Shown piece after piece: positions 1 to 64,000 of a stretch of 64,000 nt of DNA (its first letter is position 1; each line of letters opens with the position of its first letter). A program made the translations under genes and the position numbers. The notes below the pieces were generated by a model, which was not told where the DNA came from, ran no database searches, and saw nothing but the letters and a program-made list of their open reading frames with translations. The stretch spans positions 4,495,001 to 4,559,000 of the forward strand of contig NZ_CP067395.1 of NCBI RefSeq assembly GCF_017355525.1. Direction: 5' to 3'. The stretch comes from Lysobacter enzymogenes (GTDB taxonomy: Bacteria; Pseudomonadota; Gammaproteobacteria; Xanthomonadales; Xanthomonadaceae).

Positions 1-1238
1 TCCGGCTCGACCTTGGCGCCGCTGTTCTTGATCACATCCAGCAGGCCTTGGGCGCCGCCCTGGATGCGCACGTTCTCGGCGCGGCTGGTCAGGGTGAATT
101 CGCCGTTGGACGAGCGCGAGAAGATGCTGTCTTGCAGGGTCACCTTGCCGACGCCGCTTTCGGACTTGGCCACGGTTTCGCCGACTTCGGTCCACATCTG
201 CCGCTCGGCCATCTTGCTGGCGCTGCGTTCGATGGTGTTCTGGTTGCGCTTGGACAGCGGATCGTCGGGACCCTTGCCGGCCTTCTCGCGCACTTGCTTC
301 TCGACCTCGGCATGCGCGGCGGCGTGCTTGCGGTCGTAGATCTCCAGCAGTTCGCGCTCGCCGAACTGCAGCGGCGGCTTGCCGCTGGTGTTGGCGACTT
401 CCACCGGCACCACCACGCCCTTGTCGTTGCCGACGCCGACGTGCGGGTTGCCTTCGGTGACGAACCACGACACCGGGCCGACCTGGCCCAGTTCGGGGCG
501 GAACGGCGGCTTGCCTTCGGAGATGTTGCGCAGCAGTTCGGCGGCGACTTCCGGCGTGACCGCGCCGTTGCCGGGCGCGCCGCCCACCGCGCCGTTGCTC
601 ATGAACGGAATGCCGGCGGCGGCGCCGTTCGGCGTGGTCGGATCCAGGCTGGAGCGGTCCTGCGCGGCCAGCAGCTTGAGCAGGCCCGACTGCGCCGAGG
701 TCGGCGCCAGTTCGATCTTGCCGTCGCGCGCGGCCGACAAATCGATCGCCGCGCCCTGTTGCTGCGGATCGGCTGACGGCGCGTGCAGCTTGCCGTCGTC
801 CAGCGTCGCCGCGCGGCGCGCGAACTCGTCGGCGGCCTGCGGCGACAGGCCGGCGTCGGCGGCCATCTGCCGGTAGCCCTTGTCGAGCACGCTGCGTTCG
901 CTGTCGCCAGGGGTGACGTCGACGGCGACGCCGTGCTGGGTGCCGACCGGCTTGGCCCCGTCCAGGCGCTGCACGGTCTGCACCGCATTGGTCAGGGCGA
1001 GCTGATCCATCGGCAGCAGGCGCGAGCCGACCGCGTCCTGCAACTGCTGGCCCTGTTCGGGATGCTGGCGCGCGTAGTCGGCGACCGCGTAGGCCATGCC
1101 TTCCACATCGGTACGGCCGCAGTACTGGTTGGCCGAGACGATGCGGTTGGCTTCGGCCAGCACCGCGGCGTCGTAGCTGGAGTCGGTGGGCAGCGGAAAG
1201 ATCGGCGGAGGCGCGACGGGACGGGTGGGGTCGGTCAT
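1..1238 (-). CDS. Large protein of unknown function, C-terminus cut by window edge
   Basis: An ATG at 1238 opens a frame that stays open to base 1, giving about 412 visible residues; the stop lies outside the window. The start reads MTDPTRPVAPPPIFPLPTDS: proline-rich, with no signal peptide and no membrane segment. Hydrophilic helical and Gly/Ala-rich linker segments follow, then a charged helical stretch near residues 290-340 and a beta-like segment at the visible end. Codons have the strong G/C third-position bias of the neighbours. I do not recognise the family. Xanthomonad type IV effectors also have hydrophilic N-termini like this and carry a C-terminal XVIPCD secretion domain, but that part would lie beyond the edge, so the idea is untested. 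Confidence 0.75.
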   Translation of the reverse strand, partial: MTDPTRPVAPPPIFPLPTDSSYDAAVLAEANRIVSANQYCGRTDVEGMAYAVADYARQHPEQGQQLQDAVGSRLLPMDQLALTNAVQTVQRLDGAKPVGTQHGVAVDVTPGDSERSVLDKGYRQMAADAGLSPQAADEFARRAATLDDGKLHAPSADPQQQGAAIDLSAARDGKIELAPTSAQSGLLKLLAAQDRSSLDPTTPNGAAAGIPFMSNGAVGGAPGNGAVTPEVAAELLRNISEGKPPFRPELGQVGPVSWFVTEGNPHVGVGNDKGVVVPVEVANTSGKPPLQFGERELLEIYDRKHAAAHAEVEKQVREKAGKGPDDPLSKRNQNTIERSASKMAERQMWTEVGETVAKSESGVGKVTLQDSIFSRSSNGEFTLTSRAENVRIQGGAQGLLDVIKNSGAKVEP

Positions 1239-1893
1239 GGACGCGGGCGCGAGTGGGGTTTGCCGTAAACCTTAATAGGGAATTCGGCGCGCGCAAGCTA
1301 GGAGCGACCCTAGCGCCGCGGCGGCGCCTGCGCGGCCGCGGCTTCGATTCTGACCGCTGCGGCGACCCCGCGTTTTTCGTCGTGATCGCGATCGCCGCGA
1401 TGCGTCGAAAAATCTTGCGCCGTGCTTTCGCGGTTTCCGGGGAACGTGGTGCCCCAGCTTTGACAGCGGTGCGAGGGTCGGGCTTCAGCGGTGAGGCACT
1501 AAATTAAGGGCGTCTCCGAATGTCTGCGGAACCCAGCGCCAGACAAACACCCTTGGCGACTTCTCTATCAGTTTGCCGATCATGTATTCGATGGACGACG
1601 GATGGTCGATGCAAGGCGCAACCAGATATACGGAGGCGTCCGAAACGTACTCAAGCAGCGCGACCAAGGCTCTCGATGAGTTCGTTTGGTTGTTGGTGGA
1701 CTGCCATGTCCGATATCTGAGGTCGAATGAATTGTTGGCCTACTCAGGGCGCAACCAGTCTGCCGTGTTTGTGTAGAAGCGTCCCTTGGCAGTGACCTGT
1801 TCAGTCGGCGGCGGGGCTATGGAATCATGGCGCGCGCAACGATTTATTGGTACTCCTATCCATGCCCAATGACGGGCGAAGATGGGAATCGAC
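1239..1893. other. Low-GC intergenic stretch with ORF remnant
   Basis: About 650 bases without a confident gene. The first 250 bases are promoter-side DNA of the left-edge gene. Bases 1500-1860 are visibly lower in GC (near 50%) than everything around them, which suggests foreign or decaying DNA. The ORF remnant inside it has its own entry. Confidence 0.5.
1485..1800 (-). pseudogene. Possible broken gene remnant in low-GC DNA
   Basis: Read on the minus strand, about 100 codons from near 1800 to 1485 look protein-like but are interrupted by one in-frame TAG at 1740-1742. After the stop the frame has alternating hydrophobic and charged segments such as ASVYLVAPCIDHPSSIEYMI. No start codon with a ribosome site is visible for the whole frame. 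If the TAG was once CAG, the frame would be continuous across it. The opposite strand (1573-1776) is also open, so even the strand is uncertain. I do not recognise the family. This may be a remnant of a transferred gene. Confidence 0.25.
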
Positions 1894-2106
1894 ATGAAAG
1901 TCACACGAAAGTTGCCGCGTTTGATCGCGCTCGCGGCGTTCTGTTGCGGCGCTGCGTTCTCGCTGAGTGCGTTCGCCGATGGTCCCCTCAATCCATGGGA
2001 AGTCTGTCAAAACCGGTGCGAAGTGACTTACTTCGCTTGTGGTTCCAGTCCTGCGTGCGTGGCCGAATACAAGGCTTGCAAGCGGCGTTGCGGCATTCCT
2101 CCCTGA
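1894..2106 (+). CDS. Small secreted protein with twin CX3C motif
   Basis: A 70-residue protein. Residues 1-28 form a clear signal peptide (Lys/Arg-rich start, hydrophobic core, cleavage near SAFA-D). The mature part of about 42 residues has six cysteines in the order CX3C-X6-C-X5-C-X6-CX3C, which suggests a disulfide-pinned helical hairpin. ATG 1894 is preferred over the in-frame ATG at 1882 because GGGA sits at a normal distance before it and the signal peptide then starts cleanly. A perfect-stem hairpin follows the stop. The protein at 42681-42893 has the same cysteine layout with different loops. It is probably periplasmic or exported; function unknown. Confidence 0.7.
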   Translation: MKVTRKLPRLIALAAFCCGAAFSLSAFADGPLNPWEVCQNRCEVTYFACGSSPACVAEYKACKRRCGIPP

Positions 2107-2131
2107 TCGCGGGGCGCAAGCCCGGCTGAGC

Positions 2132-2168
2132 GGAAGCCCGCGGGGGCATTTCGTTCCCGCGGACTTCC
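2132..2168 (+). terminator. Hairpin after small secreted gene
   Basis: Arms at 2132-2144 (GGAAGCCCGCGGG) and 2156-2168 (CCCGCGGACTTCC) pair with one mismatch around an 11-base loop. It lies 25 bases after the stop of the gene ending at 2106. There is no T-run, so it may act as an mRNA 3' end stabiliser or a factor-assisted terminator. Confidence 0.5.
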
Positions 2169-2272
2169 AAAAGGCCCGCGACGTAGCGGCGGCATGCGTT
2201 TTCAGCGGCCGGCTCGCCTTGAAAGCCGACGACATGCTCGAGGTCGGCCGCGAAACCCGCGTGCGGGACGCA

Positions 2273-2298
2273 GGCATAACGCGGAATCGCGTTATGCC
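2273..2298. repeat. Perfect 11-bp inverted repeat
   Basis: GGCATAACGCG (2273-2283), a 4-base loop, then CGCGTTATGCC (2288-2298). It lies between convergent genes ending at 2106 and 2357. It could be a second transcription end, this time for the minus-strand gene, or a REP-type palindrome. Copies elsewhere in the genome would decide. Confidence 0.4.
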
Positions 2299-2356
2299 GG
2301 ACTCCGTAACGATCCTTGTCGGCCTAGGGCCGACTCCGCACTGGCGCTCCCATTGC

Positions 2357-2896
2357 CTATCGAGCGGTAAGCATCGGCACATAGGGCATCCAGTCTTGAC
2401 ACGCCATGGTGAAGTCCTGATCCGTGGGTACCAGAGACAGCCCGTCGACGGCGGAGAACGTCCGGACGGTGTAGAAAATCACGTCGTTGGATCCTTCCGG
2501 GACCTCATGAAGCAGATGGTCCGGCTTGACGGTCGACGAGATCGAAATGCTGGACGCGGCCGATCCGTCGTCGCTGATGCTCGCAGTGCAGATTCCTTGG
2601 GTGAAGATGTAGGTGTACACGCCGGTCTCTTCGTCGATCTCACTGTCGAGCGGGTAGCCGACTCCGATCCGGTAGACGCCGGTGCTTACGCGCGACGGCG
2701 CTACGCCGATCCCGCAGTCGCTTTCGCCCGTGGAGGTTTGCAGCGAGCCGTCCGAATTGATGTAGCCGACGCACTTGCCATGAGCCGTATGCGGATCGAT
2801 TGCGAGAAAAAGCGCCAACAAGGACAGGGCGGGGATTTTCAAGTCGAACCATCGATGCGCGCGAGCGAGTTTCGCGCTTTCGTCAGTGCTGTTCAT
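2357..2896 (-). CDS. Secreted protein of unknown family, paralogue A
   Basis: A 179-residue protein. ATG 2896 is chosen because it puts a signal peptide (hydrophobic core IPALSLLALFLAI) at residues 23-40; upstream in-frame ATGs give an Arg-rich non-signal extension. The mature protein begins KCVGYINSDGSLQTSTGE and contains cysteines in pairs (KC..DC, ICT, AC). It aligns along its whole length with the product of 2940-3446: both share YIN-DGS, GE-DC, GVY--GV--P, ICT, VP-G-N, YTVRT, L-PTD-DF---C. The two genes are a tandem duplication 43 bases apart. It is probably a small exported beta-rich domain; no known family recognised. Confidence 0.8.
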   Translation of the reverse strand: MNSTDESAKLARAHRWFDLKIPALSLLALFLAIDPHTAHGKCVGYINSDGSLQTSTGESDCGIGVAPSRVSTGVYRIGVGYPLDSEIDEETGVYTYIFTQGICTASISDDGSAASSISISSTVKPDHLLHEVPEGSNDVIFYTVRTFSAVDGLSLVPTDQDFTMACQDWMPYVPMLTAR

Positions 2897-2939
2897 TCGG
2901 GTTTGCTCAAAGAGAAGGGCGTGGTCTTGCCGGCCTGAT

Positions 2940-3446
2940 CTAGTTGACGCAAGACAGGGAAAAATCCAGATCCGTCGGCGCCAGCGGCGATGCGTTGACG
3001 GCCGCATGGGTGCGTACCGTGTACGTGACAGTGCCATTGTGACCTGGGGGGACCACTCGCGGAGCCGTCGTAGGCTTCAGGTCGGGCCAGATCTTTACGG
3101 TCGACGCCGCGTCGCTGCCGTTGCCGGCGGTCACCGTGCAGATGCTCGCATGAAGCGTGTACAAGACTGCGCCGGTCGCCGGATCGGTCGTCTCTTCGAT
3201 CGGATGATTCACGCCTACTTTGTAGACCCCGGCGCTCACGTGAACCGGGTTGTTGATCCAGCAGTCGGTTTCCCCGCGTCGCGCCTGCACCGATCCATCG
3301 GCATTGATGTAGGCCGTGCACGTGCCATATGCGAATACGGAAGGCGAGGCGACGGCGCATGCGAGCGCGATGCCTGCGCATGCCGTGGCGAACAACGGCT
3401 TGCCGGCGCGGCGCGAGCGCTGCGGTGGGTTCGGTTTTCTGCGCAT
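2940..3446 (-). CDS. Secreted protein of unknown family, paralogue B
   Basis: A 168-residue protein with a basic N-terminus and a signal peptide ending near SVFA-YG (residue 39). The mature domain starts TCTAYINADGSVQARRGETD and keeps the same motifs and cysteines as the neighbour at 2357-2896, including the C-terminal PTDLDFSLSC. GAAGG precedes ATG 3446. It is the upstream gene of the duplicated pair and the two are probably co-transcribed. Conservation of cysteines and of the YTVRT segment suggests a folded extracytoplasmic domain, with function unknown. Confidence 0.8.
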   Translation of the reverse strand: MRRKPNPPQRSRRAGKPLFATACAGIALACAVASPSVFAYGTCTAYINADGSVQARRGETDCWINNPVHVSAGVYKVGVNHPIEETTDPATGAVLYTLHASICTVTAGNGSDAASTVKIWPDLKPTTAPRVVPPGHNGTVTYTVRTHAAVNASPLAPTDLDFSLSCVN

Positions 3447-3787
3447 GATTGCGGCACCTTCATAAGGGCGATGGCGCTCTGAGGGAGCGCCAAAGATACT
3501 GGGCGCCCTGCGGGGCCTTGTCTGTGACCGGCTTGCCGCTAGTGTTCGCGAAAGCCCGGATTTTCGCGTCCGAAACGGGGAGGTCGCGCAGGCGCGCAGT
3601 CGGGTCGCACACGGATTTCACAAGCGCCAGCCAGTCGACTGCCGGGCCGGACCGCCTGCCGCACAGCGCCGAAACAGCCGGCGTCCACGCTGCGAAAGAC
3701 CATCGGCAGCCGGTCACTTTGGTGCGTACGACGGCAGGCTTCGAAACAACGCGAGGCTCCGCGCAGTGGCTCACGCCAGCTATCCAA
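3447..3787. other. Intergenic region with weak minus-strand ORF
   Basis: There is an open minus-strand frame at 3460-3774 (104 codons) that ends 13 bases before the paralogue-B start. Its last third (LPVSDAKIRAFANTSGKPVT and an LW..S end) faintly recalls the N-terminus of DUF4102-type phage integrases. The similarity is short, lacks the expected Gly-rich stretch, and no attachment site or tRNA is visible. I do not call a gene here. Confidence 0.25.
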
Positions 3788-4672
3788 TCATTTCAGCGGC
3801 AGAAACAGTTCCACTACAACCTCATGCGCCGACATCCCCGGAATGGGCGCGAGCCGGCGCCGGCAATAGAGCGGAAAATCGCGCGCTTCTTCGCCGCTGG
3901 CCGGAAGCCAGTCGCGATAGAGATACAGCGCGGCGGGTTCGAGATTGTCAGTGTTGCCGGGATAGCGCAGCACGGCGCAGCGGCCGCCCGGAATCGTCCC
4001 GGGTTTCACCTCGGCATCGTTCGCCGTGATGGGCCGGTCCGTCGCAACGCACAGGTCCATGCTGTAGTCGGCGGGGTCCGCAGGCGTTCGTTCGGACCGG
4101 AACACCATAAAGCTGGGGCTCGACTCCGGCGGCAAGCCGGCGCTCTTGCGCCAACGCATGAAACGTTCGCGCGTTTCGGCGATGGCGCTCCGGTCGCCGC
4201 GATGTTCGATCATCGCCACCGGCGTATCTGCTACCTCGCGGACCACTACGTCGTTGCGATCGAAAACAATATGCATGAGCTTGTTCCTTGCGTTGTCGAG
4301 GGGGCCGAAGGCCGCGAGCCACACGCCCCAGTCGGGGGCTTTCCGAAACGATGACGGCGACTGCCCGAGCCGCTGCCTGAAGGCGCGGGCGAAAGCCTCG
4401 GGCGCGTCGTAACCGGCTTCCATCGCGATATCCGTAACGCTCGGCATCTCACTGGACGTCAGTCGTTGAGAGGCGCGCCGCATTCGCATGAGCTGGACAT
4501 AACGGTGCAGCGACAACCCGAAAGCGGCCGCGAACTGGCGATGGAAATGAAACTTGGAGAAGGCGGCGGCCCGGCTGACCGCGTCCAGATCCAGGTCGGA
4601 ATCGAGGTTCCGATCGATGTGCGCCAGCACGTTGCGCATTCGGGAGTAGTAATTTTGCGTCGCCGTTTTCAT
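3788..4672 (-). CDS. AraC-family regulator with GyrI-like effector domain
   Basis: 294 residues. Residues 10-110 are a two-helix-turn-helix AraC/XylS DNA-binding domain (FSKFHFHRQFAAAFGLSLHRYV, then VTDIAMEAGYDAPEAFARAFRQ, quoted here in parts as signature positions 38-59 and 78-99). Residues 130-294 are a GyrI-like small-molecule-binding domain (VREVADTPVAMIEHRGDRS, later PGGRCAVLRYPG). Putting the HTH first and the GyrI domain second is the usual order for Rob/SoxS-relative regulators that sense drugs or hydrophobic cations. The gene stands alone, so its targets cannot be read from context. Confidence 0.9.
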   Translation of the reverse strand: MKTATQNYYSRMRNVLAHIDRNLDSDLDLDAVSRAAAFSKFHFHRQFAAAFGLSLHRYVQLMRMRRASQRLTSSEMPSVTDIAMEAGYDAPEAFARAFRQRLGQSPSSFRKAPDWGVWLAAFGPLDNARNKLMHIVFDRNDVVVREVADTPVAMIEHRGDRSAIAETRERFMRWRKSAGLPPESSPSFMVFRSERTPADPADYSMDLCVATDRPITANDAEVKPGTIPGGRCAVLRYPGNTDNLEPAALYLYRDWLPASGEEARDFPLYCRRRLAPIPGMSAHEVVVELFLPLK

Positions 4673-4942
4673 GGCTCGCCTGGGTCATCCGTTCCGGAGT
4701 GGCCAGGCTATCCTGCTCCTCCTGGCCGCGCCGCGCCCGACCGATCTTGCTGAGCTGGAGCAGGACTAAGCGGCGCAGAAGGTCGAATTGTGCCGCGCGC
4801 GCCGCAGGCAGGCGAGCAGGGAGCCGAAGCGCTCGCGCCGCCGCGGAGCATCGATGGTCGCTGGGGCGATCGCGATCATGGAGCTACGGGCGCCCGCCGG
4901 ACACGCGAGGCGAGCCGGCACAACGCGCCGGCGCCGCGGTCC

Positions 4943-7162
4943 TCAGAACTTGCACCGCACGCTGGCCAGCACCGTTCGCGGCTCGCCGAAAGCGGTGCGG
5001 TCGCTGCTGGCGCCGCCGGGAATGTAGCGCTTGTCGAACAGGTTCTTGAAGTTCAGGCGGGCATCCCAGCGCGCGGCTTCGTACGAGAGCGCGGCGTCGA
5101 AGGTGGTGTAGCCGTCGAGGCGGAACGGCCGCTGGTATACCGGATCGAGCGGCTCATAGTTGTTGGCCAGACGCTCGCTCTCGGCGTGCGCGCCCAAGGC
5201 GATGCCCAGGCCGCTGAGCGGACCGGCGGGCACGGTGTAACGCGCCCACAGATTGGCGCTGTGGCGCGGCACGCCGGCTAGCCGTGCGCCCGAAGGCAGA
5301 GTCTGATCGCGCACGATTTCGGCCTGGGTCCAGGCATAGGCGAAGCTCAACTCCCAGTCGGCGCGCGGCCGCCATTGCCCTTCCAGCTCCACGCCGCGGC
5401 TGCGCTGTTCGCCGCGGGTGATGTAGTAGTTGGGATGTTGCGGATCTTCGCTGGCCATGTCCTGGCGGGTCAGCTCGAACACCGACAGCATCGCGTTGAT
5501 GCGGCCGTCGTGCGGCGCGAGCTTCAGGCCGATTTCGTTGTTGACGCCGCGTTCGGGCGGCAGGGCGCTGCCGTCGAAGCTGCGGTAATTGGCTTGCGGC
5601 GCGAACGAACGCGAATGATTGAGGTACAGCGCCAACTGCGGCCGCAGCGCATAGGTCAGGCCGACGCGCGGGCTGAACTGCCGGTCCTCGGCGCGCCCGG
5701 GGCCGACGCCGCTGGAGGCGACGTCCCAGCGTCCGCCCAAGGTCAAGGTGGTGCGCGCACCGAGCTTGGCGTGATCCTGCAGGTACACGCCGCGCTGGCG
5801 CATGGCCTGATCGGTACGGGCGCCGTTGATGAAGGCCGGATGCAGGCCGGTGCGGCCGTACACCGGAGCGAACACATCCAGATCGTAGGGGCCCGGATCG
5901 AACGTATCGGTGTAATAGGAACGACGCTCGCTGTAGTCGTAGCCCAGCAGCCAGCGATGCTCGATCGCGCCGGTACGCAGCGTACCGCTCAGGCTGGTGT
6001 CCGAACGCAGGTCGTGGCCGCGCTCATCGTAGGGGCCGTAATAGAACCGCCCGAACGTGCGCAGGTCCGGGCTGACGCCGGCGACGAACAGCCAATGGTC
6101 CCAACTGTCGTGGAACTCGGAATACCGCACCGACTGGCGCAGTACCAGGCGCTCGCTGAAACGGTGCTCGAAGCTGTAGCCCAGCGCGTCGTAATCGCGG
6201 CTCTGCACCGCCGGCGCGTCGCGCTCGTTGATCGCACGGTGGCGCGGCAGGCGGCCGTTCGGATTCGCAAGCGCGCTGCCGTAGGCGGGGATCGGCGACC
6301 ACGGATTGATCCGGTCGCGCTGCCAGGTGCCGAGCAAGGTGATCGAAGTCGCTTCGCCGATGTTCCAGGTCAGCGACGGCGCCAGATACTTGCGTTGCGC
6401 GCCGGAGAAATCGACGAAGAAGTCCTGGTCGCGGTAGATGGCGTTCAAGCGCGCGAGCACCCGGCCGTCGCGGTCGAGCGGGCTGTTGGCGTCGATGCCG
6501 ACTTCGCGCAGGCTGTAGGAGCCGGCGGCCAGATCCACCGTGGCGAAGCGCTGCTCTTGCGGCCGTTTGCTGACCAGGTTGACCAGTCCCGACAGCGGCC
6601 CCTGCCCGTACAGACCCGAAGCCGGCCCCTTCACCACTTCGAGGCGATCCAGACCGCTGAGCTCGGTCGTCGCCATCGCATTCGACCACAGCAGGCCGTC
6701 CAGATAGGTCGCATCGGCCGAGGCGTTGAAGCCGCGGAGGTTGAAACCGTCGAAGAAACCGTAAACGTCGTTGCTGGTGACGCCGGCGACGTTGCGCAGC
6801 GCTTCGGGCAGACGGCGCGCGCCTTGCGCGTCGAGGGTTTCGCGGGTGACGGTCGACACCGCCTGCGGCGTTTCCAGGGTCGGCGCATCGAGCTTGAGCG
6901 CGGCGCTGGTTTCGCGGCGACGCTGGCCTTGCACCACGACATCGTCCAGGGTCACCGCCTTGCCGGCCGCGGCGTCGGCGGCGGGCGTCGCTTCGGCTTC
7001 TGCCTCGGCGGCGCGGGCGCGCGGGCTTGGCGCCATTGCGGCGGCCAGGGCGAGCGCGAGTACGCCGCCGCGGCGCGCGTTCGCAGCGACGCGCGCTCGT
7101 GCGTGCGTCGTGGGCGCCAGGGAAAGGTTCGCGGCAAGCGGAGGGGAAAGGGACAGACGCAT
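4943..7162 (-). CDS. TonB-dependent siderophore receptor
   Basis: 739 residues. ATG 7162 has GGAG eight bases upstream; the open frame reaches further 5' but only as Arg-rich sequence. After an N-terminal signal region ending near residue 52 there is a TonB-box-like TLDDVVVQGQ, a plug domain (TLETPQAVSTVTRETLDAQG; later ATYLDGLL, LDRLEVVKGPASGLYGQGP, GLVNLVSKRP) and a long beta-barrel ending in the aromatic terminus ASVRCKF. The plug pattern is that of the FhuE/FoxA-like ferric-siderophore receptors. It transports iron chelates across the outer membrane using TonB energy. It could be paired functionally with the SIP/MFS cluster at 54-57 kb. Substrate unknown; iron control is expected, but I did not identify a clear Fur box. 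Confidence 0.92.
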   Translation of the reverse strand: MRLSLSPPLAANLSLAPTTHARARVAANARRGGVLALALAAAMAPSPRARAAEAEAEATPAADAAAGKAVTLDDVVVQGQRRRETSAALKLDAPTLETPQAVSTVTRETLDAQGARRLPEALRNVAGVTSNDVYGFFDGFNLRGFNASADATYLDGLLWSNAMATTELSGLDRLEVVKGPASGLYGQGPLSGLVNLVSKRPQEQRFATVDLAAGSYSLREVGIDANSPLDRDGRVLARLNAIYRDQDFFVDFSGAQRKYLAPSLTWNIGEATSITLLGTWQRDRINPWSPIPAYGSALANPNGRLPRHRAINERDAPAVQSRDYDALGYSFEHRFSERLVLRQSVRYSEFHDSWDHWLFVAGVSPDLRTFGRFYYGPYDERGHDLRSDTSLSGTLRTGAIEHRWLLGYDYSERRSYYTDTFDPGPYDLDVFAPVYGRTGLHPAFINGARTDQAMRQRGVYLQDHAKLGARTTLTLGGRWDVASSGVGPGRAEDRQFSPRVGLTYALRPQLALYLNHSRSFAPQANYRSFDGSALPPERGVNNEIGLKLAPHDGRINAMLSVFELTRQDMASEDPQHPNYYITRGEQRSRGVELEGQWRPRADWELSFAYAWTQAEIVRDQTLPSGARLAGVPRHSANLWARYTVPAGPLSGLGIALGAHAESERLANNYEPLDPVYQRPFRLDGYTTFDAALSYEAARWDARLNFKNLFDKRYIPGGASSDRTAFGEPRTVLASVRCKF

Positions 7163-8008
7163 GACGGGCTCCGGGGGGAAAGCGCCGTCTGCCGCTCGGG
7201 CCTCAGGCCGCCGGGCACGTGTGCGTGGTTGCGCCGCGCAGGCTGCGCGGCGCGCGAATGATAGGCCAAGCGCCGAAGCCGTCGCAAATCCAGGCCCGGC
7301 GGGCTGGGCTGTCGCTGGCCGTTGCCCGGATCTAGCCCTTGGGGGGCGGGGCTGCAAGGCGAGTCGTCATGAGTGGGCTATCTCCGAGTAATCCTGGGCA
7401 ATCGAGAAAGTCGGATTCGGCTTGCCCGGGTTCCACCAGCGCCGGAGGTCTCGCGCCTTTCGGCAAAACGCCGCTCTCTGGCGTGTTGCGGGCGCTCCAT
7501 CCCTGCCTGCGTTGTCGTTTCAGTCGCGGATTCGCCGCGCCCCACGCCGAGCCTTCTGGATTTCAGCGGTCGTGCCGAATATCCGCTCGGGCCGGGTTAT
7601 CCCGTTGCAGAGCTCACTGGAGAAATGGTCTTGCGATTGCCTGGCTTCAGGGCAAATCGGCTTTTCCCCGAAACGTCAGCGCCGATCCGGCTGTTGCACG
7701 AATGAAACGCGTCGCTCGCTGGTTGCCGACGCTTTTGCGAGCGAAGTCGCATTGGCGCGAAATGGCCGCCGAATTCTGTGAGAGGAATCAAGCATCGATC
7801 GAAAAAAATGGCCGCCGCTTCCGCTCGACAGCGTAGTAGCTGGCGATGCGCCAAGACGCAGACGCTTGACCCCTAAGACGACGGTGCTTCCGTCGAATCG
7901 CGCAAACGGCGCGTGTTTCGACGGGAGCCGCTGGCTCCGTGCAGCCGGCGAATGCAGCAGCGGCGCCTCCCGGTCCTGGAGGCCAATCATTACGAAGGAG
8001 ATTCCAGT
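7163..8008. other. Long intergenic region, no supported gene
   Basis: About 850 bases between the divergent TonB receptor and lectin genes. Three overlapping plus-strand frames are open at 7339-7836 but show no start with a ribosome site, no domain and Arg/Ser-rich translations, so I treat them as chance frames. GC is lower from about 7600 to 7850. Promoters of both flanking genes must lie here; I do not see an unambiguous -35/-10 pair. Confidence 0.5.
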
Positions 8009-8434
8009 ATGGCAGGCATCCAATGGGCGGCTCCCCAATCCCTGGGCTACATCCCGTCCGGCAAGCTCGTGACGTTCACGGCGATGCATCAGGCCGAATA
8101 CACGCAATACGTCCAGATCATCGACGCCAACAACCAGCCCATCAGTTTTTATACCTTGGACGGCAGCCAGGCGAAGTTTCCGATCTCGGGAAGCGGCGTC
8201 AACGTCGGCTTCCTCCAGAACGGCGCCGGCCGGTTCACCATGGCGGACGGGATGAAGGTCCAGTTCGGCAGCAGCGGGTCGCAACCTCCGAAGGTCTCGG
8301 CGGGCACTCCCGTCGTGTTCTTCATCGTCGACCAAATATTCGGTGGGGGCACCTTGTACGTAACGGAAGACGGCGCCGATAACGACTACAACGACACCAG
8401 CTTCGTTATCCAGTGGTACCAGTACGTGGGCTGA
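8009..8434 (+). CDS. LecB/PA-IIL-like calcium-dependent lectin
   Basis: 141 residues with AAGGAG eight bases before ATG 8009 and no signal peptide. The C-terminus carries TEDGADNDYNDTSF (119-132), which matches the calcium loop of the Pseudomonas fucose/mannose lectin PA-IIL (EDGTDNDYND). Ligand residues E120, D124, D126, N128 and D129 are all kept, and the chain ends in Gly141, as in PA-IIL, where the terminal carboxylate binds calcium. The N-terminal two-thirds is diverged and longer than PA-IIL (about 115 residues). It is expected to bind sugars through two calcium ions, possibly at the cell surface. The next gene follows 118 bases later on the same strand. Confidence 0.82.
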   Translation: MAGIQWAAPQSLGYIPSGKLVTFTAMHQAEYTQYVQIIDANNQPISFYTLDGSQAKFPISGSGVNVGFLQNGAGRFTMADGMKVQFGSSGSQPPKVSAGTPVVFFIVDQIFGGGTLYVTEDGADNDYNDTSFVIQWYQYVG

Positions 8435-8552
8435 CCCGCTTCCGCCCCGTTTCCGATCGAAGCGGGGCGGCATGACCGCTCATGAATTCCCATGGCAGCC
8501 GCGGTGGATCGCGTGGATTCACCGCGCGGCGCAACAACGACGGAGTGCGGCA

Positions 8553-10313
8553 ATGAAGACCAGGATCATTATGTTCGGCGCACTCGCCAGTGCGCTGGCG
8601 ATGTCCGCAGCGTGTACGAAAACCGAACCCACTGTCGCCGCTTCAGCGATCTCCAAGGACCAGACGACGCCGTTTCCGGGCGGCGCGCCGATCACGGCGG
8701 CCGACCTGACCGCGACGCCGGCGGTTTTGCCCGCCGCGCCGCCGGCGTACAACTACGATCCCTACAACCCGAACATCACCCACGCGCAGTACGCGCGTTT
8801 CGCTTGGCGTCAGTTCATCCACTTCAATTCACCGGCGCAGAAGAACGGCGTCGATGCCGCCGGCAAGTCTCCGGTCGTGCGCGGGACCATCGATCCGGGC
8901 CGCAACTTCGCCGCATCCGGCGCCAGCGACTTCTACCAGAGCGGCACGGGCGCCGCTTCCAACTTCAGCAGCAATCAGCTGGTCTGGGAAACCTTCGCGC
9001 ACCGGTCCGAGCTGTTCCCCGCGGGTTCGGCTCCCAAAGGGAACCTCGCGGCGCTGGATCCCGAGTACGTCTTCCAGGGCAACCTCAAGGTCGCCTCGAC
9101 CGATGCCCGGTTCAACAATCTCGACGAAAACACCCAGATCGGCCAGAACCAGATCTTCTTCCCGAAGAACGGCAGCACGCCGTCGGCCAACCCCCAGGAC
9201 GATCACATCATCCTGTTCCAGGCCAAGGTGAACCCGGTCGAATACGACTACATCAAATCCATCTACAACGCCGACAAGCCCCCGGCCTCGCTGGAACTGC
9301 CTCCCAACGGGACGAACCAGGCAGAGTCCGTCGAGGTCAAATCGGCATGGCGGGAAATGACGCCGGCCTTGATCGCGTCCGGCCGTTATCACACGGCCGA
9401 AGCCTTGTACTACTACAAGGAAAATGGGGTGACTCAGGCGCGCGTGGCCACGTTCGGCCTGGTCGGCCTGCACATCCTGCGCAAGATGGAAAACTACCCG
9501 ACGTTCGTCTACACCACCTTCGAACAGATAGACAGCCTGACCACGCCGGACAAGCAAGACACCGGCTTGTATCTCATCAACCTCTACAACGAGATGCAGT
9601 ACGACGCATCGGTGCCGCCGGCGACGCGGCCGTCGGCGATCCTCAATTCCGGATCCAACCGGACCCTGGTCGAACTGCCGTTGGCGGGCCCGGTGGACAG
9701 CGCTCACGGCTACGCCGTCGTTCCCGGCAAATACACCATCCCCAACGGGTTTTCGGGTCCGATCAAGGTGCAGAATCCGCCGGTGGCGACCAGCGCGGTC
9801 TTTGAGGTCAACAACGAAGTCCAGCAAGCGATGGCCAGCACGCCCGCGTTCAAGGACTCGGTGTGGCGGTATTACCGTCTGGTGGGGCTGCAGGTGTTGC
9901 CGACCAACGAGGACACCTCCGTCACGCCGGCCAAGCCCGATCCGCTGACCCAGGACTTTTACCTGGCGAACATCGTGATCGAGAGCAGCCAGCCCGGCAT
10001 CCAGTTGTTCAAGGGCGGAGTCAAGGATCCCGATCCCGACAAGCAGCAATTCACCCTGCTGGCCAAGCGCGGGTTGCCGAGCATTCTGGGCGTGAAGTCC
10101 TTGCCTCCGAACACCGACAAGGTGGTGATGGGCGGCTGCATGGGGTGCCACGGCAACGCGCAATATCCCAGGAACGCTCAAGGCCAGGGTTCGAGCATCT
10201 TCAGCTTCCTGATCAACCAGGGCACGCTGACGGGGCAAGGCTTCAGCGCCGACGTGCGCAACGAATCGTCTGCGGAGTTGAGCGCGAAGCGTCTGGAGTA
10301 TCTGGTCTACTAG
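8553..10313 (+). CDS. Lipoprotein with C-terminal CxxCH haem-binding motif
   Basis: 586 residues. ATG 8553 follows GGAG and starts a lipoprotein signal peptide (MKTRIIMFGALASALAMSAA then C20). The body shows FAWRQFIHFNSP, VWETFAHRSELFP and long regions without a family I know. Near residue 530 it has GGCMGCHGNAQ, a single CxxCH motif typical of covalent c-type haem attachment, in a setting like small cytochrome c lipoproteins. It is predicted to be periplasm-facing and membrane-anchored. Its place right after the lectin gene suggests a joint operon. It could be an oxidoreductase needing one haem; no other redox motif is visible. Confidence 0.8.
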   Translation: MKTRIIMFGALASALAMSAACTKTEPTVAASAISKDQTTPFPGGAPITAADLTATPAVLPAAPPAYNYDPYNPNITHAQYARFAWRQFIHFNSPAQKNGVDAAGKSPVVRGTIDPGRNFAASGASDFYQSGTGAASNFSSNQLVWETFAHRSELFPAGSAPKGNLAALDPEYVFQGNLKVASTDARFNNLDENTQIGQNQIFFPKNGSTPSANPQDDHIILFQAKVNPVEYDYIKSIYNADKPPASLELPPNGTNQAESVEVKSAWREMTPALIASGRYHTAEALYYYKENGVTQARVATFGLVGLHILRKMENYPTFVYTTFEQIDSLTTPDKQDTGLYLINLYNEMQYDASVPPATRPSAILNSGSNRTLVELPLAGPVDSAHGYAVVPGKYTIPNGFSGPIKVQNPPVATSAVFEVNNEVQQAMASTPAFKDSVWRYYRLVGLQVLPTNEDTSVTPAKPDPLTQDFYLANIVIESSQPGIQLFKGGVKDPDPDKQQFTLLAKRGLPSILGVKSLPPNTDKVVMGGCMGCHGNAQYPRNAQGQGSSIFSFLINQGTLTGQGFSADVRNESSAELSAKRLEYLVY

Positions 10314-10324
10314 CCAGTGCGCGG

Positions 10325-10350
10325 GCCCGGAAGCGTTCTCGCTTCCGGGC
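10325..10350 (+). terminator. Perfect 11-bp hairpin after CxxCH lipoprotein
   Basis: GCCCGGAAGCG, loop TTCT, CGCTTCCGGGC: a perfect stem 11 bases after the stop at 10313 and before a convergent gene. There is no T-run. Confidence 0.6.
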
Positions 10351-10437
10351 GACGCGTGGCCGTCGCGCGGCGCACTCGTCAGTCCGAGCCTTCGTCGGGC
10401 CCGGACTGACCCAGACATGCATCGGGGTGCGGCGAAT

Positions 10438-10761
10438 CTACCGGCCTAGGCCTTCGCGCTTGTCCTTGGGGGCTTGCTCGGGCTTGATCTCAGGGGCCAG
10501 ATTTCTGGTCCCGATATCGGCTTGCTTTGAAGGCGATAACGGATTTCCCGTTTTGACGATCAAAGGGCAGTGGCCCAGGCCGGTGGTTCCGGTTTCGCAT
10601 TGCGAGTAACTGGTGCACGAGCCGTCGGAGTTGTGTTGAATGCATGAGGAGCAACAGTATTTTACCGGCCCGGGCGAATCGACCTTGTGGTACACCCTTT
10701 CGGCATGAGCGGTAAAGACACTCAGAAAACCTACGCACAGTACGAGCGCTTTGGTGTGCAT
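10438..10761 (-). CDS. Small secreted Cys-rich protein
   Basis: 107 residues with AAGGAA before ATG 10761 and a signal peptide at residues 1-20 (ALVLCVGFLSVFTAHA). The mature part has YCCSSCIQHNSDGSC, then SQC and GHC: six cysteines in the first 45 residues. A Pro/Lys-rich hydrophilic tail follows. This spacing differs from the twin-CX3C proteins in the window. It is probably an exported disulfide-stabilised domain; family not recognised. Confidence 0.7.
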   Translation of the reverse strand: MHTKALVLCVGFLSVFTAHAERVYHKVDSPGPVKYCCSSCIQHNSDGSCTSYSQCETGTTGLGHCPLIVKTGNPLSPSKQADIGTRNLAPEIKPEQAPKDKREGLGR

Positions 10762-11236
10762 TGTCGGAAGTTCCTTCTAGTGGGCAGTGTGGTTGCTGGG
10801 CCTGCGCTGCATCGGTCCGATTCGGCCTGCCTCCTTGGATCTGCGTGGGTGTGGGGTGGGCGTGTTGTATCACCGGCAATTGCCGCAGCAAGACGCCGTC
10901 GGGCATCGCGTTAATTTCTAGTTAACTCGATGGACGGCATCGATTCAGGGAGTTCGGAACGCGCGATTGGGACGCTAAAAAACGCATCGTCGCGGTCGAA
11001 GCGGACACGTTGAATTTCGCGCTCCGGATCTCGCGCTTCGCAGGATTCCACGGAGTTCATTGCCGAACGACTGCGTCGCTTCGGTCGCGCTATCGCCAGG
11101 AAGTGATGGACCTCGGGCCGATGACGATTCCTTCCGCAACTGGCGAAAACGGCTCAAGCACAGAGAACGGCGATGCGATCCCTGGGCAGGGATCGAAGCG
11201 TCGCGACGACGCATCTGCGCGAAGTAGCGGTCTCGA
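10762..11236. other. Intergenic region, nothing recognised
   Basis: About 475 bases between two minus-strand genes. The first part holds the 5' region of the small secreted gene. Short open frames on both strands (10975-11214, 11010-11267) have no ribosome sites and no protein character. Confidence 0.5.
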
Positions 11237-12436
11237 TCAAGGCGTTCGCGACCGTCCCGCCGCCTGACCGGCGACGTCCTCCCGCGCCGCGATTCTCTCC
11301 ACGAGCGTGTCGATCGCCGCTTCCATGGCGCTCGCGGTCTGGTCGCCGCTTTGGTTGGTGATGACGAACAGGCCCAGATCGTATTTCGGCACGATGTAGA
11401 TGTAGCACTGCGACCGGGGCACGCCGCCGTGATGGGCGTAGTAGACGCCCTTCAGGCGGTCGCCGCCGACGATGTTCCAGAAGTAGCCGATGCTGAAGTC
11501 GGAATCGAATCGGACCAGGGTTCGATGCGATTCCGTCGCGACAGGGCCGCCGGCCAACTGGAATTTCAGGTACTTCATCATTTCCGGGACGGTCGCTTTG
11601 ACATTCCCGGATGCGCCCCACGGCAATTGCGGCATGGGCGTGGTCGCCGCTGGGTTGTCGCTGTGATAGCCGACCGCAAGCCTGCCCGCGTCGGCATCGC
11701 GCAGTCTGATCCCGACGTCCGTCATCGCCGCCGAGTCGCGCAGAAAATCGCGCAGCAGCGACTCGTAGTCGGTCTGATACACGGTCTCGAGCACATGCGC
11801 CGTCAGTTCCGTTCCGGCGCTGGAATAGGCGTACTTCCTTCCGGGCATCCGCGGGATGTCGACATCGTGCAGATCCTTCAGGAACTCCGCCTTGCCGTAG
11901 TTCGCGTAGATGGCGTTGAGCTTTCCGGGCGTAGCGTGATCGGTGAAGTCCGCGAGCGCCGCGTTCGCGCGCTCCGGCAACATGCTGGGCAGGCCGCTGG
12001 TGTGCGACAGCAGGTGGCGGATGCGGATGGGCTCGCCGTCGTATTGCAGGTTCGGATAGGGCTCGCCCAGATACTTGCGGACGTCGTCATCGAGACTCAG
12101 CTTGCGCTCCAGCACGGCCTTGGCCACCAGGCCGCCGGCCATGGTCTTGCTCAACGATCCGATTTCGTAGAGGGTCGCGTCGGTCGGCGGGCTCGGCTTG
12201 CCGGCGTGCATGTCGCCGCGGTGGACGACGATTTCCCTGCCCCGGTACACGACGCCGATCGATGCCGAATGGAGCAAGGGTTGCCCGATCAATGTAGTGG
12301 CGGCCGCGTCGACCTCCGCCTCCAGGTCTTTCGCCGGGGCGTTCGTTTTCGCGCAGCTTGCGAGCGACAGTGCGGCGGACAACACGAAGAAGACGAGCCG
12401 CCGCCTGTTCGGAGCAATCAACGAAGTTTCCGGCAT
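11237..12436 (-). CDS. Beta-lactamase-fold serine hydrolase lipoprotein
   Basis: 399 residues from ATG 12436 (an in-frame ATG at 12472 is possible). A lipoprotein signal peptide ends LSAALSLASC. The catalytic SxxK motif is SLSK in EIGSLSKTMAGG, where the Ser is the nucleophile. The Tyr motif is YSSAG (YxS in place of YxN), and HHGG near the C-terminus stands in for KTG. HLLSHTSGLPS is typical of class C beta-lactamase/esterase relatives (PF00144). It is membrane-anchored in the periplasm. Enzymes with these variations are usually esterases, D-aminopeptidases or peptide hydrolases rather than true beta-lactamases, so resistance should not be assumed. Confidence 0.88.
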   Translation of the reverse strand: MPETSLIAPNRRRLVFFVLSAALSLASCAKTNAPAKDLEAEVDAAATTLIGQPLLHSASIGVVYRGREIVVHRGDMHAGKPSPPTDATLYEIGSLSKTMAGGLVAKAVLERKLSLDDDVRKYLGEPYPNLQYDGEPIRIRHLLSHTSGLPSMLPERANAALADFTDHATPGKLNAIYANYGKAEFLKDLHDVDIPRMPGRKYAYSSAGTELTAHVLETVYQTDYESLLRDFLRDSAAMTDVGIRLRDADAGRLAVGYHSDNPAATTPMPQLPWGASGNVKATVPEMMKYLKFQLAGGPVATESHRTLVRFDSDFSIGYFWNIVGGDRLKGVYYAHHGGVPRSQCYIYIVPKYDLGLFVITNQSGDQTASAMEAAIDTLVERIAAREDVAGQAAGRSRTP

Positions 12437-12931
12437 GCGTCGGCGCCTGAAGGGGGCATGGAAAGGGCTCATAAGGTAGCCGAACGGCAAAGCGCACGCT
12501 CGCGTCGCTCGGCGGATGCGATTTCGCTTTCGCGGCTTCGCGGCAGGGAGAATGGGGCGCCGCGCTTTCGCGGCTCGGCCTGGGGCTCTGGATCGGGAAC
12601 GCGCCCGGATTTCCGGCCTCCCGGTAAGGCGCCTTCGGCTTCGTCCCCCCTCGGCGCGCGCGGATTTTCCGGGAATTTCACAGTCGCCGCCTTGACCGGA
12701 AATAGGCAACTTGACACGCAGGCCGCCGCCCACCAAAGTCGGCAACGCCCGATAGCGCCGCACATGCATGCAGCGCACTGCGCGGATCAGCAACTGACCG
12801 CATACCCGTTCGCATTGTTCTCTGGGGGGAACAGCCGCACCGCAGCACGTCTGCCGTGCATGGCCTGAAAAGGTCGGCGCTTGCGCGCCCGCCTCCTTCC
12901 CTATCCACCAGGCATCCGGAGAACGAATCTA
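12437..12931. other. Divergent intergenic region
   Basis: About 495 bases between the serine hydrolase (minus) and the chitinase (plus). It must contain both promoters. GGAGAA before the chitinase start is the only site I can name. Open frames here are Arg-rich and look non-coding. Confidence 0.5.
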
Positions 12932-14728
12932 ATGAGCATCAGAGTGGCAGGAATCTTGCTGTCCGGCGTTTTGCTGACGGCCGGGCTGTCGCCCGCGCAC
13001 GCGCAAAGCGTCAGCTGCGCGGGCATCGCCGAATGGAACGCGGCGACCATCTATAACGCGGGCAGCAAGCTCGTCTATCAGGGGCGGCTGTACCAGGCGA
13101 CGATGTCGATCTGGAACACGCCGCCCACGCATTGCCCCAGCTGCGGCTACTACCAGGATCTTGGCGCGTGCAGCGCGGGCGGCAACACGCCGCCGACGGT
13201 CGCGTTGACCGCGCCCGCGAACGGCGCGAGCTTCACCGCGGGCGCCACCATCACCGTTACCGCGAATGCGGCCGACGCCAACGGCAGCGTCGCCCAGGTG
13301 CAGTTCTTCCGCGGCAGCACCTCGCTCGGCGTCGATACCACGGCTCCGTACAGCGCGAGCTGGGCCAATGCGGCCGCAGGCAGCTACGCGATCACCGCGG
13401 TCGCGACCGACAACGAGGGCGCCACCACGACCTCCGCGGCGGCCAACATCACCGTCAATGCCGGAACGCCCGACACCACGCCGCCGAGCGTGCCGGCCGG
13501 ATTGGCCGCGGCGTCGGTGACCTCGTCCAGCGTCAACCTGAGCTGGAACGCTTCGACCGACAACGCCGGCGGCAGCGGCGTCGCGGGTTACGACGTGTAC
13601 CGCAACGGCACGCTGGTCGGTTCGCCTTCCGGCACGTCCTTCAGCGACACAGGGCTGGCCGCGTCCACTGCGTACAACTACCGCGTGCGCGCCCGCGACA
13701 ACGCCGGCAACGCTTCGGCGCAAGGCACGCAGATCAGCGCGACCACCAGTGCCGGCGGCGGCGACAACACCTTGCCGCGGCATGCGCTGGTCGGGTACTG
13801 GCACAACTTCACCAATCCGTCCGGCGCGACCTTCCCGATCAGCCAGGTCTCCAACGACTTCGACGTCATCGTGGTCGCGTTCGGCGACGACGCGGGCAAC
13901 GGCGCCGTCAGCTTCACGGTCGATCCGGGCGCCGGCACCGAAGCGCAGTTCAAGGCCGACGTGGCCGCGGCGCGCGCGCGCGGCAAGAAGGTGGTGCTGT
14001 CGCTCGGCGGCCAGAACGGCACGGTGACGCTCAACAACGCCACCCAGGTCGCCAACTTCGTCAACAGCATGGAGGACCTGATCCGCTACTACGGGTTCGA
14101 CGGCGTCGACATCGACCTGGAAAGCGGCGCAGGCGTCTACCACGGCGCGGCGGTGCAGACCAACCTGGTCACGGCGATCAAGCAGCTCAACACGCGCATC
14201 GGCCCGTCGTTCTACCTGTCGATGGCGCCCGAGCATCCGTATGTGCAGGGCGGATTTACCGCGTACAGCGGGATCTGGGGCGCGTATCTGCCGATCATCG
14301 ACGGACTGCGCCAGGAGCTCGACCTGATCCACGTGCAGTACTACAACAACGGCGCGCTCTACACGCCGTACAGCCAGAACGGCCTGGCCGAGGGTTCGGT
14401 CGACATGCTGGTCGGCGCCAGCCTGATGCTGATCGAAGGGTTCCGGACCAACAACAACACCGGCGTCGTCTTCAACGGCCTGCGGCCGGACCAGGTCGCG
14501 CTCGGCCTGCCTTCGGGGCCGTCCTCGGCCAACAGCGGACAGGCGTCGCAGGCGACGATCGCCAATGCGCTGAACTGCCTGACGCGGCTGCAGAATTGCG
14601 GGGCCATCCGGCCGCAGCAGGCCTATCCGACCTTCCGCGGCGTCATGACCTGGTCGGTCAATTGGGACAAGCACGATGGCTTCAACTTCTCGCGGCCGGT
14701 GCGGACGACGTTGAACGCCTTGCCGTGA
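12932..14728 (+). CDS. Modular GH18 chitinase with CBM5/12, Ig-like and Fn3 domains
   Basis: 598 residues; GGAGAA precedes ATG 12932. There is a signal peptide to about residue 25 (SPAHA-Q). A chitin-binding CBM5/12 module at about 28-80 has AEWNAATIYNAGSKLVYQGR and two aromatic positions for binding. A bacterial Ig-like domain (about 86-172) and a fibronectin type III domain (about 178-270) act as spacers. The GH18 catalytic barrel runs from 283 to the end with FDGVDIDLES, the DxxDxDxE motif whose Glu is the acid/base. It is secreted and cleaves chitin from fungi or arthropods, matching the mycolytic habit of Lysobacter. A clear terminator follows. Confidence 0.96.
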   Translation: MSIRVAGILLSGVLLTAGLSPAHAQSVSCAGIAEWNAATIYNAGSKLVYQGRLYQATMSIWNTPPTHCPSCGYYQDLGACSAGGNTPPTVALTAPANGASFTAGATITVTANAADANGSVAQVQFFRGSTSLGVDTTAPYSASWANAAAGSYAITAVATDNEGATTTSAAANITVNAGTPDTTPPSVPAGLAAASVTSSSVNLSWNASTDNAGGSGVAGYDVYRNGTLVGSPSGTSFSDTGLAASTAYNYRVRARDNAGNASAQGTQISATTSAGGGDNTLPRHALVGYWHNFTNPSGATFPISQVSNDFDVIVVAFGDDAGNGAVSFTVDPGAGTEAQFKADVAAARARGKKVVLSLGGQNGTVTLNNATQVANFVNSMEDLIRYYGFDGVDIDLESGAGVYHGAAVQTNLVTAIKQLNTRIGPSFYLSMAPEHPYVQGGFTAYSGIWGAYLPIIDGLRQELDLIHVQYYNNGALYTPYSQNGLAEGSVDMLVGASLMLIEGFRTNNNTGVVFNGLRPDQVALGLPSGPSSANSGQASQATIANALNCLTRLQNCGAIRPQQAYPTFRGVMTWSVNWDKHDGFNFSRPVRTTLNALP

Positions 14729-14790
14729 GCGGCCGCTGAAAAGTCGCGGGCAGGGCGACGCTGAGCCTGCCCGCCGACCCGCTCCTGCGC

Positions 14791-14818
14791 GGCGCCCCCT
14801 GGTGGGCGCCGTTTTTTT
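14791..14818 (+). terminator. Rho-independent terminator of chitinase gene
   Basis: GGCGCCC (14791-14797) pairs with GGGCGCC (14804-14810), followed by a seven-T run at 14812-14818. It lies about 60 bases after the chitinase stop. Confidence 0.85.
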
Positions 14819-15274
14819 CGCATCGAGCCGTTCGACCGCTGTCGGCGGCGGCCGGCGCGCCGCGCTCGCATCGCGGTTTCGCGCAGCGCTCCCGCGAATG
14901 CGCGCACATCGCCAAGCTGACTGATTCACGTATCGACGCGCTCAAGCGGCGGACACAATCGCTGCACGGGTGCCTGCGCAAGCCGGCGTACGCAGAAGCC
15001 CGTCCTGCCGCCGCCCCGGCGCGCTGCCGTATTCGCAGGCGGAACTCAAGCCGCTCGGCTCGCGTGCAGCGCGACCCTCGAACAGGCCGCGCTCTTGCCG
15101 GCCGCCGGCGGAGCCGCGCCTTGCGCGGATCTGCGGCGTCGGCCGTGCCGCATGGGCTCGTGCGGCCAAATCCGGGCTATTGCCACACCTCCGGCTTGAC
15201 TTCATCATTGAAAGCTATGCCCTGGGGAGGGACGCATGCAGCGCGCAGCGTGCTCCAGGCGGAAGCTCTGACAC
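14819..15274. other. Intergenic region before histidine kinase
   Basis: About 455 bases. Only the last 80 bases show lower GC (TTGACTTCATCATTGAAAGC near 15193), which could hold the promoter of the kinase operon. No gene supported. Confidence 0.45.
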
Positions 15275-17074
15275 GTGAGCGCCACCCAACGACACCCCGT
15301 CGCGGCCTGGCAGGCGGGCGCTCTTGCGCTCGTCGTCGGGCTGACCGTGATTGTTCCGGCGCTGGTGTTGCGCGGCGCCGGCGAGGCGGCCAAGCATTCG
15401 TCGGACCTGGTCCGCCACACCCTGGAAGTCGATGCGCAGGCGCAGTCGCTCGCGCTGCATGTGCGCGACACCGAAGCGGCCGCGCTGTCGCTCGCCGCCG
15501 GCGTCGACACGCCGCGCCTGCGCCAGCGCCTGGCCGCCAGTCGCCGGCAGATCGGCAGCGCGATGACCGCGCTGCAGCGCCTCACCGAGGACAACCCGGA
15601 ACAGCAGCGCCGGCTCGGCGAACTGCAGAACCAGGTGAGTCTGCGCCTGGGCAACATGGATGCGCTGACGCGGGCGGGCGCGGCGTCCACGCGCGCCGAG
15701 GTCGACGCCGCGGTGCGCCAGTTCCCGGTCGGCGATCTCATCGCCCAGGTCATCGCCGAAGAACGCGGCCTGCTCGCGCGACGCCAGCAGCAATATCGGC
15801 AGCGCGCTTCGCTGACCGAGCTGACCCGCTGGCTCGCGGTCGCCGCCCAGGTGCTGCTGCTCGGCGCGGCGGCGGTCTATGCCGTGCGCCAGTTGCGCCG
15901 GCGCGTGGGCGCCGAGCGCGACGCCGCGCAGGCCAGCGCGTACGCGGGGCTGGTGCTCGATACGGTGCGCGAGCCGATCGCGGTGATCGACGCCGATTTC
16001 CGTCTGGTGCTGTTCAACCCCGCGTTCGCGGAGTTGTACGGGCTGCCGCCCGATGCGCACGGCCGCAGGCTGGCCGAGCTGGAAGGCGACGCCTGGACCG
16101 ACGAGGAGACCGTGCGCCGGCTCGGCGACGTGCTGTCGCGCGGACGCGAGATGTGGGACTACGAGTGCGGGCAGACCACCGCCGACGGCGTGCGCCGCAC
16201 CATGCTGATCAACGCGCGGCGGATGCCGCTGGGCGAGCAGCAGGGCCGCGCGGCGATGATCGCGGCGACCGACATCAGCACCCGTCGCGCCAGCGAGAAC
16301 CGCATCCACGAACTCAACCGCCAGCTCGAAGGCAAGATCGAGCAGGTGTCGGAAGTCAATCGCGAGCTGGAAGCCTTCAGCTACTCGGTCTCGCACGACC
16401 TGCGCGCGCCGCTGCGCCACACCGCCGGCTTCGCCGACAAGCTGCAGCGCCATCTCGGCGACGCCGCCGACGAAAAGAGCCGGCACTACCTCGGGGTGAT
16501 CTCGACCTCGGCCAAGCGCATGTCGCATCTGATCGACGACCTGCTGGTCTACTCGCGCCTGGGCCGCAGCGCGCTGCGCCTGCAGTCGGTAGACATGCAG
16601 TCGCTGATCCAGGAAACGCGCGCGATGCTCGACGCCAACCTCAAGCTCGACCAGCCCGAGCGCATCGTCGAGTGGCATATCGGCCGCATGCCGGTGGTCG
16701 TCGGCGACGAGAACATGCTGCGTCAGGTCTGGCTGAACCTGCTCGGCAACGCGGTCAAGTACAGCGCGCAGCGCCAGCCGGCGACGATCGAGGCGAGCCA
16801 CGCCTACGACGCCGAAGGCAATCATCTGTTCACCGTGCGCGACAACGGCGCCGGTTTCGACATGGCCTACGCCGGCAAGCTGTTCGGCGTGTTCCAGCGG
16901 CTGCACTCGGCCACCGAATTCCCCGGCACCGGCATCGGCCTGGCGACGGTGCGCCGCGTCGCGTCGCGCCACGGCGGCCGCGTCTGGGCCGAAGGCCGGC
17001 CCGGCGAGGGCGCGACGTTCTTCCTGCTTCTGCCCGCTTCCGACCAACCTCACAACGGACGACTGCCTTCATGA
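15275..17074 (+). CDS. Membrane histidine kinase with PAS domain
   Basis: 599 residues from GTG 15275. One membrane segment lies at 14-34 and another at about 184-205; the helical stretch between them is a CHASE3-like periplasmic sensor. A PAS domain (about 222-335: EPIAVIDADFRLVLFNPAF) leads to a HisKA domain with phospho-acceptor His374 in SYSVSHDLRAPLR, then HATPase with NLLGNAVKYS, DNGAGFDM and GTGIGLATVRR. The HisKA type is that of cyanobacterial-phytochrome-like kinases, which phosphorylate stand-alone receivers. The stop overlaps the next start by ATGA, so translation is coupled to the receiver gene. Signal unknown. Confidence 0.93.
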   Translation: MSATQRHPVAAWQAGALALVVGLTVIVPALVLRGAGEAAKHSSDLVRHTLEVDAQAQSLALHVRDTEAAALSLAAGVDTPRLRQRLAASRRQIGSAMTALQRLTEDNPEQQRRLGELQNQVSLRLGNMDALTRAGAASTRAEVDAAVRQFPVGDLIAQVIAEERGLLARRQQQYRQRASLTELTRWLAVAAQVLLLGAAAVYAVRQLRRRVGAERDAAQASAYAGLVLDTVREPIAVIDADFRLVLFNPAFAELYGLPPDAHGRRLAELEGDAWTDEETVRRLGDVLSRGREMWDYECGQTTADGVRRTMLINARRMPLGEQQGRAAMIAATDISTRRASENRIHELNRQLEGKIEQVSEVNRELEAFSYSVSHDLRAPLRHTAGFADKLQRHLGDAADEKSRHYLGVISTSAKRMSHLIDDLLVYSRLGRSALRLQSVDMQSLIQETRAMLDANLKLDQPERIVEWHIGRMPVVVGDENMLRQVWLNLLGNAVKYSAQRQPATIEASHAYDAEGNHLFTVRDNGAGFDMAYAGKLFGVFQRLHSATEFPGTGIGLATVRRVASRHGGRVWAEGRPGEGATFFLLLPASDQPHNGRLPS

Positions 17075-17511
17075 CCGAACTGCGCACCATCCTGCTGGCC
17101 GAAGACAGTCCGTTCGACGCCGAAATGGCCATCGACGCCTTGCGCGACGCCAACCTGCTGAACCCGGTGGTCCACGTCAACGACGGCGTGGAAGCGCTGG
17201 ATTACCTGTACCGTCGCGGCGCGTTCGCCGGCCGCAGCGACGGCGATCCGTCGGTGGTGCTGCTCGACATCAAGATGCCGCGCCTGGACGGGCTGGAAGT
17301 GCTGGCCGAGATGCGCAAGGACGAAAAGCTGCGCTTGTTGCCGGTGGTGATCCTGTCGTCCTCGCGCGAGGAGGCCGACCTGGTGCGCAGCTGGGACCTC
17401 GGCGTGAACGCGTACGTGGTCAAGCCGGTCGACGTCGACCAGTTCTTCGATGCGGTGCGCACCTTGGGCCGGTTCTGGGCCGTGCTCAACGAGCCGCTGG
17501 ACGCCAACTGA
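17071..17511 (+). CDS. Single-domain response regulator (Rcp1-like)
   Basis: 146 residues made of one receiver domain only. The acidic pocket is in LLAEDSPFDAE, the phospho-Asp in VVLLDIKMPRLDG, the conserved Ser in VILSSSREE and Lys in YVVKPVD. It overlaps the kinase gene by four bases (ATGA). Small receivers of this kind are the usual partners of phytochrome-type HisKA kinases; with no output domain, the phosphate is passed on or the protein acts by protein contact. Confidence 0.93.
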   Translation: MTELRTILLAEDSPFDAEMAIDALRDANLLNPVVHVNDGVEALDYLYRRGAFAGRSDGDPSVVLLDIKMPRLDGLEVLAEMRKDEKLRLLPVVILSSSREEADLVRSWDLGVNAYVVKPVDVDQFFDAVRTLGRFWAVLNEPLDAN

Positions 17512-17521
17512 GACCGCCCCG

Positions 17522-17899
17522 ATGGCCTGGCGCCTGCTGTTCGTCGACGACGCCGAAGAAGACGTGGAACTCGCCGAGTTCGCATTGAGCGAACTGACGG
17601 TGCCGTGGACGCGGCGGCGGGTCGCCACGCGCGGCGAGCTGGTCGCCGCGCTGCGCGACTACGATCCGCATCTGGTCCTGTGCGATTTCAATCTTCCGGG
17701 CTTCAGCTGGGAGGAAGCCCGCGACCTCGTGTCCGCCGCCGCGCCGGCGCCGCTGTTCGCGTTGCTCACCGGCGCAGCGGAACAGGCCGAGCATCTGCCC
17801 GGCCTGCCGGTGTGGGACAAGAACCGGCTCGACCGCCTGCCGCGCGAGGTGTCGGCGCTGCTCGCGCCGGCGCAGGTCGCGGTCGCGCCGGCGGCCTAG
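17522..17899 (+). CDS. Second stand-alone receiver-domain protein
   Basis: 125 residues, starting 10 bases after the previous gene. It is receiver-like: LLFVDDAEEDVELAE, phospho-Asp in LVLCDFNLPGF, Thr in LFALLTGAAE, and a Lys in WDKNRLDRLP. The domain is shorter than usual in the last beta-alpha units and has an Ala/Pro-rich tail. With the two genes before it, it forms a kinase-receiver-receiver operon, suggesting branching or a phosphate sink. Confidence 0.85.
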   Translation: MAWRLLFVDDAEEDVELAEFALSELTVPWTRRRVATRGELVAALRDYDPHLVLCDFNLPGFSWEEARDLVSAAAPAPLFALLTGAAEQAEHLPGLPVWDKNRLDRLPREVSALLAPAQVAVAPAA

Positions 17900-17930
17900 G
17901 GCCTAGCGGCGAGGCCGCAGGCCGCGCGGC

Positions 17931-18692
17931 TCAGCGTCCGGTCTGCGCCGGCGCGGCGCGCTCGCGGCCGTACGAGCGCGCTTCTTCGGGATCGAACATC
18001 GCCTTGCCGCCCAGGGCGGCGCCGGCCGGCGTCTCGTTCTGCAGCACGTCCCAGTGCTCGGCCAGCTGTCCGTTCTCGATCCGAAACAGGTCGACCACGA
18101 CTTGCGGTGCGTCCGACCATCCGCGGATGCGGCCGTGGATCGCGACGAGATCGCCTTCGGCCACGATGAGGCCGGGCTCGTAGTGAACGTCTTGCGACAG
18201 CCCGGCGACGAGCGCGCGCAACGCGTCGCGGCCCTGCGGGATCTCGGGGTTGTGCTGGATGTAGCCGGGCGCGTAGAGCCGGTCCACGGCCGAAGCGTCG
18301 CGACGCTGGAACAGGGCCGTCATCGCGTCGAGCACCAAGGCTTTGTTGCGCTGAGGGCGATCGTCCACGGGCCGGTCGGCCGGATGCGTCACGGCGAAGG
18401 TTCCGGACATGCGCATGAAGCGGCCGTCGGCCAGCGTCGCATGCGAGTGGACGACGCCACGGTCGTAGTCCTGGACGTTGGTGACCGTCGCGCCGTCGCG
18501 TTCTTGCCAGCTGACGGCGAACAGGCCGTTGCCCAAGGCAACGACGTGCGTATCGACGGTTTCGGTTCGGGCGTAGGGTCCTTCCTCGATTTCGAACCGT
18601 AGCCGGGTGGCGGACAGCAAGGTCAGGGCGACGTCGAAGGTCGGGTAAGAAACGTCCATCGCCAATCCCACGGGGAAGCGGTCTATCGACAT
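17931..18692 (-). CDS. MoaF-like / SnoaL-like two-domain protein
   Basis: 253 residues, GAGAGA before ATG 18692. The N-terminal half (about 8-105) is a MoaF/calycin-like beta domain (YPTFDVALTLLSATRLRFEI). The C-terminal half (about 115-240) is a SnoaL-like NTF2 fold (YIQHNPEIPQGRDALRALVA, and IHGRIRGW). SnoaL-like domains act as polyketide cyclases or small-molecule isomerases, but many are uncharacterised. It is 97 bases downstream of the isochorismatase gene on the same strand with a perfect hairpin between them; both are likely under the LysR gene at 19638. Confidence 0.82.
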   Translation of the reverse strand: MSIDRFPVGLAMDVSYPTFDVALTLLSATRLRFEIEEGPYARTETVDTHVVALGNGLFAVSWQERDGATVTNVQDYDRGVVHSHATLADGRFMRMSGTFAVTHPADRPVDDRPQRNKALVLDAMTALFQRRDASAVDRLYAPGYIQHNPEIPQGRDALRALVAGLSQDVHYEPGLIVAEGDLVAIHGRIRGWSDAPQVVVDLFRIENGQLAEHWDVLQNETPAGAALGGKAMFDPEEARSYGRERAAPAQTGR

Positions 18693-18730
18693 CGGGATCT
18701 CTCGATGAAAGAAGAAAAGCGGCGCGACTG

Positions 18731-18767
18731 GGGCGATGCGTCGCCCTCGCGGAGCCACGCATCGCCC
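18731..18767 (-). repeat. Perfect 11-bp inverted repeat between two co-directional genes
   Basis: GGGCGATGCGT (18731-18741) and ACGCATCGCCC (18757-18767) flank a 15-base loop. It sits after the isochorismatase stop and before the SnoaL-like start on the minus strand. It may lower read-through or protect the upstream message end. Confidence 0.5.
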
Positions 18768-18789
18768 GCAGCTCTGCGGCGCGCTCGGG

Positions 18790-19443
18790 TCAGGCGGCGC
18801 CGCGCGGGACCGGCGTATTGAGCAGCTGCTGCTCCCACAGATAGGCGATGCCGCTGCCCGCCGCATGCTGCTTGAGCACCTCGGTCAGTTCGGCGGTGTG
18901 TTCGCTGCGCGCCCAGTCGCGCTGCCATTCCGAAGCCACGGCCAGCCAGGTCATCATGTTCGCGCCGGCCGCGATCATGCGCTGGATCGCGACTTCGTGC
19001 GCCTCGACCGACACGGCGCCGGAGGCGTCGGTCACGACGGTGACGTCCCAGCCTTCGCCGAGCGCCTGGATCGCCGGCATCGCGACGCAGATCTCGGTCC
19101 ACAGTCCGGCGATGATGAGTTGCTTGCGGCCCGTCGCCTCGACCGCAGCGACGACCTTGCGGTCTTCCCAGGTGTTGATGAAGGTGCGGTCGATCACCTC
19201 CTGCTCGGGAAACACCTCGGTGATCTGCGGGAAGATCAGGCCGCCGCGATCGGCGACCACGCTGGTCAGGACGGTCGGGACGCCGAACGCCTTGGCGACC
19301 TTGGCCAACGCGGTGGCGTTGTTGACCACCATCTGCGGTTCGTGGCTGTTGAGGTTCGCGAGCTGATACGGCTGATGATCGATCAGGACGAGGACGGAGT
19401 CTTCGGGGCGCAGCAGCGACGCGAGGCCGTTACGGACGGTCAT
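18790..19443 (-). CDS. Isochorismatase-family cysteine hydrolase
   Basis: 217 residues; AAGGA before ATG 19443. The family core is visible: VLVLIDHQPYQ with catalytic Asp, and LIIAGLWTEICVAMPAIQAL with the nucleophilic Cys preceded by the usual small-aliphatic cis-peptide region. Its length and the DHQPYQL motif resemble YcaC-type hydrolases rather than true isochorismatases. The substrate is probably an amide or N-carbamoyl compound, not established. Divergent to a LysR gene 194 bases away that probably controls it. Confidence 0.9.
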   Translation of the reverse strand: MTVRNGLASLLRPEDSVLVLIDHQPYQLANLNSHEPQMVVNNATALAKVAKAFGVPTVLTSVVADRGGLIFPQITEVFPEQEVIDRTFINTWEDRKVVAAVEATGRKQLIIAGLWTEICVAMPAIQALGEGWDVTVVTDASGAVSVEAHEVAIQRMIAAGANMMTWLAVASEWQRDWARSEHTAELTEVLKQHAAGSGIAYLWEQQLLNTPVPRGAA

Positions 19444-19637
19444 GGAAATCCTTGGCTGACGAAGGGAAGGGGAGCGGGCGGCGACGCGCGCACCGCGCAG
19501 CGCCGTCGCTGCGATCACCTTGTCATCCCCGTTGCGGCGCCGGTAGCGCCGGTTCGCGCCGAGCTGTGTCGCGCGATCGGGAACGCCGGACCGGCGCGCT
19601 TTGTGTCAGGCTGTGTCGCGCTTCCGGGAACGCCGCC

Positions 19638-20525
19638 GTGGATATCGAAGATCTGCAGACCTTCGTCGAAGTCGCCGATGCCGGGGGCGTCTCGCCCGCG
19701 GCGCGCAGGCTCGGCGTGTCCAAGTCGATCGTCAGCCGTCGCCTGGCGCGGCTCGAAGCCGAACTCGGGATCCAGTTGCTGGCGCGGACCACGCGCGGCG
19801 CCGCGCTGACCGAAGCGGGGCTGGCGTTCCGCGACCATGCCGCCAAGGCGTGCCGGGAAATCGAGCTGGCGCGGGAAACGATCTCGCCGCACGGCGATCT
19901 GCGCGGCCGCCTGCGCATCTCCGCGCCGCTCTCGTTCGGGCCCACCCACTTCGCCGGCGTGCTGGCGCAAATGGCGCATCGCTATCCGAACCTGCATATC
20001 CACACCGCATACAGCGACCGCTTCGTCGATCTGATCGCGGAAGGATTCGATTGCGCGATCCGGCTGGGCCATCTGCCGGACTCGAATCTGGTCGCGCGGC
20101 GCGTGGGGCCGATCCGCGGCGTGCTCGTGGCGAGTCCCGACTACATCCGCGCGCACGGCGCTCCGCAGACGCTGGAGGAGTTCGCCGCCCACGAGGCCCT
20201 GATGCAGGGAACCGAAGCCTGGCGGCTTGTGGACGGCGACGGGATCGTTGCCGTGCATCCGCGCGGGCGCTTCAAGGCCGACAACGGTTCGGCGCTGGTT
20301 GCGGCGGCTCTGGCGGGACTGGGCATCGCGATGCTGCCCGACGGCCTCGTCCACGAGCACATCGCCGCCGGCGCGCTCGTTCCGATCATGACGCGGCATC
20401 CGCCGGCCGAGGCGGGCGTTTACGTCGTTCGCCCGCCGGGACCGCATCCGGTGCGCAAGGTGCGGGTGCTGACCGAACTGTTGATCGATTGTTTCGAGCA
20501 CGCGCCGCAGCCCGCGCGGGCGTGA
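19638..20525 (+). CDS. LysR-family transcriptional regulator
   Basis: 295 residues from GTG 19638 (the frame is open further upstream but without LysR character). An N-terminal winged helix (VDIEDLQTFVEVADAGGVSP; ARRLGVSKSIVSRRLARLEA) precedes a periplasmic-binding-like effector domain (GRLRISAPLSFGPTHFAGVL). It is of the CrgA/AaeR-like subgroup with effector domain motifs DLIAEGFDCAIRLG. It is divergent from the isochorismatase/SnoaL pair and is their likely regulator. Confidence 0.93.
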   Translation: MDIEDLQTFVEVADAGGVSPAARRLGVSKSIVSRRLARLEAELGIQLLARTTRGAALTEAGLAFRDHAAKACREIELARETISPHGDLRGRLRISAPLSFGPTHFAGVLAQMAHRYPNLHIHTAYSDRFVDLIAEGFDCAIRLGHLPDSNLVARRVGPIRGVLVASPDYIRAHGAPQTLEEFAAHEALMQGTEAWRLVDGDGIVAVHPRGRFKADNGSALVAAALAGLGIAMLPDGLVHEHIAAGALVPIMTRHPPAEAGVYVVRPPGPHPVRKVRVLTELLIDCFEHAPQPARA

Positions 20526-20549
20526 GCGCGGCCGGGCCTGCGCGATCGG

Positions 20550-21029
20550 CTATGCGCCCGCCGAGTAATGCGCTTTCTGCGCAGGATAGTAATCGTCGAA
20601 CGACGGCAACGGCTTGCCTTCGCGAGCGGCAACCAGCATGTCGAGGTAGTACTCCCATCCCGGCCCGACTTCGCCGGCCATCGCCCGATCGCTCAAGACC
20701 TGCACGAAGCGCAACTGCGTGCCGGAGCCGGCCTGGGTCAGGGTCAGCTCGATGCGCCAGTCGCCGTAATCATCCTTCATGGTGACGACCAGACGGTGGG
20801 GCGCAGCGCATTCCTCGATCTTCAGGTCCGACCACGGCTGGCCTTTCTCGTGCAGCATCTGCAGCCGCACCGTCTTGCCGGGTCCCGCCTCGCCTTCCCA
20901 GCGCCCGAACCAGAGCGCGGTTTTTTCGGACTGCGTTATGCTGGCCCAGACCTCGTCGACGGATGCGGAGAAGCTGCGCACGATGATCAAGTCGTTGCCG
21001 TCCAGATGGCCGGTGGGCTTGGGGCTCAT
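20550..21029 (-). CDS. SRPBCC / AHSA1-like domain protein
   Basis: 159 residues; GGAGAAAC before ATG 21029. It is one AHSA1 (Hsp90-ATPase-activator-homologue) domain: VRSFSASVDEVWASITQSEK, ALWFGRWEGEAGPG and the C-terminal helix region GPGWEYYLDMLVAAREG. Such START-like folds hold a hydrophobic ligand in a helix-grip cavity. The family is often linked to ArsR regulators, but none is present here. Cytoplasmic; ligand unknown. Confidence 0.88.
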   Translation of the reverse strand: MSPKPTGHLDGNDLIIVRSFSASVDEVWASITQSEKTALWFGRWEGEAGPGKTVRLQMLHEKGQPWSDLKIEECAAPHRLVVTMKDDYGDWRIELTLTQAGSGTQLRFVQVLSDRAMAGEVGPGWEYYLDMLVAAREGKPLPSFDDYYPAQKAHYSAGA

Positions 21030-21255
21030 GTCGTTTCTCCGCGCGGTTGGGAACTCAAGGGCCGGACAGCGAGCGTTCTGCGGCGATGATACCCGCTCGT
21101 GGCAGCGGTAGCCCTGGATGGCCGCGGGCAACGTGGGGCCGTCAGGGCCGTGGAGTTCCGGTTGTCCTCGCTCGGCCGCTGCCCGCGGTCGAACCTGCGT
21201 CGCTTCGTTCCGATTCCAGACGCGGCTGCGCTCGCTGTTCGAAACTGGAGCGGTA

Positions 21256-21483
21256 ATGAATCGCTGGCACGCGCGATCCGGAAACGAGAACTACAGCATC
21301 GAGCTGGCCGCAACCAGGATCCGGTTTACCAAGGACAGCGGGACCCCGGACTCGTTCGGTGGCAACGACGTGCCGTATCCGCGGTTCCTGCGCAGCGAGA
21401 AGTGGCAGAGCCACGTAGCGCAAGTGTTCGGTGCGCAGATTCTGGAGGAAGTGCTGCTGGCGGCCCGCGCCCGTGCGCAATAG
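21256..21483 (+). CDS. Small hypothetical cytoplasmic protein
   Basis: 75 residues from ATG 21256, with GGAG seven bases upstream. No signal peptide or membrane segment. It reads as a compact alpha/beta domain (MNRWHARSGNENYSIELAAT; FLRSEKWQSHVAQVFGAQIL). The good ribosome site and codon bias support a real gene; I do not recognise the family. Confidence 0.6.
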   Translation: MNRWHARSGNENYSIELAATRIRFTKDSGTPDSFGGNDVPYPRFLRSEKWQSHVAQVFGAQILEEVLLAARARAQ

Positions 21484-21536
21484 CGAGCCTCGCGCGCTGG
21501 CTCGCCCGGCCTGTTTCGCGCAACCAGGGTGCTGCG

Positions 21537-21956
21537 TCAGACCTTCTTGACGAGCGTGCGTTTGCCTATCGCACTGTTCTTGCGCGCGGTCGGCCTTGCC
21601 AGGCCCGGAATCAGGAAATCGGTAGCGCTGCGGCCGTGCTTGGTCTTCTGCATCAGCCACCGCGGCATCCGACCGCGGCCCGACCAGGTATTGCGCTTGT
21701 TGTCGGGGTCGCGGTATTTCGGCGCCACCTTGCCCGACTTGCGCTTCGGGCTGCGCTTCTTGCCTGCACTTTCGGCCGCCGGCTGTTCGCCGAACAGATC
21801 TTCGATCGTATAACCGTACTGGGCGGCGAGCGCGGCCGCCTTTCTACGCACTACGGCGATCGGACGACGGCTGGATATCAACTTTTTCCGCTGCTCGGCG
21901 GCGGTCAAAAGAGCGGTCAATTCCCGCAGGCTGAGCTTGTCGACATCGATAGTCAT
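21537..21956 (-). CDS. H-NS-family nucleoid-associated protein
   Basis: 139 residues. The N-terminal helices (MTIDVDKLSLRELTALLTAA) form the oligomerisation part, and a Lys/Arg-rich linker follows (GKKRSPKRKSGK). The DNA-binding core is KYRDPDNKRNTWSGRGRMPR, the H-NS signature with the minor-groove hook GRGRMP; the next residues WLMQ complete it. A basic tail follows. Proteins of this type in xanthomonads silence AT-rich, often acquired genes. This fits the presence of low-GC islands in the window, for example 1500-1860. Confidence 0.93.
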   Translation of the reverse strand: MTIDVDKLSLRELTALLTAAEQRKKLISSRRPIAVVRRKAAALAAQYGYTIEDLFGEQPAAESAGKKRSPKRKSGKVAPKYRDPDNKRNTWSGRGRMPRWLMQKTKHGRSATDFLIPGLARPTARKNSAIGKRTLVKKV

Positions 21957-22266
21957 GCCGGCAAGGGTCCGGCCATAGCCATCGGCCTGTCAAGCAATAC
22001 CGCCCCGCGGCTTCTGGAACCCGAGCCGGAAGGCCTTTATTACAGGAATCTCCGGCAGCCGGCGCGACGCCGCGCGCGTTGGTGCATATCGGGAACCGCT
22101 GTGAGCCCGTTCGCGTCTCTACTGCCGCCTGTCCGGCCTGTCTAGTCTGCGGGACGCACGGCTGGAACCGTGCCCCGTGCCGGCACCGCGCAAGCGTCCG
22201 GCGTCTTTCCTTCGAGTGCCTGGCCGGTCCGCCGCGAGTCGCGGGCCGGCCTTGGGAGAATTCGCC
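21957..22266. other. Divergent intergenic region
   Basis: 310 bases between H-NS (minus) and a metallo-beta-lactamase-fold gene (plus). It holds both promoters; GGGAGAA precedes the plus-strand start. No further gene is seen. Confidence 0.5.
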
Positions 22267-23184
22267 ATGTTTTCCGCAGACAACGCCGTTCCTGCCGATG
22301 CGCAGCCTTACAACGAATTGGTACCGTCCCGGTACGCGCTGAAAATCGGCGACATCGAGGCGATGGTGGTCAGCGACGGCGTGCTGCCGTTGCCGACGAA
22401 AACGATGGCCACCAACGTCGATCCCGCCGAGTTGGCCGACTGGCTGCAACGCAACTTCATGCCGCCGGACGCGTTCGACTGGCCGCTCAACGTGATGGTG
22501 GTGCGCAGCGGCGCGCAGACCCTGCTGATCGACGCGGGCCTGGGCGGCCAGTTCGCGGGCTTCCCGCGCGCGGGCCAGTTTCCGCAGCGCCTGCAGGCGG
22601 CCGGCATCGCGCTGGAGTCGATCACCGACGTGATCATCACCCACATGCACATGGATCACGTCGGCGGCCTGCTGGTCGACGGGGTTAAGCAGCGCCTGCG
22701 CGCGGACGTGCGCATCCACGTGGCCGCGGCCGAGGTCGAGTTCTGGACCTCGCCGGATTTCTCGCACACGGTCATGCCCAAGCCGGTGCCGGGCGTGCTG
22801 CGCTCGACCGCCAAGAGCTTCTACGAGCAGTACCGCGACAACCTGCGCATCTTCCAGGACCGGCACGAGGTCGCGCCCGGCGTGGTCGTGCGCCTTACCG
22901 GCGGCCACACGCCGGGGCATAGCGTGGTCGACCTCGAATCCAACGGCGAACGGCTGATGTTCGCCGGCGACGCGATGTTCCCGGTCGGTTTCGATCACCC
23001 CGACTGGCAAAACGGTTTCGAACACGACCCCGAAGAATCGGCGCGGGTGCGCCTGGGTCTGTTCCGCGAACTGGTGCAGACCGGCGGGTTGCTGGTGGCT
23101 GCGCACCTGCCGTTCCCGTCGCTGGGCCGGGTCGCGGCGGACGGCGATGCGTTCCGCTGGGTGCCGATCATCTGGGATTACTGA
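22267..23184 (+). CDS. Metallo-beta-lactamase-fold hydrolase
   Basis: 305 residues; GGGAGAA before ATG 22267. The zinc ligands are THMHMDHVGGL (HxHxDH), GHTPGHSVVDL, AGDAM and a late His in VAAHLPFPSLG. The arrangement and length are those of the methyl-parathion-hydrolase/quorum-quenching-lactonase branch. It has no signal peptide, so it is cytoplasmic. The likely substrate is a lactone or ester, not fixed by sequence. Confidence 0.9.
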   Translation: MFSADNAVPADAQPYNELVPSRYALKIGDIEAMVVSDGVLPLPTKTMATNVDPAELADWLQRNFMPPDAFDWPLNVMVVRSGAQTLLIDAGLGGQFAGFPRAGQFPQRLQAAGIALESITDVIITHMHMDHVGGLLVDGVKQRLRADVRIHVAAAEVEFWTSPDFSHTVMPKPVPGVLRSTAKSFYEQYRDNLRIFQDRHEVAPGVVVRLTGGHTPGHSVVDLESNGERLMFAGDAMFPVGFDHPDWQNGFEHDPEESARVRLGLFRELVQTGGLLVAAHLPFPSLGRVAADGDAFRWVPIIWDY

Positions 23185-23255
23185 GCAGGCCGGGACGGCG
23201 CTTGCGGAAACGCTAGAATCCGGCGCTTCTCCCTGTCGATACGGAACGCGCCGCA

Positions 23256-24137
23256 ATGACGACGATGGCCCAGGCGTTGGAAACGATCCGAGCCGCACAG
23301 CGAGCGCTCAACGACTGCGCGGCGCAGGATCACGACGGCGAGGACGATGCTGCGGCGCAGTTCGACTATCCGGACCATCGCGCCCGACTCGTCGCTGCGG
23401 ATCTGGGCGGCGCGCTCGCGGTCGACTACTACGGCGACGACCACGACGGCTGGGCCATCGCGTCGGCGGCGCTGGCGCAGCCGCAGGTCGCCGCGCACAT
23501 CGCGCAGTTGCGCATCGCCGGGCCCGACGAAGGCGCCAACGGCCTCAAGACCTGGGACTTCGCCGGGCTGATCGCGGCGGCGCCGCGCTTCGCCCGGCTG
23601 ACGGACCTGCAGATCGCCGAATCGGATCCCGGCGACCACAACCAAGCGGTCGTCGAGGACGATCAGCTGCCGGCCTTGCTGGCGCTGATGCCGGCCTTGC
23701 GCAAGCTCACGCTTCCGCAGGCGCCGGAGCCGGAATTCTTCGACCTCGACCTGCCCGAGCTCGGTTTCGTCCGCACCGGCGGCGATTTCCGCACGCGCGG
23801 CTTCATCGGCCGGCTGGCTCAGGCGCGGCGCTTGCCGTCGCTGCGCTTCGTCGACTTCGCCGATTCGCTCGCGCCGTTTCTTTCGATCGAAGAACAGCCG
23901 GCGGACTGGAGCTCGACTCCGTTCGAGGACTACGAGCGGTTGATGCGGTCGCCGACGATGGAGCGGTGCTGGGGCCTGCGCCTGCGCAACGCGAAGTTGA
24001 GCGAGGCCCAGTATCGGGCGCTGCAGGCTTTGCGGCCGCAATGCCAGTTCAGCGTGGTGCTCGCGCCGCCGCATGGCTACGTCTCGCACTGGGGACGCTC
24101 GAACTTCCCGCATCGGCACCTGCTCGCGTTCGGCTGA
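23256..24137 (+). CDS. STM4015-like leucine-rich-repeat protein
   Basis: 293 residues; starts 71 bases after the metallohydrolase. An N-terminal segment with many Asp/Ala (CAAQDHDGEDDAAAQFDYP) leads to alternating leucine-rich units (VAAHIAQLRIAG, FARLTDLQIAE, MPALRKLTLP, LPSLRFVDFAD, GLRLRNAKL). The pattern resembles the STM4015-type LRR proteins of bacteria. These are presumed protein-interaction modules; no catalytic motif is visible. A bidirectional hairpin follows. Confidence 0.65.
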   Translation: MTTMAQALETIRAAQRALNDCAAQDHDGEDDAAAQFDYPDHRARLVAADLGGALAVDYYGDDHDGWAIASAALAQPQVAAHIAQLRIAGPDEGANGLKTWDFAGLIAAAPRFARLTDLQIAESDPGDHNQAVVEDDQLPALLALMPALRKLTLPQAPEPEFFDLDLPELGFVRTGGDFRTRGFIGRLAQARRLPSLRFVDFADSLAPFLSIEEQPADWSSTPFEDYERLMRSPTMERCWGLRLRNAKLSEAQYRALQALRPQCQFSVVLAPPHGYVSHWGRSNFPHRHLLAFG

Positions 24138-24165
24138 CGGCGGCGGGCCGCGTCGATGATCCGAC

Positions 24166-24192
24166 GCAGCGCCCCTCAGGCAGGGGCGCTGC
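24166..24192. terminator. Bidirectional hairpin between convergent genes
   Basis: GCAGCGCCCCT (24166-24176) and AGGGGCGCTGC (24182-24192) form a perfect 11-bp stem with a 5-base loop. It sits between stops at 24137 (plus) and 24205 (minus). Confidence 0.7.
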
Positions 24193-24204
24193 GCGGTCGC
24201 CGCC

Positions 24205-26367
24205 TCATTGCGGCGCGTTCTCCAAAACGGCGTCGTCGAGATAGAACGAGGCGCCGCTCGCGCCGGTGCCGAGCAACAGGATGCGCGCGCTGGCGGTGGC
24301 CGCCGGCGCCGGCAGCACCGACTCGATCTTCTGCCAGCCCTCGGCCTGCGCCGGCACGGCCAACGGCACGGTGCCGCTGCCGAGGGTCGAGCCGGCATCG
24401 TTGCGCCATTCGATCACCACGCGCACGTTGCTCGGCGCGCCGGCGCCGGCCTTGATCCAGACGCTGAAGCGCTTGTCGCCGGCGCCGGTGCTGTAGCCGG
24501 GATAGTTGGCGACTTCCACGCCCCAGTTGGACTCGACGACGTTCACGCGCAGGCTGTAGGCGCCGCCGTGCGCCTGCTCGGAAACGCGGGCGAGCTCGGT
24601 GTTGTACCAGGCGCTCCAGTTGCCGATCGACGCTTCCAGCAGCGCGGTATCGGCATCGATCAGATTGCCGGGCGGGTTCGGATTGCCGGGGCCGCTGCCT
24701 TGGTCGCTGGTGCTGCCGGCGTCCTGGTTGTACGGCGCGGCCTGCCAGTTGCCGAAGCCGATGCGGTCGCCCCAGCGCGTGGCGAACTTCCACGGACCGT
24801 AGTAGTGGTTGTTGTGGAAGCGGTTGTTGGCGCCGAACATCACCTGGTTCTGCACGCCGGTGACGGTGTACGGCGACCACGGCAGGTTGTCGGCGCCGGT
24901 GGCCATCAGCGCCTGCGCGCCGCAATAGCCGGAGGTTCCGCACGGCACCACGGCCGGGTCGAAGTAGAACTCGTTGGCGCTGACTTCGATGTCGCGCGAG
25001 TGCCAGCGGCAATCGGTGAGGTAGGGCTCCTGGCCGACCTGGGTGTAGCACGGGTGGGTGGCGCTGATCGGGTGGGTGTATTCGTAGTCGTGCGGCCCGG
25101 CGATCTGGGTCGGCGCGACGAACGGCGTGCAATAGCTCTTGCTGGTGTTGCCGTTGGAGTTGCAGAAGCGGTTGGCGTTCTCGTAGATCGACACGCCGGA
25201 GAAATTGTCTTCGAAGTAGTTGTCGTAGATGCGGATCGACGCCGCGCCCGAGACCGCGCTGGGCAGGCGCGCGTCGCCGCCGGATTCGGACAGGTAGATC
25301 GCCGGCGCCGGCGAGCCGCCGTTGCGCGCGCCCTTGACCCAGGCGTTGCGCAGGAAGGTGTTGGAACGGATCGTGGCGTTGTAGCTGATCTCGTACCAGA
25401 TGCCTTCGTCTTCGTTGTCGGCGATGTAGTTGCCTTCGAACAGGAAGTCCATGTTGTTGGTGTCGGCCCACAGGCCGACGCTCTTGTTGCCGTGGACCCA
25501 GTTGTTGGTCACGCGCGCGCCGTTGACGTCCCAGAATTTTCCGCCGCCGGTGCAGCCGCAGCCGGGCTCGCGGGTTTCCCAGTCGTCGGTGTTGTTGCCG
25601 ACGATCTCGTTGTGGTCCAGGACGATGTTCTTGATCGCCGAATCGCCTTCGACCGGCGGCTTGTACATGCTGAAGCCGTACTGGCCGTTGTCCTTGAGGC
25701 AGTTGTAGCGCACGACGTTGTGGCTGCCGAGGAACACGCCGGCGCCGTCGTTGTCCTGGATCGTGTTGTACTCGATCAGCCAGTGGTCGCCGGCGTCGTG
25801 ATTGACCACGCCCTCGTTGTTGTTGTCCGCGCCGCGGCCGAAGTTGACCACGGTCAGGTAGCGCACGGTGACGTGCTGGGCGCTGCCGGTGAAGGCATAG
25901 AGATTGATGTTGCGGCCGTCCAGCACCGCGCCCGGCGCGCCGACGTAGGTGGCGTTGTCGCGGGCGATGATCTGGCCGTAGGCGTCGTCGGCGAAGGTGT
26001 GCACGCCGGGTTCGAACCAGAACGTGGCGCCGGGACGGTTGAAGTCGAAGCCGCTGTTGTCGCCGGCCGGAACCACCACCGCGCCGGCCGGCGCGGTCGC
26101 CGGGCCGCTCAGCAAGGCGGTGTCGCCGCAGATCGGCGCCGGCGGATCGCCCGGCCACAGCAGGCCGGCGTGGGCCTGGCCCGCGGCGCCGTAGCGCGCC
26201 TGCGCTTGCGCGTGTGCGGCTGGAGCGAACGCCGCGGCGAGGATCAACGCCGGCGCGGCGCAGCGCGCCCACTTCAGGGCGGTACGAGTGAACGGATGCT
26301 GCGGAAGGATGGCCACGGTTCGGTTCCGGCTGGTGACGGGAAGAGACGGCCCCGCTGCCTGCGCCAT
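24205..26367 (-). CDS. Secreted right-handed beta-helix protein with C-terminal binding domain
   Basis: About 720 residues if ATG 26367 is used; the start is uncertain, but a signal-like segment (ALILAAAFAPAAHA) lies near residue 45. The central region has repeated beta-helix rungs rich in Asn/Asp (EGVVNHDAGDHWLIEYNTIQ; KNIVLDHNEIVGNN; NNWVHGNKSVGLWADTNN), typical of parallel beta-helix polysaccharide-active proteins (PF13229). The last 140 residues (SIGNWSAWYNTELARVSEQA; SFYLDDAVLENA) look like a CBM4/9-type jelly-roll that binds carbohydrate. It is likely an extracellular polysaccharide lyase or epimerase-like protein; the catalytic residues cannot be assigned. Confidence 0.8.
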   Translation of the reverse strand: MAQAAGPSLPVTSRNRTVAILPQHPFTRTALKWARCAAPALILAAAFAPAAHAQAQARYGAAGQAHAGLLWPGDPPAPICGDTALLSGPATAPAGAVVVPAGDNSGFDFNRPGATFWFEPGVHTFADDAYGQIIARDNATYVGAPGAVLDGRNINLYAFTGSAQHVTVRYLTVVNFGRGADNNNEGVVNHDAGDHWLIEYNTIQDNDGAGVFLGSHNVVRYNCLKDNGQYGFSMYKPPVEGDSAIKNIVLDHNEIVGNNTDDWETREPGCGCTGGGKFWDVNGARVTNNWVHGNKSVGLWADTNNMDFLFEGNYIADNEDEGIWYEISYNATIRSNTFLRNAWVKGARNGGSPAPAIYLSESGGDARLPSAVSGAASIRIYDNYFEDNFSGVSIYENANRFCNSNGNTSKSYCTPFVAPTQIAGPHDYEYTHPISATHPCYTQVGQEPYLTDCRWHSRDIEVSANEFYFDPAVVPCGTSGYCGAQALMATGADNLPWSPYTVTGVQNQVMFGANNRFHNNHYYGPWKFATRWGDRIGFGNWQAAPYNQDAGSTSDQGSGPGNPNPPGNLIDADTALLEASIGNWSAWYNTELARVSEQAHGGAYSLRVNVVESNWGVEVANYPGYSTGAGDKRFSVWIKAGAGAPSNVRVVIEWRNDAGSTLGSGTVPLAVPAQAEGWQKIESVLPAPAATASARILLLGTGASGASFYLDDAVLENAPQ

Positions 26368-26744
26368 GCGGATGCATCGCGCGCCGGTACGTATGCGCTC
26401 GCCGCGTCCGGTCCGAACCGGCGTATACGGTCGAGCGTTCCCCGAGGACAGCAGCGGCGATGCCGCAACTGGCGCTCTAGTGCCACGCCATTGCGCGACG
26501 GCAATAGTGGCAGCTGTCATGTCGCCGCCGACTTGGGAGCGGCGTCGCGTTATCGCGGGGGCTGCGTTTATCGGGTTGTCCCCGATCGGTGCCGGATCCT
26601 GTGCGGATCTGACGATTTCGCGCGTCGCGATCTAGGCCGCGCGAGTCTCGCGAGCGCCTGTCCGCGCGGCTGCGGGCGCCGCCGACGACGCTGGTCGTCG
26701 TCGGCGGATACGATCGTGGGCCGCTGTGCCGAAGATGCGGCGCT
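26368..26744. other. Intergenic region between two minus-strand genes
   Basis: 377 bases containing the promoter side of the beta-helix gene and a strong hairpin described separately. No gene supported. Confidence 0.45.
26679..26707 (-). terminator. Perfect hairpin downstream of ester hydrolase gene
   Basis: CCGCCGACGAC (26679-26689) and GTCGTCGGCGG (26697-26707) form an 11-bp stem extended by one more pair. It is about 40 bases after the stop of the gene ending at 26745. No T-run. Confidence 0.55.
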
Positions 26745-28670
26745 TCAGTACACCGGCAGCGAAATCGAACTGGCCGTCTCCGGCGTATGCCATACGCGCT
26801 GGGTGGCCTTGCGGTAGTCGTCCGGCTTGGCGAAGTAGATGTTCGGCACGAAGGTCTGCGGATTGCGGTCGTACAGCGGGAACAGCGTCGACTGCACCTG
26901 CACCATCACCCGATGCCCGGGCTGGAACACGTGGTTGGTTTGCGGCAGCGCGAAGCGGTACGGCAGGGGCCGGTCCGGTGCGATCGCCTTGGGCTGCTCG
27001 AAGCTCTCGCGGTAGCGGCCGCGGAAGATCGCCAGCGACACCGCCAATTGATAACCGCCCATGTCAGGCGCCGAGGCGACCTGTTCGGGATAGACGTCGA
27101 TCAGCTTGACCACCCAGTCGCTGTCGCTGCCGCTGGTCGAAGCCACCAGATTCACCTGCGGCGTACCAGCGATGCGCAGGGGTTCGGTCAACGGTTCGGT
27201 CACGAACGTCAGCACGTCCGGGCGTCCGTCGACGAAGCGCTGATCCTTGACCAGCCACGTCGTCCACATGTCGCGGTCGCCGAAGCGCACCGGGCGCGGC
27301 GCGAACGGCACCGGCTTGGCCGGATCGGACACGTATTCCTCGAACTCGCTTTCGCCGGCGCGCGGCGGCTGCATCGACAACTGCCCGCCGGCGCGCAGGT
27401 ACAGCGGCTTGGCCGCCGACGCGCAGCCTTGCGCGCAGCTGCGCGGCCAGCTCGGCAAGCGGTCCCAGCGGTCTTCGCCGGTGTTGTAGATCAGCACCGG
27501 CGGCGTGTCCGCCTTCGGCGCGCCTTCGACCAGGTACTGGTCGAAGAACGGCTTGAGCACGTCGCGGCGGAACTGCAGCGCGGTGTCGCCGTCGAACTTG
27601 ATCGCGCCGAGATTGCGCGCGTCGTAGTTGACCTGGCTGTGCCGCCACGGGCCCATCACCAAATAGTTGAGGTTGTTGCCCGTATCGCGCGGCTCCATCG
27701 CCTGATACGCATGGTTCGCGCCCCACATGTCCTCCTGGTCCCACAGCCCCTGCAACCACATCGTCGGGACCTTCAGCGGCGTCGACGCCATCGTGCGGTC
27801 GAGCGCCTGCTCCTGCCAGAACGCGTCGTAGGCCGGATGCTCGGTGAGCTTGTGCCACCACGGAATCTGTTCGAGGCCGTTGGCGCGCGCGTAGTCGCCG
27901 GCCGAGCCCGCGCGCAGGAAGGTGGTGTAGTCGTCGTAGCCGGCGCTCGGAATCGAACCGCCCTTGCCGCGCTTGCTCAGCTGGCCGACGAAGTAGCCGA
28001 AGTTGACCTGGCGGAACGCGCCGTAGTTGAGCCAGTCGTCGCCCATCCAGCCGTCGACCATCGGGCTCTGCGGCGCGGCGACCTTCAGCGCCGGATGCGG
28101 GTCGGTCAGCGCCATGACCACGGTGAAGCCTTCGTACGACGAACCGAGCATGCCGACCCGGCCGTTGGATTCGGGCACGTGCTTGACCAGCCAATCGATG
28201 GTGTCCCAGGCGTCGGTGGCGTGATCGACCTTGCTCGCGTTCAACGGCCCGCGCAGCGGACGGGTCATCACGTAATCGCCCTGCGAGCCGTACTTGCCGC
28301 GCACGTCCTGGAACACGCGGATGTAGCCGGCCTGGGCGAACACCTCGTCGCCTTGCGGCAGGATGTCGATCATGCGCGGCGAATCCAGGCGCTTGGCCCG
28401 GCCGGCGGCGTCGTAAGGCGTGCGCGTGAGCAGCATCGGCGCGCGCTTCGCGCCCTTGGGAACCACGATGACGGTATAGAGCTTGGTGCCGTCGCGCATC
28501 GGGATCATCACGACGCGTTTGTCGTAGTCGTAACCCTGGGTGGGCGCGACGAATTCCTTGCCGGTGATGTCCGGGGTCATCGGCGCGGTCTGCGCCAGCG
28601 TGGTCAGCGGCAGGATCAGCAGCGCCAGCGCGGCCAGGGCGCTGCGCTGCGGGAGGAGCGAAGGCTTCAT
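26745..28670 (-). CDS. Alpha-amino-acid ester hydrolase (CocE/NonD family)
   Basis: 641 residues from ATG 28670, with a signal peptide to about residue 27 (TLA-Q). The alpha/beta-hydrolase nucleophile is in GMLGSSYEGFTVVMAL. WLQGLWDQEDMWGA, LVMGPWRHSQVNY (catalytic His) and SDSDWVVKLIDVYPEQ match, nearly motif for motif, the alpha-amino-acid ester hydrolase described in Xanthomonas citri. The C-terminal jelly-roll ends in PLYDRNPQTFVPNI. The enzyme hydrolyses esters of alpha-amino acids and can transfer the acyl group to beta-lactam nuclei. Periplasmic. It lies downstream of an OprP-type porin on the same strand, 199 bases apart. Confidence 0.93.
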   Translation of the reverse strand: MKPSLLPQRSALAALALLILPLTTLAQTAPMTPDITGKEFVAPTQGYDYDKRVVMIPMRDGTKLYTVIVVPKGAKRAPMLLTRTPYDAAGRAKRLDSPRMIDILPQGDEVFAQAGYIRVFQDVRGKYGSQGDYVMTRPLRGPLNASKVDHATDAWDTIDWLVKHVPESNGRVGMLGSSYEGFTVVMALTDPHPALKVAAPQSPMVDGWMGDDWLNYGAFRQVNFGYFVGQLSKRGKGGSIPSAGYDDYTTFLRAGSAGDYARANGLEQIPWWHKLTEHPAYDAFWQEQALDRTMASTPLKVPTMWLQGLWDQEDMWGANHAYQAMEPRDTGNNLNYLVMGPWRHSQVNYDARNLGAIKFDGDTALQFRRDVLKPFFDQYLVEGAPKADTPPVLIYNTGEDRWDRLPSWPRSCAQGCASAAKPLYLRAGGQLSMQPPRAGESEFEEYVSDPAKPVPFAPRPVRFGDRDMWTTWLVKDQRFVDGRPDVLTFVTEPLTEPLRIAGTPQVNLVASTSGSDSDWVVKLIDVYPEQVASAPDMGGYQLAVSLAIFRGRYRESFEQPKAIAPDRPLPYRFALPQTNHVFQPGHRVMVQVQSTLFPLYDRNPQTFVPNIYFAKPDDYRKATQRVWHTPETASSISLPVY

Positions 28671-28869
28671 GCGGTCACCGGGTTCGGGCGGTCGACGGAG
28701 GTATCGGACCGGATCGATTGAACCGGCAACGGCGCCGAGCCACAAGTGCAGGGTCGGGCGTTTCGCCCACACTGCGGGAAAGCCTCCGGGCCCGACGCCT
28801 TCCGCTCGGGCCGTATCGCGATCTGGAACGAGAGCGTCGGGCCTGAAGGCCCGCCCGCAACCGCGGCGA

Positions 28870-30315
28870 TCAGAACGCGACTTGCGCCCGCACCCCCAGC
28901 GTGCGCCCGGAGTCCGCGCCCTGGAACGCGCCGACCTTGTTGTCGGTGGTCCAGAACACGTAGTTGAGCATCAGCCGCGACCAGTCGTTGAGGTACCAGT
29001 TCACGCCGAGGGTCCAGGCGTCGCCTTCGCCGCCGCGTGCGGCGTCGGTGAAGTCGTAGCGGTCGTAGCGCACCGCCAGCTCCAGCGCGCCGTAGCCGCC
29101 GGCTTCGACCGGGCGCAGCACGCGGGTCGGCGTCCACACCCCGGAGCGCGCGCTGAAACCGGGTTTTTCGCCCGTGAGCAGCCAGCCCGCGTAGACGGAC
29201 TCGGCCTTGTGCCGCACCGCGCCGACGCTGTCGGATTCGATCGTGCGCTCGGTGCGCTCGCCGAACAGCCAGCCGCTGCGGTACACGCCGCCGAGTTCCA
29301 GGCCCCAGGCGCGGTCGCGGTCGACGTTGGCGATGCTGCTGGCCGACACGCGCACTTGGTCGTTCCAGCCCAGCGCGATCGGCGAAGTCTTGTTGATGCT
29401 GACCACGTCCGCGCCGAGTTTCTCGTACCAGTACCAGCCGCCGAGATGGACGAAGCCGTCGCCGCGCTTGAGCGGGTTCCAGTGCGCGCGGGTCAGGTAG
29501 GCGACGGTGTCGCTGCTGTCGCCGGCGTTGCCGGCATCGTCGCCGGTCACCGCCACGCTGGCGTGCCAGCGCTCGCCGAACAGCTTGGCGGTCAGGCCCA
29601 GGCCGAAGTAGCCGCTCTGCATGCCGCCGACCGAGGCGACCGCGTTGCGCTCCATGAACGGCGTGGCGACGCCGCTGGTGGCGCCGTCGATGCTGCGGTC
29701 CTTGAGCTTGTTGCCGAGATAGAACTCGGCCTCGTGGCCGCCGAGTCCGGTGTCGAACGACAGGTAGGCGTCCTTGAGCGAAACCGCGTTGCCGGCGAAG
29801 TCGGCTTCGACCTTGTAGCCGAGCGGGCCGAACGCGCCTTCCGCGCCCAGGCGCGCGCTGGCGAGGTCGCTGCCGGACAGATTGCGCGCGGCGAACGAGG
29901 AGCCGCGGGTGAAGCTTTGATCGAGCAACAGGCGGCCGCGCGGGCGGAAGCGCAGGTTGCCGTCGCTGCTGCGCCATTCCGGCGCGCCGCGGCGCCAGCT
30001 CATGCGCGATCCGTCGCCGTTGCCGCCGCCGGTTGCGGCCTGCTGCGCGAGCTGCGCTTGCAGCACCGCCAGTTCGTCTTCGCGGGTGTCGGCGACGGCG
30101 GCGGCGACCTGGGCTTGTGCGGGATCGGCGCTGCCGCCGGTTTGCTTGCGCTCAAGCTCCGACAGGCGCCGGCTGAGTTCGCGGATCTGCTCGGCCTGCG
30201 CGCGCACCAGCGCGCGCAGGTCGGCATCGCTCGCCGCGTCTGCGGCGAACGCCTGCGGCGAAGACGCAGCGAGGCTGAAGGCCAGCGCGAACGCGGCCCG
30301 GTGGCGGTGATGCAT
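28870..30315 (-). CDS. OprP/OprO-type phosphate-selective porin
   Basis: 481 residues; GGGAGA before ATG 30315. Signal peptide to about residue 24 (AFA-A). A coiled-coil segment follows (residues 30-60, LRALVRAQAEQIRELSRRLS) and a second Gln-rich helix near 80-95. The beta-barrel then starts at NLRFRPRGRLLLDQ and runs to the terminal Phe in LGVRAQVAF. This is the PF07396 layout: N-terminal coiled coil for trimer assembly, barrel for anion or oligo-phosphate passage. Flanked by two secreted hydrolases on the same strand, so it may take up their products. Confidence 0.9.
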   Translation of the reverse strand: MHHRHRAAFALAFSLAASSPQAFAADAASDADLRALVRAQAEQIRELSRRLSELERKQTGGSADPAQAQVAAAVADTREDELAVLQAQLAQQAATGGGNGDGSRMSWRRGAPEWRSSDGNLRFRPRGRLLLDQSFTRGSSFAARNLSGSDLASARLGAEGAFGPLGYKVEADFAGNAVSLKDAYLSFDTGLGGHEAEFYLGNKLKDRSIDGATSGVATPFMERNAVASVGGMQSGYFGLGLTAKLFGERWHASVAVTGDDAGNAGDSSDTVAYLTRAHWNPLKRGDGFVHLGGWYWYEKLGADVVSINKTSPIALGWNDQVRVSASSIANVDRDRAWGLELGGVYRSGWLFGERTERTIESDSVGAVRHKAESVYAGWLLTGEKPGFSARSGVWTPTRVLRPVEAGGYGALELAVRYDRYDFTDAARGGEGDAWTLGVNWYLNDWSRLMLNYVFWTTDNKVGAFQGADSGRTLGVRAQVAF

Positions 30316-30386
30316 GGCGATGTCTCCCCACAATCGCGGTGTGTCGCGGAGGCCTCGGCGCAGCCGATGCCGGTGTGTCGTGTCGG

Positions 30387-31409
30387 TCAGTCGCCTTCGG
30401 CGTTGCCGTCGCGCGCCGGCTTCGCTGCGTCCGCGCGTTTGGACGGTTGCGCCGTCTGCGCCGTCTGCGCCGCTGCGCCGAGAAAACCGTGGCTGCGCGC
30501 CCACTGCGCGAACAGCCGCGGCCATTGCCCGACCAGACTGCCCGGCGGCCCCAACCCCCAGCTGTGGCCGCCGCGTTCGAACGCATGCAGTTCCACCGGC
30601 ACCCCGGCCGCATGCGCGGCCTGGAACATCGCCAGGCTGTGGCCGATGTCGGCGATCGGATCGTCGGCGGCCTGTGCCAGGAACACCGGCGGCATGTCGC
30701 GGCGCAGGTGCGCTTCGACCGAATAGGCTTCGACCGCATCCGCCTGCGGCGCGAGTTCGCGGCGCGAGCGGGTCTTGTCCAGCGGCGCGCGCAGCGACAC
30801 CACCGGATAGATCATCGCCAGGAAGTCGGGGCGCGCGGAGACGCGGTCGTTGTCGTCCACCGGCGGATACAGCGGTTCGTCGTAGCGCGTGCCGGTGATG
30901 CCGGCGAGATTGCCGCCGGCGGAAAAACCGATCGCGCCGATGCGCTGCGGGTCCACGCCGAGTTCGGCGGCACGCGCGCGCACCAGCCGCATCGCGCGCT
31001 GGCCGTCCTGGAACGGCGACACCGGGCTCCAGCCGTCGCCGGGCAAACGGTAGTACACCACCGCCGCGGTCACGCCGATCGATTGCAGCCACAGCGCGGT
31101 CGGCCGCGCCGCGCCGCCGATCTGGATGCGGAAATAGCCGCCGCCGCCGAAGATCACCGCGGCGCTGCCGTTCGGGCGTTCGGGGCGGTAGATCTCCAGG
31201 CGCGGTTCGCCGATGTTGGATACCGCGCCGTTCGCGCTACCCTCGCGCCCGGTGCGTTCGGGGCCGCGCACCGGCGACGGCCACTGGCCTTGCGGCCACA
31301 GCGGCACGACCTCGGGCGCGGGCGCGGGCGGCGCGGCGTGCGCGGCGCCGGCCGCGAGCAGGGCGGCGAACAACGCGGAAGTCCAGCGGCGCGCGGACGC
31401 GAGGTTCAT
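30387..31409 (-). CDS. Secreted alpha/beta hydrolase (esterase, BD-FAE type)
   Basis: 340 residues, signal peptide to about residue 25 (AHA-A). VIFGGGGYFRIQIGG is the oxyanion region in place of the usual HGGG. The nucleophile is in IGAIGFSAGGNLAG, the Asp in FLAQAADDPIADI and the His in FERGGHSWGLG. This is the pattern of bacterial acyl-xylan/feruloyl esterase-like proteins (PF20434). It lies 71 bases upstream of the porin gene, so esterase, porin and ester hydrolase may form a run of co-directional genes. The C-terminal tail is Lys/Ala-rich. Confidence 0.87.
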   Translation of the reverse strand: MNLASARRWTSALFAALLAAGAAHAAPPAPAPEVVPLWPQGQWPSPVRGPERTGREGSANGAVSNIGEPRLEIYRPERPNGSAAVIFGGGGYFRIQIGGAARPTALWLQSIGVTAAVVYYRLPGDGWSPVSPFQDGQRAMRLVRARAAELGVDPQRIGAIGFSAGGNLAGITGTRYDEPLYPPVDDNDRVSARPDFLAMIYPVVSLRAPLDKTRSRRELAPQADAVEAYSVEAHLRRDMPPVFLAQAADDPIADIGHSLAMFQAAHAAGVPVELHAFERGGHSWGLGPPGSLVGQWPRLFAQWARSHGFLGAAAQTAQTAQPSKRADAAKPARDGNAEGD

Positions 31410-31510
31410 CGGCGAAGGCCTGTGTCGGGATGGCGTAGTTGTAGGCGCTGACGGCGGCGCGGCCGATAACCTATTGGTATTACCCCTGCGCCGGAACCTG
31501 CCGGACGCGC

Positions 31511-31552
31511 AAAAAAAAGCGGGGCGGCCGCCCGTCTCGTGGCGACCGCCCC
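31511..31552 (-). terminator. Rho-independent terminator of cysteine-protease operon
   Basis: Read on the minus strand, a 12-bp stem with one mismatch (arms 31541-31552 and 31521-31532) is followed by an eight-T run (A8 at 31511-31518). It lies about 50 bases after the stop at 31602. Confidence 0.9.
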
Positions 31553-31601
31553 CTCGGAATGCCGGCGCGCGCGCGTCCATCCACGCGCGCGCGCCGCCGG
31601 A

Positions 31602-32150
31602 TCAGTACTGCAGCAGCGAATCCTCCCACTTGCGGTCCGACGCGGACACCGTCGCGGCATAGGTGCGGTAGTAACTGCCGTCCCAGGGGTCGTTGAAGTA
31701 CACGTAGTTGCCCGAATAGCCGGTCACCACCACGTCGTGGGCGCCGCCGTTGCTCCAGCGCCAGGACATGATGAAGGGCTTGTTGGCGTCGATGCGCGCC
31801 TTCAGGCTGGCCTGGGTCAGCGAACCGTTCTGCTGGTAGAAGCGCTGGCCGCCCCAGTAGTAGTTCATCGAATCGTCGACGTAGTAGTTCCAGTTGCCCT
31901 GGTTGGCGTTGCTGTTCCAGTAGAAGGTGTTGTTGCCGCAGGCGTAGTTGATGTTGAAGGAGTAGTTCACCATCGTGCACTGCGCCACCGACTTGCCGTG
32001 GTAGCCCAGCACCATCGAGGCGGACGCGGCCCAGCACCAGTTGCTGTGTTCCTGCATGTACAGCGGAACGTTGAGCGCGCCGGCCGAGGCGGTGCCGAGC
32101 GCCGACAGCGCCAGCAACGCGGCGGTGGAGAGTTTGTTCTTGAGGTTCAT
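31602..32150 (-). CDS. Secreted papain-like cysteine protease (C39/C70 type)
   Basis: 182 residues with a signal peptide to about residue 23 (ASA-G). The mature domain starts with MQEHSNWCWAASASMVLGYH: the Q...nWCWAA box of AvrRpt2/C70- and C39-like proteases, nucleophile Cys39. The catalytic His138 is in GGAHDVVVTGY and Asn153/Asp154 in YFNDPWDG. The domain is rich in Tyr/Asn/Trp and very short. It is the second gene of an operon with the secreted protein at 32180-32920 (29 bases apart) and has its own strong terminator. Its substrate could be proteins of prey or competitors. Confidence 0.9.
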   Translation of the reverse strand: MNLKNKLSTAALLALSALGTASAGALNVPLYMQEHSNWCWAASASMVLGYHGKSVAQCTMVNYSFNINYACGNNTFYWNSNANQGNWNYYVDDSMNYYWGGQRFYQQNGSLTQASLKARIDANKPFIMSWRWSNGGAHDVVVTGYSGNYVYFNDPWDGSYYRTYAATVSASDRKWEDSLLQY

Positions 32151-32179
32151 CGAAAGGCTCCGCAGTTCGCTACGTTCGG

Positions 32180-32920
32180 TCAGCGCTGGCCGCGCTGCAG
32201 GTTGCCGCGCACGGCCGCTTGCAGCGCCGGCAGCAGGTCTTGGCTGTCCAGCGCCGCGCTGGCGGCGGCGCTCTTGGCGGCGAGCGCCGGCAGCGCCAGC
32301 GAACGCCGCGCCGACGGCATCGGTACGAAGCGCGCGCGCTGGCCGGCGCCGCGCACTTCGATCAGGTCGGACGCCGCCTGGTAGATGCGCACGAAGCGGA
32401 ACGAACCGTCGCCGGTGGCCGGCGCGGCCGCGACCAGGTCGGCCGCGAGCGCGGAGCCGCCGGCGCCGACCGCCTGCCAGCGGCCGTCGATGCGGTCCAT
32501 GTCGAGCAGGCCGACCGGCTTGCCGGCGGACAGGACCACGAACTTCCAGGTGTTGGTGCCGCGGGCGATGCGGCTGAGGTCGGCGTCGCCCTTGGCGTAC
32601 ATCAGCGCGGCCGGATCGACGGTGTGGATCTCGAAGCCGGCGCCGAGGGTCAGCGCGCGCAGGTCGCCGTAGGTCGCCGCGGCGAGCGGGAATCCGGCCG
32701 GCAGGCGGTCGCCGGCGGCGTGGCCGCGCGCCATGTCCTGCATCGTCGTGCGCAAGCCGAGTTCGGCGGCCGCGCGCAGGCCGAGGGTGGACTGGTCGCG
32801 CAGCGCGATCTTGCCCGCGTCCGCGCTCTGCGCCGACGCGGCCAGCGGCGCCGCCGCCAACAGGGCCAAGGCGATGGCCGGCGCCAGCAGGGCCGTCCTC
32901 ATGTAACCGACTTTCATCAT
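32180..32920 (-). CDS. Secreted companion of the cysteine protease, unknown family
   Basis: 246 residues; GGAGAG before ATG 32920. Signal peptide to about residue 31 (AASA-Q). The mature part is Ala-rich, with YGDLRALTLGAGFEIHTVDP, NTWKFVVLSAGKPVGLLDMD and GDGSFRFVRIYQAASDLIEV, suggesting a beta-rich domain followed by a helical tail. No catalytic motif. It is translated just before the protease. By analogy with other protease pairs it might be a periplasmic inhibitor, chaperone or propeptide-like factor, but this is inference from gene order only. Confidence 0.75.
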   Translation of the reverse strand: MMKVGYMRTALLAPAIALALLAAAPLAASAQSADAGKIALRDQSTLGLRAAAELGLRTTMQDMARGHAAGDRLPAGFPLAAATYGDLRALTLGAGFEIHTVDPAALMYAKGDADLSRIARGTNTWKFVVLSAGKPVGLLDMDRIDGRWQAVGAGGSALAADLVAAAPATGDGSFRFVRIYQAASDLIEVRGAGQRARFVPMPSARRSLALPALAAKSAAASAALDSQDLLPALQAAVRGNLQRGQR

Positions 32921-33273
32921 TCGCTCTCCGAAGTGGGAAGTTTCTGGTGCGGCGCAACAGCGCGCCGCCGACGTCCGCCGCTCAGGACCGGAGCGCATTC
33001 CGGCCGCGCAGCCTGCGCGTCTGATCCAATTCACCCGATGCGGCGGCGAACTCCGCCACGCGATCGCCGTCTGTTGCATCGCATCACGGGAATTTGCGAT
33101 GCGCGTTTGCCTTTTGCCGCGTCCGGCGCCAAGAATCGGCGCGTGCGGATCGGTGCCGATGGCACTTTGGTCCTCGCGATGCGAAGCCGGGCAGCGCGCC
33201 GCAGGGGGCGGCCGCTGCTGCGTGCGCCACCCACGCGCCGGCGTCGCGAAGAATCCAACGAGGCGCTTCATTC
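32921..33273. other. Divergent intergenic region
   Basis: 353 bases between the protease operon (minus) and the ECF sigma gene (plus). It must carry both promoters. I see no clear gene and no unambiguous ECF-type promoter. Confidence 0.45.
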
Positions 33274-33834
33274 ATGGGCGAAATCACCGTCCTGCTCGGG
33301 CAGGCGCGCTGTGGCGACTCCGCAGCCTGGGACCGCGTGGTGCATCTGCTGTACGCCGACCTCAAGCGGCTGGCGCGGCGCGCCGCGGCCGGGTCGGGCG
33401 GGCAGGACGTCACCGCGCTGGTGCACGACTGCTATCTGCGCCTGGACCGCTGCGGCGCCGGCGGCTTCGAAAGCCGCGCGCACTTCCTGTCGATCGCGGC
33501 GATGGCGATGCGCCAGTTGTTGATCAACCATGCGCGCGACCGCGTCGCCGGCAAGCGCGGCGGCGCGCAGCCGCACACCACCCTGGGCAAGGCCGATCTG
33601 GACGCCGCGCGCGCGGCGTACGCCGAAGCCGAGGAGATGCTGATGATCGACACCGCGCTCAAGCAGCTCGCGGACGACGACGCGCGGCTGGCGCAGGTGG
33701 TGGAATTCCGGCTGTTCGCCGGCCTCAGCGAAGAAGAGACCGCGCTCGCGCTGGGCCTGCCGCTGCGTTCGGCGCAACGCCTGTGGCAGCGCGCGCGCGA
33801 ACGCCTGCGGACGCTGCTGGACGAGGCGGCCTGA
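33274..33834 (+). CDS. ECF sigma factor (ECF43-like, kinase-associated)
   Basis: 186 residues. Sigma region 2 spans about 10-80 (DRVVHLLYADLKRLARRAAA; LVHDCYLRLDR). Region 4 is VVEFRLFAGLSEEETALALG followed by RSAQRLWQRARERL. It matches the PF07638/TIGR02999 class. The gene is 10 bases from a Ser/Thr kinase gene and no anti-sigma factor is present. This is the ECF43 layout, in which work in Vibrio showed that a kinase activates the sigma factor by phosphorylation. By analogy this one may be controlled by the kinase at 33845. Confidence 0.9.
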   Translation: MGEITVLLGQARCGDSAAWDRVVHLLYADLKRLARRAAAGSGGQDVTALVHDCYLRLDRCGAGGFESRAHFLSIAAMAMRQLLINHARDRVAGKRGGAQPHTTLGKADLDAARAAYAEAEEMLMIDTALKQLADDDARLAQVVEFRLFAGLSEEETALALGLPLRSAQRLWQRARERLRTLLDEAA

Positions 33835-33844
33835 GCGCGCGCGC

Positions 33845-36145
33845 ATGTCGCTGCGCGACCGCCTGCTGGAACCGCAGGGCCCGTTGCGCGGCGCGCTGTT
33901 CGGCGAGCTGCTGCGCGAGCGCTTCGCTCCCGAATTGCGGCCCGGCGACCGCGTCGGCGCGTGGCGGATCGTGCGCGAACTCGGCCGCGGCGGCATGGGG
34001 CTGGTGTACCTGGCCGAGCGCGGCGACGGCGAATTCGAACAGCGCGTCGCGCTGAAGCTGCTGCCCGATGCAGCGACGTCGCCCGACAGCGAAGCGCTGT
34101 TCCGCCGCGAACGCCAGTTCCTGGCCGGGCTGTCGCATCCCAACATCGCCCGTCTGGCCGACGGCGGCCGCACCGACGGGGGCCATCTGTGGTTCGCGAT
34201 GGAGTACGTCGAAGGCCTGCCGATCGACCGCCACGCCCGCGCGCACGCGCTCGACGAGCGCGCGCGCGTAGCGCTGCTGCTGCCGGTGCTGGAAGCGGTC
34301 GAGTTCGCCCACGGCCGCTTGCTGATCCATCGCGACATCAAGCCCGACAACGTCCTGATCGATGCGCGCGGCCAGGCCCGGTTGCTGGATTTCGGCATCG
34401 CCGGCCTCGCCCACGACGGCGATGCGGCCGCCGCATTCACGCCCGACTTCGCCAGCCCCGAACAACGCGACGGGCGAGCGGTCGGCACCGCGTCGGACGT
34501 GTGGCAGCTCGGACGCCTGCTCGACGCGGTGCTGCGCGCGGATGCGCGTGCGGCGCCGTCGCCGGACCTGCGCGCCATCGTCGCGATAGCTATGGACGAG
34601 GAGCCCGGCGCGCGCTATCCCACCGCGACCGCGCTGAAGAACGAATTGCTGCGCTACCTGCAGCGGCGGCCGGTGCGCGCGCGCCGTGGCGGCCCGCTCT
34701 ATCGCCTGCGCCGGCTGGCGCAGCGGCATCCGCTCGGCGTCGCTTCCGCTGCGCTGTCGGCGTTGTCGCTGTTGCTCATGGCCGGCGCGTTCATGCTGCA
34801 CTCGGCGGCCGAACAGCGGCGCCTGGCGCAGGCGCGCGACGAGACGGCGGCGATCAACCGCTTCCTCAGCGAAGACATCCTCGGCGCCAGCGATCCCTTC
34901 GCCGGCAGCGGCGACGCGCGGCCGATCGCGGCGCAGCTCGAAGACGGAGTGCAGCGCGCGCAGGCGCGTTTTCGCGACCATCCCGGCGTCGCCGGGCAGG
35001 TCGTGGTCGCGCTCGGCGAAAGCCTGCTCGCGCGCGGCCGCTACGACGCGGCCGCGGCCGCGGCCGACCGCGCGGTCGCGCTGCTGGCGCCGGGCCCGGA
35101 CCCGCGCGCGCTCGCGCAGGCGCGGCTGTTGCGGGCGACAGTGGACATGTACCGCGGCCTGCCGGAGCGCGCGCAGGACGCGCTCGACCGCTTGCGCGCA
35201 CGCTTCCCGTACCGCGCCGACGCGCCTTCGCCGCTGGAATGGCGGATCGAGCTCGCGCGCGGCTGGAATGCGATGCTGCGCAGCCGGTTCGGCGAGTGCG
35301 CGGACATCTATGCAGGACTGCTGGCGCGGCCGGGCGCGGCCGCTGCGGGCGATCTGAGCGACGCCTACAACAACCTGAGCCTGTGCCAGGTCGCGACCGG
35401 CGATGCGGCGAACGGTCTGCGCAGCGGCGAGCGCGCCGAGCGTCTGGCGATCGCCGCGTACGGGCCGCGCAGCGGCAACGCGGCGGTCGCGCGGATCCGC
35501 GTCGCGGTGGCGCTGAGCGCGCTGGGCCGCCATCGCGAAGCCACCGCGCGCTTTCGCGGCGAACTCGAAGCGCTGCTCGGCCTGCTCGGCGAAGATCACG
35601 GCACCACCGCGACCTACATGGACCATCTGGGCCTGCTGTACCTGTGCGCCGGCGACAACGCCGACGCCGCGCGTTGGACCGCGCGCGGGCTGCATGCGCG
35701 CCAGCGGGTGTTCGGGCCGCGGCATCCGTGGACGATCGGCGTGCAGGCGCAGTACGCCGTGGCGCTGCTGCGCGAAGGCCGCGCCGACCTGGCCCGGCCG
35801 GTCGTGGCCGAGGTCGAGCGTCGGCAAGCGCTGGTCGACGAGCCGGGTTCGCAAGTCGCGATGTATCGCGGCCTGGGCGAGTGGTATCTGCGCGAGGGCC
35901 AGTGGCAGCGCTCGATCCGTTACTACCGCGCCGCGCGCTCGCTGGCGTCGCGTCCGGGCATGCAGGTGCGCTGGAACCTGCACGGCATCGACGCGGGGCT
36001 GGCGCTGGCGAACTCGCGCGCGGGCGACGCGGCGCAGGCGCGCGAAGCCTACGCGCGCTACGCGCGCAGCGCGGCGTACGACAACCGCTGCGTCAGCGAC
36101 TTGCGCGAGCAGGCCGATGCGGACGGCCGGCGTTATCTGCGCTGA
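33845..36145 (+). CDS. Transmembrane Ser/Thr protein kinase with TPR-like sensor
   Basis: 766 residues. The kinase domain (about 40-275) has the Gly loop GRGGMGLVYLAE (48-59), catalytic Lys71 (VALKLL), HRDIKPDN (162-169), DFG (182-184) and FASPEQ. One membrane helix lies near 304-320 (ALSALSLLLMAGAFML). The periplasmic part (about 340-766) is helical with repeated TPR-like units (GDLSDAYNNLSLCQVATGDA; TYMDHLGLLYLCAGDNADAA). Ligand binding outside would control kinase activity inside, acting on the neighbouring ECF sigma factor. The two genes are 10 bases apart and surely co-transcribed. Confidence 0.93.
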   Translation: MSLRDRLLEPQGPLRGALFGELLRERFAPELRPGDRVGAWRIVRELGRGGMGLVYLAERGDGEFEQRVALKLLPDAATSPDSEALFRRERQFLAGLSHPNIARLADGGRTDGGHLWFAMEYVEGLPIDRHARAHALDERARVALLLPVLEAVEFAHGRLLIHRDIKPDNVLIDARGQARLLDFGIAGLAHDGDAAAAFTPDFASPEQRDGRAVGTASDVWQLGRLLDAVLRADARAAPSPDLRAIVAIAMDEEPGARYPTATALKNELLRYLQRRPVRARRGGPLYRLRRLAQRHPLGVASAALSALSLLLMAGAFMLHSAAEQRRLAQARDETAAINRFLSEDILGASDPFAGSGDARPIAAQLEDGVQRAQARFRDHPGVAGQVVVALGESLLARGRYDAAAAAADRAVALLAPGPDPRALAQARLLRATVDMYRGLPERAQDALDRLRARFPYRADAPSPLEWRIELARGWNAMLRSRFGECADIYAGLLARPGAAAAGDLSDAYNNLSLCQVATGDAANGLRSGERAERLAIAAYGPRSGNAAVARIRVAVALSALGRHREATARFRGELEALLGLLGEDHGTTATYMDHLGLLYLCAGDNADAARWTARGLHARQRVFGPRHPWTIGVQAQYAVALLREGRADLARPVVAEVERRQALVDEPGSQVAMYRGLGEWYLREGQWQRSIRYYRAARSLASRPGMQVRWNLHGIDAGLALANSRAGDAAQAREAYARYARSAAYDNRCVSDLREQADADGRRYLR

Positions 36146-36219
36146 GCGCGCCGGCGGCGCTCAGCGATGCGCCGCTGGCCGTTCCCGCGCCGGTCGGGCG
36201 GCATATCGCCGCGGACGCT

Positions 36220-37035
36220 TCAGAACTTGCGTTCGTCCGGTTGCGGAGCCGGCTCGGTCTTCGCCCCTTCGCGCGGCGGCTGCGCCGCGTCGCCGGCATC
36301 GGGCTGCGCGCCGGTCTGCGCATCGCCCAGATGTTCGAGCGCGCCGACGTTGACCTTGCTGCCGGAGCGCCGCAGCCAGAATGCGTCCTGGTCGGCCCAG
36401 TAACGTTTCGCGTCCCAGTTCGCCTCGACGTAGAAGCCGGTCGGCGGAATCCGGTCGCCATAGTCGGGTTGATCGGCGCGACCGCCGCCGAGGCCGACGT
36501 CCATGCCGAGATGGCTGCCGGTGAGCTGGTTGCGCTGCCGCCGCAGTTCCTGCTCGTAGCGCGGCTTTACCGTCGGGTCGCCGTAGATCTTGTACAGCGC
36601 CGGGCCTTGCGCCAACGCGAGCTTGCGTTCGTCGGCGCTCATCGCCGCCCAATAGCGTTCGCGCAGCTGAACCAAGTCGGGATAGCCGCGTTCGGCGGCG
36701 AGGTCCATCCAGATGTAGGCGGTCGCGTGGTCGGCGGGCGCGCCTTCGCCTTTCCAGTACATCTCCGCGGCCAGCGCCTGCGAAGGCTTGTCGCCGTAGT
36801 AGCCGGCGTGGCGGAAGCGCGCCAGCGCGGTTTCCAGCTGGCCGCGTCGATAAGCGCGTATGCCGAGCTGGCGATACTCCAGGTCCGGATGCAAGCGCTG
36901 ATAGCCCGCGTCGAGCATCGCCGGATCCTCGGACGGATCCGGGCCGGCGCGCGACGCGGCGTGCAGCGGCGCGCCGGCGCACAGCGCGAGCAAGGCGATC
37001 GCGAACGGGAACGGCATTCGGGACGCAGCGACCAT
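36220..37035 (-). CDS. Secreted Sel1-like repeat protein
   Basis: 271 residues; GGAGAG before ATG 37035. Signal peptide to about residue 26 (LHA-A). Sel1/TPR-like helices are seen at about 50-130 (EYRQLGIRAYRRGQLETALA; MYWKGEGAPADHATAYIWMD). The C-terminal half is hydrophilic (GFYVEANWDAKRYWADQDAF) and ends in a Pro/Glu tail. It is a likely periplasmic protein-interaction scaffold. It is convergent with the kinase gene, so co-regulation is not shown. Confidence 0.8.
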   Translation of the reverse strand: MVAASRMPFPFAIALLALCAGAPLHAASRAGPDPSEDPAMLDAGYQRLHPDLEYRQLGIRAYRRGQLETALARFRHAGYYGDKPSQALAAEMYWKGEGAPADHATAYIWMDLAAERGYPDLVQLRERYWAAMSADERKLALAQGPALYKIYGDPTVKPRYEQELRRQRNQLTGSHLGMDVGLGGGRADQPDYGDRIPPTGFYVEANWDAKRYWADQDAFWLRRSGSKVNVGALEHLGDAQTGAQPDAGDAAQPPREGAKTEPAPQPDERKF

Positions 37036-37216
37036 CGTATTGCTCTCCGACCGGCGATGCAGGGAAAGGATCTGTCGACGGTCGCGAGTGTAGGGTCCGC
37101 ACGGACCCGCAGTCGACAAAAAAATCGGCATGTTCGCGCTGTCGCGGCGCCGGTTTGTTCAATTGTGAATTTCAGTGTGCCTTTTCGTCCGAGCTTGCCG
37201 CGCAGTGTCGATCGAG

Positions 37217-37894
37217 TCACGTGACTTGAGTTACACGATCGTCGCCGCGTCGTTCGGGCGCGGCGATCAAGCGGTCGAACACGCCGCCGAGCAATTTCAC
37301 CAGATCGTCCTCGTTGGCCTTCGCCAACGCAGGCAGCGCCATCATCTGGCGCATGATCTGAAACCCGGAAATCACCGCCAGCAGCAGCGCCGCGCGTTCG
37401 CCGGCGAGCGTTCCGCGCAGCGTCTTGGCCACGGTCTTGTGGTGATGGGCGCCGATCATGTCGCGGCCGATCTGCGCCGCGCGCGGGCTGGAGGCGGAGT
37501 GGAACGAGATCAGGAAGCCGTCGAGCGGCGCGGCATCGGCGCGGGTCATCTCGACCAGCGCCTGCGCCAGCGCGTGGCCGGGGTTGGGGACGTCCATGAT
37601 GCCGCCGGCGATCAGGCTGTTGGAGGTCATGGTCTGCTCCACGACTTCGGCGAACAGTTGTTCCTTGCCGCCGAAATAGCGGTTGACCAGCATCGCGGTG
37701 ACGCCGGCGCCGGCGGCGATCTCGCGCACGCCGACGCCGTCGTAGCCGGCGCGGGCGAAGGCCTCGCGGGCCGATTGCAGGATCGCCGCGCGGGTCGCGG
37801 CGGCGTCGCGGCGGCGGGCCGGGGCGGGGGTCGCCGCGGGCGCTGAACGGGTGCGCGCCGGACGCGCCGGCGCGGCTTTGGCGGGTTTCTTCAT
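37217..37894 (-). CDS. TetR-family repressor
   Basis: 225 residues. A Lys/Ala/Pro-rich N-terminal extension (residues 1-28) precedes the TetR helix-turn-helix (RAAILQSAREAFARAGYDGV; REIAAGAGVTAMLVNRYFGG). The C-terminal half is the ligand/dimer domain (GFLISFHSASSPRAAQIGRD). ATG 37894 is immediately next to AT-rich palindromes at 37901-37943 that probably are its operator. It is divergent from the SDR-SDR-metallohydrolase genes and likely represses both itself and them. Confidence 0.92.
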   Translation of the reverse strand: MKKPAKAAPARPARTRSAPAATPAPARRRDAAATRAAILQSAREAFARAGYDGVGVREIAAGAGVTAMLVNRYFGGKEQLFAEVVEQTMTSNSLIAGGIMDVPNPGHALAQALVEMTRADAAPLDGFLISFHSASSPRAAQIGRDMIGAHHHKTVAKTLRGTLAGERAALLLAVISGFQIMRQMMALPALAKANEDDLVKLLGGVFDRLIAAPERRGDDRVTQVT

Positions 37895-37900
37895 GCGGTT

Positions 37901-37943
37901 AAGTCTACGGCTATAGACTTGTGCCGGCAAGCTATGTATACAT
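37901..37943. promoter_or_regulatory. Probable TetR operator in divergent promoter
   Basis: AAGTCTA (37901-37907) and TAGACTT (37914-37920) form a perfect inverted repeat with a 6-base spacer. A second perfect palindrome, ATGTATACAT, lies at 37934-37943, followed by TGTAGACA. Both are AT-rich in a GC-rich genome and lie between the TetR start and the SDR start. They share TGTA/GTCTA-type half-sites. Confidence 0.65.
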
Positions 37944-38005
37944 ATGTAGACATTGCCCGCCCAGGCGCCCGGACCGTTCCGGCCCGGCAGGGCGAGGGAG
38001 CTCGC

Positions 38006-39064
38006 ATGAACACGTCGAACGCAGATCTGACCGTGCTGGTGACCGGCGGCACCGGCTTCATCGCCCAGCACTGCATCCTGGCCCTGCTGGGCCACGGCTA
38101 TCGGGTGCGCACCACGCTGCGCTCGCTGGCGCGCGAAGACGAGGTGCGCCAGCACCTGCGCGCGGGCGGGGTCGAGGCGGGCGAGCGGTTGAGCTTCGTT
38201 GTCGCCGATCTCGGCAATGATGCGGGCTGGGCCGAAGCCGCTGCCGGCTGCGCTTACGTACTGCACGGCGCGTCGCCCACGCCGACCGGCGAGCAGGCCA
38301 ACGAGGACGATTGGGTGCGGCCGGCGGTCGACGGCAATCTGCGGGTGCTGCGCGCCGCGCGCGACGCCGGCGTCAAGCGCGTGGTGCTGACCTCGGCGTT
38401 CGGCGCGATCTGCGCCGGGCACAAGCAACTGGACCGCCCGTTCGTCGAAACCGACTGGAGCGACCTCAGCGCGCCCGGCGTGTGGCTGTATCAGAAATCC
38501 AAGACCTTGTCCGAGCGCGCGGCGTGGGACTTCATCGCCCGCGAAGGCCACGGCCTGGAACTGTCCGCGGTCAATCCGACCGCGGTGCTGGGCCCGGTGC
38601 TGGGCGCGGACTATTCGCACTCGATCCGGCTGATCAAGAACCTGATGGACGGCCAGCCCGGCAGCCCCAAGATCAATTGCGGCTTCGTCGACGTGCGCGA
38701 CGTCGCCGACCTGCACGTGCGCGCGATGATCGACCCGGCCGCGAACGGCGAACGCTTCATCGCCATCGCCGGCGACAGCATGTGGCTCGGCGAAGTCGCG
38801 GCGGTGCTGCGCGCGCGCATGGGCGCGGCCGCGCGCAAGGTGCCGACGCGGGTGCTGCCGAACTGGCTGGTGCGGCTCGGCGCGCTGACCGATCCGGCGA
38901 TGCGCGGCTCGGTCAGCCTGCTGGGGCGCAACATGAACGCCAGCGGCGAAAAAGCCATGCGCCTGCTCGGCTGGGTGCCGCGCCCGCGCGAAGAAGCGAT
39001 CGTGGCGACCGCCGAAAGCCTGATCCGCTTCGGTCTGGTCGGCCAGGACGGGAAGGCGGCATGA
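38006..39064 (+). CDS. Extended-SDR NAD(P)-dependent reductase (dihydroflavonol-4-reductase-like)
   Basis: 352 residues; GGGAG before ATG 38006. The Rossmann motif is VLVTGGTGFIAQHC (GxxGxxG), the catalytic Tyr/Lys are in LYQKSKTLSE (YxxxK), and NPTAVLGPVLGADY is the typical late motif. The family reduces aldehydes and ketones of aromatic or terpenoid compounds. The stop overlaps the next start by ATGA, so the two reductases are translationally coupled. Probably controlled by the divergent TetR repressor. Confidence 0.92.
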   Translation: MNTSNADLTVLVTGGTGFIAQHCILALLGHGYRVRTTLRSLAREDEVRQHLRAGGVEAGERLSFVVADLGNDAGWAEAAAGCAYVLHGASPTPTGEQANEDDWVRPAVDGNLRVLRAARDAGVKRVVLTSAFGAICAGHKQLDRPFVETDWSDLSAPGVWLYQKSKTLSERAAWDFIAREGHGLELSAVNPTAVLGPVLGADYSHSIRLIKNLMDGQPGSPKINCGFVDVRDVADLHVRAMIDPAANGERFIAIAGDSMWLGEVAAVLRARMGAAARKVPTRVLPNWLVRLGALTDPAMRGSVSLLGRNMNASGEKAMRLLGWVPRPREEAIVATAESLIRFGLVGQDGKAA

Positions 39065-39741
39065 GCGCCGCGCCGATCCGCCTGATTCTCGCCGGCGCGA
39101 CCGGCTTCGCCGGCAACGCGGTGCTGGAGCAGGCGCTGCAGGATGACGGCGTCGCCCAGGTCACCGTGCTGACGCGGCGTCCGCTGACGCTCTCGCATCC
39201 CAAGCTGAAGCAGATCCGCATCGCCGATTTCACCGACTACTCGCGTATTCCCGAGCAGGACCTGATCGTCGACGCCTGCATCTGGTGCCTGGGCGTTTCG
39301 CAGACCGCGGTCGGCAAGGACGAGTACGTGCGCATCACCGTGGACTATGCGCTGGCGGCCGCGAAGGCTTTGCTGGCGCGCAATCCGCAGCTGCGTTTCT
39401 GCTTTCTCAGCGGTTCGCGCGCGGATCAGCAGGAGCGCAGCAAGGTCTACTACGGACGGATCAAGGGACGCACCGAACGGCTGCTGTCCGAGCTGACCCC
39501 GAACGCGTTCCACTTCCGCCCGGCGATGATCCGCGAGCCGGGCGGTTCGGTGCGCCCGCCGCGGCTGGCGCGCGCGCTGGTGCCGCTGGCGCGGGTGCTG
39601 GACCGCTTCAGCGAACAGGTCAGCGTCGAATGCCTGCAGCTGGCGCGGTGCATGCTCGATGTCGCCAGGCACGGCGCTGCGCAGCGCGTCTTCGACAATC
39701 GCCGGATCAAGCATTGGCGCGGGGACGGCATCGATGCGTAA
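39061..39741 (+). CDS. Atypical SDR / NAD(P)-binding protein
   Basis: 226 residues, overlapping the previous stop by four bases. The N-terminal Rossmann motif is LILAGATGFAGNAVLE. FCFLSGSRADQQERSKVYYG and GRIKGRTERLL give a Tyr-x-x-x-Lys-like arrangement, as in the SDR_a5/HTATIP2-like atypical group. It is short, with no extended substrate domain. It is probably a redox-regulatory or reductase partner in the TetR-controlled operon. Confidence 0.87.
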   Translation: MSAAPIRLILAGATGFAGNAVLEQALQDDGVAQVTVLTRRPLTLSHPKLKQIRIADFTDYSRIPEQDLIVDACIWCLGVSQTAVGKDEYVRITVDYALAAAKALLARNPQLRFCFLSGSRADQQERSKVYYGRIKGRTERLLSELTPNAFHFRPAMIREPGGSVRPPRLARALVPLARVLDRFSEQVSVECLQLARCMLDVARHGAAQRVFDNRRIKHWRGDGIDA

Positions 39742-40933
39742 GCGTCTGGCACGTCTTCTGGTCGGGTTGGCGGGCGCTGCGGCGCTGCTCGCGCTGGCCG
39801 GCTTCGGCATCTCGAGGACGCCGGGCTTCGGCGCGGTTCCGACCGGCGAACGGCAAGCGCGGATCGAAGCCTCGCCGCAATGGCGCGACGGGCGTTTGCG
39901 CAATCCGCAGCCGCAATGGCTGGACCTGCGTTCCGCGCTCGAAGACGCGGTATTCGCGGACGGCAGCGCCGAAGCGGTTCCGCTCCAGCCCGTCGCTGCG
40001 GTCAAGACCGACCCGGCCGCGTTGGCCGAGCCGCCCGCGTCCGGACTGCGCATCACCTGGTTCGGGCATTCCTCGACCCTGGTCGAGATCGACGGCGTGC
40101 GCGTGCTGGTCGATCCGTTCTGGGGCGAGCGCGCCTCGCCGCTCGGCTTCCTCGGCCCGAAACCGTGGTTCGCCCCGCCGATCGCGCTGGACGAGTTGCC
40201 GGCGATCGATGCGGTGGTGATCTCGCACGACCATTTCGATCATCTGGACCGCGCGACCGTCCAGGCCATGCGCGCGTGGCCGACGCGTTTCTTGGTGCCG
40301 CTCGGCGTCGGCGCGCATCTGCAGCATTGGGGCATCGCCGCCGAGCGCATCCGCGAGCTCGACTGGTGGCAATCGGCCGACATCGGCGGCCTCGACATCG
40401 TCGCCACGCCGGCGCGCCACGCCAGCGGACGGCGCTCGAGCAACAGCAATCTGACCTTGTGGTCCGGCTATGCGCTGATCGGCAAGGCGCACCGCGTCTG
40501 GTACTCGGGCGACAGCAGCTTCCACGAAGGCTTGAAAGCCATCGGCGAGCGCCTGGGGCCGTTCGATGTTTCGCTGATGGACAGCGGCCAATACAACGAG
40601 CACTGGACCGACGCGCACTTCGGCCCGGAGCTGGCGGTGCGAGCGCACCAGCTCGTGCGCGCCAGGCGCCTGATTCCGGTGCACTGGGCGCTCATGAGTC
40701 TGGCGCCGCATGCCTGGACCGAACCGGTCGAGCGCACCCTGCGCGCGGCCGCTTGCCAGAACGCCGAGGTGCTGGTGTTGCGGCCGGGGCAGCCGACCGA
40801 GCCCGCGGCGGTGGCGGGCGCCGGCGAGCGCTGGTGGCCGCGCACCGATTGGAAGACCGCCGCCGATGCGCCCATCCTGTCTACGCGCAACGGCGACGCG
40901 GACGATCGCTACCCGCCCGCGGCCTGCGGCTAA
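39734..40933 (+). CDS. Membrane-anchored metallo-beta-lactamase-fold hydrolase (UlaG/NAPE-PLD-like)
   Basis: 399 residues; the start overlaps the previous gene by eight bases. An N-terminal membrane anchor or signal (LARLLVGLAGAAALLALAGF) leads to the metallo-fold: ITWFGHSSTLVEIDGVRVLV, SHDHFDHLD (HxHxDH-type), SGDSSFHEG and a late His in LIPVHWAL. The pattern is that of the UlaG lactonase and NAPE-phospholipase D group. It faces the periplasm. It is the third gene of the TetR-controlled operon, perhaps processing a lipid or lactone linked to the two reductases. Confidence 0.9.
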   Translation: MRKRLARLLVGLAGAAALLALAGFGISRTPGFGAVPTGERQARIEASPQWRDGRLRNPQPQWLDLRSALEDAVFADGSAEAVPLQPVAAVKTDPAALAEPPASGLRITWFGHSSTLVEIDGVRVLVDPFWGERASPLGFLGPKPWFAPPIALDELPAIDAVVISHDHFDHLDRATVQAMRAWPTRFLVPLGVGAHLQHWGIAAERIRELDWWQSADIGGLDIVATPARHASGRRSSNSNLTLWSGYALIGKAHRVWYSGDSSFHEGLKAIGERLGPFDVSLMDSGQYNEHWTDAHFGPELAVRAHQLVRARRLIPVHWALMSLAPHAWTEPVERTLRAAACQNAEVLVLRPGQPTEPAAVAGAGERWWPRTDWKTAADAPILSTRNGDADDRYPPAACG

Positions 40934-40949
40934 CCGGTTCGTTGCGCGC

Positions 40950-42194
40950 CTAAGCCGCGGCGGCGCGACGGAGCCGTTCGAGGAATTCGCGCCCGCGCCG
41001 TCCCGGCGCCATCACCACGCCGGTGCTGACCAGAAAGAAACGTTCCAGTTCCGGCGACAGGCTGCTGACCACCCAGAAATCGTCGGCCTCGCGGTGATTG
41101 ACCGCGTGGTACAGGATCAGACCGCGCGCACGCAGATCGGCGACGACCTCCGCGAGCAGCTGCCGCGGCGTCTTGCGCGCGGGCTCGGCGAAATCCCAGT
41201 GCGCGCGATGCAGCCGGCGCGGATCGATGCCGCCCATCGCGCAGTCGCGCAGGCGCGGGTACGCGGCCAGCAGCTCCAGCGCGAGCCGGTCGAGCCCGGC
41301 CAGATGCTCGGTGTCGCGCTTGATGTCGACGCACTGCACCAGCTCGCTCAGCGCGCGCAGCGCCGCGTGTTGCGGATACGGCGAAGCGCCGCAGCCGTGC
41401 GAGAACACGACTTCGTCCTCGAGCCGCCGTTCGGGCACGGCGATGAAGGCCGGATAGGCCAGGTCGCTGGTGATGTCGATCAGGCGCACCCGGCAGCCGA
41501 CGCGTCGCTCGGCGGTGCGGTGCGTGCGCGCCAGTTCGTCCGGCAGCGACGCCGGGTCGATCCAGCGCCCGTAAACGCCGTCGCCGCCGAGGTAGTGCGC
41601 CATCAGGAACAACGACCAGGCGTCGCGCTCGACGATCTCGCCGATGCCGTGCAGCGCCGCTTCCGCGAAGCTGCCGCCGATCGCGGTGCCGCTGTTGCTG
41701 CCGAAGCGCAAGGCGCGCGTGTAGTCGAAATCGTCGCGCGGATCGGCCGCGCGGACGCCGCCGGGATAGTCGGGGAAACTCAGGAACAACGGCACGGGCA
41801 GCGCGTCCTCGCCCGAGTACGCGGCGTAGTCGCGGCAGGCCAGGCGCCGCTGCGGTTGTCGTTCGAACTCGGACAGAAACGGCAGCGCTGCGTAGCGCGG
41901 GTCGTCGGCGATCGCGCGCGCGCTCGGGTAGTCCCACTGTTGCGGCAGCACCGAGGCTTTGCAGTAGTAGTGTTCGACCGCTTCGTACACCGCGCCGGTG
42001 TAGGCCGCGTCCGGCGCGCCCTTGCCGCCGCCGAAGGCCAGCGTTTCGCCGCCGGCGTCGAGCAGGAAGCATTTGGCCGCGACCAGGCCCTCGCCCAATC
42101 GGTCGGTATCGATGCTCCAGCCGCGCCGCGCGATGCAGGCGCGGATGATGCGGTCGGCCTCGTCGAGACTGCGCTCGCGTTCGTACGGAATCAT
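40950..42194 (-). CDS. YcaO-domain protein, probable RiPP backbone-modifying enzyme
   Basis: 414 residues; GGAG eight bases before ATG 42194. The ATP-binding YcaO signature is complete: GAVYEAVEHYY (Glu71, Glu74), SNSGTAIGGSFAEAALHG (166-183) running into IGEIVERDAW with Glu186 and Glu189, and ALRALSELVQCVDIKRD. YcaO enzymes phosphorylate peptide backbone amides to form azolines, thioamides or amidines. The C-terminal PxPxP typical of azoline-forming members is absent (the end is LRRAAAA). No E1-like, TfuA or dehydrogenase partner is adjacent. A 58-codon gene lies 73 bases upstream on the same strand and is the obvious substrate candidate. Soluble, cytoplasmic. Confidence 0.93.
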   Translation of the reverse strand: MIPYERERSLDEADRIIRACIARRGWSIDTDRLGEGLVAAKCFLLDAGGETLAFGGGKGAPDAAYTGAVYEAVEHYYCKASVLPQQWDYPSARAIADDPRYAALPFLSEFERQPQRRLACRDYAAYSGEDALPVPLFLSFPDYPGGVRAADPRDDFDYTRALRFGSNSGTAIGGSFAEAALHGIGEIVERDAWSLFLMAHYLGGDGVYGRWIDPASLPDELARTHRTAERRVGCRVRLIDITSDLAYPAFIAVPERRLEDEVVFSHGCGASPYPQHAALRALSELVQCVDIKRDTEHLAGLDRLALELLAAYPRLRDCAMGGIDPRRLHRAHWDFAEPARKTPRQLLAEVVADLRARGLILYHAVNHREADDFWVVSSLSPELERFFLVSTGVVMAPGRRGREFLERLRRAAAA

Positions 42195-42267
42195 GCCCGC
42201 GCTCCGGTTCGTTGGCGAACGACGCGCGGCGCGGCAACCCGCGCCGCGCGCCGGCGGCGCAAGCCGC

Positions 42268-42444
42268 TTACTTGGCGAACTCGTCGAGGAACGCCTGTTC
42301 CTGTGCGGTCGGCGCGTTGAGCTCGACCATCGTCGCCTTGAACTCGGCGGCCGACGCGCTGTTGGCGCGCAAGGCGTCGCTGGCCGGAATGGCCGATCCC
42401 TTCTGGAGCACGGTCTTGATCACTGCGGGACGCTCGTTACCCAT
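42268..42444 (-). CDS. Candidate RiPP precursor peptide upstream of YcaO gene
   Basis: A 58-residue peptide from ATG 42444 with an excellent ribosome site (AAGGGAG, 7 bases upstream) and TAA at 42268. It begins MGNERPAVIKTVLQKGSAIP and ends AQEQAFLDEFAK. It has no cysteine, no signal peptide and no membrane segment. Helical, charged ends surround a Ser/Ala/Thr-rich middle (SDALRANSASAAEFKAT). It sits directly before the YcaO gene on the same strand and is probably co-transcribed. Size and position fit a precursor or leader-type substrate. Without Cys, any YcaO product would need Ser/Thr or a backbone amide. Alternatively it is a small accessory protein. I do not recognise the family. Confidence 0.7.
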   Translation of the reverse strand: MGNERPAVIKTVLQKGSAIPASDALRANSASAAEFKATMVELNAPTAQEQAFLDEFAK

Positions 42445-42644
42445 GATTCGACTCCCTTGGTCGCAGAAGACTCAAGGTCGCGCCGCCGGGCCGGTTCGGG
42501 CCGTGGTTGCGGTTCGTCCTTGTGCCGCAGCCCGCGGCTGCGCTTGCAGGCTCGGGGCGGCGAGGACGGTCGTCAGTGATAAGGGTCACAAATGCTTCGG
42601 CGGCCGGCGCGCGAGGCGACCAGCGGAGCGCGCGGAGCGCGCAA

Positions 42645-42672
42645 GGCGCCCCATCCGCGAGGATGAGGCGCC
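42645..42672. terminator. Hairpin after small secreted gene
   Basis: GGCGCCCCATCC (42645-42656), loop GCGA, GGATGAGGCGCC (42661-42672): a 12-bp stem with two mismatches, just downstream of the minus-strand stop at 42681. It also sits about 200 bases upstream of the peptide-YcaO pair and so separates the two transcription units. Confidence 0.55.
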
Positions 42673-42680
42673 GGACAGGC

Positions 42681-42893
42681 TCAGTGCTCCGGCGGATTCA
42701 CGCCGCAAAGCTCGCGGCAGTAGCTGTAGTCCGCCGCATAGCAGGCGGCTTCGCCGCCCTCGGGGGCCGTCAGCAGGCACTGCGCGATGGCGGCGCGCTT
42801 GCATTCGACTACGCAATCCCTGGCCAACGCCGCGGTGGCGAAACTCAGGCCGAACACGAAAGCACACACTGCCAGCTTGCTGGTACGCGTCAT
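42681..42893 (-). CDS. Small secreted protein with twin CX3C motif
   Basis: 70 residues; AAGGAGAG just before ATG 42893. Signal peptide to about residue 25 (ALA-R). The mature part has CVVEC, then X7-C, X11-C, X7-C and REL-C: CX3C-X7-C-X11-C-X7-CX3C, six cysteines. It has the same layout as the 70-residue protein at 1894-2106, with a longer middle loop. It is likely a disulfide-held helical hairpin exported to the periplasm or outside. Function unknown; the two define a small family within this window. Confidence 0.75.
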   Translation of the reverse strand: MTRTSKLAVCAFVFGLSFATAALARDCVVECKRAAIAQCLLTAPEGGEAACYAADYSYCRELCGVNPPEH

Positions 42894-43263
42894 TTCTCTC
42901 TCCTTAGAGGCCCAGGACCGGGCGTGTCGAAGCCGCGGCCGGCGGCCGGCGGCGCATCGAGCTTGGTCGACTGCGCGCGGCCTGTCCATCGGGTCCGCCG
43001 ACGCCGAGCCGGGTCGGTCCGCATTTGTGCGAGCGCCCTCACGACCGCCGCGATTCGATCCGGCCGGACGAAAGACCGCAGCGGCCGCGCCTGCGCCGCC
43101 GATCGCGCCCCGGCAAACCGATGAGCCGAACCGCGCGGCTTTTGCGAGTACCCGAACGCCCGCTGCATCGCAGCCGGGCCGCCGGCGCGACGCCCGCGAT
43201 GCGCTCGCGCATCGTCCAGGCCCCGCCCCGTCTCTCGCCTATACCCCTGACAGGAGCGACATC
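42894..43263. other. Divergent intergenic region
   Basis: 370 bases between two secreted-protein genes. Long open frames on both strands here are Arg/Pro-rich and lack ribosome sites, so I treat them as chance frames. The 5' regions of both genes must lie here. Confidence 0.45.
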
Positions 43264-44025
43264 ATGAAATGGTTTTCGGCAACCAGCGCGGTTCTGCTCG
43301 CCGCGCTCGGCCTGGTCCAGTTGACCGGTTCCACCGCGGCGGCCGCGACGCCCGCCTTCACTCTGAATCCGGCGTTCTGCACGCCGGTCTGCGGCGCCTC
43401 GCAGCTGGCCAGCCGGGGGTGGATCAAGCCGGCGCGGGCGACGTACGAAGACCAGACCGTCGAAGTCGACGTCGCCGCGTCCGACCTGCTCCAGGCCGGC
43501 ATCGAAAACGTCTTCGTCAGCACCATGTCCGGCGATCAGGCCTTCACCTCCTCGGGCCAGTTCACTCCCAACGCGACCGGCGGCGGCATCGGCATCGTGC
43601 TGGGTTCGGCGCGCCCGCCGTACCACCCGACCTGCGTCGGCGCGACCGCCGACAACCGCCAGTTCGGCATCTTCGCGTACAGCTGGGGCGACCCCTACGG
43701 CCCGACCGCGGGCATGGTGGCGTGCAAGAACGTCGCCAAGACGCAGATCACCGGCACCGTGCGCATCTCGGTGACCACCAGCTGCGGCCCGGGCCTGAAG
43801 CCGTATTGCTCGGTCTCGGCCACGCTCAAGGACGCGGCGACCGGCGCGCTGCTGGCCTCGGCCTCGGTCAACAGCGTGCGCATGACCAACCCGAACAACC
43901 AGCGCAAGATCTGGTACGGCGTCAGCAACTACGACGCGTCCGCGCCGAACTATCCGGTCACCTTCACCCCGCGCTCGGAGAACTATTACGCGGAAGTGGA
44001 GCAGTGCAACCCGATCTGCCCGTAA
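43264..44025 (+). CDS. Secreted protein of unknown function with paired cysteines
   Basis: 253 residues; AGGAG before ATG 43264. Signal peptide to about residue 27 (AAA-A). The mature protein starts TPAFTLNPAFCTPVCGASQL and ends EVEQCNPICP, so CTPVC and CNPIC pairs lie at each end; other cysteines are at PTC, VAC, TSC and YC. The middle is beta-rich (VSTMSGDQAFTSSGQFTPNA; RISVTTSCGPGLKPYCSVSA). It is probably an extracellular beta-sandwich closed by disulfides. No family recognised. Confidence 0.75.
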   Translation: MKWFSATSAVLLAALGLVQLTGSTAAAATPAFTLNPAFCTPVCGASQLASRGWIKPARATYEDQTVEVDVAASDLLQAGIENVFVSTMSGDQAFTSSGQFTPNATGGGIGIVLGSARPPYHPTCVGATADNRQFGIFAYSWGDPYGPTAGMVACKNVAKTQITGTVRISVTTSCGPGLKPYCSVSATLKDAATGALLASASVNSVRMTNPNNQRKIWYGVSNYDASAPNYPVTFTPRSENYYAEVEQCNPICP

Positions 44026-44090
44026 ACCGTCCGCATCGCGATGCATGACGCCGCGCAGCCGCTTGCGGATTCGCGGCGATGCCTCCCAGC

Positions 44091-44120
44091 GCCGGGCCCC
44101 GGATCATTCCGGGGCCCGGC
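44091..44120. terminator. Perfect 13-bp hairpin between convergent genes
   Basis: GCCGGGCCCCGGA (44091-44103), loop TCAT, TCCGGGGCCCGGC (44108-44120). It sits between stops at 44025 (plus) and 44127 (minus). No T-run on either side. Confidence 0.7.
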
Positions 44121-44126
44121 CTGCGT

Positions 44127-44501
44127 TCATCGTCCGCAGCGCAGCCCCGGCTCGCCTTTCACCGCTTTGCACGCCGGCGCGCCGTACTCGTCCCGGCACT
44201 GGCGCGCCGAGGAACACGAGCGACAGCGTTCGCCTTCGCAAACGTAGGCGCCGCACGCGTTCAATTTCCCGTCGCGCAACGCGCCCGCTGCGTGCGGCGC
44301 GGGCCGGCAGCGGCGGCCGTATAGATCGTTGGGCGCGACGCACGTCCGTTGGTCGCAGAAACCCGAACCGCATTGCGCATCCGCCGAACACGCCGCGCCG
44401 AGGCGGCGCGACGCGTCGTGCGCCGCCTGCGGACTTTCGCGGCCGCAGGCGGCGCAGATCAGCGCGATCGACAGCAGCAGCGCCTTAGAGACAGCCGGCA
44501 C
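44127..44501 (-). CDS. Cys-rich lipoprotein
   Basis: 124 residues from GTG 44501; this start is chosen because the lipoprotein signal (ALLLSIALICAAC) then begins at once. It overlaps the end of the neprosin gene by 17 bases. The mature part has LGAACSADAQCGSGFCDQRT, a Dickkopf/EGF-like six-cysteine pattern common in exported proteins of myxobacteria and xanthomonads, then more cysteines (RRC, NAC, VCEGERCRSC, QC, AC, RC). It is likely anchored in the membrane facing the periplasm or cell surface. Co-transcribed with the protease gene. Confidence 0.65.
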   Translation of the reverse strand: MPAVSKALLLSIALICAACGRESPQAAHDASRRLGAACSADAQCGSGFCDQRTCVAPNDLYGRRCRPAPHAAGALRDGKLNACGAYVCEGERCRSCSSARQCRDEYGAPACKAVKGEPGLRCGR

Positions 44502-45834
44502 CTTCGCGTCCCGGGCCGCCGTAGTAGAACCAGTTGCGCCAGATCGGGTCGGTATGGAAATACGGGCCCAGGCCGCTGTAGCACGCGGCATCGGTGACCG
44601 ACAGCGAGCCGCTGTCCCACCACCAGTAGTTGTCCGCCGACCAGAAATACGTCAGGTTGCGGAAGTACGCGGCGTGGCCGAACTGGGCGTTGGCGTAGGC
44701 GCCGCTGCCCATGTCGGTCGAGGTCGATGCCGGCGCGGTGCTGTCGTAGATCTCGCCGTACCAATCCAGGCGGTCGGCCTTGTCGCGGATGCCGGCGGCC
44801 GAGAACAAGGTGCCGCCGGGGCACGGCGGCGCGCCGCCGCCGCCGATGCAATACGGGTAGTAGCCCGCCCACTGGCCCGCCGCCTTGACCCACCAGTTGC
44901 CGTTGAACAAGCGCACTTCCAGATCGAGGTCGTATTGCGGGCCGCCGGCGACGCTGGACCAGCCGACCAGCGACATGCCCGGCGCGACCGTCGGCGACAC
45001 CTGTACCCAGCCGCGCACCAGCGCGTTGTAGCCGCCGACCCAATCGCCCGAGGCGTCGTCGTTGGTGCGGAAGTAGGTGAAGAACACCGGTTGCGAAGCC
45101 GGCGCGAACGCGACGTGCTCGATCTTGCCGGCCTCGATCGCCTGCATCGGCGCGCCGCGGATCACCGCGGTCTGGGCGATGGAGGTTTCGCCGTACACCG
45201 GCCCCGCCGTGTCCCAGATGTTGATGTAGCCCGAGGTGCCGTAGACATCGGCGAAGCGGTGCCAGACCACGTAATAGCGATTGTTCGACGCGGGGCTGGG
45301 CGCCGGCGGCGCCTTGCTGACGATCTGGCGCGGATCCAGCGGCAGGTTCTTGACCTGGCGCAGATAGGCATCGACATCGAAACGCACCACCGGCACGGTG
45401 CCCTTCGGCCCGCGCATCCCCGCGTCGAGCTGCACTTCGGTCTGCGCCGTACGGTTCGGCGCGCCCGGTGCCTTGGCCGCCAGCGAGGAAGCCTGATACG
45501 CCTGCCCCTTCGGCGGCAGGCCGTCGCCGTCGTCGGGCGGCGCGGCGATGACGCCGTCGGCGACCTGCGATTGCGGCAGGATCCAGTCGATGATCTGGCC
45601 GGATTTCGTGCGCGTGGTCGCGACGGCGCGATAGGCCGAACGTTGCTGCTCGAAGAATTGCACGATGCGGTTCTTGCGCTGCTCGTACTCGACCGCGCTC
45701 AACGGCGATTGCGGCGTTGCGCGGGCGGACGGGACGTCGGTGTTCGTGGCAGCGGGCTGCGCGCTGTAAGCCGGTGCGGCGGACAGCGCGAGCAGGGCGG
45801 CGGCGAAACGGCCGGGGACGGACGATTGCGGCAT
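44485..45834 (-). CDS. Neprosin-family glutamic endopeptidase (PF03080-like)
   Basis: 449 residues, signal peptide to about residue 24 (YSA-Q). A propeptide-like region runs to about 190. The neprosin domain follows: YVVWHRFADVYGTSGYINIW, SIAQTAVIRG, then MQAIEAGKIEH with the first candidate catalytic Glu, FFTYFRTNDDASGDWVGGYN, NGNWWVKAAGQWAGYYPYC and RLDWYGEIYDS with the second Glu. These match the plant neprosin/DUF239 peptidases, which use two glutamates to cleave after proline at low pH. Bacterial members exist in xanthomonads. It is secreted, and the lipoprotein gene at 44127 overlaps its end. Confidence 0.88.
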   Translation of the reverse strand: MPQSSVPGRFAAALLALSAAPAYSAQPAATNTDVPSARATPQSPLSAVEYEQRKNRIVQFFEQQRSAYRAVATTRTKSGQIIDWILPQSQVADGVIAAPPDDGDGLPPKGQAYQASSLAAKAPGAPNRTAQTEVQLDAGMRGPKGTVPVVRFDVDAYLRQVKNLPLDPRQIVSKAPPAPSPASNNRYYVVWHRFADVYGTSGYINIWDTAGPVYGETSIAQTAVIRGAPMQAIEAGKIEHVAFAPASQPVFFTYFRTNDDASGDWVGGYNALVRGWVQVSPTVAPGMSLVGWSSVAGGPQYDLDLEVRLFNGNWWVKAAGQWAGYYPYCIGGGGAPPCPGGTLFSAAGIRDKADRLDWYGEIYDSTAPASTSTDMGSGAYANAQFGHAAYFRNLTYFWSADNYWWWDSGSLSVTDAACYSGLGPYFHTDPIWRNWFYYGGPGREGAGCL

Positions 45835-46453
45835 GGCGGCGGATCCTTCTGCACGCTAGGGGGATGCGCATTGGGTTTGCGCGCTCGTGCGCGTTCACAC
45901 GCACGTTCGAGGCGACGGCGCAGAGCGGGGCGAACGGCGACAGCCGATGGAAACGCTACGGTTGTCGGGAGTCGTCGACGCCCGCCGATACGCTGCGATT
46001 GCGCGGACGTAGCCGACGCCGATCGCCATCGCCGTTCTAGCACCAATGCGCGCGGGCTGGAGCGAACGCCGATCCCACTATCGGGCCGTTGTTTGGGCGC
46101 CGCGTGCGCATTTCGGCGACCGTTCGCTGCGGCCGGAGCCTTAATCCGCATCGCTCGGCGCCGGCCGCGTTCCGGGTTTCATGTTCTTGCAGCGAAGCGG
46201 CGAGGTTCGTGTCCTCTACGTTGCGAACCCGGCCCGGTCTTTCGCCTCGGCGACGATGCCGGTCAGCGGCGGCAACGCAGCGGGTGCGGCGTTCTGCCGC
46301 GCCCGCGTTCCCGCGCCGCGCGCTGGAGCGCCTCTACTCTATGCGCTCGCCGGCGGCAGCGCCGGCATCCGAGAGCCGCAGACGCTGCGGCGCCCCTGAA
46401 ACTCCGGCACCGCGCGGCGCCGCCGCGGGTCGCGTGCGCTTGCGAAGAACCTT
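45835..46453. other. Divergent intergenic region
   Basis: About 620 bases between the protease (minus) and the copper receptor (plus). It must contain both promoters. A plus-strand open frame at 46089-46457 is Arg/Ser-rich and has no ribosome site. I see no clear metal-regulated operator. Confidence 0.45.
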
Positions 46454-48508
46454 ATGACCCCACGAATCCTGGCGTTGAGTTGCTGCGTGGCCCAGGCCCT
46501 GATCGGCACCGCGGCTTTTGCCGCCGAGACCGCGGCGAAGGACGAATCCGCGCCGACCCTGGACGCCGTAGTGGTGACCGCCGCGCCGGTGTCGCCGCTG
46601 ACGTTCGAACTCGATCCCAAGTTGCCGCGCCAGCCGGTGCCGGCGAGCGACGGAGCGGACTACCTCAAGACCGTGCCGGGCTTCGCCGCGATCCGCAACG
46701 GCGGCACCAACGGCGATCCGGTGTTGCGCGGCATGTTCGGTTCGCGCCTGAACCTGCTGACCAACGACGGCAGCATGCCGGGCGCTTGCCCGGCGCGCAT
46801 GGACAATCCGCTGTCCTACGTCTCGCCGGAAACCTACGACCGCGTGATCGTGGTCAAGGGGCCGCAGACCGTGTTGTGGGGGCCGGGCGCTTCGGCCGGC
46901 ACGGTGCGCTTCGTGCGCCGTACCGAACCGTTCGAGCGCCCGGGCCTGCGCATCGGCGGCAGCCTGCTGGCCGGCGCGTACGGCCGCAACGACCAGCGGC
47001 TCGACGTCAGCGCCGGCGATGCGTCCATGTACGGTCGCCTGTCGGCCAACCGCTCCGAGGCGGACGACTACGACGACGGCGACGGCCACCGCGTTCCTTC
47101 TTCGTGGCGCAAATGGAACGCCGATGCGGCCTTCGGTTGGACGCCCGATGCCGACACCTTGCTGGAACTGGCGGCCGGCGCGGGCGACGGCGAAGCGCGC
47201 TATGCCGGCCGCGGCATGGACGGTTCGCAGTTCAAGCGCGAAAGCTACAGCGCGCGTTTCGAGAAGAAACGGCTCGGCGGCGCGCTCGATGCGGTCGAAG
47301 CCAACGCGTACTACAACTACGCCGACCATGTGATGGACAACTACAGCCTGCGCGATCCCAATCCGATGAGCGCCATGCCGATGCCGATGGCCGCCAACGT
47401 CGACCGGCTCACCGTCGGCGGCCGCGCCGCCGCGACCTGGCGCTGGACCGCGTTCGAACTGACCGCCGGCGTCGACGGCTACGAGAGCCGTCATCGCGAG
47501 CGCAGCGGCATGGGGCGCGAGACCTACCGCGCCCAGCCGTGGAGCGGCGATGCGCGTTTCTCCAACGCCGGCCTGTTCGCCGAGGCGAGCTGGCGCGCGA
47601 ACGCCGAAAACCGCGTGGTCTACGGCGCGCGCGTGGATCGCGCGCGGGCCCGCGACGAGCGCGCCGCGACCGGCATGATGGCCATGCCGAATCCTACGTT
47701 CGGCCAGACCCGCCGCGAAACCTTGCCGAGCGGATTCGTCCGCTACGAGCGCGAGTCCGCTGGCGGCCGCAGCGGCTGGTACGCGGGCCTCGGCCACGTC
47801 GAACGCATGCCCGATTACTGGGAACTGTTCTCGCCGAACCTGGGGCCGGCCGGCGCGTCCAACGCGTTCGCCGGCATCGCGCCGGAGAAGACGACGCAGC
47901 TCGACCTGGGTTTCCAGTACAAGAGCGAGCGCGTGGACGCCTGGGCCTCGGCCTATACCGGGCGCATCGGCGACTACATCCTGTTCGATTACGCGCCCGG
48001 CGGGATGATGGGCCCGACGAGCCGGGCGCGAAACATCGATGCGAACATCCGCGGCGCCGAGATCGGCGCGGATTGGCGGCCCGTCGAGCATTGGAAGCTC
48101 GGCGCGACGCTGGCCTATGCCAGGGGCGAGAACCGCAGCGACGGCCGGCCGTTGCCGCAGATGCCGCCGCTGGAAACCAAGCTGTCGTTGAGCTACGACG
48201 ACCGGCGTTGGAGCTTCGGGGCCTTGCTGCGGGCTGCGGCGAGGCAGGACCGGGTCGCCGTCGGCCAGGGCAATGTGGTCGGCCAGGACATCGGCCGCAA
48301 CCCCGGCTTCGCGGTGTTTTCGTTCAACGGCGGCTATCGCTTCAACGACAGGCTGCGGGTCAGCGCCGGCATCGACAATCTGTTCGACCGCAACTACAGC
48401 GAGCACCTCAATCTGGCCGGCAGCGCCGATTTCGGCTATCCGGCCGATCCGGTCCGGATCAACGAACCGGGACGCTCGGCGTGGCTGAAGCTCGACCTGG
48501 CGTACTGA
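46454..48508 (+). CDS. TonB-dependent copper receptor (OprC/NosA-like)
   Basis: 684 residues, signal peptide to about residue 23 (AFA-A). TonB-box-like LDAVVVTAAP, plug with SDGADYLKTVPGFAAIRNGG, TNGDPVLRGMFGSRLNLLTN and YDRVIVVKGPQTVLWGPGAS. Met-rich segments (MPGACPARMD, MSAMPMPMA, GMMAMPN, GGMMG) could bind copper. The barrel ends in WLKLDLAY with a terminal aromatic. This is the TIGR01778 copper-receptor layout. It imports copper or takes part in copper-enzyme supply; TonB-driven. Confidence 0.93.
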   Translation: MTPRILALSCCVAQALIGTAAFAAETAAKDESAPTLDAVVVTAAPVSPLTFELDPKLPRQPVPASDGADYLKTVPGFAAIRNGGTNGDPVLRGMFGSRLNLLTNDGSMPGACPARMDNPLSYVSPETYDRVIVVKGPQTVLWGPGASAGTVRFVRRTEPFERPGLRIGGSLLAGAYGRNDQRLDVSAGDASMYGRLSANRSEADDYDDGDGHRVPSSWRKWNADAAFGWTPDADTLLELAAGAGDGEARYAGRGMDGSQFKRESYSARFEKKRLGGALDAVEANAYYNYADHVMDNYSLRDPNPMSAMPMPMAANVDRLTVGGRAAATWRWTAFELTAGVDGYESRHRERSGMGRETYRAQPWSGDARFSNAGLFAEASWRANAENRVVYGARVDRARARDERAATGMMAMPNPTFGQTRRETLPSGFVRYERESAGGRSGWYAGLGHVERMPDYWELFSPNLGPAGASNAFAGIAPEKTTQLDLGFQYKSERVDAWASAYTGRIGDYILFDYAPGGMMGPTSRARNIDANIRGAEIGADWRPVEHWKLGATLAYARGENRSDGRPLPQMPPLETKLSLSYDDRRWSFGALLRAAARQDRVAVGQGNVVGQDIGRNPGFAVFSFNGGYRFNDRLRVSAGIDNLFDRNYSEHLNLAGSADFGYPADPVRINEPGRSAWLKLDLAY

Positions 48509-48535
48509 AGCGGGCCGACGGCGGTCTCGGCGAGG

Positions 48536-49198
48536 CTACGGCGCTGCACCCGCCGCTTGCGCCTCAAGGAACGCCGCCAACTGCGCATCGAACGCGCGCC
48601 GGTACGCGGGCCGGGCGACGGCGCGGGCGACGTAGGCGGCGAGGTTCGGAAACTCGTTCACGGCGCCGAAGCGTTCCAGCCGCAACAGCACGGTCACCAT
48701 CAACAGATCGCCTGCGCTGAATTCGCCGTCCAGCCAGTCCGCGTCGCCGAGGCGGCGCGACAGCTCGCCGAGCCGCCGGCGTACGCGTTCGTCGAGCAGC
48801 GCGGCGCGCGCGGCATACCAGCTCTCGTTGCGTTCGAGCACTTCGGTCAGCGCGCGCTCGAACACCGGCGGCTCGACGGTGTTGAGCGCGGCGAACATCC
48901 AGGCGATCGCGCGCAGGCGCGCGTTCGGATCGTCAGGCAGCAAACCGGGATGGCGTTCGGCGAGATGCAGCACGATCGCGCCGGACTCGAACAGGGCCAG
49001 TTCGCCGTCCTCGTAGGTCGGGATCTGTCCGAACGGATGCAGCGCCAGGTGTTCGGGCTGCTTCATCTGCGCGAACGAGAGCGGGCGGACCTGGTAATCC
49101 AGGCCGACCTCCTCGAGCGCCCAGCGCACGCGCATGTCGCGCGCCAGCCCGCGGCCGCGGTCGGGCGAGGATTCGAAAGCGGTAATGGTCGGTGTCAT
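48536..49198 (-). CDS. Glutathione S-transferase
   Basis: 220 residues; GGAG before ATG 49198. The N-terminal thioredoxin-like domain has the substrate motif GQIPTYEDGELALFESGAIV (the cis-Pro and ES of the glutathione site). The C-terminal helical domain has SAGDLLMVTVLLRLERFG with the N-capping box. A Ser near residue 11 is the likely thiol activator. Cytosolic; detoxification or stress role. Convergent with the copper receptor. Confidence 0.92.
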   Translation of the reverse strand: MTPTITAFESSPDRGRGLARDMRVRWALEEVGLDYQVRPLSFAQMKQPEHLALHPFGQIPTYEDGELALFESGAIVLHLAERHPGLLPDDPNARLRAIAWMFAALNTVEPPVFERALTEVLERNESWYAARAALLDERVRRRLGELSRRLGDADWLDGEFSAGDLLMVTVLLRLERFGAVNEFPNLAAYVARAVARPAYRRAFDAQLAAFLEAQAAGAAP

Positions 49199-49504
49199 GG
49201 TTCGGGCTCCGGTCGGTTCAGCGTCGTGGCCGCGCGCGGCGCGGATGGCGGAAAGCGGCGGTCGGCCTTCGCGTTGCGCGCCCGCCGCCGAAGACTAGCG
49301 CGGTGGGGCGGTGCGGACGGGCCGACGGGCCGCCTGTCTGATAGAGACGAACGGCCGGTGCCGGAATCGACAAGGGACCCGGAAAGAGTATCGAGGCGTG
49401 GTTGCGCGCGGCGACGGGCGCCCGTGGGGGCGGCGACGAATCGTCGAGCCGCCGCGCGCAGCGACGCAGGCGGGATGGCAGCGCCCAGCGTCCGGCGCGC
49501 GCGG
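49199..49504. other. Intergenic region between two minus-strand genes
   Basis: About 306 bases containing the GST promoter side. No gene supported. Confidence 0.4.
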
Positions 49505-50263
49505 TCAGCGGCCCAGGGCGGCCAGCAAGGAACGCAGCAGCCGGCCGTCGGGCCTGTCTTCCAGCGGCAGGCCGGCCTCTTCGAACCAGCTCTCGTCGGC
49601 TTCCGGATGCGGGCCGCTCAGCACCACCACGCCGCGGCCGAGCGTATAGCGCGCCGCGGCGATGTCGTCGTTGGCGTAGGTGGCGATCGTGCGGAAGCCC
49701 GGGTCCTTGGGCGCGCGCCGCAGGTACGGCCCGTCCTGATAGAACACCGTCTGCGCGCGGCCCTGCCAGCGCACGGCGACGACCGCGTCCTCGCTGCCGT
49801 CGACTTCGAAACCCGGGCGCCCGACTTCCGACTGCAGTTCGTGCGGCACCAGACCGAGCCCGGAACCGCTGGCGAGATAGGCGCCCATGCAGATGCCGAG
49901 GTAGCGGCCGCCGCCGGCGACATAGTCGTGGATCGCATCGACCCGCCCGTCGCCGAGGCTCGCGAACGCCGCCGGAATGTCCTGGCCGCCGCCGGGCTGC
50001 GCATAGACGTCGTAGCGCGCGAGGTTCTCGGGGGTGATGTCGATGGGTTCGTCCGCGCCGACGAAGTCGACGCGGTACTGCGGACCCAGCGCCTGGATCG
50101 CGCGCTGCAGCGTTTCCGAACAGTTCTCGCACGAGGCCGGGCCGCGGTAGACGGCGACGCGCACGGTGTCGCTGCGGGCGCCGGCGTGGGCGGCGAAGGC
50201 GAGCACGGCGAACAACGCCAGTAGCGCGAGTTTCAGTGCGAGTTTCAATGCGAGGCGGTTCAT
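49505..50263 (-). CDS. Secreted BPL-N / class I amidotransferase-like protein
   Basis: 252 residues; GGAG before ATG 50263. The signal peptide begins MNRLALKLALKLALLALFAV and contains a 12-base tandem repeat (LALK twice). The mature domain has GRYLGICMGAYLASGSGLGL with a nucleophile-elbow Cys, and GVVVLSGPHPEADESWF, as in the biotin-protein-ligase N-terminal (BPL-N) amidotransferase-like family. An N-terminal CENC pair occurs before it. The usual full Cys-His-Glu triad of glutaminases is not obvious, so its reaction is unknown. Periplasmic. Confidence 0.85.
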   Translation of the reverse strand: MNRLALKLALKLALLALFAVLAFAAHAGARSDTVRVAVYRGPASCENCSETLQRAIQALGPQYRVDFVGADEPIDITPENLARYDVYAQPGGGQDIPAAFASLGDGRVDAIHDYVAGGGRYLGICMGAYLASGSGLGLVPHELQSEVGRPGFEVDGSEDAVVAVRWQGRAQTVFYQDGPYLRRAPKDPGFRTIATYANDDIAAARYTLGRGVVVLSGPHPEADESWFEEAGLPLEDRPDGRLLRSLLAALGR

Positions 50264-50454
50264 GCGATCGGCTCCTGCGGCTGCGTCCGCGTGCCGTGCG
50301 TCGCCGCACGTACGGCGATGCACTAGCGTGCGCGGACCGCAGCGCGATGGACGTTGAGCCGGCAGCGTACACCCGACGGTTGCGCGCCTCAGTAACGATT
50401 GTTGATCGGACGGTTACACAGGTCGCGTTCGGCGTCTGCGATTGCGTTGCCGGC

Positions 50455-51876
50455 TCAACGCGTGATCAGCAAGGTCTTCGGCTCCAGATACGCGCCGATC
50501 CCCCACCGCCCCATCTCGCGTCCCAACCCCGAATGCTTGAAACCGCCGAACGGCGCGCGCGGTTCGTGGGCGAGGGTGTTGACCAGCACGCGGCCGGCGT
50601 CGATCTGCCGCGCGACGCGTTCGCAGCGGTCGACGTCGCTGCCGAGCACCAGCGCGCTGAGCCCGTAGTCGGTGTCGTTGGCGATGGCGATCGCCTCGGC
50701 CTCGTCGGCGTAGGCGATGATGGTCAGCACCGGCCCGAAGATTTCCTCGCGCGCGATGCGCATCGCGTTGTGCGCGCCGGTGAAGATCGTCGGCTTGACG
50801 AACCAGCCCGCGTCGAGCCCGTCGGGCCGGCCTTCGCCGCCGGCGAGCAGGGTCGCGCCTTCTTCGATGCCGAGGCGGATGTAGCCCTGCACGCGCTGCC
50901 ATTGGCGCGCGCTGACCATCGGGCCGATGTCGGTGTCGGCTTGGCGCGGGTCGCCGGATTTGATCTGCGCGACCGCATGGCGGGCGACGGCTTCGAACTC
51001 GGCGAGCCGGTGGCGCGGCACCAGGATGCGGGTGCCGGCGATGCAGGCCTGGCCGCTGTTGGCGAAACCGGCCATCAACACCAGCGGCATGATCGCGGCG
51101 AAGTCGGCGTCGTCGAGCACCAGCGTCGGCGACTTGCCGCCCAGTTCCAGGGTTACCCGCTTCATGCTCGCGGCGCCGGCGGCGACCAGATGCTGGCCGA
51201 CCGCGGACGAGCCGGTGAAGGAAATCTTGGCCACGTCCGGATGGCGCGCGATCTGTTCGCCGACGATATCGCCGCGGCCGTTGACGATGTTGAACACGCC
51301 CTTGGGCAAGCCGGCCTCGTGCAGCGCTTCGGCCACCACCCGGGTTTGCAGCGCGCTCATCTCGCTGGGCTTGATCACCGCCGTGCAGCCGGCGGCGAGC
51401 GCGGTCGCGAGCTTGTTGCAGATGAAGCCGGCGTTGCTGTTCCACGGCGTGATCAGCCCGGCCACGCCGACCGGCGTCATCGCCACGCGCGCGCTGCCGG
51501 CCTGTTCTTCGAATTCGAAGGCCTGCAAGGCCTCGATGGCCTGGGCGATGACGTCGGCCGGGTAGGTGGCCATCCAGCGGCTGCGCTGGGTGGGCGCGCC
51601 GTATTCGAGGATCACCGCTTCCATCAGCTCGTCTTCGCGCGCGGCGACGGCGCGGTGCATGCGTTGCAGCGCGTCCACGCGTTCCTCGCGGCTGCTGCGC
51701 GACCAGGCCGGGAACGCCGCCTTCGCTGCGGCGATCGCGCGCTGCGCGTCGTGGGCGTCGCCGAGCCGCACTTGGCCGATGACTCGCTCGGTGCTCGGAT
51801 CGTGCAGGTCGAACCACTCCTCGCCGTGCGGCGCGACGAACTGGCCGTCGATGTAGATGTGCTCGATGCGTTGCAT
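50455..51876 (-). CDS. NAD(P)-dependent aldehyde dehydrogenase
   Basis: 473 residues; AGGAGA before ATG 51876. All ALDH marks are present: GLITPWNSNAGFICNKLATA, FTGSSAVGQHLV, LELGGKSPTLVLDDAD with the general base Glu, and FANSGQACIAGTRILV with the catalytic Cys; the late PFGGFKHSGLGREMGRWG motif is typical. The C-terminal KTLLITR end is usual for this clade. It oxidises aldehydes to acids. A LysR regulator is divergent 106 bases away and shares an inverted repeat with its promoter. Confidence 0.95.
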   Translation of the reverse strand: MQRIEHIYIDGQFVAPHGEEWFDLHDPSTERVIGQVRLGDAHDAQRAIAAAKAAFPAWSRSSREERVDALQRMHRAVAAREDELMEAVILEYGAPTQRSRWMATYPADVIAQAIEALQAFEFEEQAGSARVAMTPVGVAGLITPWNSNAGFICNKLATALAAGCTAVIKPSEMSALQTRVVAEALHEAGLPKGVFNIVNGRGDIVGEQIARHPDVAKISFTGSSAVGQHLVAAGAASMKRVTLELGGKSPTLVLDDADFAAIMPLVLMAGFANSGQACIAGTRILVPRHRLAEFEAVARHAVAQIKSGDPRQADTDIGPMVSARQWQRVQGYIRLGIEEGATLLAGGEGRPDGLDAGWFVKPTIFTGAHNAMRIAREEIFGPVLTIIAYADEAEAIAIANDTDYGLSALVLGSDVDRCERVARQIDAGRVLVNTLAHEPRAPFGGFKHSGLGREMGRWGIGAYLEPKTLLITR

Positions 51877-51929
51877 GCTGGGTCTCCTGGACGAGTGGCG
51901 ATGCGGCGCAGTCTAGGAGTACAGTCGCG

Positions 51930-51976
51930 TCCTGATAAGACGATTTATCGCGTACGCTTCATCCGGATAATCAGGA
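51930..51976. promoter_or_regulatory. Inverted repeats in the ALDH-LysR divergent promoter
   Basis: TCCTGAT at 51930-51936 and ATCAGGA at 51970-51976 are a perfect inverted repeat. A nested GATAA...TTATC pair lies at 51934-51949. The segment is AT-rich compared with its surroundings and lies just before the LysR start, as expected for a LysR operator. Confidence 0.55.
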
Positions 51977-51982
51977 CAATCG

Positions 51983-52900
51983 ATGCATCGCACCGGACTG
52001 ACCGAACTGGAAGTGGTGCTCGCGGTGGCCCAGCGCAGCAGCTTCCGCGGCGCCGCGCAGGCGCTGGGGATGTCGGCCACCGCGGTCAGCGCCGCGGTCG
52101 CCGGGCTGGAGGCGCGGCTGAAGGTGCGCCTGTTCCACCGTTCCACCCGCAGCGTGGCGCTGACCGAGGCCGGGCGCCGTTACGTCGAGCGGGTGGCGCC
52201 GGCGCTGGCCGAAATCCAGCGCGCCAACGAGGAGGCCGCGCTCGGGCCCGACGTTCCGGCCGGCACGCTGCGGATCAACGCGCCGCAGGGCGCGGTGTCG
52301 TTGCTGATGGAGCCGTTGTTCAGCGAATACGCGCGGCGCTATCCGGACGTGCGCATCGACATCGTCAGCGAATCGCGGCCGATCGACATCGTCGCCGAGG
52401 GCTACGACGCCGGCATCCGCCTGGCCGAGTTCGTGCCGCAGGACATGATCGCGGTGCGGCTCACCAGCGACCTGCGCATGCGCGTGGTGGCGACGCCCGC
52501 GTATCTGCGCGAGCACGGCACGCCGGCGCAGCCGCGCGACCTGCTCAAGCACCGCAGCATCGGCATGCGCATGTCGCACGGCGGCGTCTATCACTGGGAA
52601 CTGGAGCGCAAGGGCAGGAAGCTGCAGATGGATCTGCCCGCGCGCATGGTGTTGAACGAGCTGCCGGCGATCAAGCGCGCGGTGCTGCTCGGGCTCGGCA
52701 TCGGCTTCGTCTCGGAATGGTTCATCGCGGACGAACTCGAATCGGGCGCGTTGGTGGCGGTGCTCGACGCCTGGTGTCCGCCCTACGAGGGGCTCAGGCT
52801 GTACTACTCCGGGCACCGGTTCGTCCCGGCGCGCCTGCACGCGCTGATCGCGATGGCGCACGAGCTGGGGCTGGCCGACCGCGTGCCCGTCGCGCGCTGA
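51983..52900 (+). CDS. LysR-family transcriptional regulator
   Basis: 305 residues. The HTH is FRGAAQALGMSATAVSAAVA with the long dimerisation helix after it. The effector domain begins GTLRINAPQGAVSLLMEPLF. DIVAEGYDAGIRLAEFVPQD is the CrgA-like subgroup motif. Divergent from the aldehyde dehydrogenase gene, which is the likely target; the inducer may be the aldehyde substrate. Confidence 0.93.
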   Translation: MHRTGLTELEVVLAVAQRSSFRGAAQALGMSATAVSAAVAGLEARLKVRLFHRSTRSVALTEAGRRYVERVAPALAEIQRANEEAALGPDVPAGTLRINAPQGAVSLLMEPLFSEYARRYPDVRIDIVSESRPIDIVAEGYDAGIRLAEFVPQDMIAVRLTSDLRMRVVATPAYLREHGTPAQPRDLLKHRSIGMRMSHGGVYHWELERKGRKLQMDLPARMVLNELPAIKRAVLLGLGIGFVSEWFIADELESGALVAVLDAWCPPYEGLRLYYSGHRFVPARLHALIAMAHELGLADRVPVAR

Positions 52901-52913
52901 GCCGTTCGCGCGC

Positions 52914-53600
52914 TTACCCGGCCAGCCGCGCGACGATCTGGTCGAGGTGCGAGACTTCGTAGGTCGGCGCCGCCTCGCCGGGGTTGTCCAGGCGCAGCGG
53001 GTTGTACCAGCAACTGTCGATGCCGAAGCGGTTCGCGCCGAGGATGTCGGCATCGAGCCGGTCGCCGACGATGACCGTCGCGGACCGGTCGTAATCGCGG
53101 AAATTGCGCACCGCGTACTCGAAGAAGCGCGCGTCCGGCTTGGCGTGGCCGCAGGCTTCGGAGGTGGACACGAACGCGATCCAGTCGCCCAGGCCGGAAC
53201 TGCCGATGCGTTTGCTCTGAACGTATTCGATGCCGTTGGTGATGACGCCGACTTCGCCGACTTGCGCCAGCGCCTCGCACAGCGCGCGCGCGCCGTCGAC
53301 CAGGACCACGGTTTCGGCCAGCGATTCCAGATAGCACGCGCTGGCCGCGGCCGGATCGATCGCAAGCCCGTGCAGATCGAACACGCGGCGGAAGCGCTCG
53401 ACCTTGAGCGCGTCCTTGCCGATCGCGCCGCGCTCGAACTGCGCCCACAGCTGCGCGTTCTCGCGCTGGTAGTCGGCGAACAGCGCGGGGCCGGCTTCGC
53501 CGCCGAAGCTTTGCAGCATCGTCGCGAACGACAGCCGTTCCGACGCGCCGAAGTCGAGCAGGGTGTCGTCGAGGTCGAACAAGAAATGCCTGTACTTCAT
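52914..53600 (-). CDS. HAD-family nucleotidase (YjjG-like)
   Basis: 228 residues. Motif I is FLFDLDDTLLDFG with nucleophile and acid Asp, motif II is VITNGIEYVQSKR, the Lys is in GHAKPDARFFEY, and motif IV is VIVGDRLDADILGA. Length and motifs fit the YjjG type of pyrimidine 5'-nucleotidases that remove non-standard nucleotides such as dUMP. Cytosolic; convergent with the LysR gene. Confidence 0.92.
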   Translation of the reverse strand: MKYRHFLFDLDDTLLDFGASERLSFATMLQSFGGEAGPALFADYQRENAQLWAQFERGAIGKDALKVERFRRVFDLHGLAIDPAAASACYLESLAETVVLVDGARALCEALAQVGEVGVITNGIEYVQSKRIGSSGLGDWIAFVSTSEACGHAKPDARFFEYAVRNFRDYDRSATVIVGDRLDADILGANRFGIDSCWYNPLRLDNPGEAAPTYEVSHLDQIVARLAG

Positions 53601-53744
53601 CCACCGGTCCGCAAAGGCGAGCGCCGCGCCATTTTAGGCGGCGGGGCTTTGCCGGGACGGCCGGCTGGCAGCGCAGGGCCCCAGGGGAATCTCAAAGCGG
53701 CCCGGCCCGGGAGGCGCCGTTCGTCGGCTCGGGGCTTGCTTTCA

Positions 53745-53782
53745 TATCTTACGATATATATCTTACGACCTATCTTACGATA
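53745..53782 (+). promoter_or_regulatory. Triple-repeat PadR operator
   Basis: Three 12-base copies: TATCTTACGATA at 53745-53756, TATCTTACGACC at 53759-53770 and TATCTTACGATA at 53771-53782. Each full copy is an imperfect palindrome (TATC...GATA). They end 15 bases before the PadR start, so a bound PadR dimer would block the promoter of padR and of the SIP-MFS genes. The strong AT bias makes the element stand out. Confidence 0.85.
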
Positions 53783-53797
53783 GGTCAGAGGTACGTC

Positions 53798-54505
53798 ATG
53801 CGTCGTTTCTTCGTGTTCGACCCGGGTCGCGCCCACTGCCGCGACGAGTTTTCCTTCTTCGAGCGTTTCGCCAGCCATTTGCACCGGCACGGCGACGGCC
53901 ATCACCCGCGCGGCGGTCGCGGCGGGCGCCGCGGCGGCTTCCCCGGCGGTCCGGGCGGCCCCGGTTTCCCCGGCGGTTTCGACGACGGCGAGGGCTTCTC
54001 GCGCGGCCGCAAGTTCAGCTCCGACGATCTGCAACTGCTGCTGCTGGCGCTGCTGGAAGACAAGCCCAGCCACGGCTACGAACTGATCAAGGCCCTGGAA
54101 ACGCGTTCCAACGGGTTCTACGCCCCGAGCCCGGGCATGGTCTATCCGGCGCTGACCTACCTGGAAGAACTGGGCTACGTCACCGTCGAGCTGGAAGGCA
54201 ACCGCAAGCGTTACGCGCTGGCCGAGCCGGGCGCCGAGCACCTGCGCGCGAATCGCGAGCGCGTCGACATGATGCTGGCCAAGCTCAGCCACATCGCCCG
54301 CAAGATGGATTCGGTGCGGCGCGCGCTGGCCGGCGAGGACCCGAATGATCCGGCCGAAGGTGGTTGGCTGCCGGAGCTGATCCAGGCCCGGCGCGCGCTC
54401 AAGACCGCGCTGTTCCGCCGCGAGGAGGTGCCCGCCGACGAGCAGCGCCGCATCGCCGAGATCCTGCGTCGCGCCACGCGCGAGATCGAAGGCGACAAGG
54501 ACTGA
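53798..54505 (+). CDS. PadR-family regulator with Gly/His-rich N-terminus
   Basis: 235 residues. Residues 27-68 are low complexity, His/Gly/Arg-rich (HLHRHGDGHHPRGGRGGRRG), possibly binding metal ions. The PadR winged helix is at about 75-150 (LQLLLLALLEDKPSHGYELI; SPGMVYPALTYLEELGYVTV). A helical tail (about 165-235) serves dimerisation. It is the first gene before a siderophore-interacting protein and an MFS transporter, in the well-known PadR-SIP pairing. His-rich tails in such regulators suggest iron or other metal sensing; this is inference. Confidence 0.93.
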   Translation: MRRFFVFDPGRAHCRDEFSFFERFASHLHRHGDGHHPRGGRGGRRGGFPGGPGGPGFPGGFDDGEGFSRGRKFSSDDLQLLLLALLEDKPSHGYELIKALETRSNGFYAPSPGMVYPALTYLEELGYVTVELEGNRKRYALAEPGAEHLRANRERVDMMLAKLSHIARKMDSVRRALAGEDPNDPAEGGWLPELIQARRALKTALFRREEVPADEQRRIAEILRRATREIEGDKD

Positions 54506-54578
54506 GCGCAGCCGCGCCCCCGCGCGAACCGCCGCGATGCGGCGGCATCGATAAAAACAAGAAACAGGACGGCCCCCC

Positions 54579-55409
54579 ATGCAAGAACCCAGCGACCTGG
54601 CGGTCGTGCGCGTCCGCCATCCCTTGCGCCTGCGCCTGCTGCGCGTGACCCGGGTGGAGGCGGTCACCCCGCATCTGCTGCGGATCGCGCTGGCCGGCGA
54701 TTCGCTCGCCGACTTCGTCTCGGCCTCGTTCGACGATCACGTCAAAGTGCTGTTCCCCGCGCCCGGGCAGGAAAGCCCGGTGCTGCCGACGCTGGGGCCG
54801 AGCGGTTTCGTCTACGCCGACGACGCGCCGCGGCCGACGATGCGCGATTTCACGCCGCGCAACTTCGATCTCGAAGCGGGCGAGCTCGAACTCGAGTTCG
54901 CCTTGCACGAGGCGGGGCCCGCGTCCGACTGGGCGCGGCAGGCGCAGGTCGGCCACCAGCTCGGCATCGGCGGCCCGCGCGGTTCGCGGGTGATTCCGGC
55001 CGGCTTCGACTGGCACCTGCTGATCGGCGACGACACCGCGCTGCCGGCGATCGCGCGCCGCCTGGAGGAACTGCCGGCCGGCGCGCGCGCGGTCGCCGTG
55101 CTCGAAGTCGAAGACCCGGACGCGCGTCTGGAGTTCGCCACCGCCGCCGCATTGCAGGTGCATTGGTGCTATCGGCGCGGCGCCGACAGCGGCGCCGAAT
55201 CGCCGCTGCTGCAAGCGGTGCGCGCGCTGGCGTGGCCGCAAGGCGGCCGCGACGACAGCGCCTATGTCTGGGCCGCCGGCGAATCGGGCGCGATCCGCGC
55301 GGTGCGCCAGCACCTGTTGAACGAACGCGGCGTCGACAAATCGCGTTTGCACGCCGCCGGCTACTGGAAGCGCGGTGCGCAGGGCGTGCACGAATCCCTC
55401 GACGATTGA
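54579..55409 (+). CDS. Siderophore-interacting protein (ferric-siderophore reductase)
   Basis: 276 residues. The FAD-binding barrel has RDFTPRNFDLEAGELELEFA and the SIP signature HEAGPASDWARQAQVGHQLG. The C-terminal NAD(P)H-binding part has HLLIGDDTALPAIARRLEEL and AYVWAAGESGAIRAVRQHLL. These flavoproteins reduce ferric siderophores in the cytosol to release iron. It follows padR by 73 bases and precedes the MFS gene by 44, forming one operon. Confidence 0.94.
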   Translation: MQEPSDLAVVRVRHPLRLRLLRVTRVEAVTPHLLRIALAGDSLADFVSASFDDHVKVLFPAPGQESPVLPTLGPSGFVYADDAPRPTMRDFTPRNFDLEAGELELEFALHEAGPASDWARQAQVGHQLGIGGPRGSRVIPAGFDWHLLIGDDTALPAIARRLEELPAGARAVAVLEVEDPDARLEFATAAALQVHWCYRRGADSGAESPLLQAVRALAWPQGGRDDSAYVWAAGESGAIRAVRQHLLNERGVDKSRLHAAGYWKRGAQGVHESLDD

Positions 55410-55453
55410 AGCCTTCTCCCACCGTCGCGCCCGCCGCGACCGCAAGGACTCCC

Positions 55454-56716
55454 ATGTACTCGATCGAACCCCCACGCGAGCGGCGCCTGTTGTGGCTGCT
55501 GATGCTGACCCAGTTCACCCTCATCATGGATTTCATGGTGATGATGCCGCTGGGTCCGCAGATCATGCGCTCCATGCACATCTCGCCGGCGCAGTTCGCC
55601 GCCGCCGTCTCGGCGTATTCGCTGTGCGGCGGCTTGTCCGGCCTGCTCGCCGCGACCTATATCGACCGCTTCGACCGGCGCAAGCTGCTGCTGGCGATGT
55701 ACGCGCTGTTCGCCCTGTCCAACCTGGCCTGCGCGTTGGCCGACAGTTATCCGTTGCTGCTGGCCTCGCGCGCGTTCGCCGGCCTCAGCGGCGGCGTACT
55801 CGGCTCGATCATCATGGCGATCATCGCCGACGTGATCCCGGCGCAGCGCCGCGGCGCCGCGACCGGCACGGTGATGACCTCGTTCGCGGTCGCCTCGGTC
55901 ATCGGCGTTCCGGTCGGCGTGCTGCTCGGCGCGCATTTCCACTGGTCGGCGCCGTTCTGGCTGCTGGTGGCGCTGTCGCTGCTGATCTGGGTGGCCGGCG
56001 CGCGGGTGGTGCCGCCGTTGAACCAGCATCTGGCGCGGCAACCGCAATCGCTGGCGCAGGCGCTGCCGAACCTGTTCCGGCTGTTCTCCAATCCGCGCCA
56101 TCTCAACGCGTTCGCGCTGACGCTGATGCTGACCACCTCGCAGATGCTGGTGATTCCGTTCATCTCCCCGATGCTGGTCGCCAACCACGGCATCGATCCC
56201 TCGCAACTGTCGTGGATGTACATGGCCGGCGGCGTCGCGGCGTTCTTCACCTCGCGCCTGATCGGGCGCCTGGCCGACCGCCACGGCAAGCAGCGGGTGT
56301 ACCGCATCGCGGTGGTGGTGTCGCTGCTGCCGGTGCTGTTCGTGACCCATCTGCCGGCGGTCGGGTTCATCGCGATGCTGCTGTTCTTTCCGATCTTCAT
56401 GGTCTCGATGAACGGCCGCATGGTGCCGCTGCAGGCCTTGCAGACCACGGTGCCGCAAGCCGAGCAACGCGGCGCCTACCTCAGCGCCAACAGCGCGGTG
56501 ATGTCGCTGGGCACCGGCTTCGGCGCCTGGCTCGGCGGACTGATGCTGACCACCGACGCCAGCGGACACATCGCCGGTTACGGCGCGGTCGGCTGGATCG
56601 CGGCGGGGCTGGCGTTGTGCTCGGCCTTGTGGGTCGGGCGGGTGACCTCGGCCGATGCGCCGGCGCTCGCGCCGGCGCCGGCGGCGGACGAAGCGCCGCG
56701 CGGCGACGCAGTCTGA
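55454..56716 (+). CDS. Major facilitator superfamily transporter
   Basis: 420 residues with about 12 hydrophobic segments. The loop motif YIDRFDRRKLLLAMYALFAL fits MFS motif A (G-x-x-x-D-R-x-x-R-x type), and the second half has RLIGRLADRHGKQRVYRIAV, the equivalent loop after TM8. VIPAQRRGAATGTVMTSFAV resembles the DHA drug-export group. The Ala/Pro-rich tail is soluble. In the PadR-SIP operon it probably exports siderophore or similar molecules, and may instead export toxic compounds. Inner membrane. Confidence 0.92.
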   Translation: MYSIEPPRERRLLWLLMLTQFTLIMDFMVMMPLGPQIMRSMHISPAQFAAAVSAYSLCGGLSGLLAATYIDRFDRRKLLLAMYALFALSNLACALADSYPLLLASRAFAGLSGGVLGSIIMAIIADVIPAQRRGAATGTVMTSFAVASVIGVPVGVLLGAHFHWSAPFWLLVALSLLIWVAGARVVPPLNQHLARQPQSLAQALPNLFRLFSNPRHLNAFALTLMLTTSQMLVIPFISPMLVANHGIDPSQLSWMYMAGGVAAFFTSRLIGRLADRHGKQRVYRIAVVVSLLPVLFVTHLPAVGFIAMLLFFPIFMVSMNGRMVPLQALQTTVPQAEQRGAYLSANSAVMSLGTGFGAWLGGLMLTTDASGHIAGYGAVGWIAAGLALCSALWVGRVTSADAPALAPAPAADEAPRGDAV

Positions 56717-56748
56717 GCGCTGCAGGACGACCGCGCGCGAGGCGGGCG

Positions 56749-56779
56749 CAAGCTTGACGCAAGCTTGGCCTTCTATAGT
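56749..56779 (+). promoter_or_regulatory. CAAGCTTG tandem operator with -10, copy 1
   Basis: CAAGCTTG palindromes at 56749-56756 and 56760-56767 are spaced 11 bases apart, one helical turn, and are followed 6 bases later by TATAGT (56774-56779) as a likely -10. It lies 72 bases before the GFA gene. The same arrangement recurs at 57479-57509. Confidence 0.6.
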
Positions 56780-56851
56780 GACCGCGCCGGACTGCGACCG
56801 ATTCCAAGGCCGCAGTCCGGCGCGCAATCGACCGATCCGCTTCGCCGCACT

Positions 56852-57307
56852 ATGACGACCCGACACGAACCCTCTCCGCCGAGCCGCTTTTCCATCGCGA
56901 TGGCGCCGCAGCGCACGTACGAATCGGGCCTGCGCGTTGCGCCCGGCCTGGAGCATCCGCTCGCGAGCTGTCATTGCGGCGCCGTCTGCATCGCCCTGGT
57001 TTCGCCACCCAGCGAAGTCACCGCGTGCAATTGCTCGCTGTGCGCCAGCTACGGCGCGCTGTGGGCCTACTACACGGCCGACGACATCGTCGTCGCCGCC
57101 GGCGCCCGCACCGACACCTACGCCTGCAACGGCCAGCGCGTGGACTTCCACCGCTGCAGCGTCTGCGGTTGCCTGACCCATTGGGTGCCGCGCGATCCGC
57201 GCCGCGGCCGCCGCGGCATCAACGCGCGCCTGCTGCCGCCGCATTGGCTCGAGCGCGCGCGCCTGCGCCATCGCGACGGCGCCAACGGCGGCGAATACCT
57301 GGACTGA
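56852..57307 (+). CDS. GFA/CENP-V-type zinc protein
   Basis: 151 residues. The zinc-binding cysteines are SCHCGAVCIAL, CNCSLCASYGALWAYY and FHRCSVCGCLTHW, the GFA (glutathione-dependent formaldehyde-activating) family pattern. The start is taken at ATG 56852; ATG 56900 is also possible. Members bind zinc and often act on glutathione adducts of aldehydes, though most are uncharacterised. Its promoter element is shared with the gene at 57612. Confidence 0.9.
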   Translation: MTTRHEPSPPSRFSIAMAPQRTYESGLRVAPGLEHPLASCHCGAVCIALVSPPSEVTACNCSLCASYGALWAYYTADDIVVAAGARTDTYACNGQRVDFHRCSVCGCLTHWVPRDPRRGRRGINARLLPPHWLERARLRHRDGANGGEYLD

Positions 57308-57611
57308 TCCAGGCGCGACGGTCCGCGCGAGCGCGCGCGTTCGCGAAAATCGCAACGATCCGGATACAGCGAACCGGCGCCGCAAGGCGCTGCGTTCGCT
57401 TGTGCGCGTTGCTGCGTCCGCGCGCTGCGTGCGTTGCATGAACGCCGCACGACCGGGCGATGCGGCCGCGGCGCGCCGCAAGCTTGATACAAGCTTCGGC
57501 TCCTACAGTGCGCTCGACAGCAACGGCTTGCGTGGACGCACCGCTGCTGCGGCGCCCGCGACCTCTGCCCCGTCGCGGGCGCGCCTTTCCATCCAAGAGA
57601 AGGAGCACACC
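57308..57611. other. Intergenic region carrying second operator copy
   Basis: About 304 bases between the GFA gene and the glycine-zipper gene. It contains the second CAAGCTTG element and AAGGAG before the next start. No further gene. Confidence 0.45.
57479..57509 (+). promoter_or_regulatory. CAAGCTTG tandem operator with -10, copy 2
   Basis: CAAGCTTG at 57479-57486 and CAAGCTTC at 57490-57497 (spacing 11), then TACAGT at 57504-57509. The geometry is identical to copy 1 at 56749, and the surrounding bases are similar. It precedes the glycine-zipper gene by about 100 bases. Confidence 0.6.
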
Positions 57612-57968
57612 ATGTACAAGGCTTCCGGAGCCTCACTCAAAGGCGTCGCCGCCGCACTGGCCATCGCCGCCGGCCTGGCCGCGGCGCCGAACGCCGATGC
57701 GCTGACCAAACAGGAACGGCGCGCGCTCGCCGGCGCGATCGTCGGCGGCGTCGCCGGTTCGCTGCTGTCGCACGGCGATCCGTGGGCGACCGCCGGCGGT
57801 GCGTTGGCCGGCGGCGCGATCGGCGGCGTCAGCGGCCACGACGACCGCCGCGACCGCTGGCGCGAAGACGCGCGCCAGCGCGAATGGGAACGCCGCGAAC
57901 GCGAGCGGCGCGAGTGGGAATGGCGCGAACGCGAACGCCGCCAGAACAACTACTGGCGCGACCGATAA
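57612..57968 (+). CDS. Small glycine-zipper protein with Arg/Glu/Trp-rich tail
   Basis: 118 residues; AAGGAG before ATG 57612. Signal peptide to about residue 31 (ADA-L). A two-segment glycine zipper follows (ALAGAIVGGVAGSLLSHGDP; ATAGGALAGGAIGGVSGHDD), expected to pack into a membrane. The last 40 residues are low complexity: RRDRWREDARQREWERRERE and similar. This build is common in small envelope-stress proteins. It is in line with the EF-hand gene that follows 25 bases later and shares a promoter motif with the GFA gene. Confidence 0.75.
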   Translation: MYKASGASLKGVAAALAIAAGLAAAPNADALTKQERRALAGAIVGGVAGSLLSHGDPWATAGGALAGGAIGGVSGHDDRRDRWREDARQREWERRERERREWEWRERERRQNNYWRDR

Positions 57969-57993
57969 CTCCCTCCCGATGAGCATCCCCCAC

Positions 57994-58386
57994 ATGAAGC
58001 GATCCGCAGTACTGATGCTGGGCCTGAGCCTGGCCGCCACCGCCAACGCCGCCACCACGGCCCAGTCCGATCTGGAGCGCGCCTACATCGACAGCGCCTT
58101 CGCCGCGGTCGACAGCGACAAGAACCAGGTCATCACCCGCAAGGAGTTCGACGCGTTCATGACCGCGCGGATCGCCAAGCAACGCATCGAGTTCGACAAA
58201 GGCTTCGCCGCCGCCGACGTCAACGGCGACGGCGGCATCGACCGCAACGAAGCCAAGATCCACGAGGCGCTGGTCGAACACTTCGACAAGCTCGACACCG
58301 ACAAGGACGGCAAGTTGTCGCGGCGCGAAATGACCGCGGCGCTGCTCGCGGCGATGCAGCAAGGCAACGTCGCTACCGGCGGCTGA
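57994..58386 (+). CDS. Secreted EF-hand calcium-binding protein
   Basis: 130 residues from ATG 57994 (an in-frame ATG at 57979 is possible but would add MSIPH). Signal peptide to about residue 19 (ANA-A). Three complete 12-residue EF-hand loops: DSDKNQVITRKE (40-51), DVNGDGGIDRNE (75-86) and DTDKDGKLSRRE (101-112), each with acidic residues at positions 1, 3 and 12. It probably binds calcium in the periplasm. It lies convergent to a two-component system that may sense the same condition, and is likely co-transcribed with the glycine-zipper gene. Confidence 0.9.
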   Translation: MKRSAVLMLGLSLAATANAATTAQSDLERAYIDSAFAAVDSDKNQVITRKEFDAFMTARIAKQRIEFDKGFAAADVNGDGGIDRNEAKIHEALVEHFDKLDTDKDGKLSRREMTAALLAAMQQGNVATGG

Positions 58387-58397
58387 CCGGTCCGCGT

Positions 58398-58421
58398 CGC
58401 CGCTGTCGCGCGACAGCGGCG
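58398..58421. terminator. Perfect 24-bp palindrome between convergent genes
   Basis: CGCCGCTGTCGCGCGACAGC plus GGCG: a continuous palindrome from 58398 to 58421, between stops at 58386 (plus) and 58443 (minus). It can form a hairpin on either strand; no T-run. Confidence 0.6.
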
Positions 58422-58442
58422 GCGCGCTCGCGGACGCGCGCG

Positions 58443-59117
58443 TCAGGCTTCGTCGGTGGCCTGGAGCAGATAGCCCAGCCCGCGCATCGCGTGGATCTCC
58501 ACCCCGGCCGGCGCCAGCGCGCGCCGCAGCCGCGAGATATGCGATTCCAGCGTATTGGATTCGATGTTGTCGTCGAAGCCGTACACCGCTTCCTGCAGCT
58601 TGGCCCGCGACACGGTGCGGCCCGCGCGCAGGCACAGCGTTTCCAGCACCAGCAACTGCCGCCGCGGCAGTGCCAGATCGACGCCGTCGACGCTCGCGCA
58701 ACGGTTGGCGAAATCGAACTGCAAGGCGCCCAGGGTGATCGTGGGGATCTGGTGCTGGGCCGGACGCCGGCATACCGCGCGGATCCGCGCCAGCAACTCG
58801 TTCACGTCGAACGGCTTGGTGATGTAGTCGTCGGCGCCGGCATCCAGGCCCTGGATGCGGTCGTCGACGTGGTGGCGCGCGGTCAGGATCAGCACCGGCA
58901 CGCCCGGCAGCGCGCGCCGCGCCTGCGGAATCAGCGAAACCCCTTCGCCGTCGGGCAACTGCCAGTCCAGGATCAGCACGCGATAGTCGGCCTGGCTCAG
59001 AGCCTGCCGGGCCTGGGCCAGGTCTGAAGCGACATCGAGCACGATGCTGTGCGCCGCCAGCGCGCTCTTGAGCGCCTGAGCCAGGCCTTGATCGTCTTCG
59101 ACCAACAAAATGCGCAT
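58443..59117 (-). CDS. OmpR-family response regulator
   Basis: 224 residues. The receiver has MRILLVEDDQG, the phospho-Asp in LILDWQLPDGEG, the Thr in LILTARHHVD and the Lys in ITKPFDVNELL. The winged helix (about 130-220) has LPRRQLLVLETLCLRAGRTV and SRLRRALAPAGVEIHAMRGL, with RGLGYLL at the end. It is translated right after the kinase gene (one base between stop and start region). It would act as a DNA-binding output, possibly on the EF-hand/glycine-zipper genes next to it. Confidence 0.94.
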   Translation of the reverse strand: MRILLVEDDQGLAQALKSALAAHSIVLDVASDLAQARQALSQADYRVLILDWQLPDGEGVSLIPQARRALPGVPVLILTARHHVDDRIQGLDAGADDYITKPFDVNELLARIRAVCRRPAQHQIPTITLGALQFDFANRCASVDGVDLALPRRQLLVLETLCLRAGRTVSRAKLQEAVYGFDDNIESNTLESHISRLRRALAPAGVEIHAMRGLGYLLQATDEA

Positions 59118-59118
59118 G

Positions 59119-60483
59119 TCAGGGGGTTTCCGTCTGCGGCTGAGCGAGCGGCAGCTGCACGCAGAAGCGCGCGCCGCCCTGGTCCGAACGCGATACCCGG
59201 ATGCTGCCCTTGTGCCGGGTCACCACCTCGCGCGCCAGATGCAGGCCCAGCCCGCTGCCCTGGGTTTCGGGATTGAGCCGGTAGAACGGCGAGAAAATCT
59301 GCGAGTGTTCTTCCTCGGCGATGCCGGGGCCGGCGTCGGACACGCTGATGCGCGCCTGCGGCGACACGCTCAGCGCGATCTCGCCGGCGCCGCCGCCGTG
59401 GGTCATCGCGTTCTGCAGCAGGTTCATGACGACCCGCTGCAAGGCGCCGGCGTCGCCGGACACGACCACCGGATGCTCCGGCGCGTCGAAGGAGAACTCG
59501 TAGCCGGCCTTGACCAGCAGCGGGGCGATGTCTTCGCCGACGTCGCGGCAGACCTTGACCAGATCCAGCCGGTCGTTGGCGATCAGTCCGCGGTCCACGC
59601 GTTGCAGGTCCAGCAATTGCTCGGAGATGTTCTCAAGCCGCGCGATGTCGCTCAACATGCTGGTCTTGGACGCGCTGGCGGGCAGCGCGCCGGCGCGCGC
59701 GCGCACGATCGCGATCGGCAGCCGCAATTCGTGCGCGGCGTTGCCGAGGAAGCGGTCGCGCGCTTCGGCCGCATCCCAGATCCGCTCCAGCGCCTGGTTG
59801 AACGAATCGATCAGCGGCTTGAGCTCGGACGGCACCGCGCCGGCGTCGAGATGGCGGCTGCGGCGGTTCATGTCGACGCTGCGCGCCTGTTCGGCGACCT
59901 TGCCGATGCCGCTGAGGCCGCGGCGCACGATCCACGGCACCAGCAACAGGATCGCCGCCGCCACCGGCAGCGCCAGCCACAGGCTGACGAAGTAGAACAG
60001 CGGCGTGTACAGTCCGATCACGCCTTCTTCCGGGACGCCGCCGACGACGATGTGCAGGCGGCCCCAGGGGCGCTCCTCGACGATCAGCGTCGCCGCCAGC
60101 CGCGGATCGGTGCTGCGCAGGTCCGAATCGCTGAGCTGCGGCAACACCGGGATCAACGACCGGTATTCGGCGGGCAGCGCGCCCCAGGTCAGGCTGTGGC
60201 CGGATTCGTCCGCGGCCGCGAGCCAGGCGACGTCCGGCGCGTCGCGCAGGCGCGCCGGCAAGCGCGCTGGATCCAGCACCAGACGCCCGTCGCGACGCTC
60301 GATCGCGGTGGCCGAGTCCTCGGCCTTATCGCGATAGACCATGCGCAGGTCGGCCTTCCAGATCGACACGCACACGACCAGGATGATGACCAGGATCAGC
60401 AAGGTCACGCTCAGCCCGACGCGCCAGGCGATGCGCAGGCTCAGCGAAAGGGGGCGGGAAAAGAACGGGATGTTGGTTGGCAT
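59119..60483 (-). CDS. Membrane sensor histidine kinase
   Basis: 454 residues from ATG 60483. TM1 is at about 20-40 (LSVTLLILVIILVVCVSIW) and TM2 near 168-190 (LYFVSLWLALPVAAAILLLV-like). The periplasmic loop of about 125 residues is the sensor. A HAMP-like linker and HisKA follow with the phospho-His in FLGNAAHELRLPIAIVRA. HATPase motifs are NLLQNAMTHGG, SDAGPGIAEEE and GSGLGLHLAREVV. It is the QseC/PmrB-like type. It forms a two-gene operon with the OmpR regulator; the signal may be cations or envelope stress given the EF-hand neighbour, but this is inference. Confidence 0.93.
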   Translation of the reverse strand: MPTNIPFFSRPLSLSLRIAWRVGLSVTLLILVIILVVCVSIWKADLRMVYRDKAEDSATAIERRDGRLVLDPARLPARLRDAPDVAWLAAADESGHSLTWGALPAEYRSLIPVLPQLSDSDLRSTDPRLAATLIVEERPWGRLHIVVGGVPEEGVIGLYTPLFYFVSLWLALPVAAAILLLVPWIVRRGLSGIGKVAEQARSVDMNRRSRHLDAGAVPSELKPLIDSFNQALERIWDAAEARDRFLGNAAHELRLPIAIVRARAGALPASASKTSMLSDIARLENISEQLLDLQRVDRGLIANDRLDLVKVCRDVGEDIAPLLVKAGYEFSFDAPEHPVVVSGDAGALQRVVMNLLQNAMTHGGGAGEIALSVSPQARISVSDAGPGIAEEEHSQIFSPFYRLNPETQGSGLGLHLAREVVTRHKGSIRVSRSDQGGARFCVQLPLAQPQTETP

Positions 60484-60612
60484 GGCCGGCTCCGGCGACG
60501 TCTGCAACGCGCAAAACCGTCGTCGGCATGATACCGGCAATCGCGTCGCGGCCGGTGTACGCCGCTGTGCGGATAACGCCGGCAGCGCGCGTGGACACCG
60601 CGCGCTGCGGAT

Positions 60613-60996
60613 TCAGCCGGCGTCCGGCGTGGTTGTCACCGCTTCGACGCGGTGGCCGTCCGGATCGATGAGGAAGGCCGCGTAGTAATGCGCGCCGTAA
60701 TCGGGCCGCAAGCCGGGCTGGCCGTTGTCGCGTCCGCCGGCGTTCGCGCCGGCCGCATGGAAGGCGTCGACCGCGGCGCGCGACGGCGCCGCGAACGCCA
60801 AGTGGAAGCCGTCGCCGGGCGCGGCGGCGCGGTCGTCGAGATTCAACAGCAGCAGGTCCTGGCCGTCGATCAGGCCGTAGCCGACCGAGCTGTCGCCGCA
60901 GAACACACGCCGATAGCCGAGCGCGGCGAGCGTCGCGTCGTAGAACGCGGACGCCGCGGCGAGGTCGCGCACGCCGAAGGAGAGGTGATGGAGCAT
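60613..60996 (-). CDS. VOC-family (glyoxalase-like) protein
   Basis: 127 residues; AAGGA before ATG 60996. A beta-alpha-beta-beta-beta repeat opens with MLHHLSFGVRDLAAASAFYD and closes with YYAAFLIDPDGHRVEAV. His4, the His of GDGFHLAF and the Glu near the end (VEAV) are the expected metal ligands. These small enzymes act as glyoxalase-like isomerases or bind antibiotics; the exact role is unknown. Cytosolic. Confidence 0.9.
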   Translation of the reverse strand: MLHHLSFGVRDLAAASAFYDATLAALGYRRVFCGDSSVGYGLIDGQDLLLLNLDDRAAAPGDGFHLAFAAPSRAAVDAFHAAGANAGGRDNGQPGLRPDYGAHYYAAFLIDPDGHRVEAVTTTPDAG

Positions 60997-61089
60997 CGTG
61001 GCGAACGTCCTTGCGGCGCAGGCGGGGAGGCGAGTCTATAACGCGCAGCGCTGCGCAGCGATTGGCCGCGCGCCGGCGCGCGAAACGAC

Positions 61090-61113
61090 AGAGCCCCGCA
61101 TTCGCGAGGCTCT
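61090..61113 (-). terminator. Hairpin after propeller gene
   Basis: AGAGCC (61090-61095) and GGCTCT (61108-61113) with further pairing inside (CGC/GCG) form a stem on the minus strand about 35 bases after the stop at 61148. TTTC follows, a weak T-run only. Confidence 0.5.
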
Positions 61114-61147
61114 CACCGGTTCCGCAAACGGCGTCAACGGGCCCGCA

Positions 61148-62260
61148 TCAGTTGGTATCGATCGCGCGCGGCGATTTGCCCAGCGGCCCGTAACCGCTCA
61201 GGCCGAAATCGCTGACCGTGCGGCGCGCGCCGGTCAGCGGATCGACCTGCAACAGCAGGCCGCGCGCGTCGACGCCGGCTTTGGCGTCGACCACGTAGAT
61301 CACCTGCTGATCCTTCGACCAGCGGATCGCGACCGGCGCCGCGCCGAGCGGCCCTTGGCCGTCGGCGCCGAGGTCGCTGACCAGGTTGCGGTAGCCCGAC
61401 GCCGCATCCACCTTGACCAGCGCGCCGCGGCCGTCGGTGCCGGCGCGCGACAGCAGGACGTAGACGCTGCCGTCGTTGCCGGCGATGACCGAGTTCGGCC
61501 CGCTGCTGCCGCTGCGCGGATCGGTCCAGCCCTGCTGCGCGTCGCCGAAGTCGCTGAGCACCGAGCGTTGCTTGTTGATCGGATCGACGGTCAGCAGCGC
61601 GCCTTTGCCGTTGCTGCCGGTGGTCAGGTCGGTCACCAGCATCTTGCCGCCGAGGCCCAGCGCGCCGGGGCGCCAGGCGAACGCGACCGCTTGCGCGGCG
61701 CGCGCGCCGCGGCCGTCGCCGAAGTCGGCGAACACGCTGCGGCGGCCGTTGGATTCCAGCTTGAACAGCGCCGCGCGCCCGTCGGTGCCGGCGCGCCGGT
61801 CGAGCACGAAGAAACCGCTGAGCGGGCCGAGCAGCACCGGCGGGACATAGAGCACCGCATCGGGTTGCTGGCCGAGCGGCCCGCGCGAGGCGTCGCCGAA
61901 ATCCGTCAGGGTCGTGCGCGTGCCGTTGCTGAGGTCGACTTCGTACAGCGCGCCGCGCTGGTCGGTGCCGCCGCGGGCGTCGGTCGCGATCCAGCGGTCG
62001 TTGCCGCCCCACAACCCGGCCGCTACCCGGGCCAGTCCGCTCGGCGCGATCGCCACCGGTCCTTGACTGGCGTTGCCGAAATCCGACAGCACGCGCCGGT
62101 AGCCGCTGACCGGCTCGATCGCGTACAGCGCGCCGCGCAGGTTGGAGCCGCCTTCCTGGTCGAGCACGATCAATGCGCCGGGCGCGGGATAGGAGCCCTG
62201 TGCGCAGACCGCGGCGGGCGCGCCGAGCAACAGAGCCAAAAGCAGATTCCTTGCAGACAT
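61148..62260 (-). CDS. Secreted six-repeat beta-propeller protein
   Basis: 370 residues; GGAGAT before ATG 62260. Signal peptide to about residue 20 (VCA-Q). Six repeats of about 55 residues are visible; each has an opening strand (ALIVLDQEGG, WIATDARGGTD, FFVLDRRAGTDG, MLVTDLTTGSNG, VYVLLSRAGTDG, IYVVDAKAGVDA) and a closing R-x-x-x-SDFG-x-x-x-GP motif. This forms a six-bladed propeller. It is probably periplasmic or secreted; role (binding or enzymatic) unknown, with no catalytic motif apparent. The high similarity of the blades suggests fairly recent internal duplication. Confidence 0.8.
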   Translation of the reverse strand: MSARNLLLALLLGAPAAVCAQGSYPAPGALIVLDQEGGSNLRGALYAIEPVSGYRRVLSDFGNASQGPVAIAPSGLARVAAGLWGGNDRWIATDARGGTDQRGALYEVDLSNGTRTTLTDFGDASRGPLGQQPDAVLYVPPVLLGPLSGFFVLDRRAGTDGRAALFKLESNGRRSVFADFGDGRGARAAQAVAFAWRPGALGLGGKMLVTDLTTGSNGKGALLTVDPINKQRSVLSDFGDAQQGWTDPRSGSSGPNSVIAGNDGSVYVLLSRAGTDGRGALVKVDAASGYRNLVSDLGADGQGPLGAAPVAIRWSKDQQVIYVVDAKAGVDARGLLLQVDPLTGARRTVSDFGLSGYGPLGKSPRAIDTN

Positions 62261-62578
62261 GAACGATCTCCGTGGGGTGGGGTGTCCGGCGCCGCCGCGA
62301 TGCCGGCAGGCGGAAGTGGGAGCGGCGTGCCGCTCTCGAAAACACCACGGTCTCCCCGCGAATGTCGTGATCCAACGCGTGCGGTGAGTAAGCGATAGGA
62401 AGGGTGAGCGGCGATGCGCGCGCGCAGGCAAGCGCGCGGCGTGAACGCGGTCGCGGCGGTTCATCCGGCGCGCGTTCGTGGGCGCGAAAGCGCGCGGATC
62501 GACGCGAAAAACAAAAGGCGGAGCCCATGCACGGGCCCCGCCTGCGGACTGCGATGCGCGTCGTCGGGTAACGCGCGG
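62261..62578. other. Intergenic region with terminator
   Basis: About 318 bases between two minus-strand genes: promoter side of the propeller gene and the terminator of the small secreted gene. No gene supported. Confidence 0.45.
62507..62542 (-). terminator. Rho-independent terminator of small secreted gene
   Basis: On the minus strand, the arms GGCGGGGCCC and GGGCTCCGCC (complement of 62533-62542 and 62517-62526) are followed by TTTTGTTTTT (complement of 62507-62516). It lies about 35 bases after the stop at 62579. Confidence 0.85.
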
Positions 62579-62857
62579 TTACATTTCCACGATCGGCCCG
62601 TTCGGGTCCGGCGGCGTCGGGCAGCCGGTGCTCTGGTTGCAGATGCCGATCAGGCGCCACGCGCCGCCGCGGCATTGATAGAACGAACCCGGGTCGACCG
62701 GATGATCGTAGGCGACCTGGAACAAATGCCCTTCCGATTGCGCGTTGCATTCGTAGGTCGGTTCCGCCGCGACCGGCGCGGCCGCGCCGAGCGCGAGGGC
62801 GAAAAGAACGAGCGTACTGCGCCTTGCCATCCATCCTTTCATGCGGCTGCCTTTCAT
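62579..62857 (-). CDS. Small secreted protein with paired cysteines
   Basis: 92 residues from ATG 62857, with GGAGG eight bases upstream; the ATG at 62842 lacks such a site. Signal peptide to about residue 31 (VAA-E). The mature protein has TYECNAQSEG, FYQCRGGAWRLIGICNQSTG then CP: four cysteines and aromatic residues that recall small carbohydrate-binding domains (the FYQCRGGAW segment resembles CBM5/12-like WxxG turns). Exported, probably a small disulfide-linked domain. Own terminator. Function unknown. Confidence 0.75.
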   Translation of the reverse strand: MKGSRMKGWMARRSTLVLFALALGAAAPVAAEPTYECNAQSEGHLFQVAYDHPVDPGSFYQCRGGAWRLIGICNQSTGCPTPPDPNGPIVEM

Positions 62858-63070
62858 GCGCGTGTCCTCCGTTGAACGCCGCCGCGATGCGAACGCCTGC
62901 CGAGCCCTTGCCGGCCGCGACGCTGCGCGCGACCATGCCGGCTCGCGACGATGCGAACCGGGCGGAAGCGACGGCGGGTTCCGCGCTCGGGACACGCGAC
63001 GCTAGCACATGATGCGTCGCATCAAGGCGCCGCTGGCGGCCACGGTCCGGCACCGGCGCGGGAGCATTCG

Positions 63071-63456
63071 ATGAAGCGTCTTTGGACCATCGTCGGCGTC
63101 GCCGACGTCGCGCGCAGCTTTCGTTGGTATCAGACCCTGTTCGGCCAGGATCCGACCGCACCGGCGCACGATTACTTCGGCCAGATCCTCGACAGCGACG
63201 GCACCGTGCTGATCTGCCTGCACCGCTGGGGCGCGCACGAACATCCGCCCTTGGCCGACGCCGCGCGCGCGCAGCCGGCAACGGCTTGCTGCTGTTCTTC
63301 CGCGTCGACGATTTCGAAGCGGCGCTGCGCAGAGCACGAACGCTCGTTCCCGCGCTGGACGAAGAGCCGCATTCGAATCCCGCGACCGGAACGCAGGAGT
63401 TCGCGTTGCGCGATCCCGACGGTTACTACGTCATGGTCAGCGCGCTGCCGGCGTAG
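63071..63456 (+). pseudogene. VOC-family protein with frameshift
   Basis: GGAG lies before ATG 63071. The first frame gives MKRLWTIVGVADVARSFRWY and on to WGAHEHPPLADAARA, a normal VOC N-half. The second half continues in another frame (GNGLLLFFRVDDFEAALRRA, then EFALRDPDGYYVMVSALPA) to a stop at 63456. The switch falls at about 63265-63277, in a run of alternating C and G (CGCGCGCGCG) that is prone to slippage or to sequencing error. The total of 386 bases is one short of a multiple of three, so a one-base loss explains it. Intact, it would be about 128 residues, as usual for VOC proteins. Confidence 0.85.
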
Positions 63457-63694
63457 GCGCGCGCAGTCAGGTTGGGAGCGTGCGGCGCGCACGCGGCGTT
63501 CTGCCGGCCGTCACAGAACCGCGGCCGGTTCGCATTGACTTGCTCGCTGCCCGGGTGCAAGGCTGTCGCGGTGTCTGGGACGGCACGGGCGGAAAGCGCA
63601 GGATCGCAGCCTATGGCTGCTACGCCTATCGGGGTCTTTAGGCACAGTGAAGTGTCCTCGTAACGTACCCGAATCCAATAAAGGAGAGCGTGTT

Positions 63695-63868
63695 ATGAAC
63701 GATCACGACCAGGTAGCCTCGTGGCGCAGCGAAGCGGGCGAGCACAATCCCGCCGGCCCGTTGTTCATCGGCGGCGAGTTCGCCGAAGCCGATCTTTCCG
63801 GCGACGCCATCGGCCCCACGTTTCTGACTTCCGGTTGCACCGGCTGCGGCACGATCCAGTGCTGCTGA
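63695..63868 (+). CDS. Mersacidin/lichenicidin-like class II lanthipeptide precursor
   Basis: 57 residues; AAAGGAGAG before ATG 63695 in an AT-richer promoter region. The leader MNDHDQVASWRSEAGEHNPA starts with a helical, charged part and the NPAG motif typical of the mersacidin family, then GPLFIGGEFAEADLSG. The C-terminal 16 residues TFLTSGCTGCGTIQCC hold four Cys and four Ser/Thr, a suitable set for lanthionine rings made by a LanM enzyme. The leader cleavage site is unclear: GG at 25-26 lies far from the core, so the cut may be nearer DAIG. The partner genes would lie beyond the right edge. Export by a LanT peptidase-transporter is expected. Confidence 0.85.
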   Translation: MNDHDQVASWRSEAGEHNPAGPLFIGGEFAEADLSGDAIGPTFLTSGCTGCGTIQCC

Positions 63869-63910
63869 GCTAAAGGCTTCGATACCGACATCAAGACCGG
63901 AGGGCGTTGC

Positions 63911-63970
63911 ATGGCCACGGATGGGCAGTACACCGGCTCGATCGTCGCGGCTCGCCGCGCCCGGGTTTGA
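63911..63970 (+). other. Tiny ORF after lanthipeptide precursor
   Basis: ATG 63911 with CCGGAGGG upstream opens 19 codons (MATDGQYTGSIVAARRARV) before TGA at 63968. The ribosome site is good. It may be a short leader ORF, a frameshifted start of the next gene, or a truncated peptide gene. Confidence 0.3.
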
Positions 63971-63971
63971 C

Positions 63972-64000
63972 ATGGCGTCCGTCGCGGACGCGCGCGGTTT
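63972..64000 (+). CDS. Possible start of next gene, cut by window edge
   Basis: ATG 63972 opens a frame (MASVADARG...) that runs to the last base. It begins two bases after the tiny ORF stop. In a class II lanthipeptide cluster the next gene is often lanM, but nothing visible proves that here. Confidence 0.25.

Follow-up and report, generated by a model that had tools for sequence, protein, structure and literature searches.

A conserved two-gene YcaO cassette in Lysobacter enzymogenes with a Cys-free peptide as its probable, putatively follower-directed substrate

A stand-alone YcaO gene and the small peptide gene that precedes it in a 64,000-nucleotide stretch of Lysobacter enzymogenes DNA (the window) form a conserved genetic unit, a conclusion that is well supported. 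We read the two genes, at a probability of about 0.6, as a self-contained enzyme-substrate unit in which the peptide would be a leaderless, follower-directed substrate of RiPP type subject to amine/amidine chemistry. The parts of this reading differ in strength: the peptide is very likely the dedicated substrate of a partner-less YcaO, follower-type recognition through its C-terminus is probable, and the amine nucleophile and amidine product are proposed tentatively. Judged from the sequences, the pair appears to be a well-supported enzyme-substrate cassette and a new variant among stand-alone YcaO systems. The locus comprises the following features, given in window positions.

42452..42458, minus strand: ribosome-binding site AAGGGAG of the peptide gene, read from the sequence, 7 bases ahead of the ATG
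42271..42444, minus strand: precursor-like peptide gene, 58 aa, from the ORF list (42444..42268 with the stop included)
42271..42309, minus strand: codons for the peptide C-terminal TxxExxxLxxxAK, the proposed follower helix (23 of 23 peptides fit; predicted helix 47-57)
42220..42253, minus strand: 15-bp hairpin with a loop of 4, G-T pairs allowed, in the gene gap and without a T-run; putative attenuator or mRNA-stabilising stem
40953..42194, minus strand: stand-alone YcaO gene, 414 aa, with a Pfam match (ORF 42194..40950 including the stop)

The two genes are separated by 73 bases (42195-42267). The window peptide starts with Met-Gly, contains no Cys and carries TAQEQAFLDEFAK at its C-terminus; the YcaO C-terminus is free of PxPxP and ends ...ERFFLVSTGVVMAPGRRG... 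The original prediction had described a complete YcaO domain, a same-strand 58-codon gene with an AAGGGAG ribosome site 73 bases before it, a Cys-free peptide, and neither an adjacent partner gene nor PxPxP. It holds on these counts: the small gene and its ribosome site are present in the sequence, the ORF translation confirms the absence of Cys, the Pfam match (E = 4e-32) covers profile positions 2-325 of 325, Pfam detects no YcaO partner among the nine window ORFs scanned near the YcaO, and the motif is missing from the enzyme C-terminus. The peptide has zero matches to Pfam or NCBIfam models. Upstream of the cassette, on the minus strand, lies a gene of the Neprosin family (PF03080, E = 5e-32; window 44485-45834), whose cluster has no second member across the compared neighbourhoods. 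A small ORF on the same strand, at 42681-42989, precedes the peptide gene; it encodes several Cys and an internal signal-peptide-like start, and gives only a chance-level family match in Pfam and NCBIfam.

The YcaO matches PF02624 over its full length with 112 bits against a cut-off of 25.7. Residues E178, E186, E189, R190, R280, E284 and Q287 are invariant in 12 clade members and S175 is invariant in the nine YcaOs of A1; by comparison with SxxE...ExxER and RAxxELxQ, which we take to be the ATP-site motifs of YcaO enzymes, the window YcaO appears to keep the ATP-site residues. An AlphaFold2 model built from nine sequences has a mean pLDDT of 86 and a pTM of 0.88, and the 41 PDB structures that match its fold at E <= 0.001 all contain a YcaO. 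One of them is MusD (7u58), an entry titled ATP-dependent peptidase YcaO. The single-domain YcaOs of Methanopyrus and M. jannaschii give the best coverage, with a TM by target of about 0.7; the E. coli YcaO match reaches about 0.4, a value in which the extra length of that protein is counted. The best solved sequence relative of the YcaO profile is MJ1094 (E = 2e-17), and E. coli YcaO, though in the PDB, is absent from the profile's PDB sequence matches up to E = 1. At 414 residues, compared with 586 in E. coli YcaO, the window enzyme is without the E. coli C-terminal extension. The NCBIfam models for McrA thioamidation and for SagD score 53.6 and 62.8 bits, against cut-offs of 365 and 219, respectively.

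Exactly three YcaO proteins, all of one subfamily, are found by PF02624 in the source genome, the other two being 49 and 54% identical to the window YcaO. In a search of 20 Lysobacter genomes at E <= 1e-20, 11 hold a total of 23 subfamily YcaO genes, with up to three pairs per genome. A related peptide is encoded on the same strand upstream of all 23 and ends 70-161 bases before the YcaO. Locus L025 carries two tandem peptides and in this may resemble RiPP precursors, which are often arranged in tandem. A profile built from 12 of the found peptides retrieves 24 peptides from the 20 genomes, all located at YcaO loci by their coordinates, and finds 0 matches in the nine YcaO-free genomes of the genus. 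Peptide and YcaO distances are strongly correlated over the 23 loci (Mantel r 0.947, with the nearer of the two L025 peptides used; 0 of 2000 permutations as high), and nearest-neighbour agreement between the two is only 14/23. The expectation that the peptide is kept beside the YcaO in relatives is borne out by this pairing at 23/23 loci and by a peptide profile that hits the same loci only. With the pairing conserved and the enzyme not grouping with E. coli YcaO, both computable tests that could have refuted the original prediction were passed, and as a genetic unit its "minimal RiPP-type cassette" therefore has good support; the unusual chemistry that it proposed is tentative. The precursor gene dedicated to its enzyme, by which a RiPP is recognised, is seen here solely as genetic linkage.

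The subfamily is rare. With the source genome counted, it occurs in 4 of 149 family genomes (1e-10) and, at 1e-30, in 3 of 200 order genomes and 1 of a phylum sample of 398. A broad clade profile run over the 398 phylum genomes finds six, including the source genome; the other five match more weakly, and one of them (G348) falls with TfuA-linked YcaOs in the tree. Phages give no YcaO match and plasmids no peptide, the plasmid relatives of the YcaO all being below 60% identity.

In a tree of 37 of the 45 collected rows (eight close copies dropped, L067 left out), the Lysobacter YcaOs and eight others form one clade with support 95/91. The eight distant members are L012 and L050 (same family and order), Nonomuraea, Streptomyces, two Vibrio, Pantoea and L063. 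The clade is separate from TfuA-linked, E1-fused and E. coli YcaOs in this tree, which has several long branches of unsure placement; the discrete TOMM YcaO of S. salivarius, itself on a long branch, adjoins the clade (83/86). The enzyme had been expected to fall outside the E. coli YcaO group and does so, the E. coli branch being very long. Twelve clade members share an N-terminal ER, GxGKG and a C-terminal ERF-x5-G-x4-P. A small peptide is encoded upstream of seven of the eight distant YcaOs, three of these peptides being annotated genes and four being unannotated and picked as the nearest ORF with a ribosome-site-like word. All seven start with Met-Gly, compared with 22 of the 269 small ORFs in these loci that have a ribosome-site-like word. 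L063 has no convincing upstream peptide, its 49-codon ORF overlapping the YcaO start.

The Lysobacter peptides fall into four types, A-D, which track the YcaO groups. They have 45, 46, 58 or 59 residues and are all Cys-free: type A peptides (58-59 aa) start with Met-Gly, and types B and C (45 aa) and type D (46 aa) start with MKK. What they share is the C-terminus, where T-x-x-E-x-x-x-L-x-x-x-A-K-stop is found in 23/23 peptides (one per locus). The invariant Thr of this segment sits 13 residues from the peptide end and is the only Ser/Thr position invariant across the aligned Lysobacter peptides; whether a single Lys is conserved in all types varies with the alignment chosen. In the distant peptides the related motif [TSN]xxExxx[LIVMF] is present in six of seven, one Vibrio peptide being without it; the motif is short, was defined after seeing the peptides and is matched by each shuffled peptide 4-36% of the time. 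Its distance to the peptide end is 9-32 residues, compared with 13 in Lysobacter, the flanking residues vary, and three of the seven distant peptides contain one Cys each. The Ser/Ala/Thr-rich middle pointed out in the original prediction is present in type A, to which the window peptide belongs, and missing from types B-D; as a hint to function it finds no support, because the part conserved from type to type is the C-terminus.

Purifying selection acts on the type A peptide: nine pairs, all of this type and not independent of one another, give dN/dS values of 0.07-0.42. In seven of the nine the peptide is more alike than upstream and intergenic DNA alike; the two exceptions, L010/L020 and L021/L022, are near-identical pairs whose gene gap is slightly more alike than the peptide. 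When the window peptide is modelled from a 12-row alignment, residues 1-20 have no secondary structure and helices are placed at 21-42 and 47-57, the second beginning directly after the invariant Thr46; the model is weak because its mean pLDDT is 72 and its pTM 0.26.

Neighbourhoods of 17-21 kb were compared for 20 of the 23 Lysobacter loci and two outliers, using ORFs of at least 90 codons that passed a codon-composition filter, which removed the YcaO of L053 itself. In the 20 Lysobacter neighbourhoods the YcaO alone among the gene clusters occurs in all four types; four others are common to two types only. No wider conserved gene cluster is present within roughly 9 kb in these neighbourhoods, nor do they hold a conserved exporter, protease or recognition-domain partner. 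Among the distant members, the two Vibrio loci have an ABC transporter gene next to the YcaO (the membrane domain is shown for one), the Pantoea locus has an adjoining methyltransferase gene and one Streptomyces locus a SagB/ThcOx-type dehydrogenase gene. The Vibrio loci are on plasmids, where the Met-Gly peptide, the stand-alone YcaO and the ABC transporter occupy 5750-8537 of L056 and 3845-6636 of L061. Both actinobacterial YcaOs have a subtilase (Peptidase_S8) gene a few kb away (L054 11501-12715, L055 3314-6451). TfuA (PF07812) is absent from the source genome and from all 11 YcaO-bearing Lysobacter genomes, compared with 2 of the 9 others; the two TfuA loci, L102 and L103, belong to genomes in which no subfamily YcaO was found (G015, G062).

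In the proposed mechanism the YcaO would recognise the conserved C-terminal helix with its [T/S/N]xxE N-cap. By analogy with the follower of bottromycin, this C-terminal segment is the likeliest docking element. Using ATP, the enzyme would activate a backbone amide within the more variable N-terminal part of the peptide, which is predicted to be unstructured. In Met-Gly peptides, removal of Met would expose the amine of the N-terminal Gly as the nucleophile, giving an amidine; in MKK-type peptides a Lys amine, or the Met amine, could take this part. An amine nucleophile and an amidine product are the likeliest outcome, there being no Cys, no Ser/Thr conserved across the types in the N-terminal part, no TfuA and no adjacent E1-like partner. 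An amidine at an N-terminal Gly would not be a genus-wide rule because types B-D start with MKK, from which Met is normally retained. Amine nucleophiles are documented for YcaO enzymes in PMC8442711, PMC5103208 and PMC12338566.

Bottromycin resembles the cassette in arrangement in several respects. The bottromycin precursor has an N-terminal core and a C-terminal follower, as described in PMC7136475, and attack of Gly1 on the Val4-Val5 amide is called the plausible route in PMC5103208. Partner-less YcaOs are present in both systems (two stand-alone YcaOs with the precursor BtmD in bottromycin), the bottromycin precursor starts with Met-Gly like type A and the seven distant peptides, and its follower also has S-x-x-E-x-x-x-L, like the C-terminus of the cassette peptide. 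In contrast, the Lysobacter peptides are Cys-free, one YcaO is present instead of two, and no conserved methyltransferase, P450 or hydrolase stands beside the Lysobacter YcaO. Identity with bottromycin was rejected, as the precursor fails the model NF033414: neither the window peptide nor eight cassette peptides match it, whereas a published bottromycin-type sequence does so at 4e-31. A run of NF033414 over the whole genome also returned 0, as did the controls of that search.

Streptamidine-type systems (AmiA/AmiD) share with the cassette a YcaO unfused to other domains and precursors whose cores are not rich in Ser/Thr/Cys, and their product carries an amidine formed from the N-terminal amine; in contrast, they need genes for AmiB (predicted RRE/E1-like), a hydrolase, a dehydrogenase and a FecBCDE-like transporter, AmiD has a Pro-rich C-terminus, and the systems are reported from Actinobacteria and Firmicutes, all according to PMC8442711. 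The daptide enzyme DapY likewise uses a nitrogen nucleophile in a Cys-free ring formation, but keeps PxPxP and depends on other daptide enzymes that make the amine first, as stated in PMC12338566; no daptide-like gene set recurs beside the Lysobacter cassettes. YcaO-TfuA thioamidation systems have the same YcaO fold and ATP-activated backbone chemistry, and a small upstream ORF in Rhizobium, but form a separate clade. On plasmid L098 of Rhizobium rhizogenes a small ORF precedes each of two YcaO genes (3298-4714 and 6569-8645), and only the second YcaO is followed by TfuA in the stretch shown. Three further assignments were rejected: an azoline (TOMM/LAP) cyclodehydratase, as no fused or adjacent E1/ThiF-RRE partner is common to all types in the 20 neighbourhoods or present among the nine window ORFs scanned, and PxPxP is missing; TfuA-type thioamidation, given the separate clade and YcaO-bearing genomes free of TfuA; and an E. 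coli-type YcaO (RimO accessory), given the tree and the lengths of 414 and 586 residues.

The C-terminal position assigned here to recognition could itself be reactive, with the invariant Thr, Ser or Asn as the nucleophile of an oxazoline-type ring, or of a pyrimidone-type ring in the case of Asn, and with the N-terminal part as the leader. It is the sole invariant Ser/Thr position in the aligned Lysobacter peptides, the motif opens with Thr, Ser or Asn in six of the seven distant peptides, and Pei et al. are said to have described, in 2025, Asn-derived rings made by YcaO enzymes. Nevertheless such a role is unlikely: a T/S/N followed by E at +3 and by L at +7 has the look of a helix N-cap, in keeping with the modelled helix after Thr46, azoline-type YcaOs usually come with a partner and PxPxP, neither of which is present, and the surroundings of the motif vary in the distant peptides. 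A doubtful but more plausible alternative would make the peptide a small stable cellular protein, to which the YcaO adds one maturation mark, as in McrA and ribosomal proteins, and not an exported natural product. Consistent with this, no exporter or protease accompanies the Lysobacter cassettes, type A peptides are strongly conserved among themselves and up to three paralogous pairs are retained per genome. The great divergence of the peptide types outside the C-terminus, the tandem copies at one locus, the ABC transporter adjoining both Vibrio clade members and the patchy distribution (11/20 genus and 4/149 family genomes) argue against it.

The fixed site of the small ORF just upstream and the hairpin between the two ORFs would also suit a regulatory leader (attenuation peptide) for the YcaO, which would then have another substrate. 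This appears highly improbable in view of the good ribosome site, the length of 45-59 codons, the purifying selection on amino acids, a C-terminus conserved over four deep types, the tandem duplicate and the gap of 70-161 bases. Hardly more credible is a thioamide or RimO-related role of the E. coli or TfuA-linked kind. It would draw on MJ1094 as best solved sequence relative, on the Methanopyrus and M. jannaschii YcaOs as best-covered full-length folds and on the McrA and SagD model scores, which lie below their cut-offs; the tree separates the YcaO from both TfuA-linked and E. coli YcaOs, and TfuA is confined to genomes outside the YcaO-bearing set.

Under the preferred reading, a dedicated substrate modified through its follower, the cassette may further represent an undescribed class: leaderless and follower-directed, with a single partner-less YcaO, a Cys-free peptide and an amine nucleophile, reduced to two genes in Lysobacter with up to three paralogous pairs, and with relatives in other Gammaproteobacteria and in Actinobacteria that add an ABC transporter, a methyltransferase or a SagB-type dehydrogenase. 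This broader proposal is speculative and on balance unlikely; if true, the MKK types of Lysobacter would use a Lys side-chain amine, a chemistry absent from the cited sources in the portions available. No description of the Lysobacter peptide/YcaO pair was found in searches of open-licence PMC papers, which were mostly not specific to Lysobacter. Three YcaO orthologues with raised expression are reported in L. capsici, and the available portion of that report names no substrate (PMC10745450); the cassette peptide would supply a candidate substrate for YcaO genes already noticed in Lysobacter. The cassette places an enzyme next to its likely substrate in two genes, with four natural variants within one genus. 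Should a partner-less YcaO work from a C-terminal helix on a Cys-free peptide, the substrate rules and chemistry of the family would be widened and a compact tool for backbone modification would be at hand.

The gap between the two genes contains an uninterrupted stem of at least 10 bp in 19 of the 23 loci and of at least 12 bp in 15, and might serve to hold peptide levels above those of the enzyme. The position of this hairpin matches that of the terminator predicted between btmD and btmE, the precursor and YcaO genes of bottromycin, in PMC7113386. The window hairpin is without a T-run and is not listed by a terminator scan, and Rfam gives a single sub-threshold match (E = 0.5), within the YcaO gene. 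The four remaining loci, all of type B (L014, L015, L023 and L030), have an interrupted stem followed by a T-run: their uninterrupted stems of 6-7 bp are not above shuffles, and a longer one-mismatch stem before at least five T, read by eye, is part of the minimum-energy fold of L014, L023 and L030 and not of L015. The 10-bp stems of L013, L016, L027 and L024 are equalled in 12-18 of 300 shuffles. Among 2000 random 85-base stretches of the window, a control that differs in length and GC from some gaps, 12 bp is reached in 1.9% and 9 bp in 11%; whole-gap folding z-scores of -0.3 to -4.0 are confounded by GC content. In the seven distant loci, 9-bp stems occur in L050 and L062 only, the others having 5-7 bp, and the longer stems in the folds of L012 and L055 are interrupted or wide-looped. 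Type A loci show no clear promoter words in common. In all ten type B and C loci a sigma70-like promoter, with 8-10 of 12 consensus bases and scored without a shuffle control, is located 119-126 bases ahead of the first peptide.
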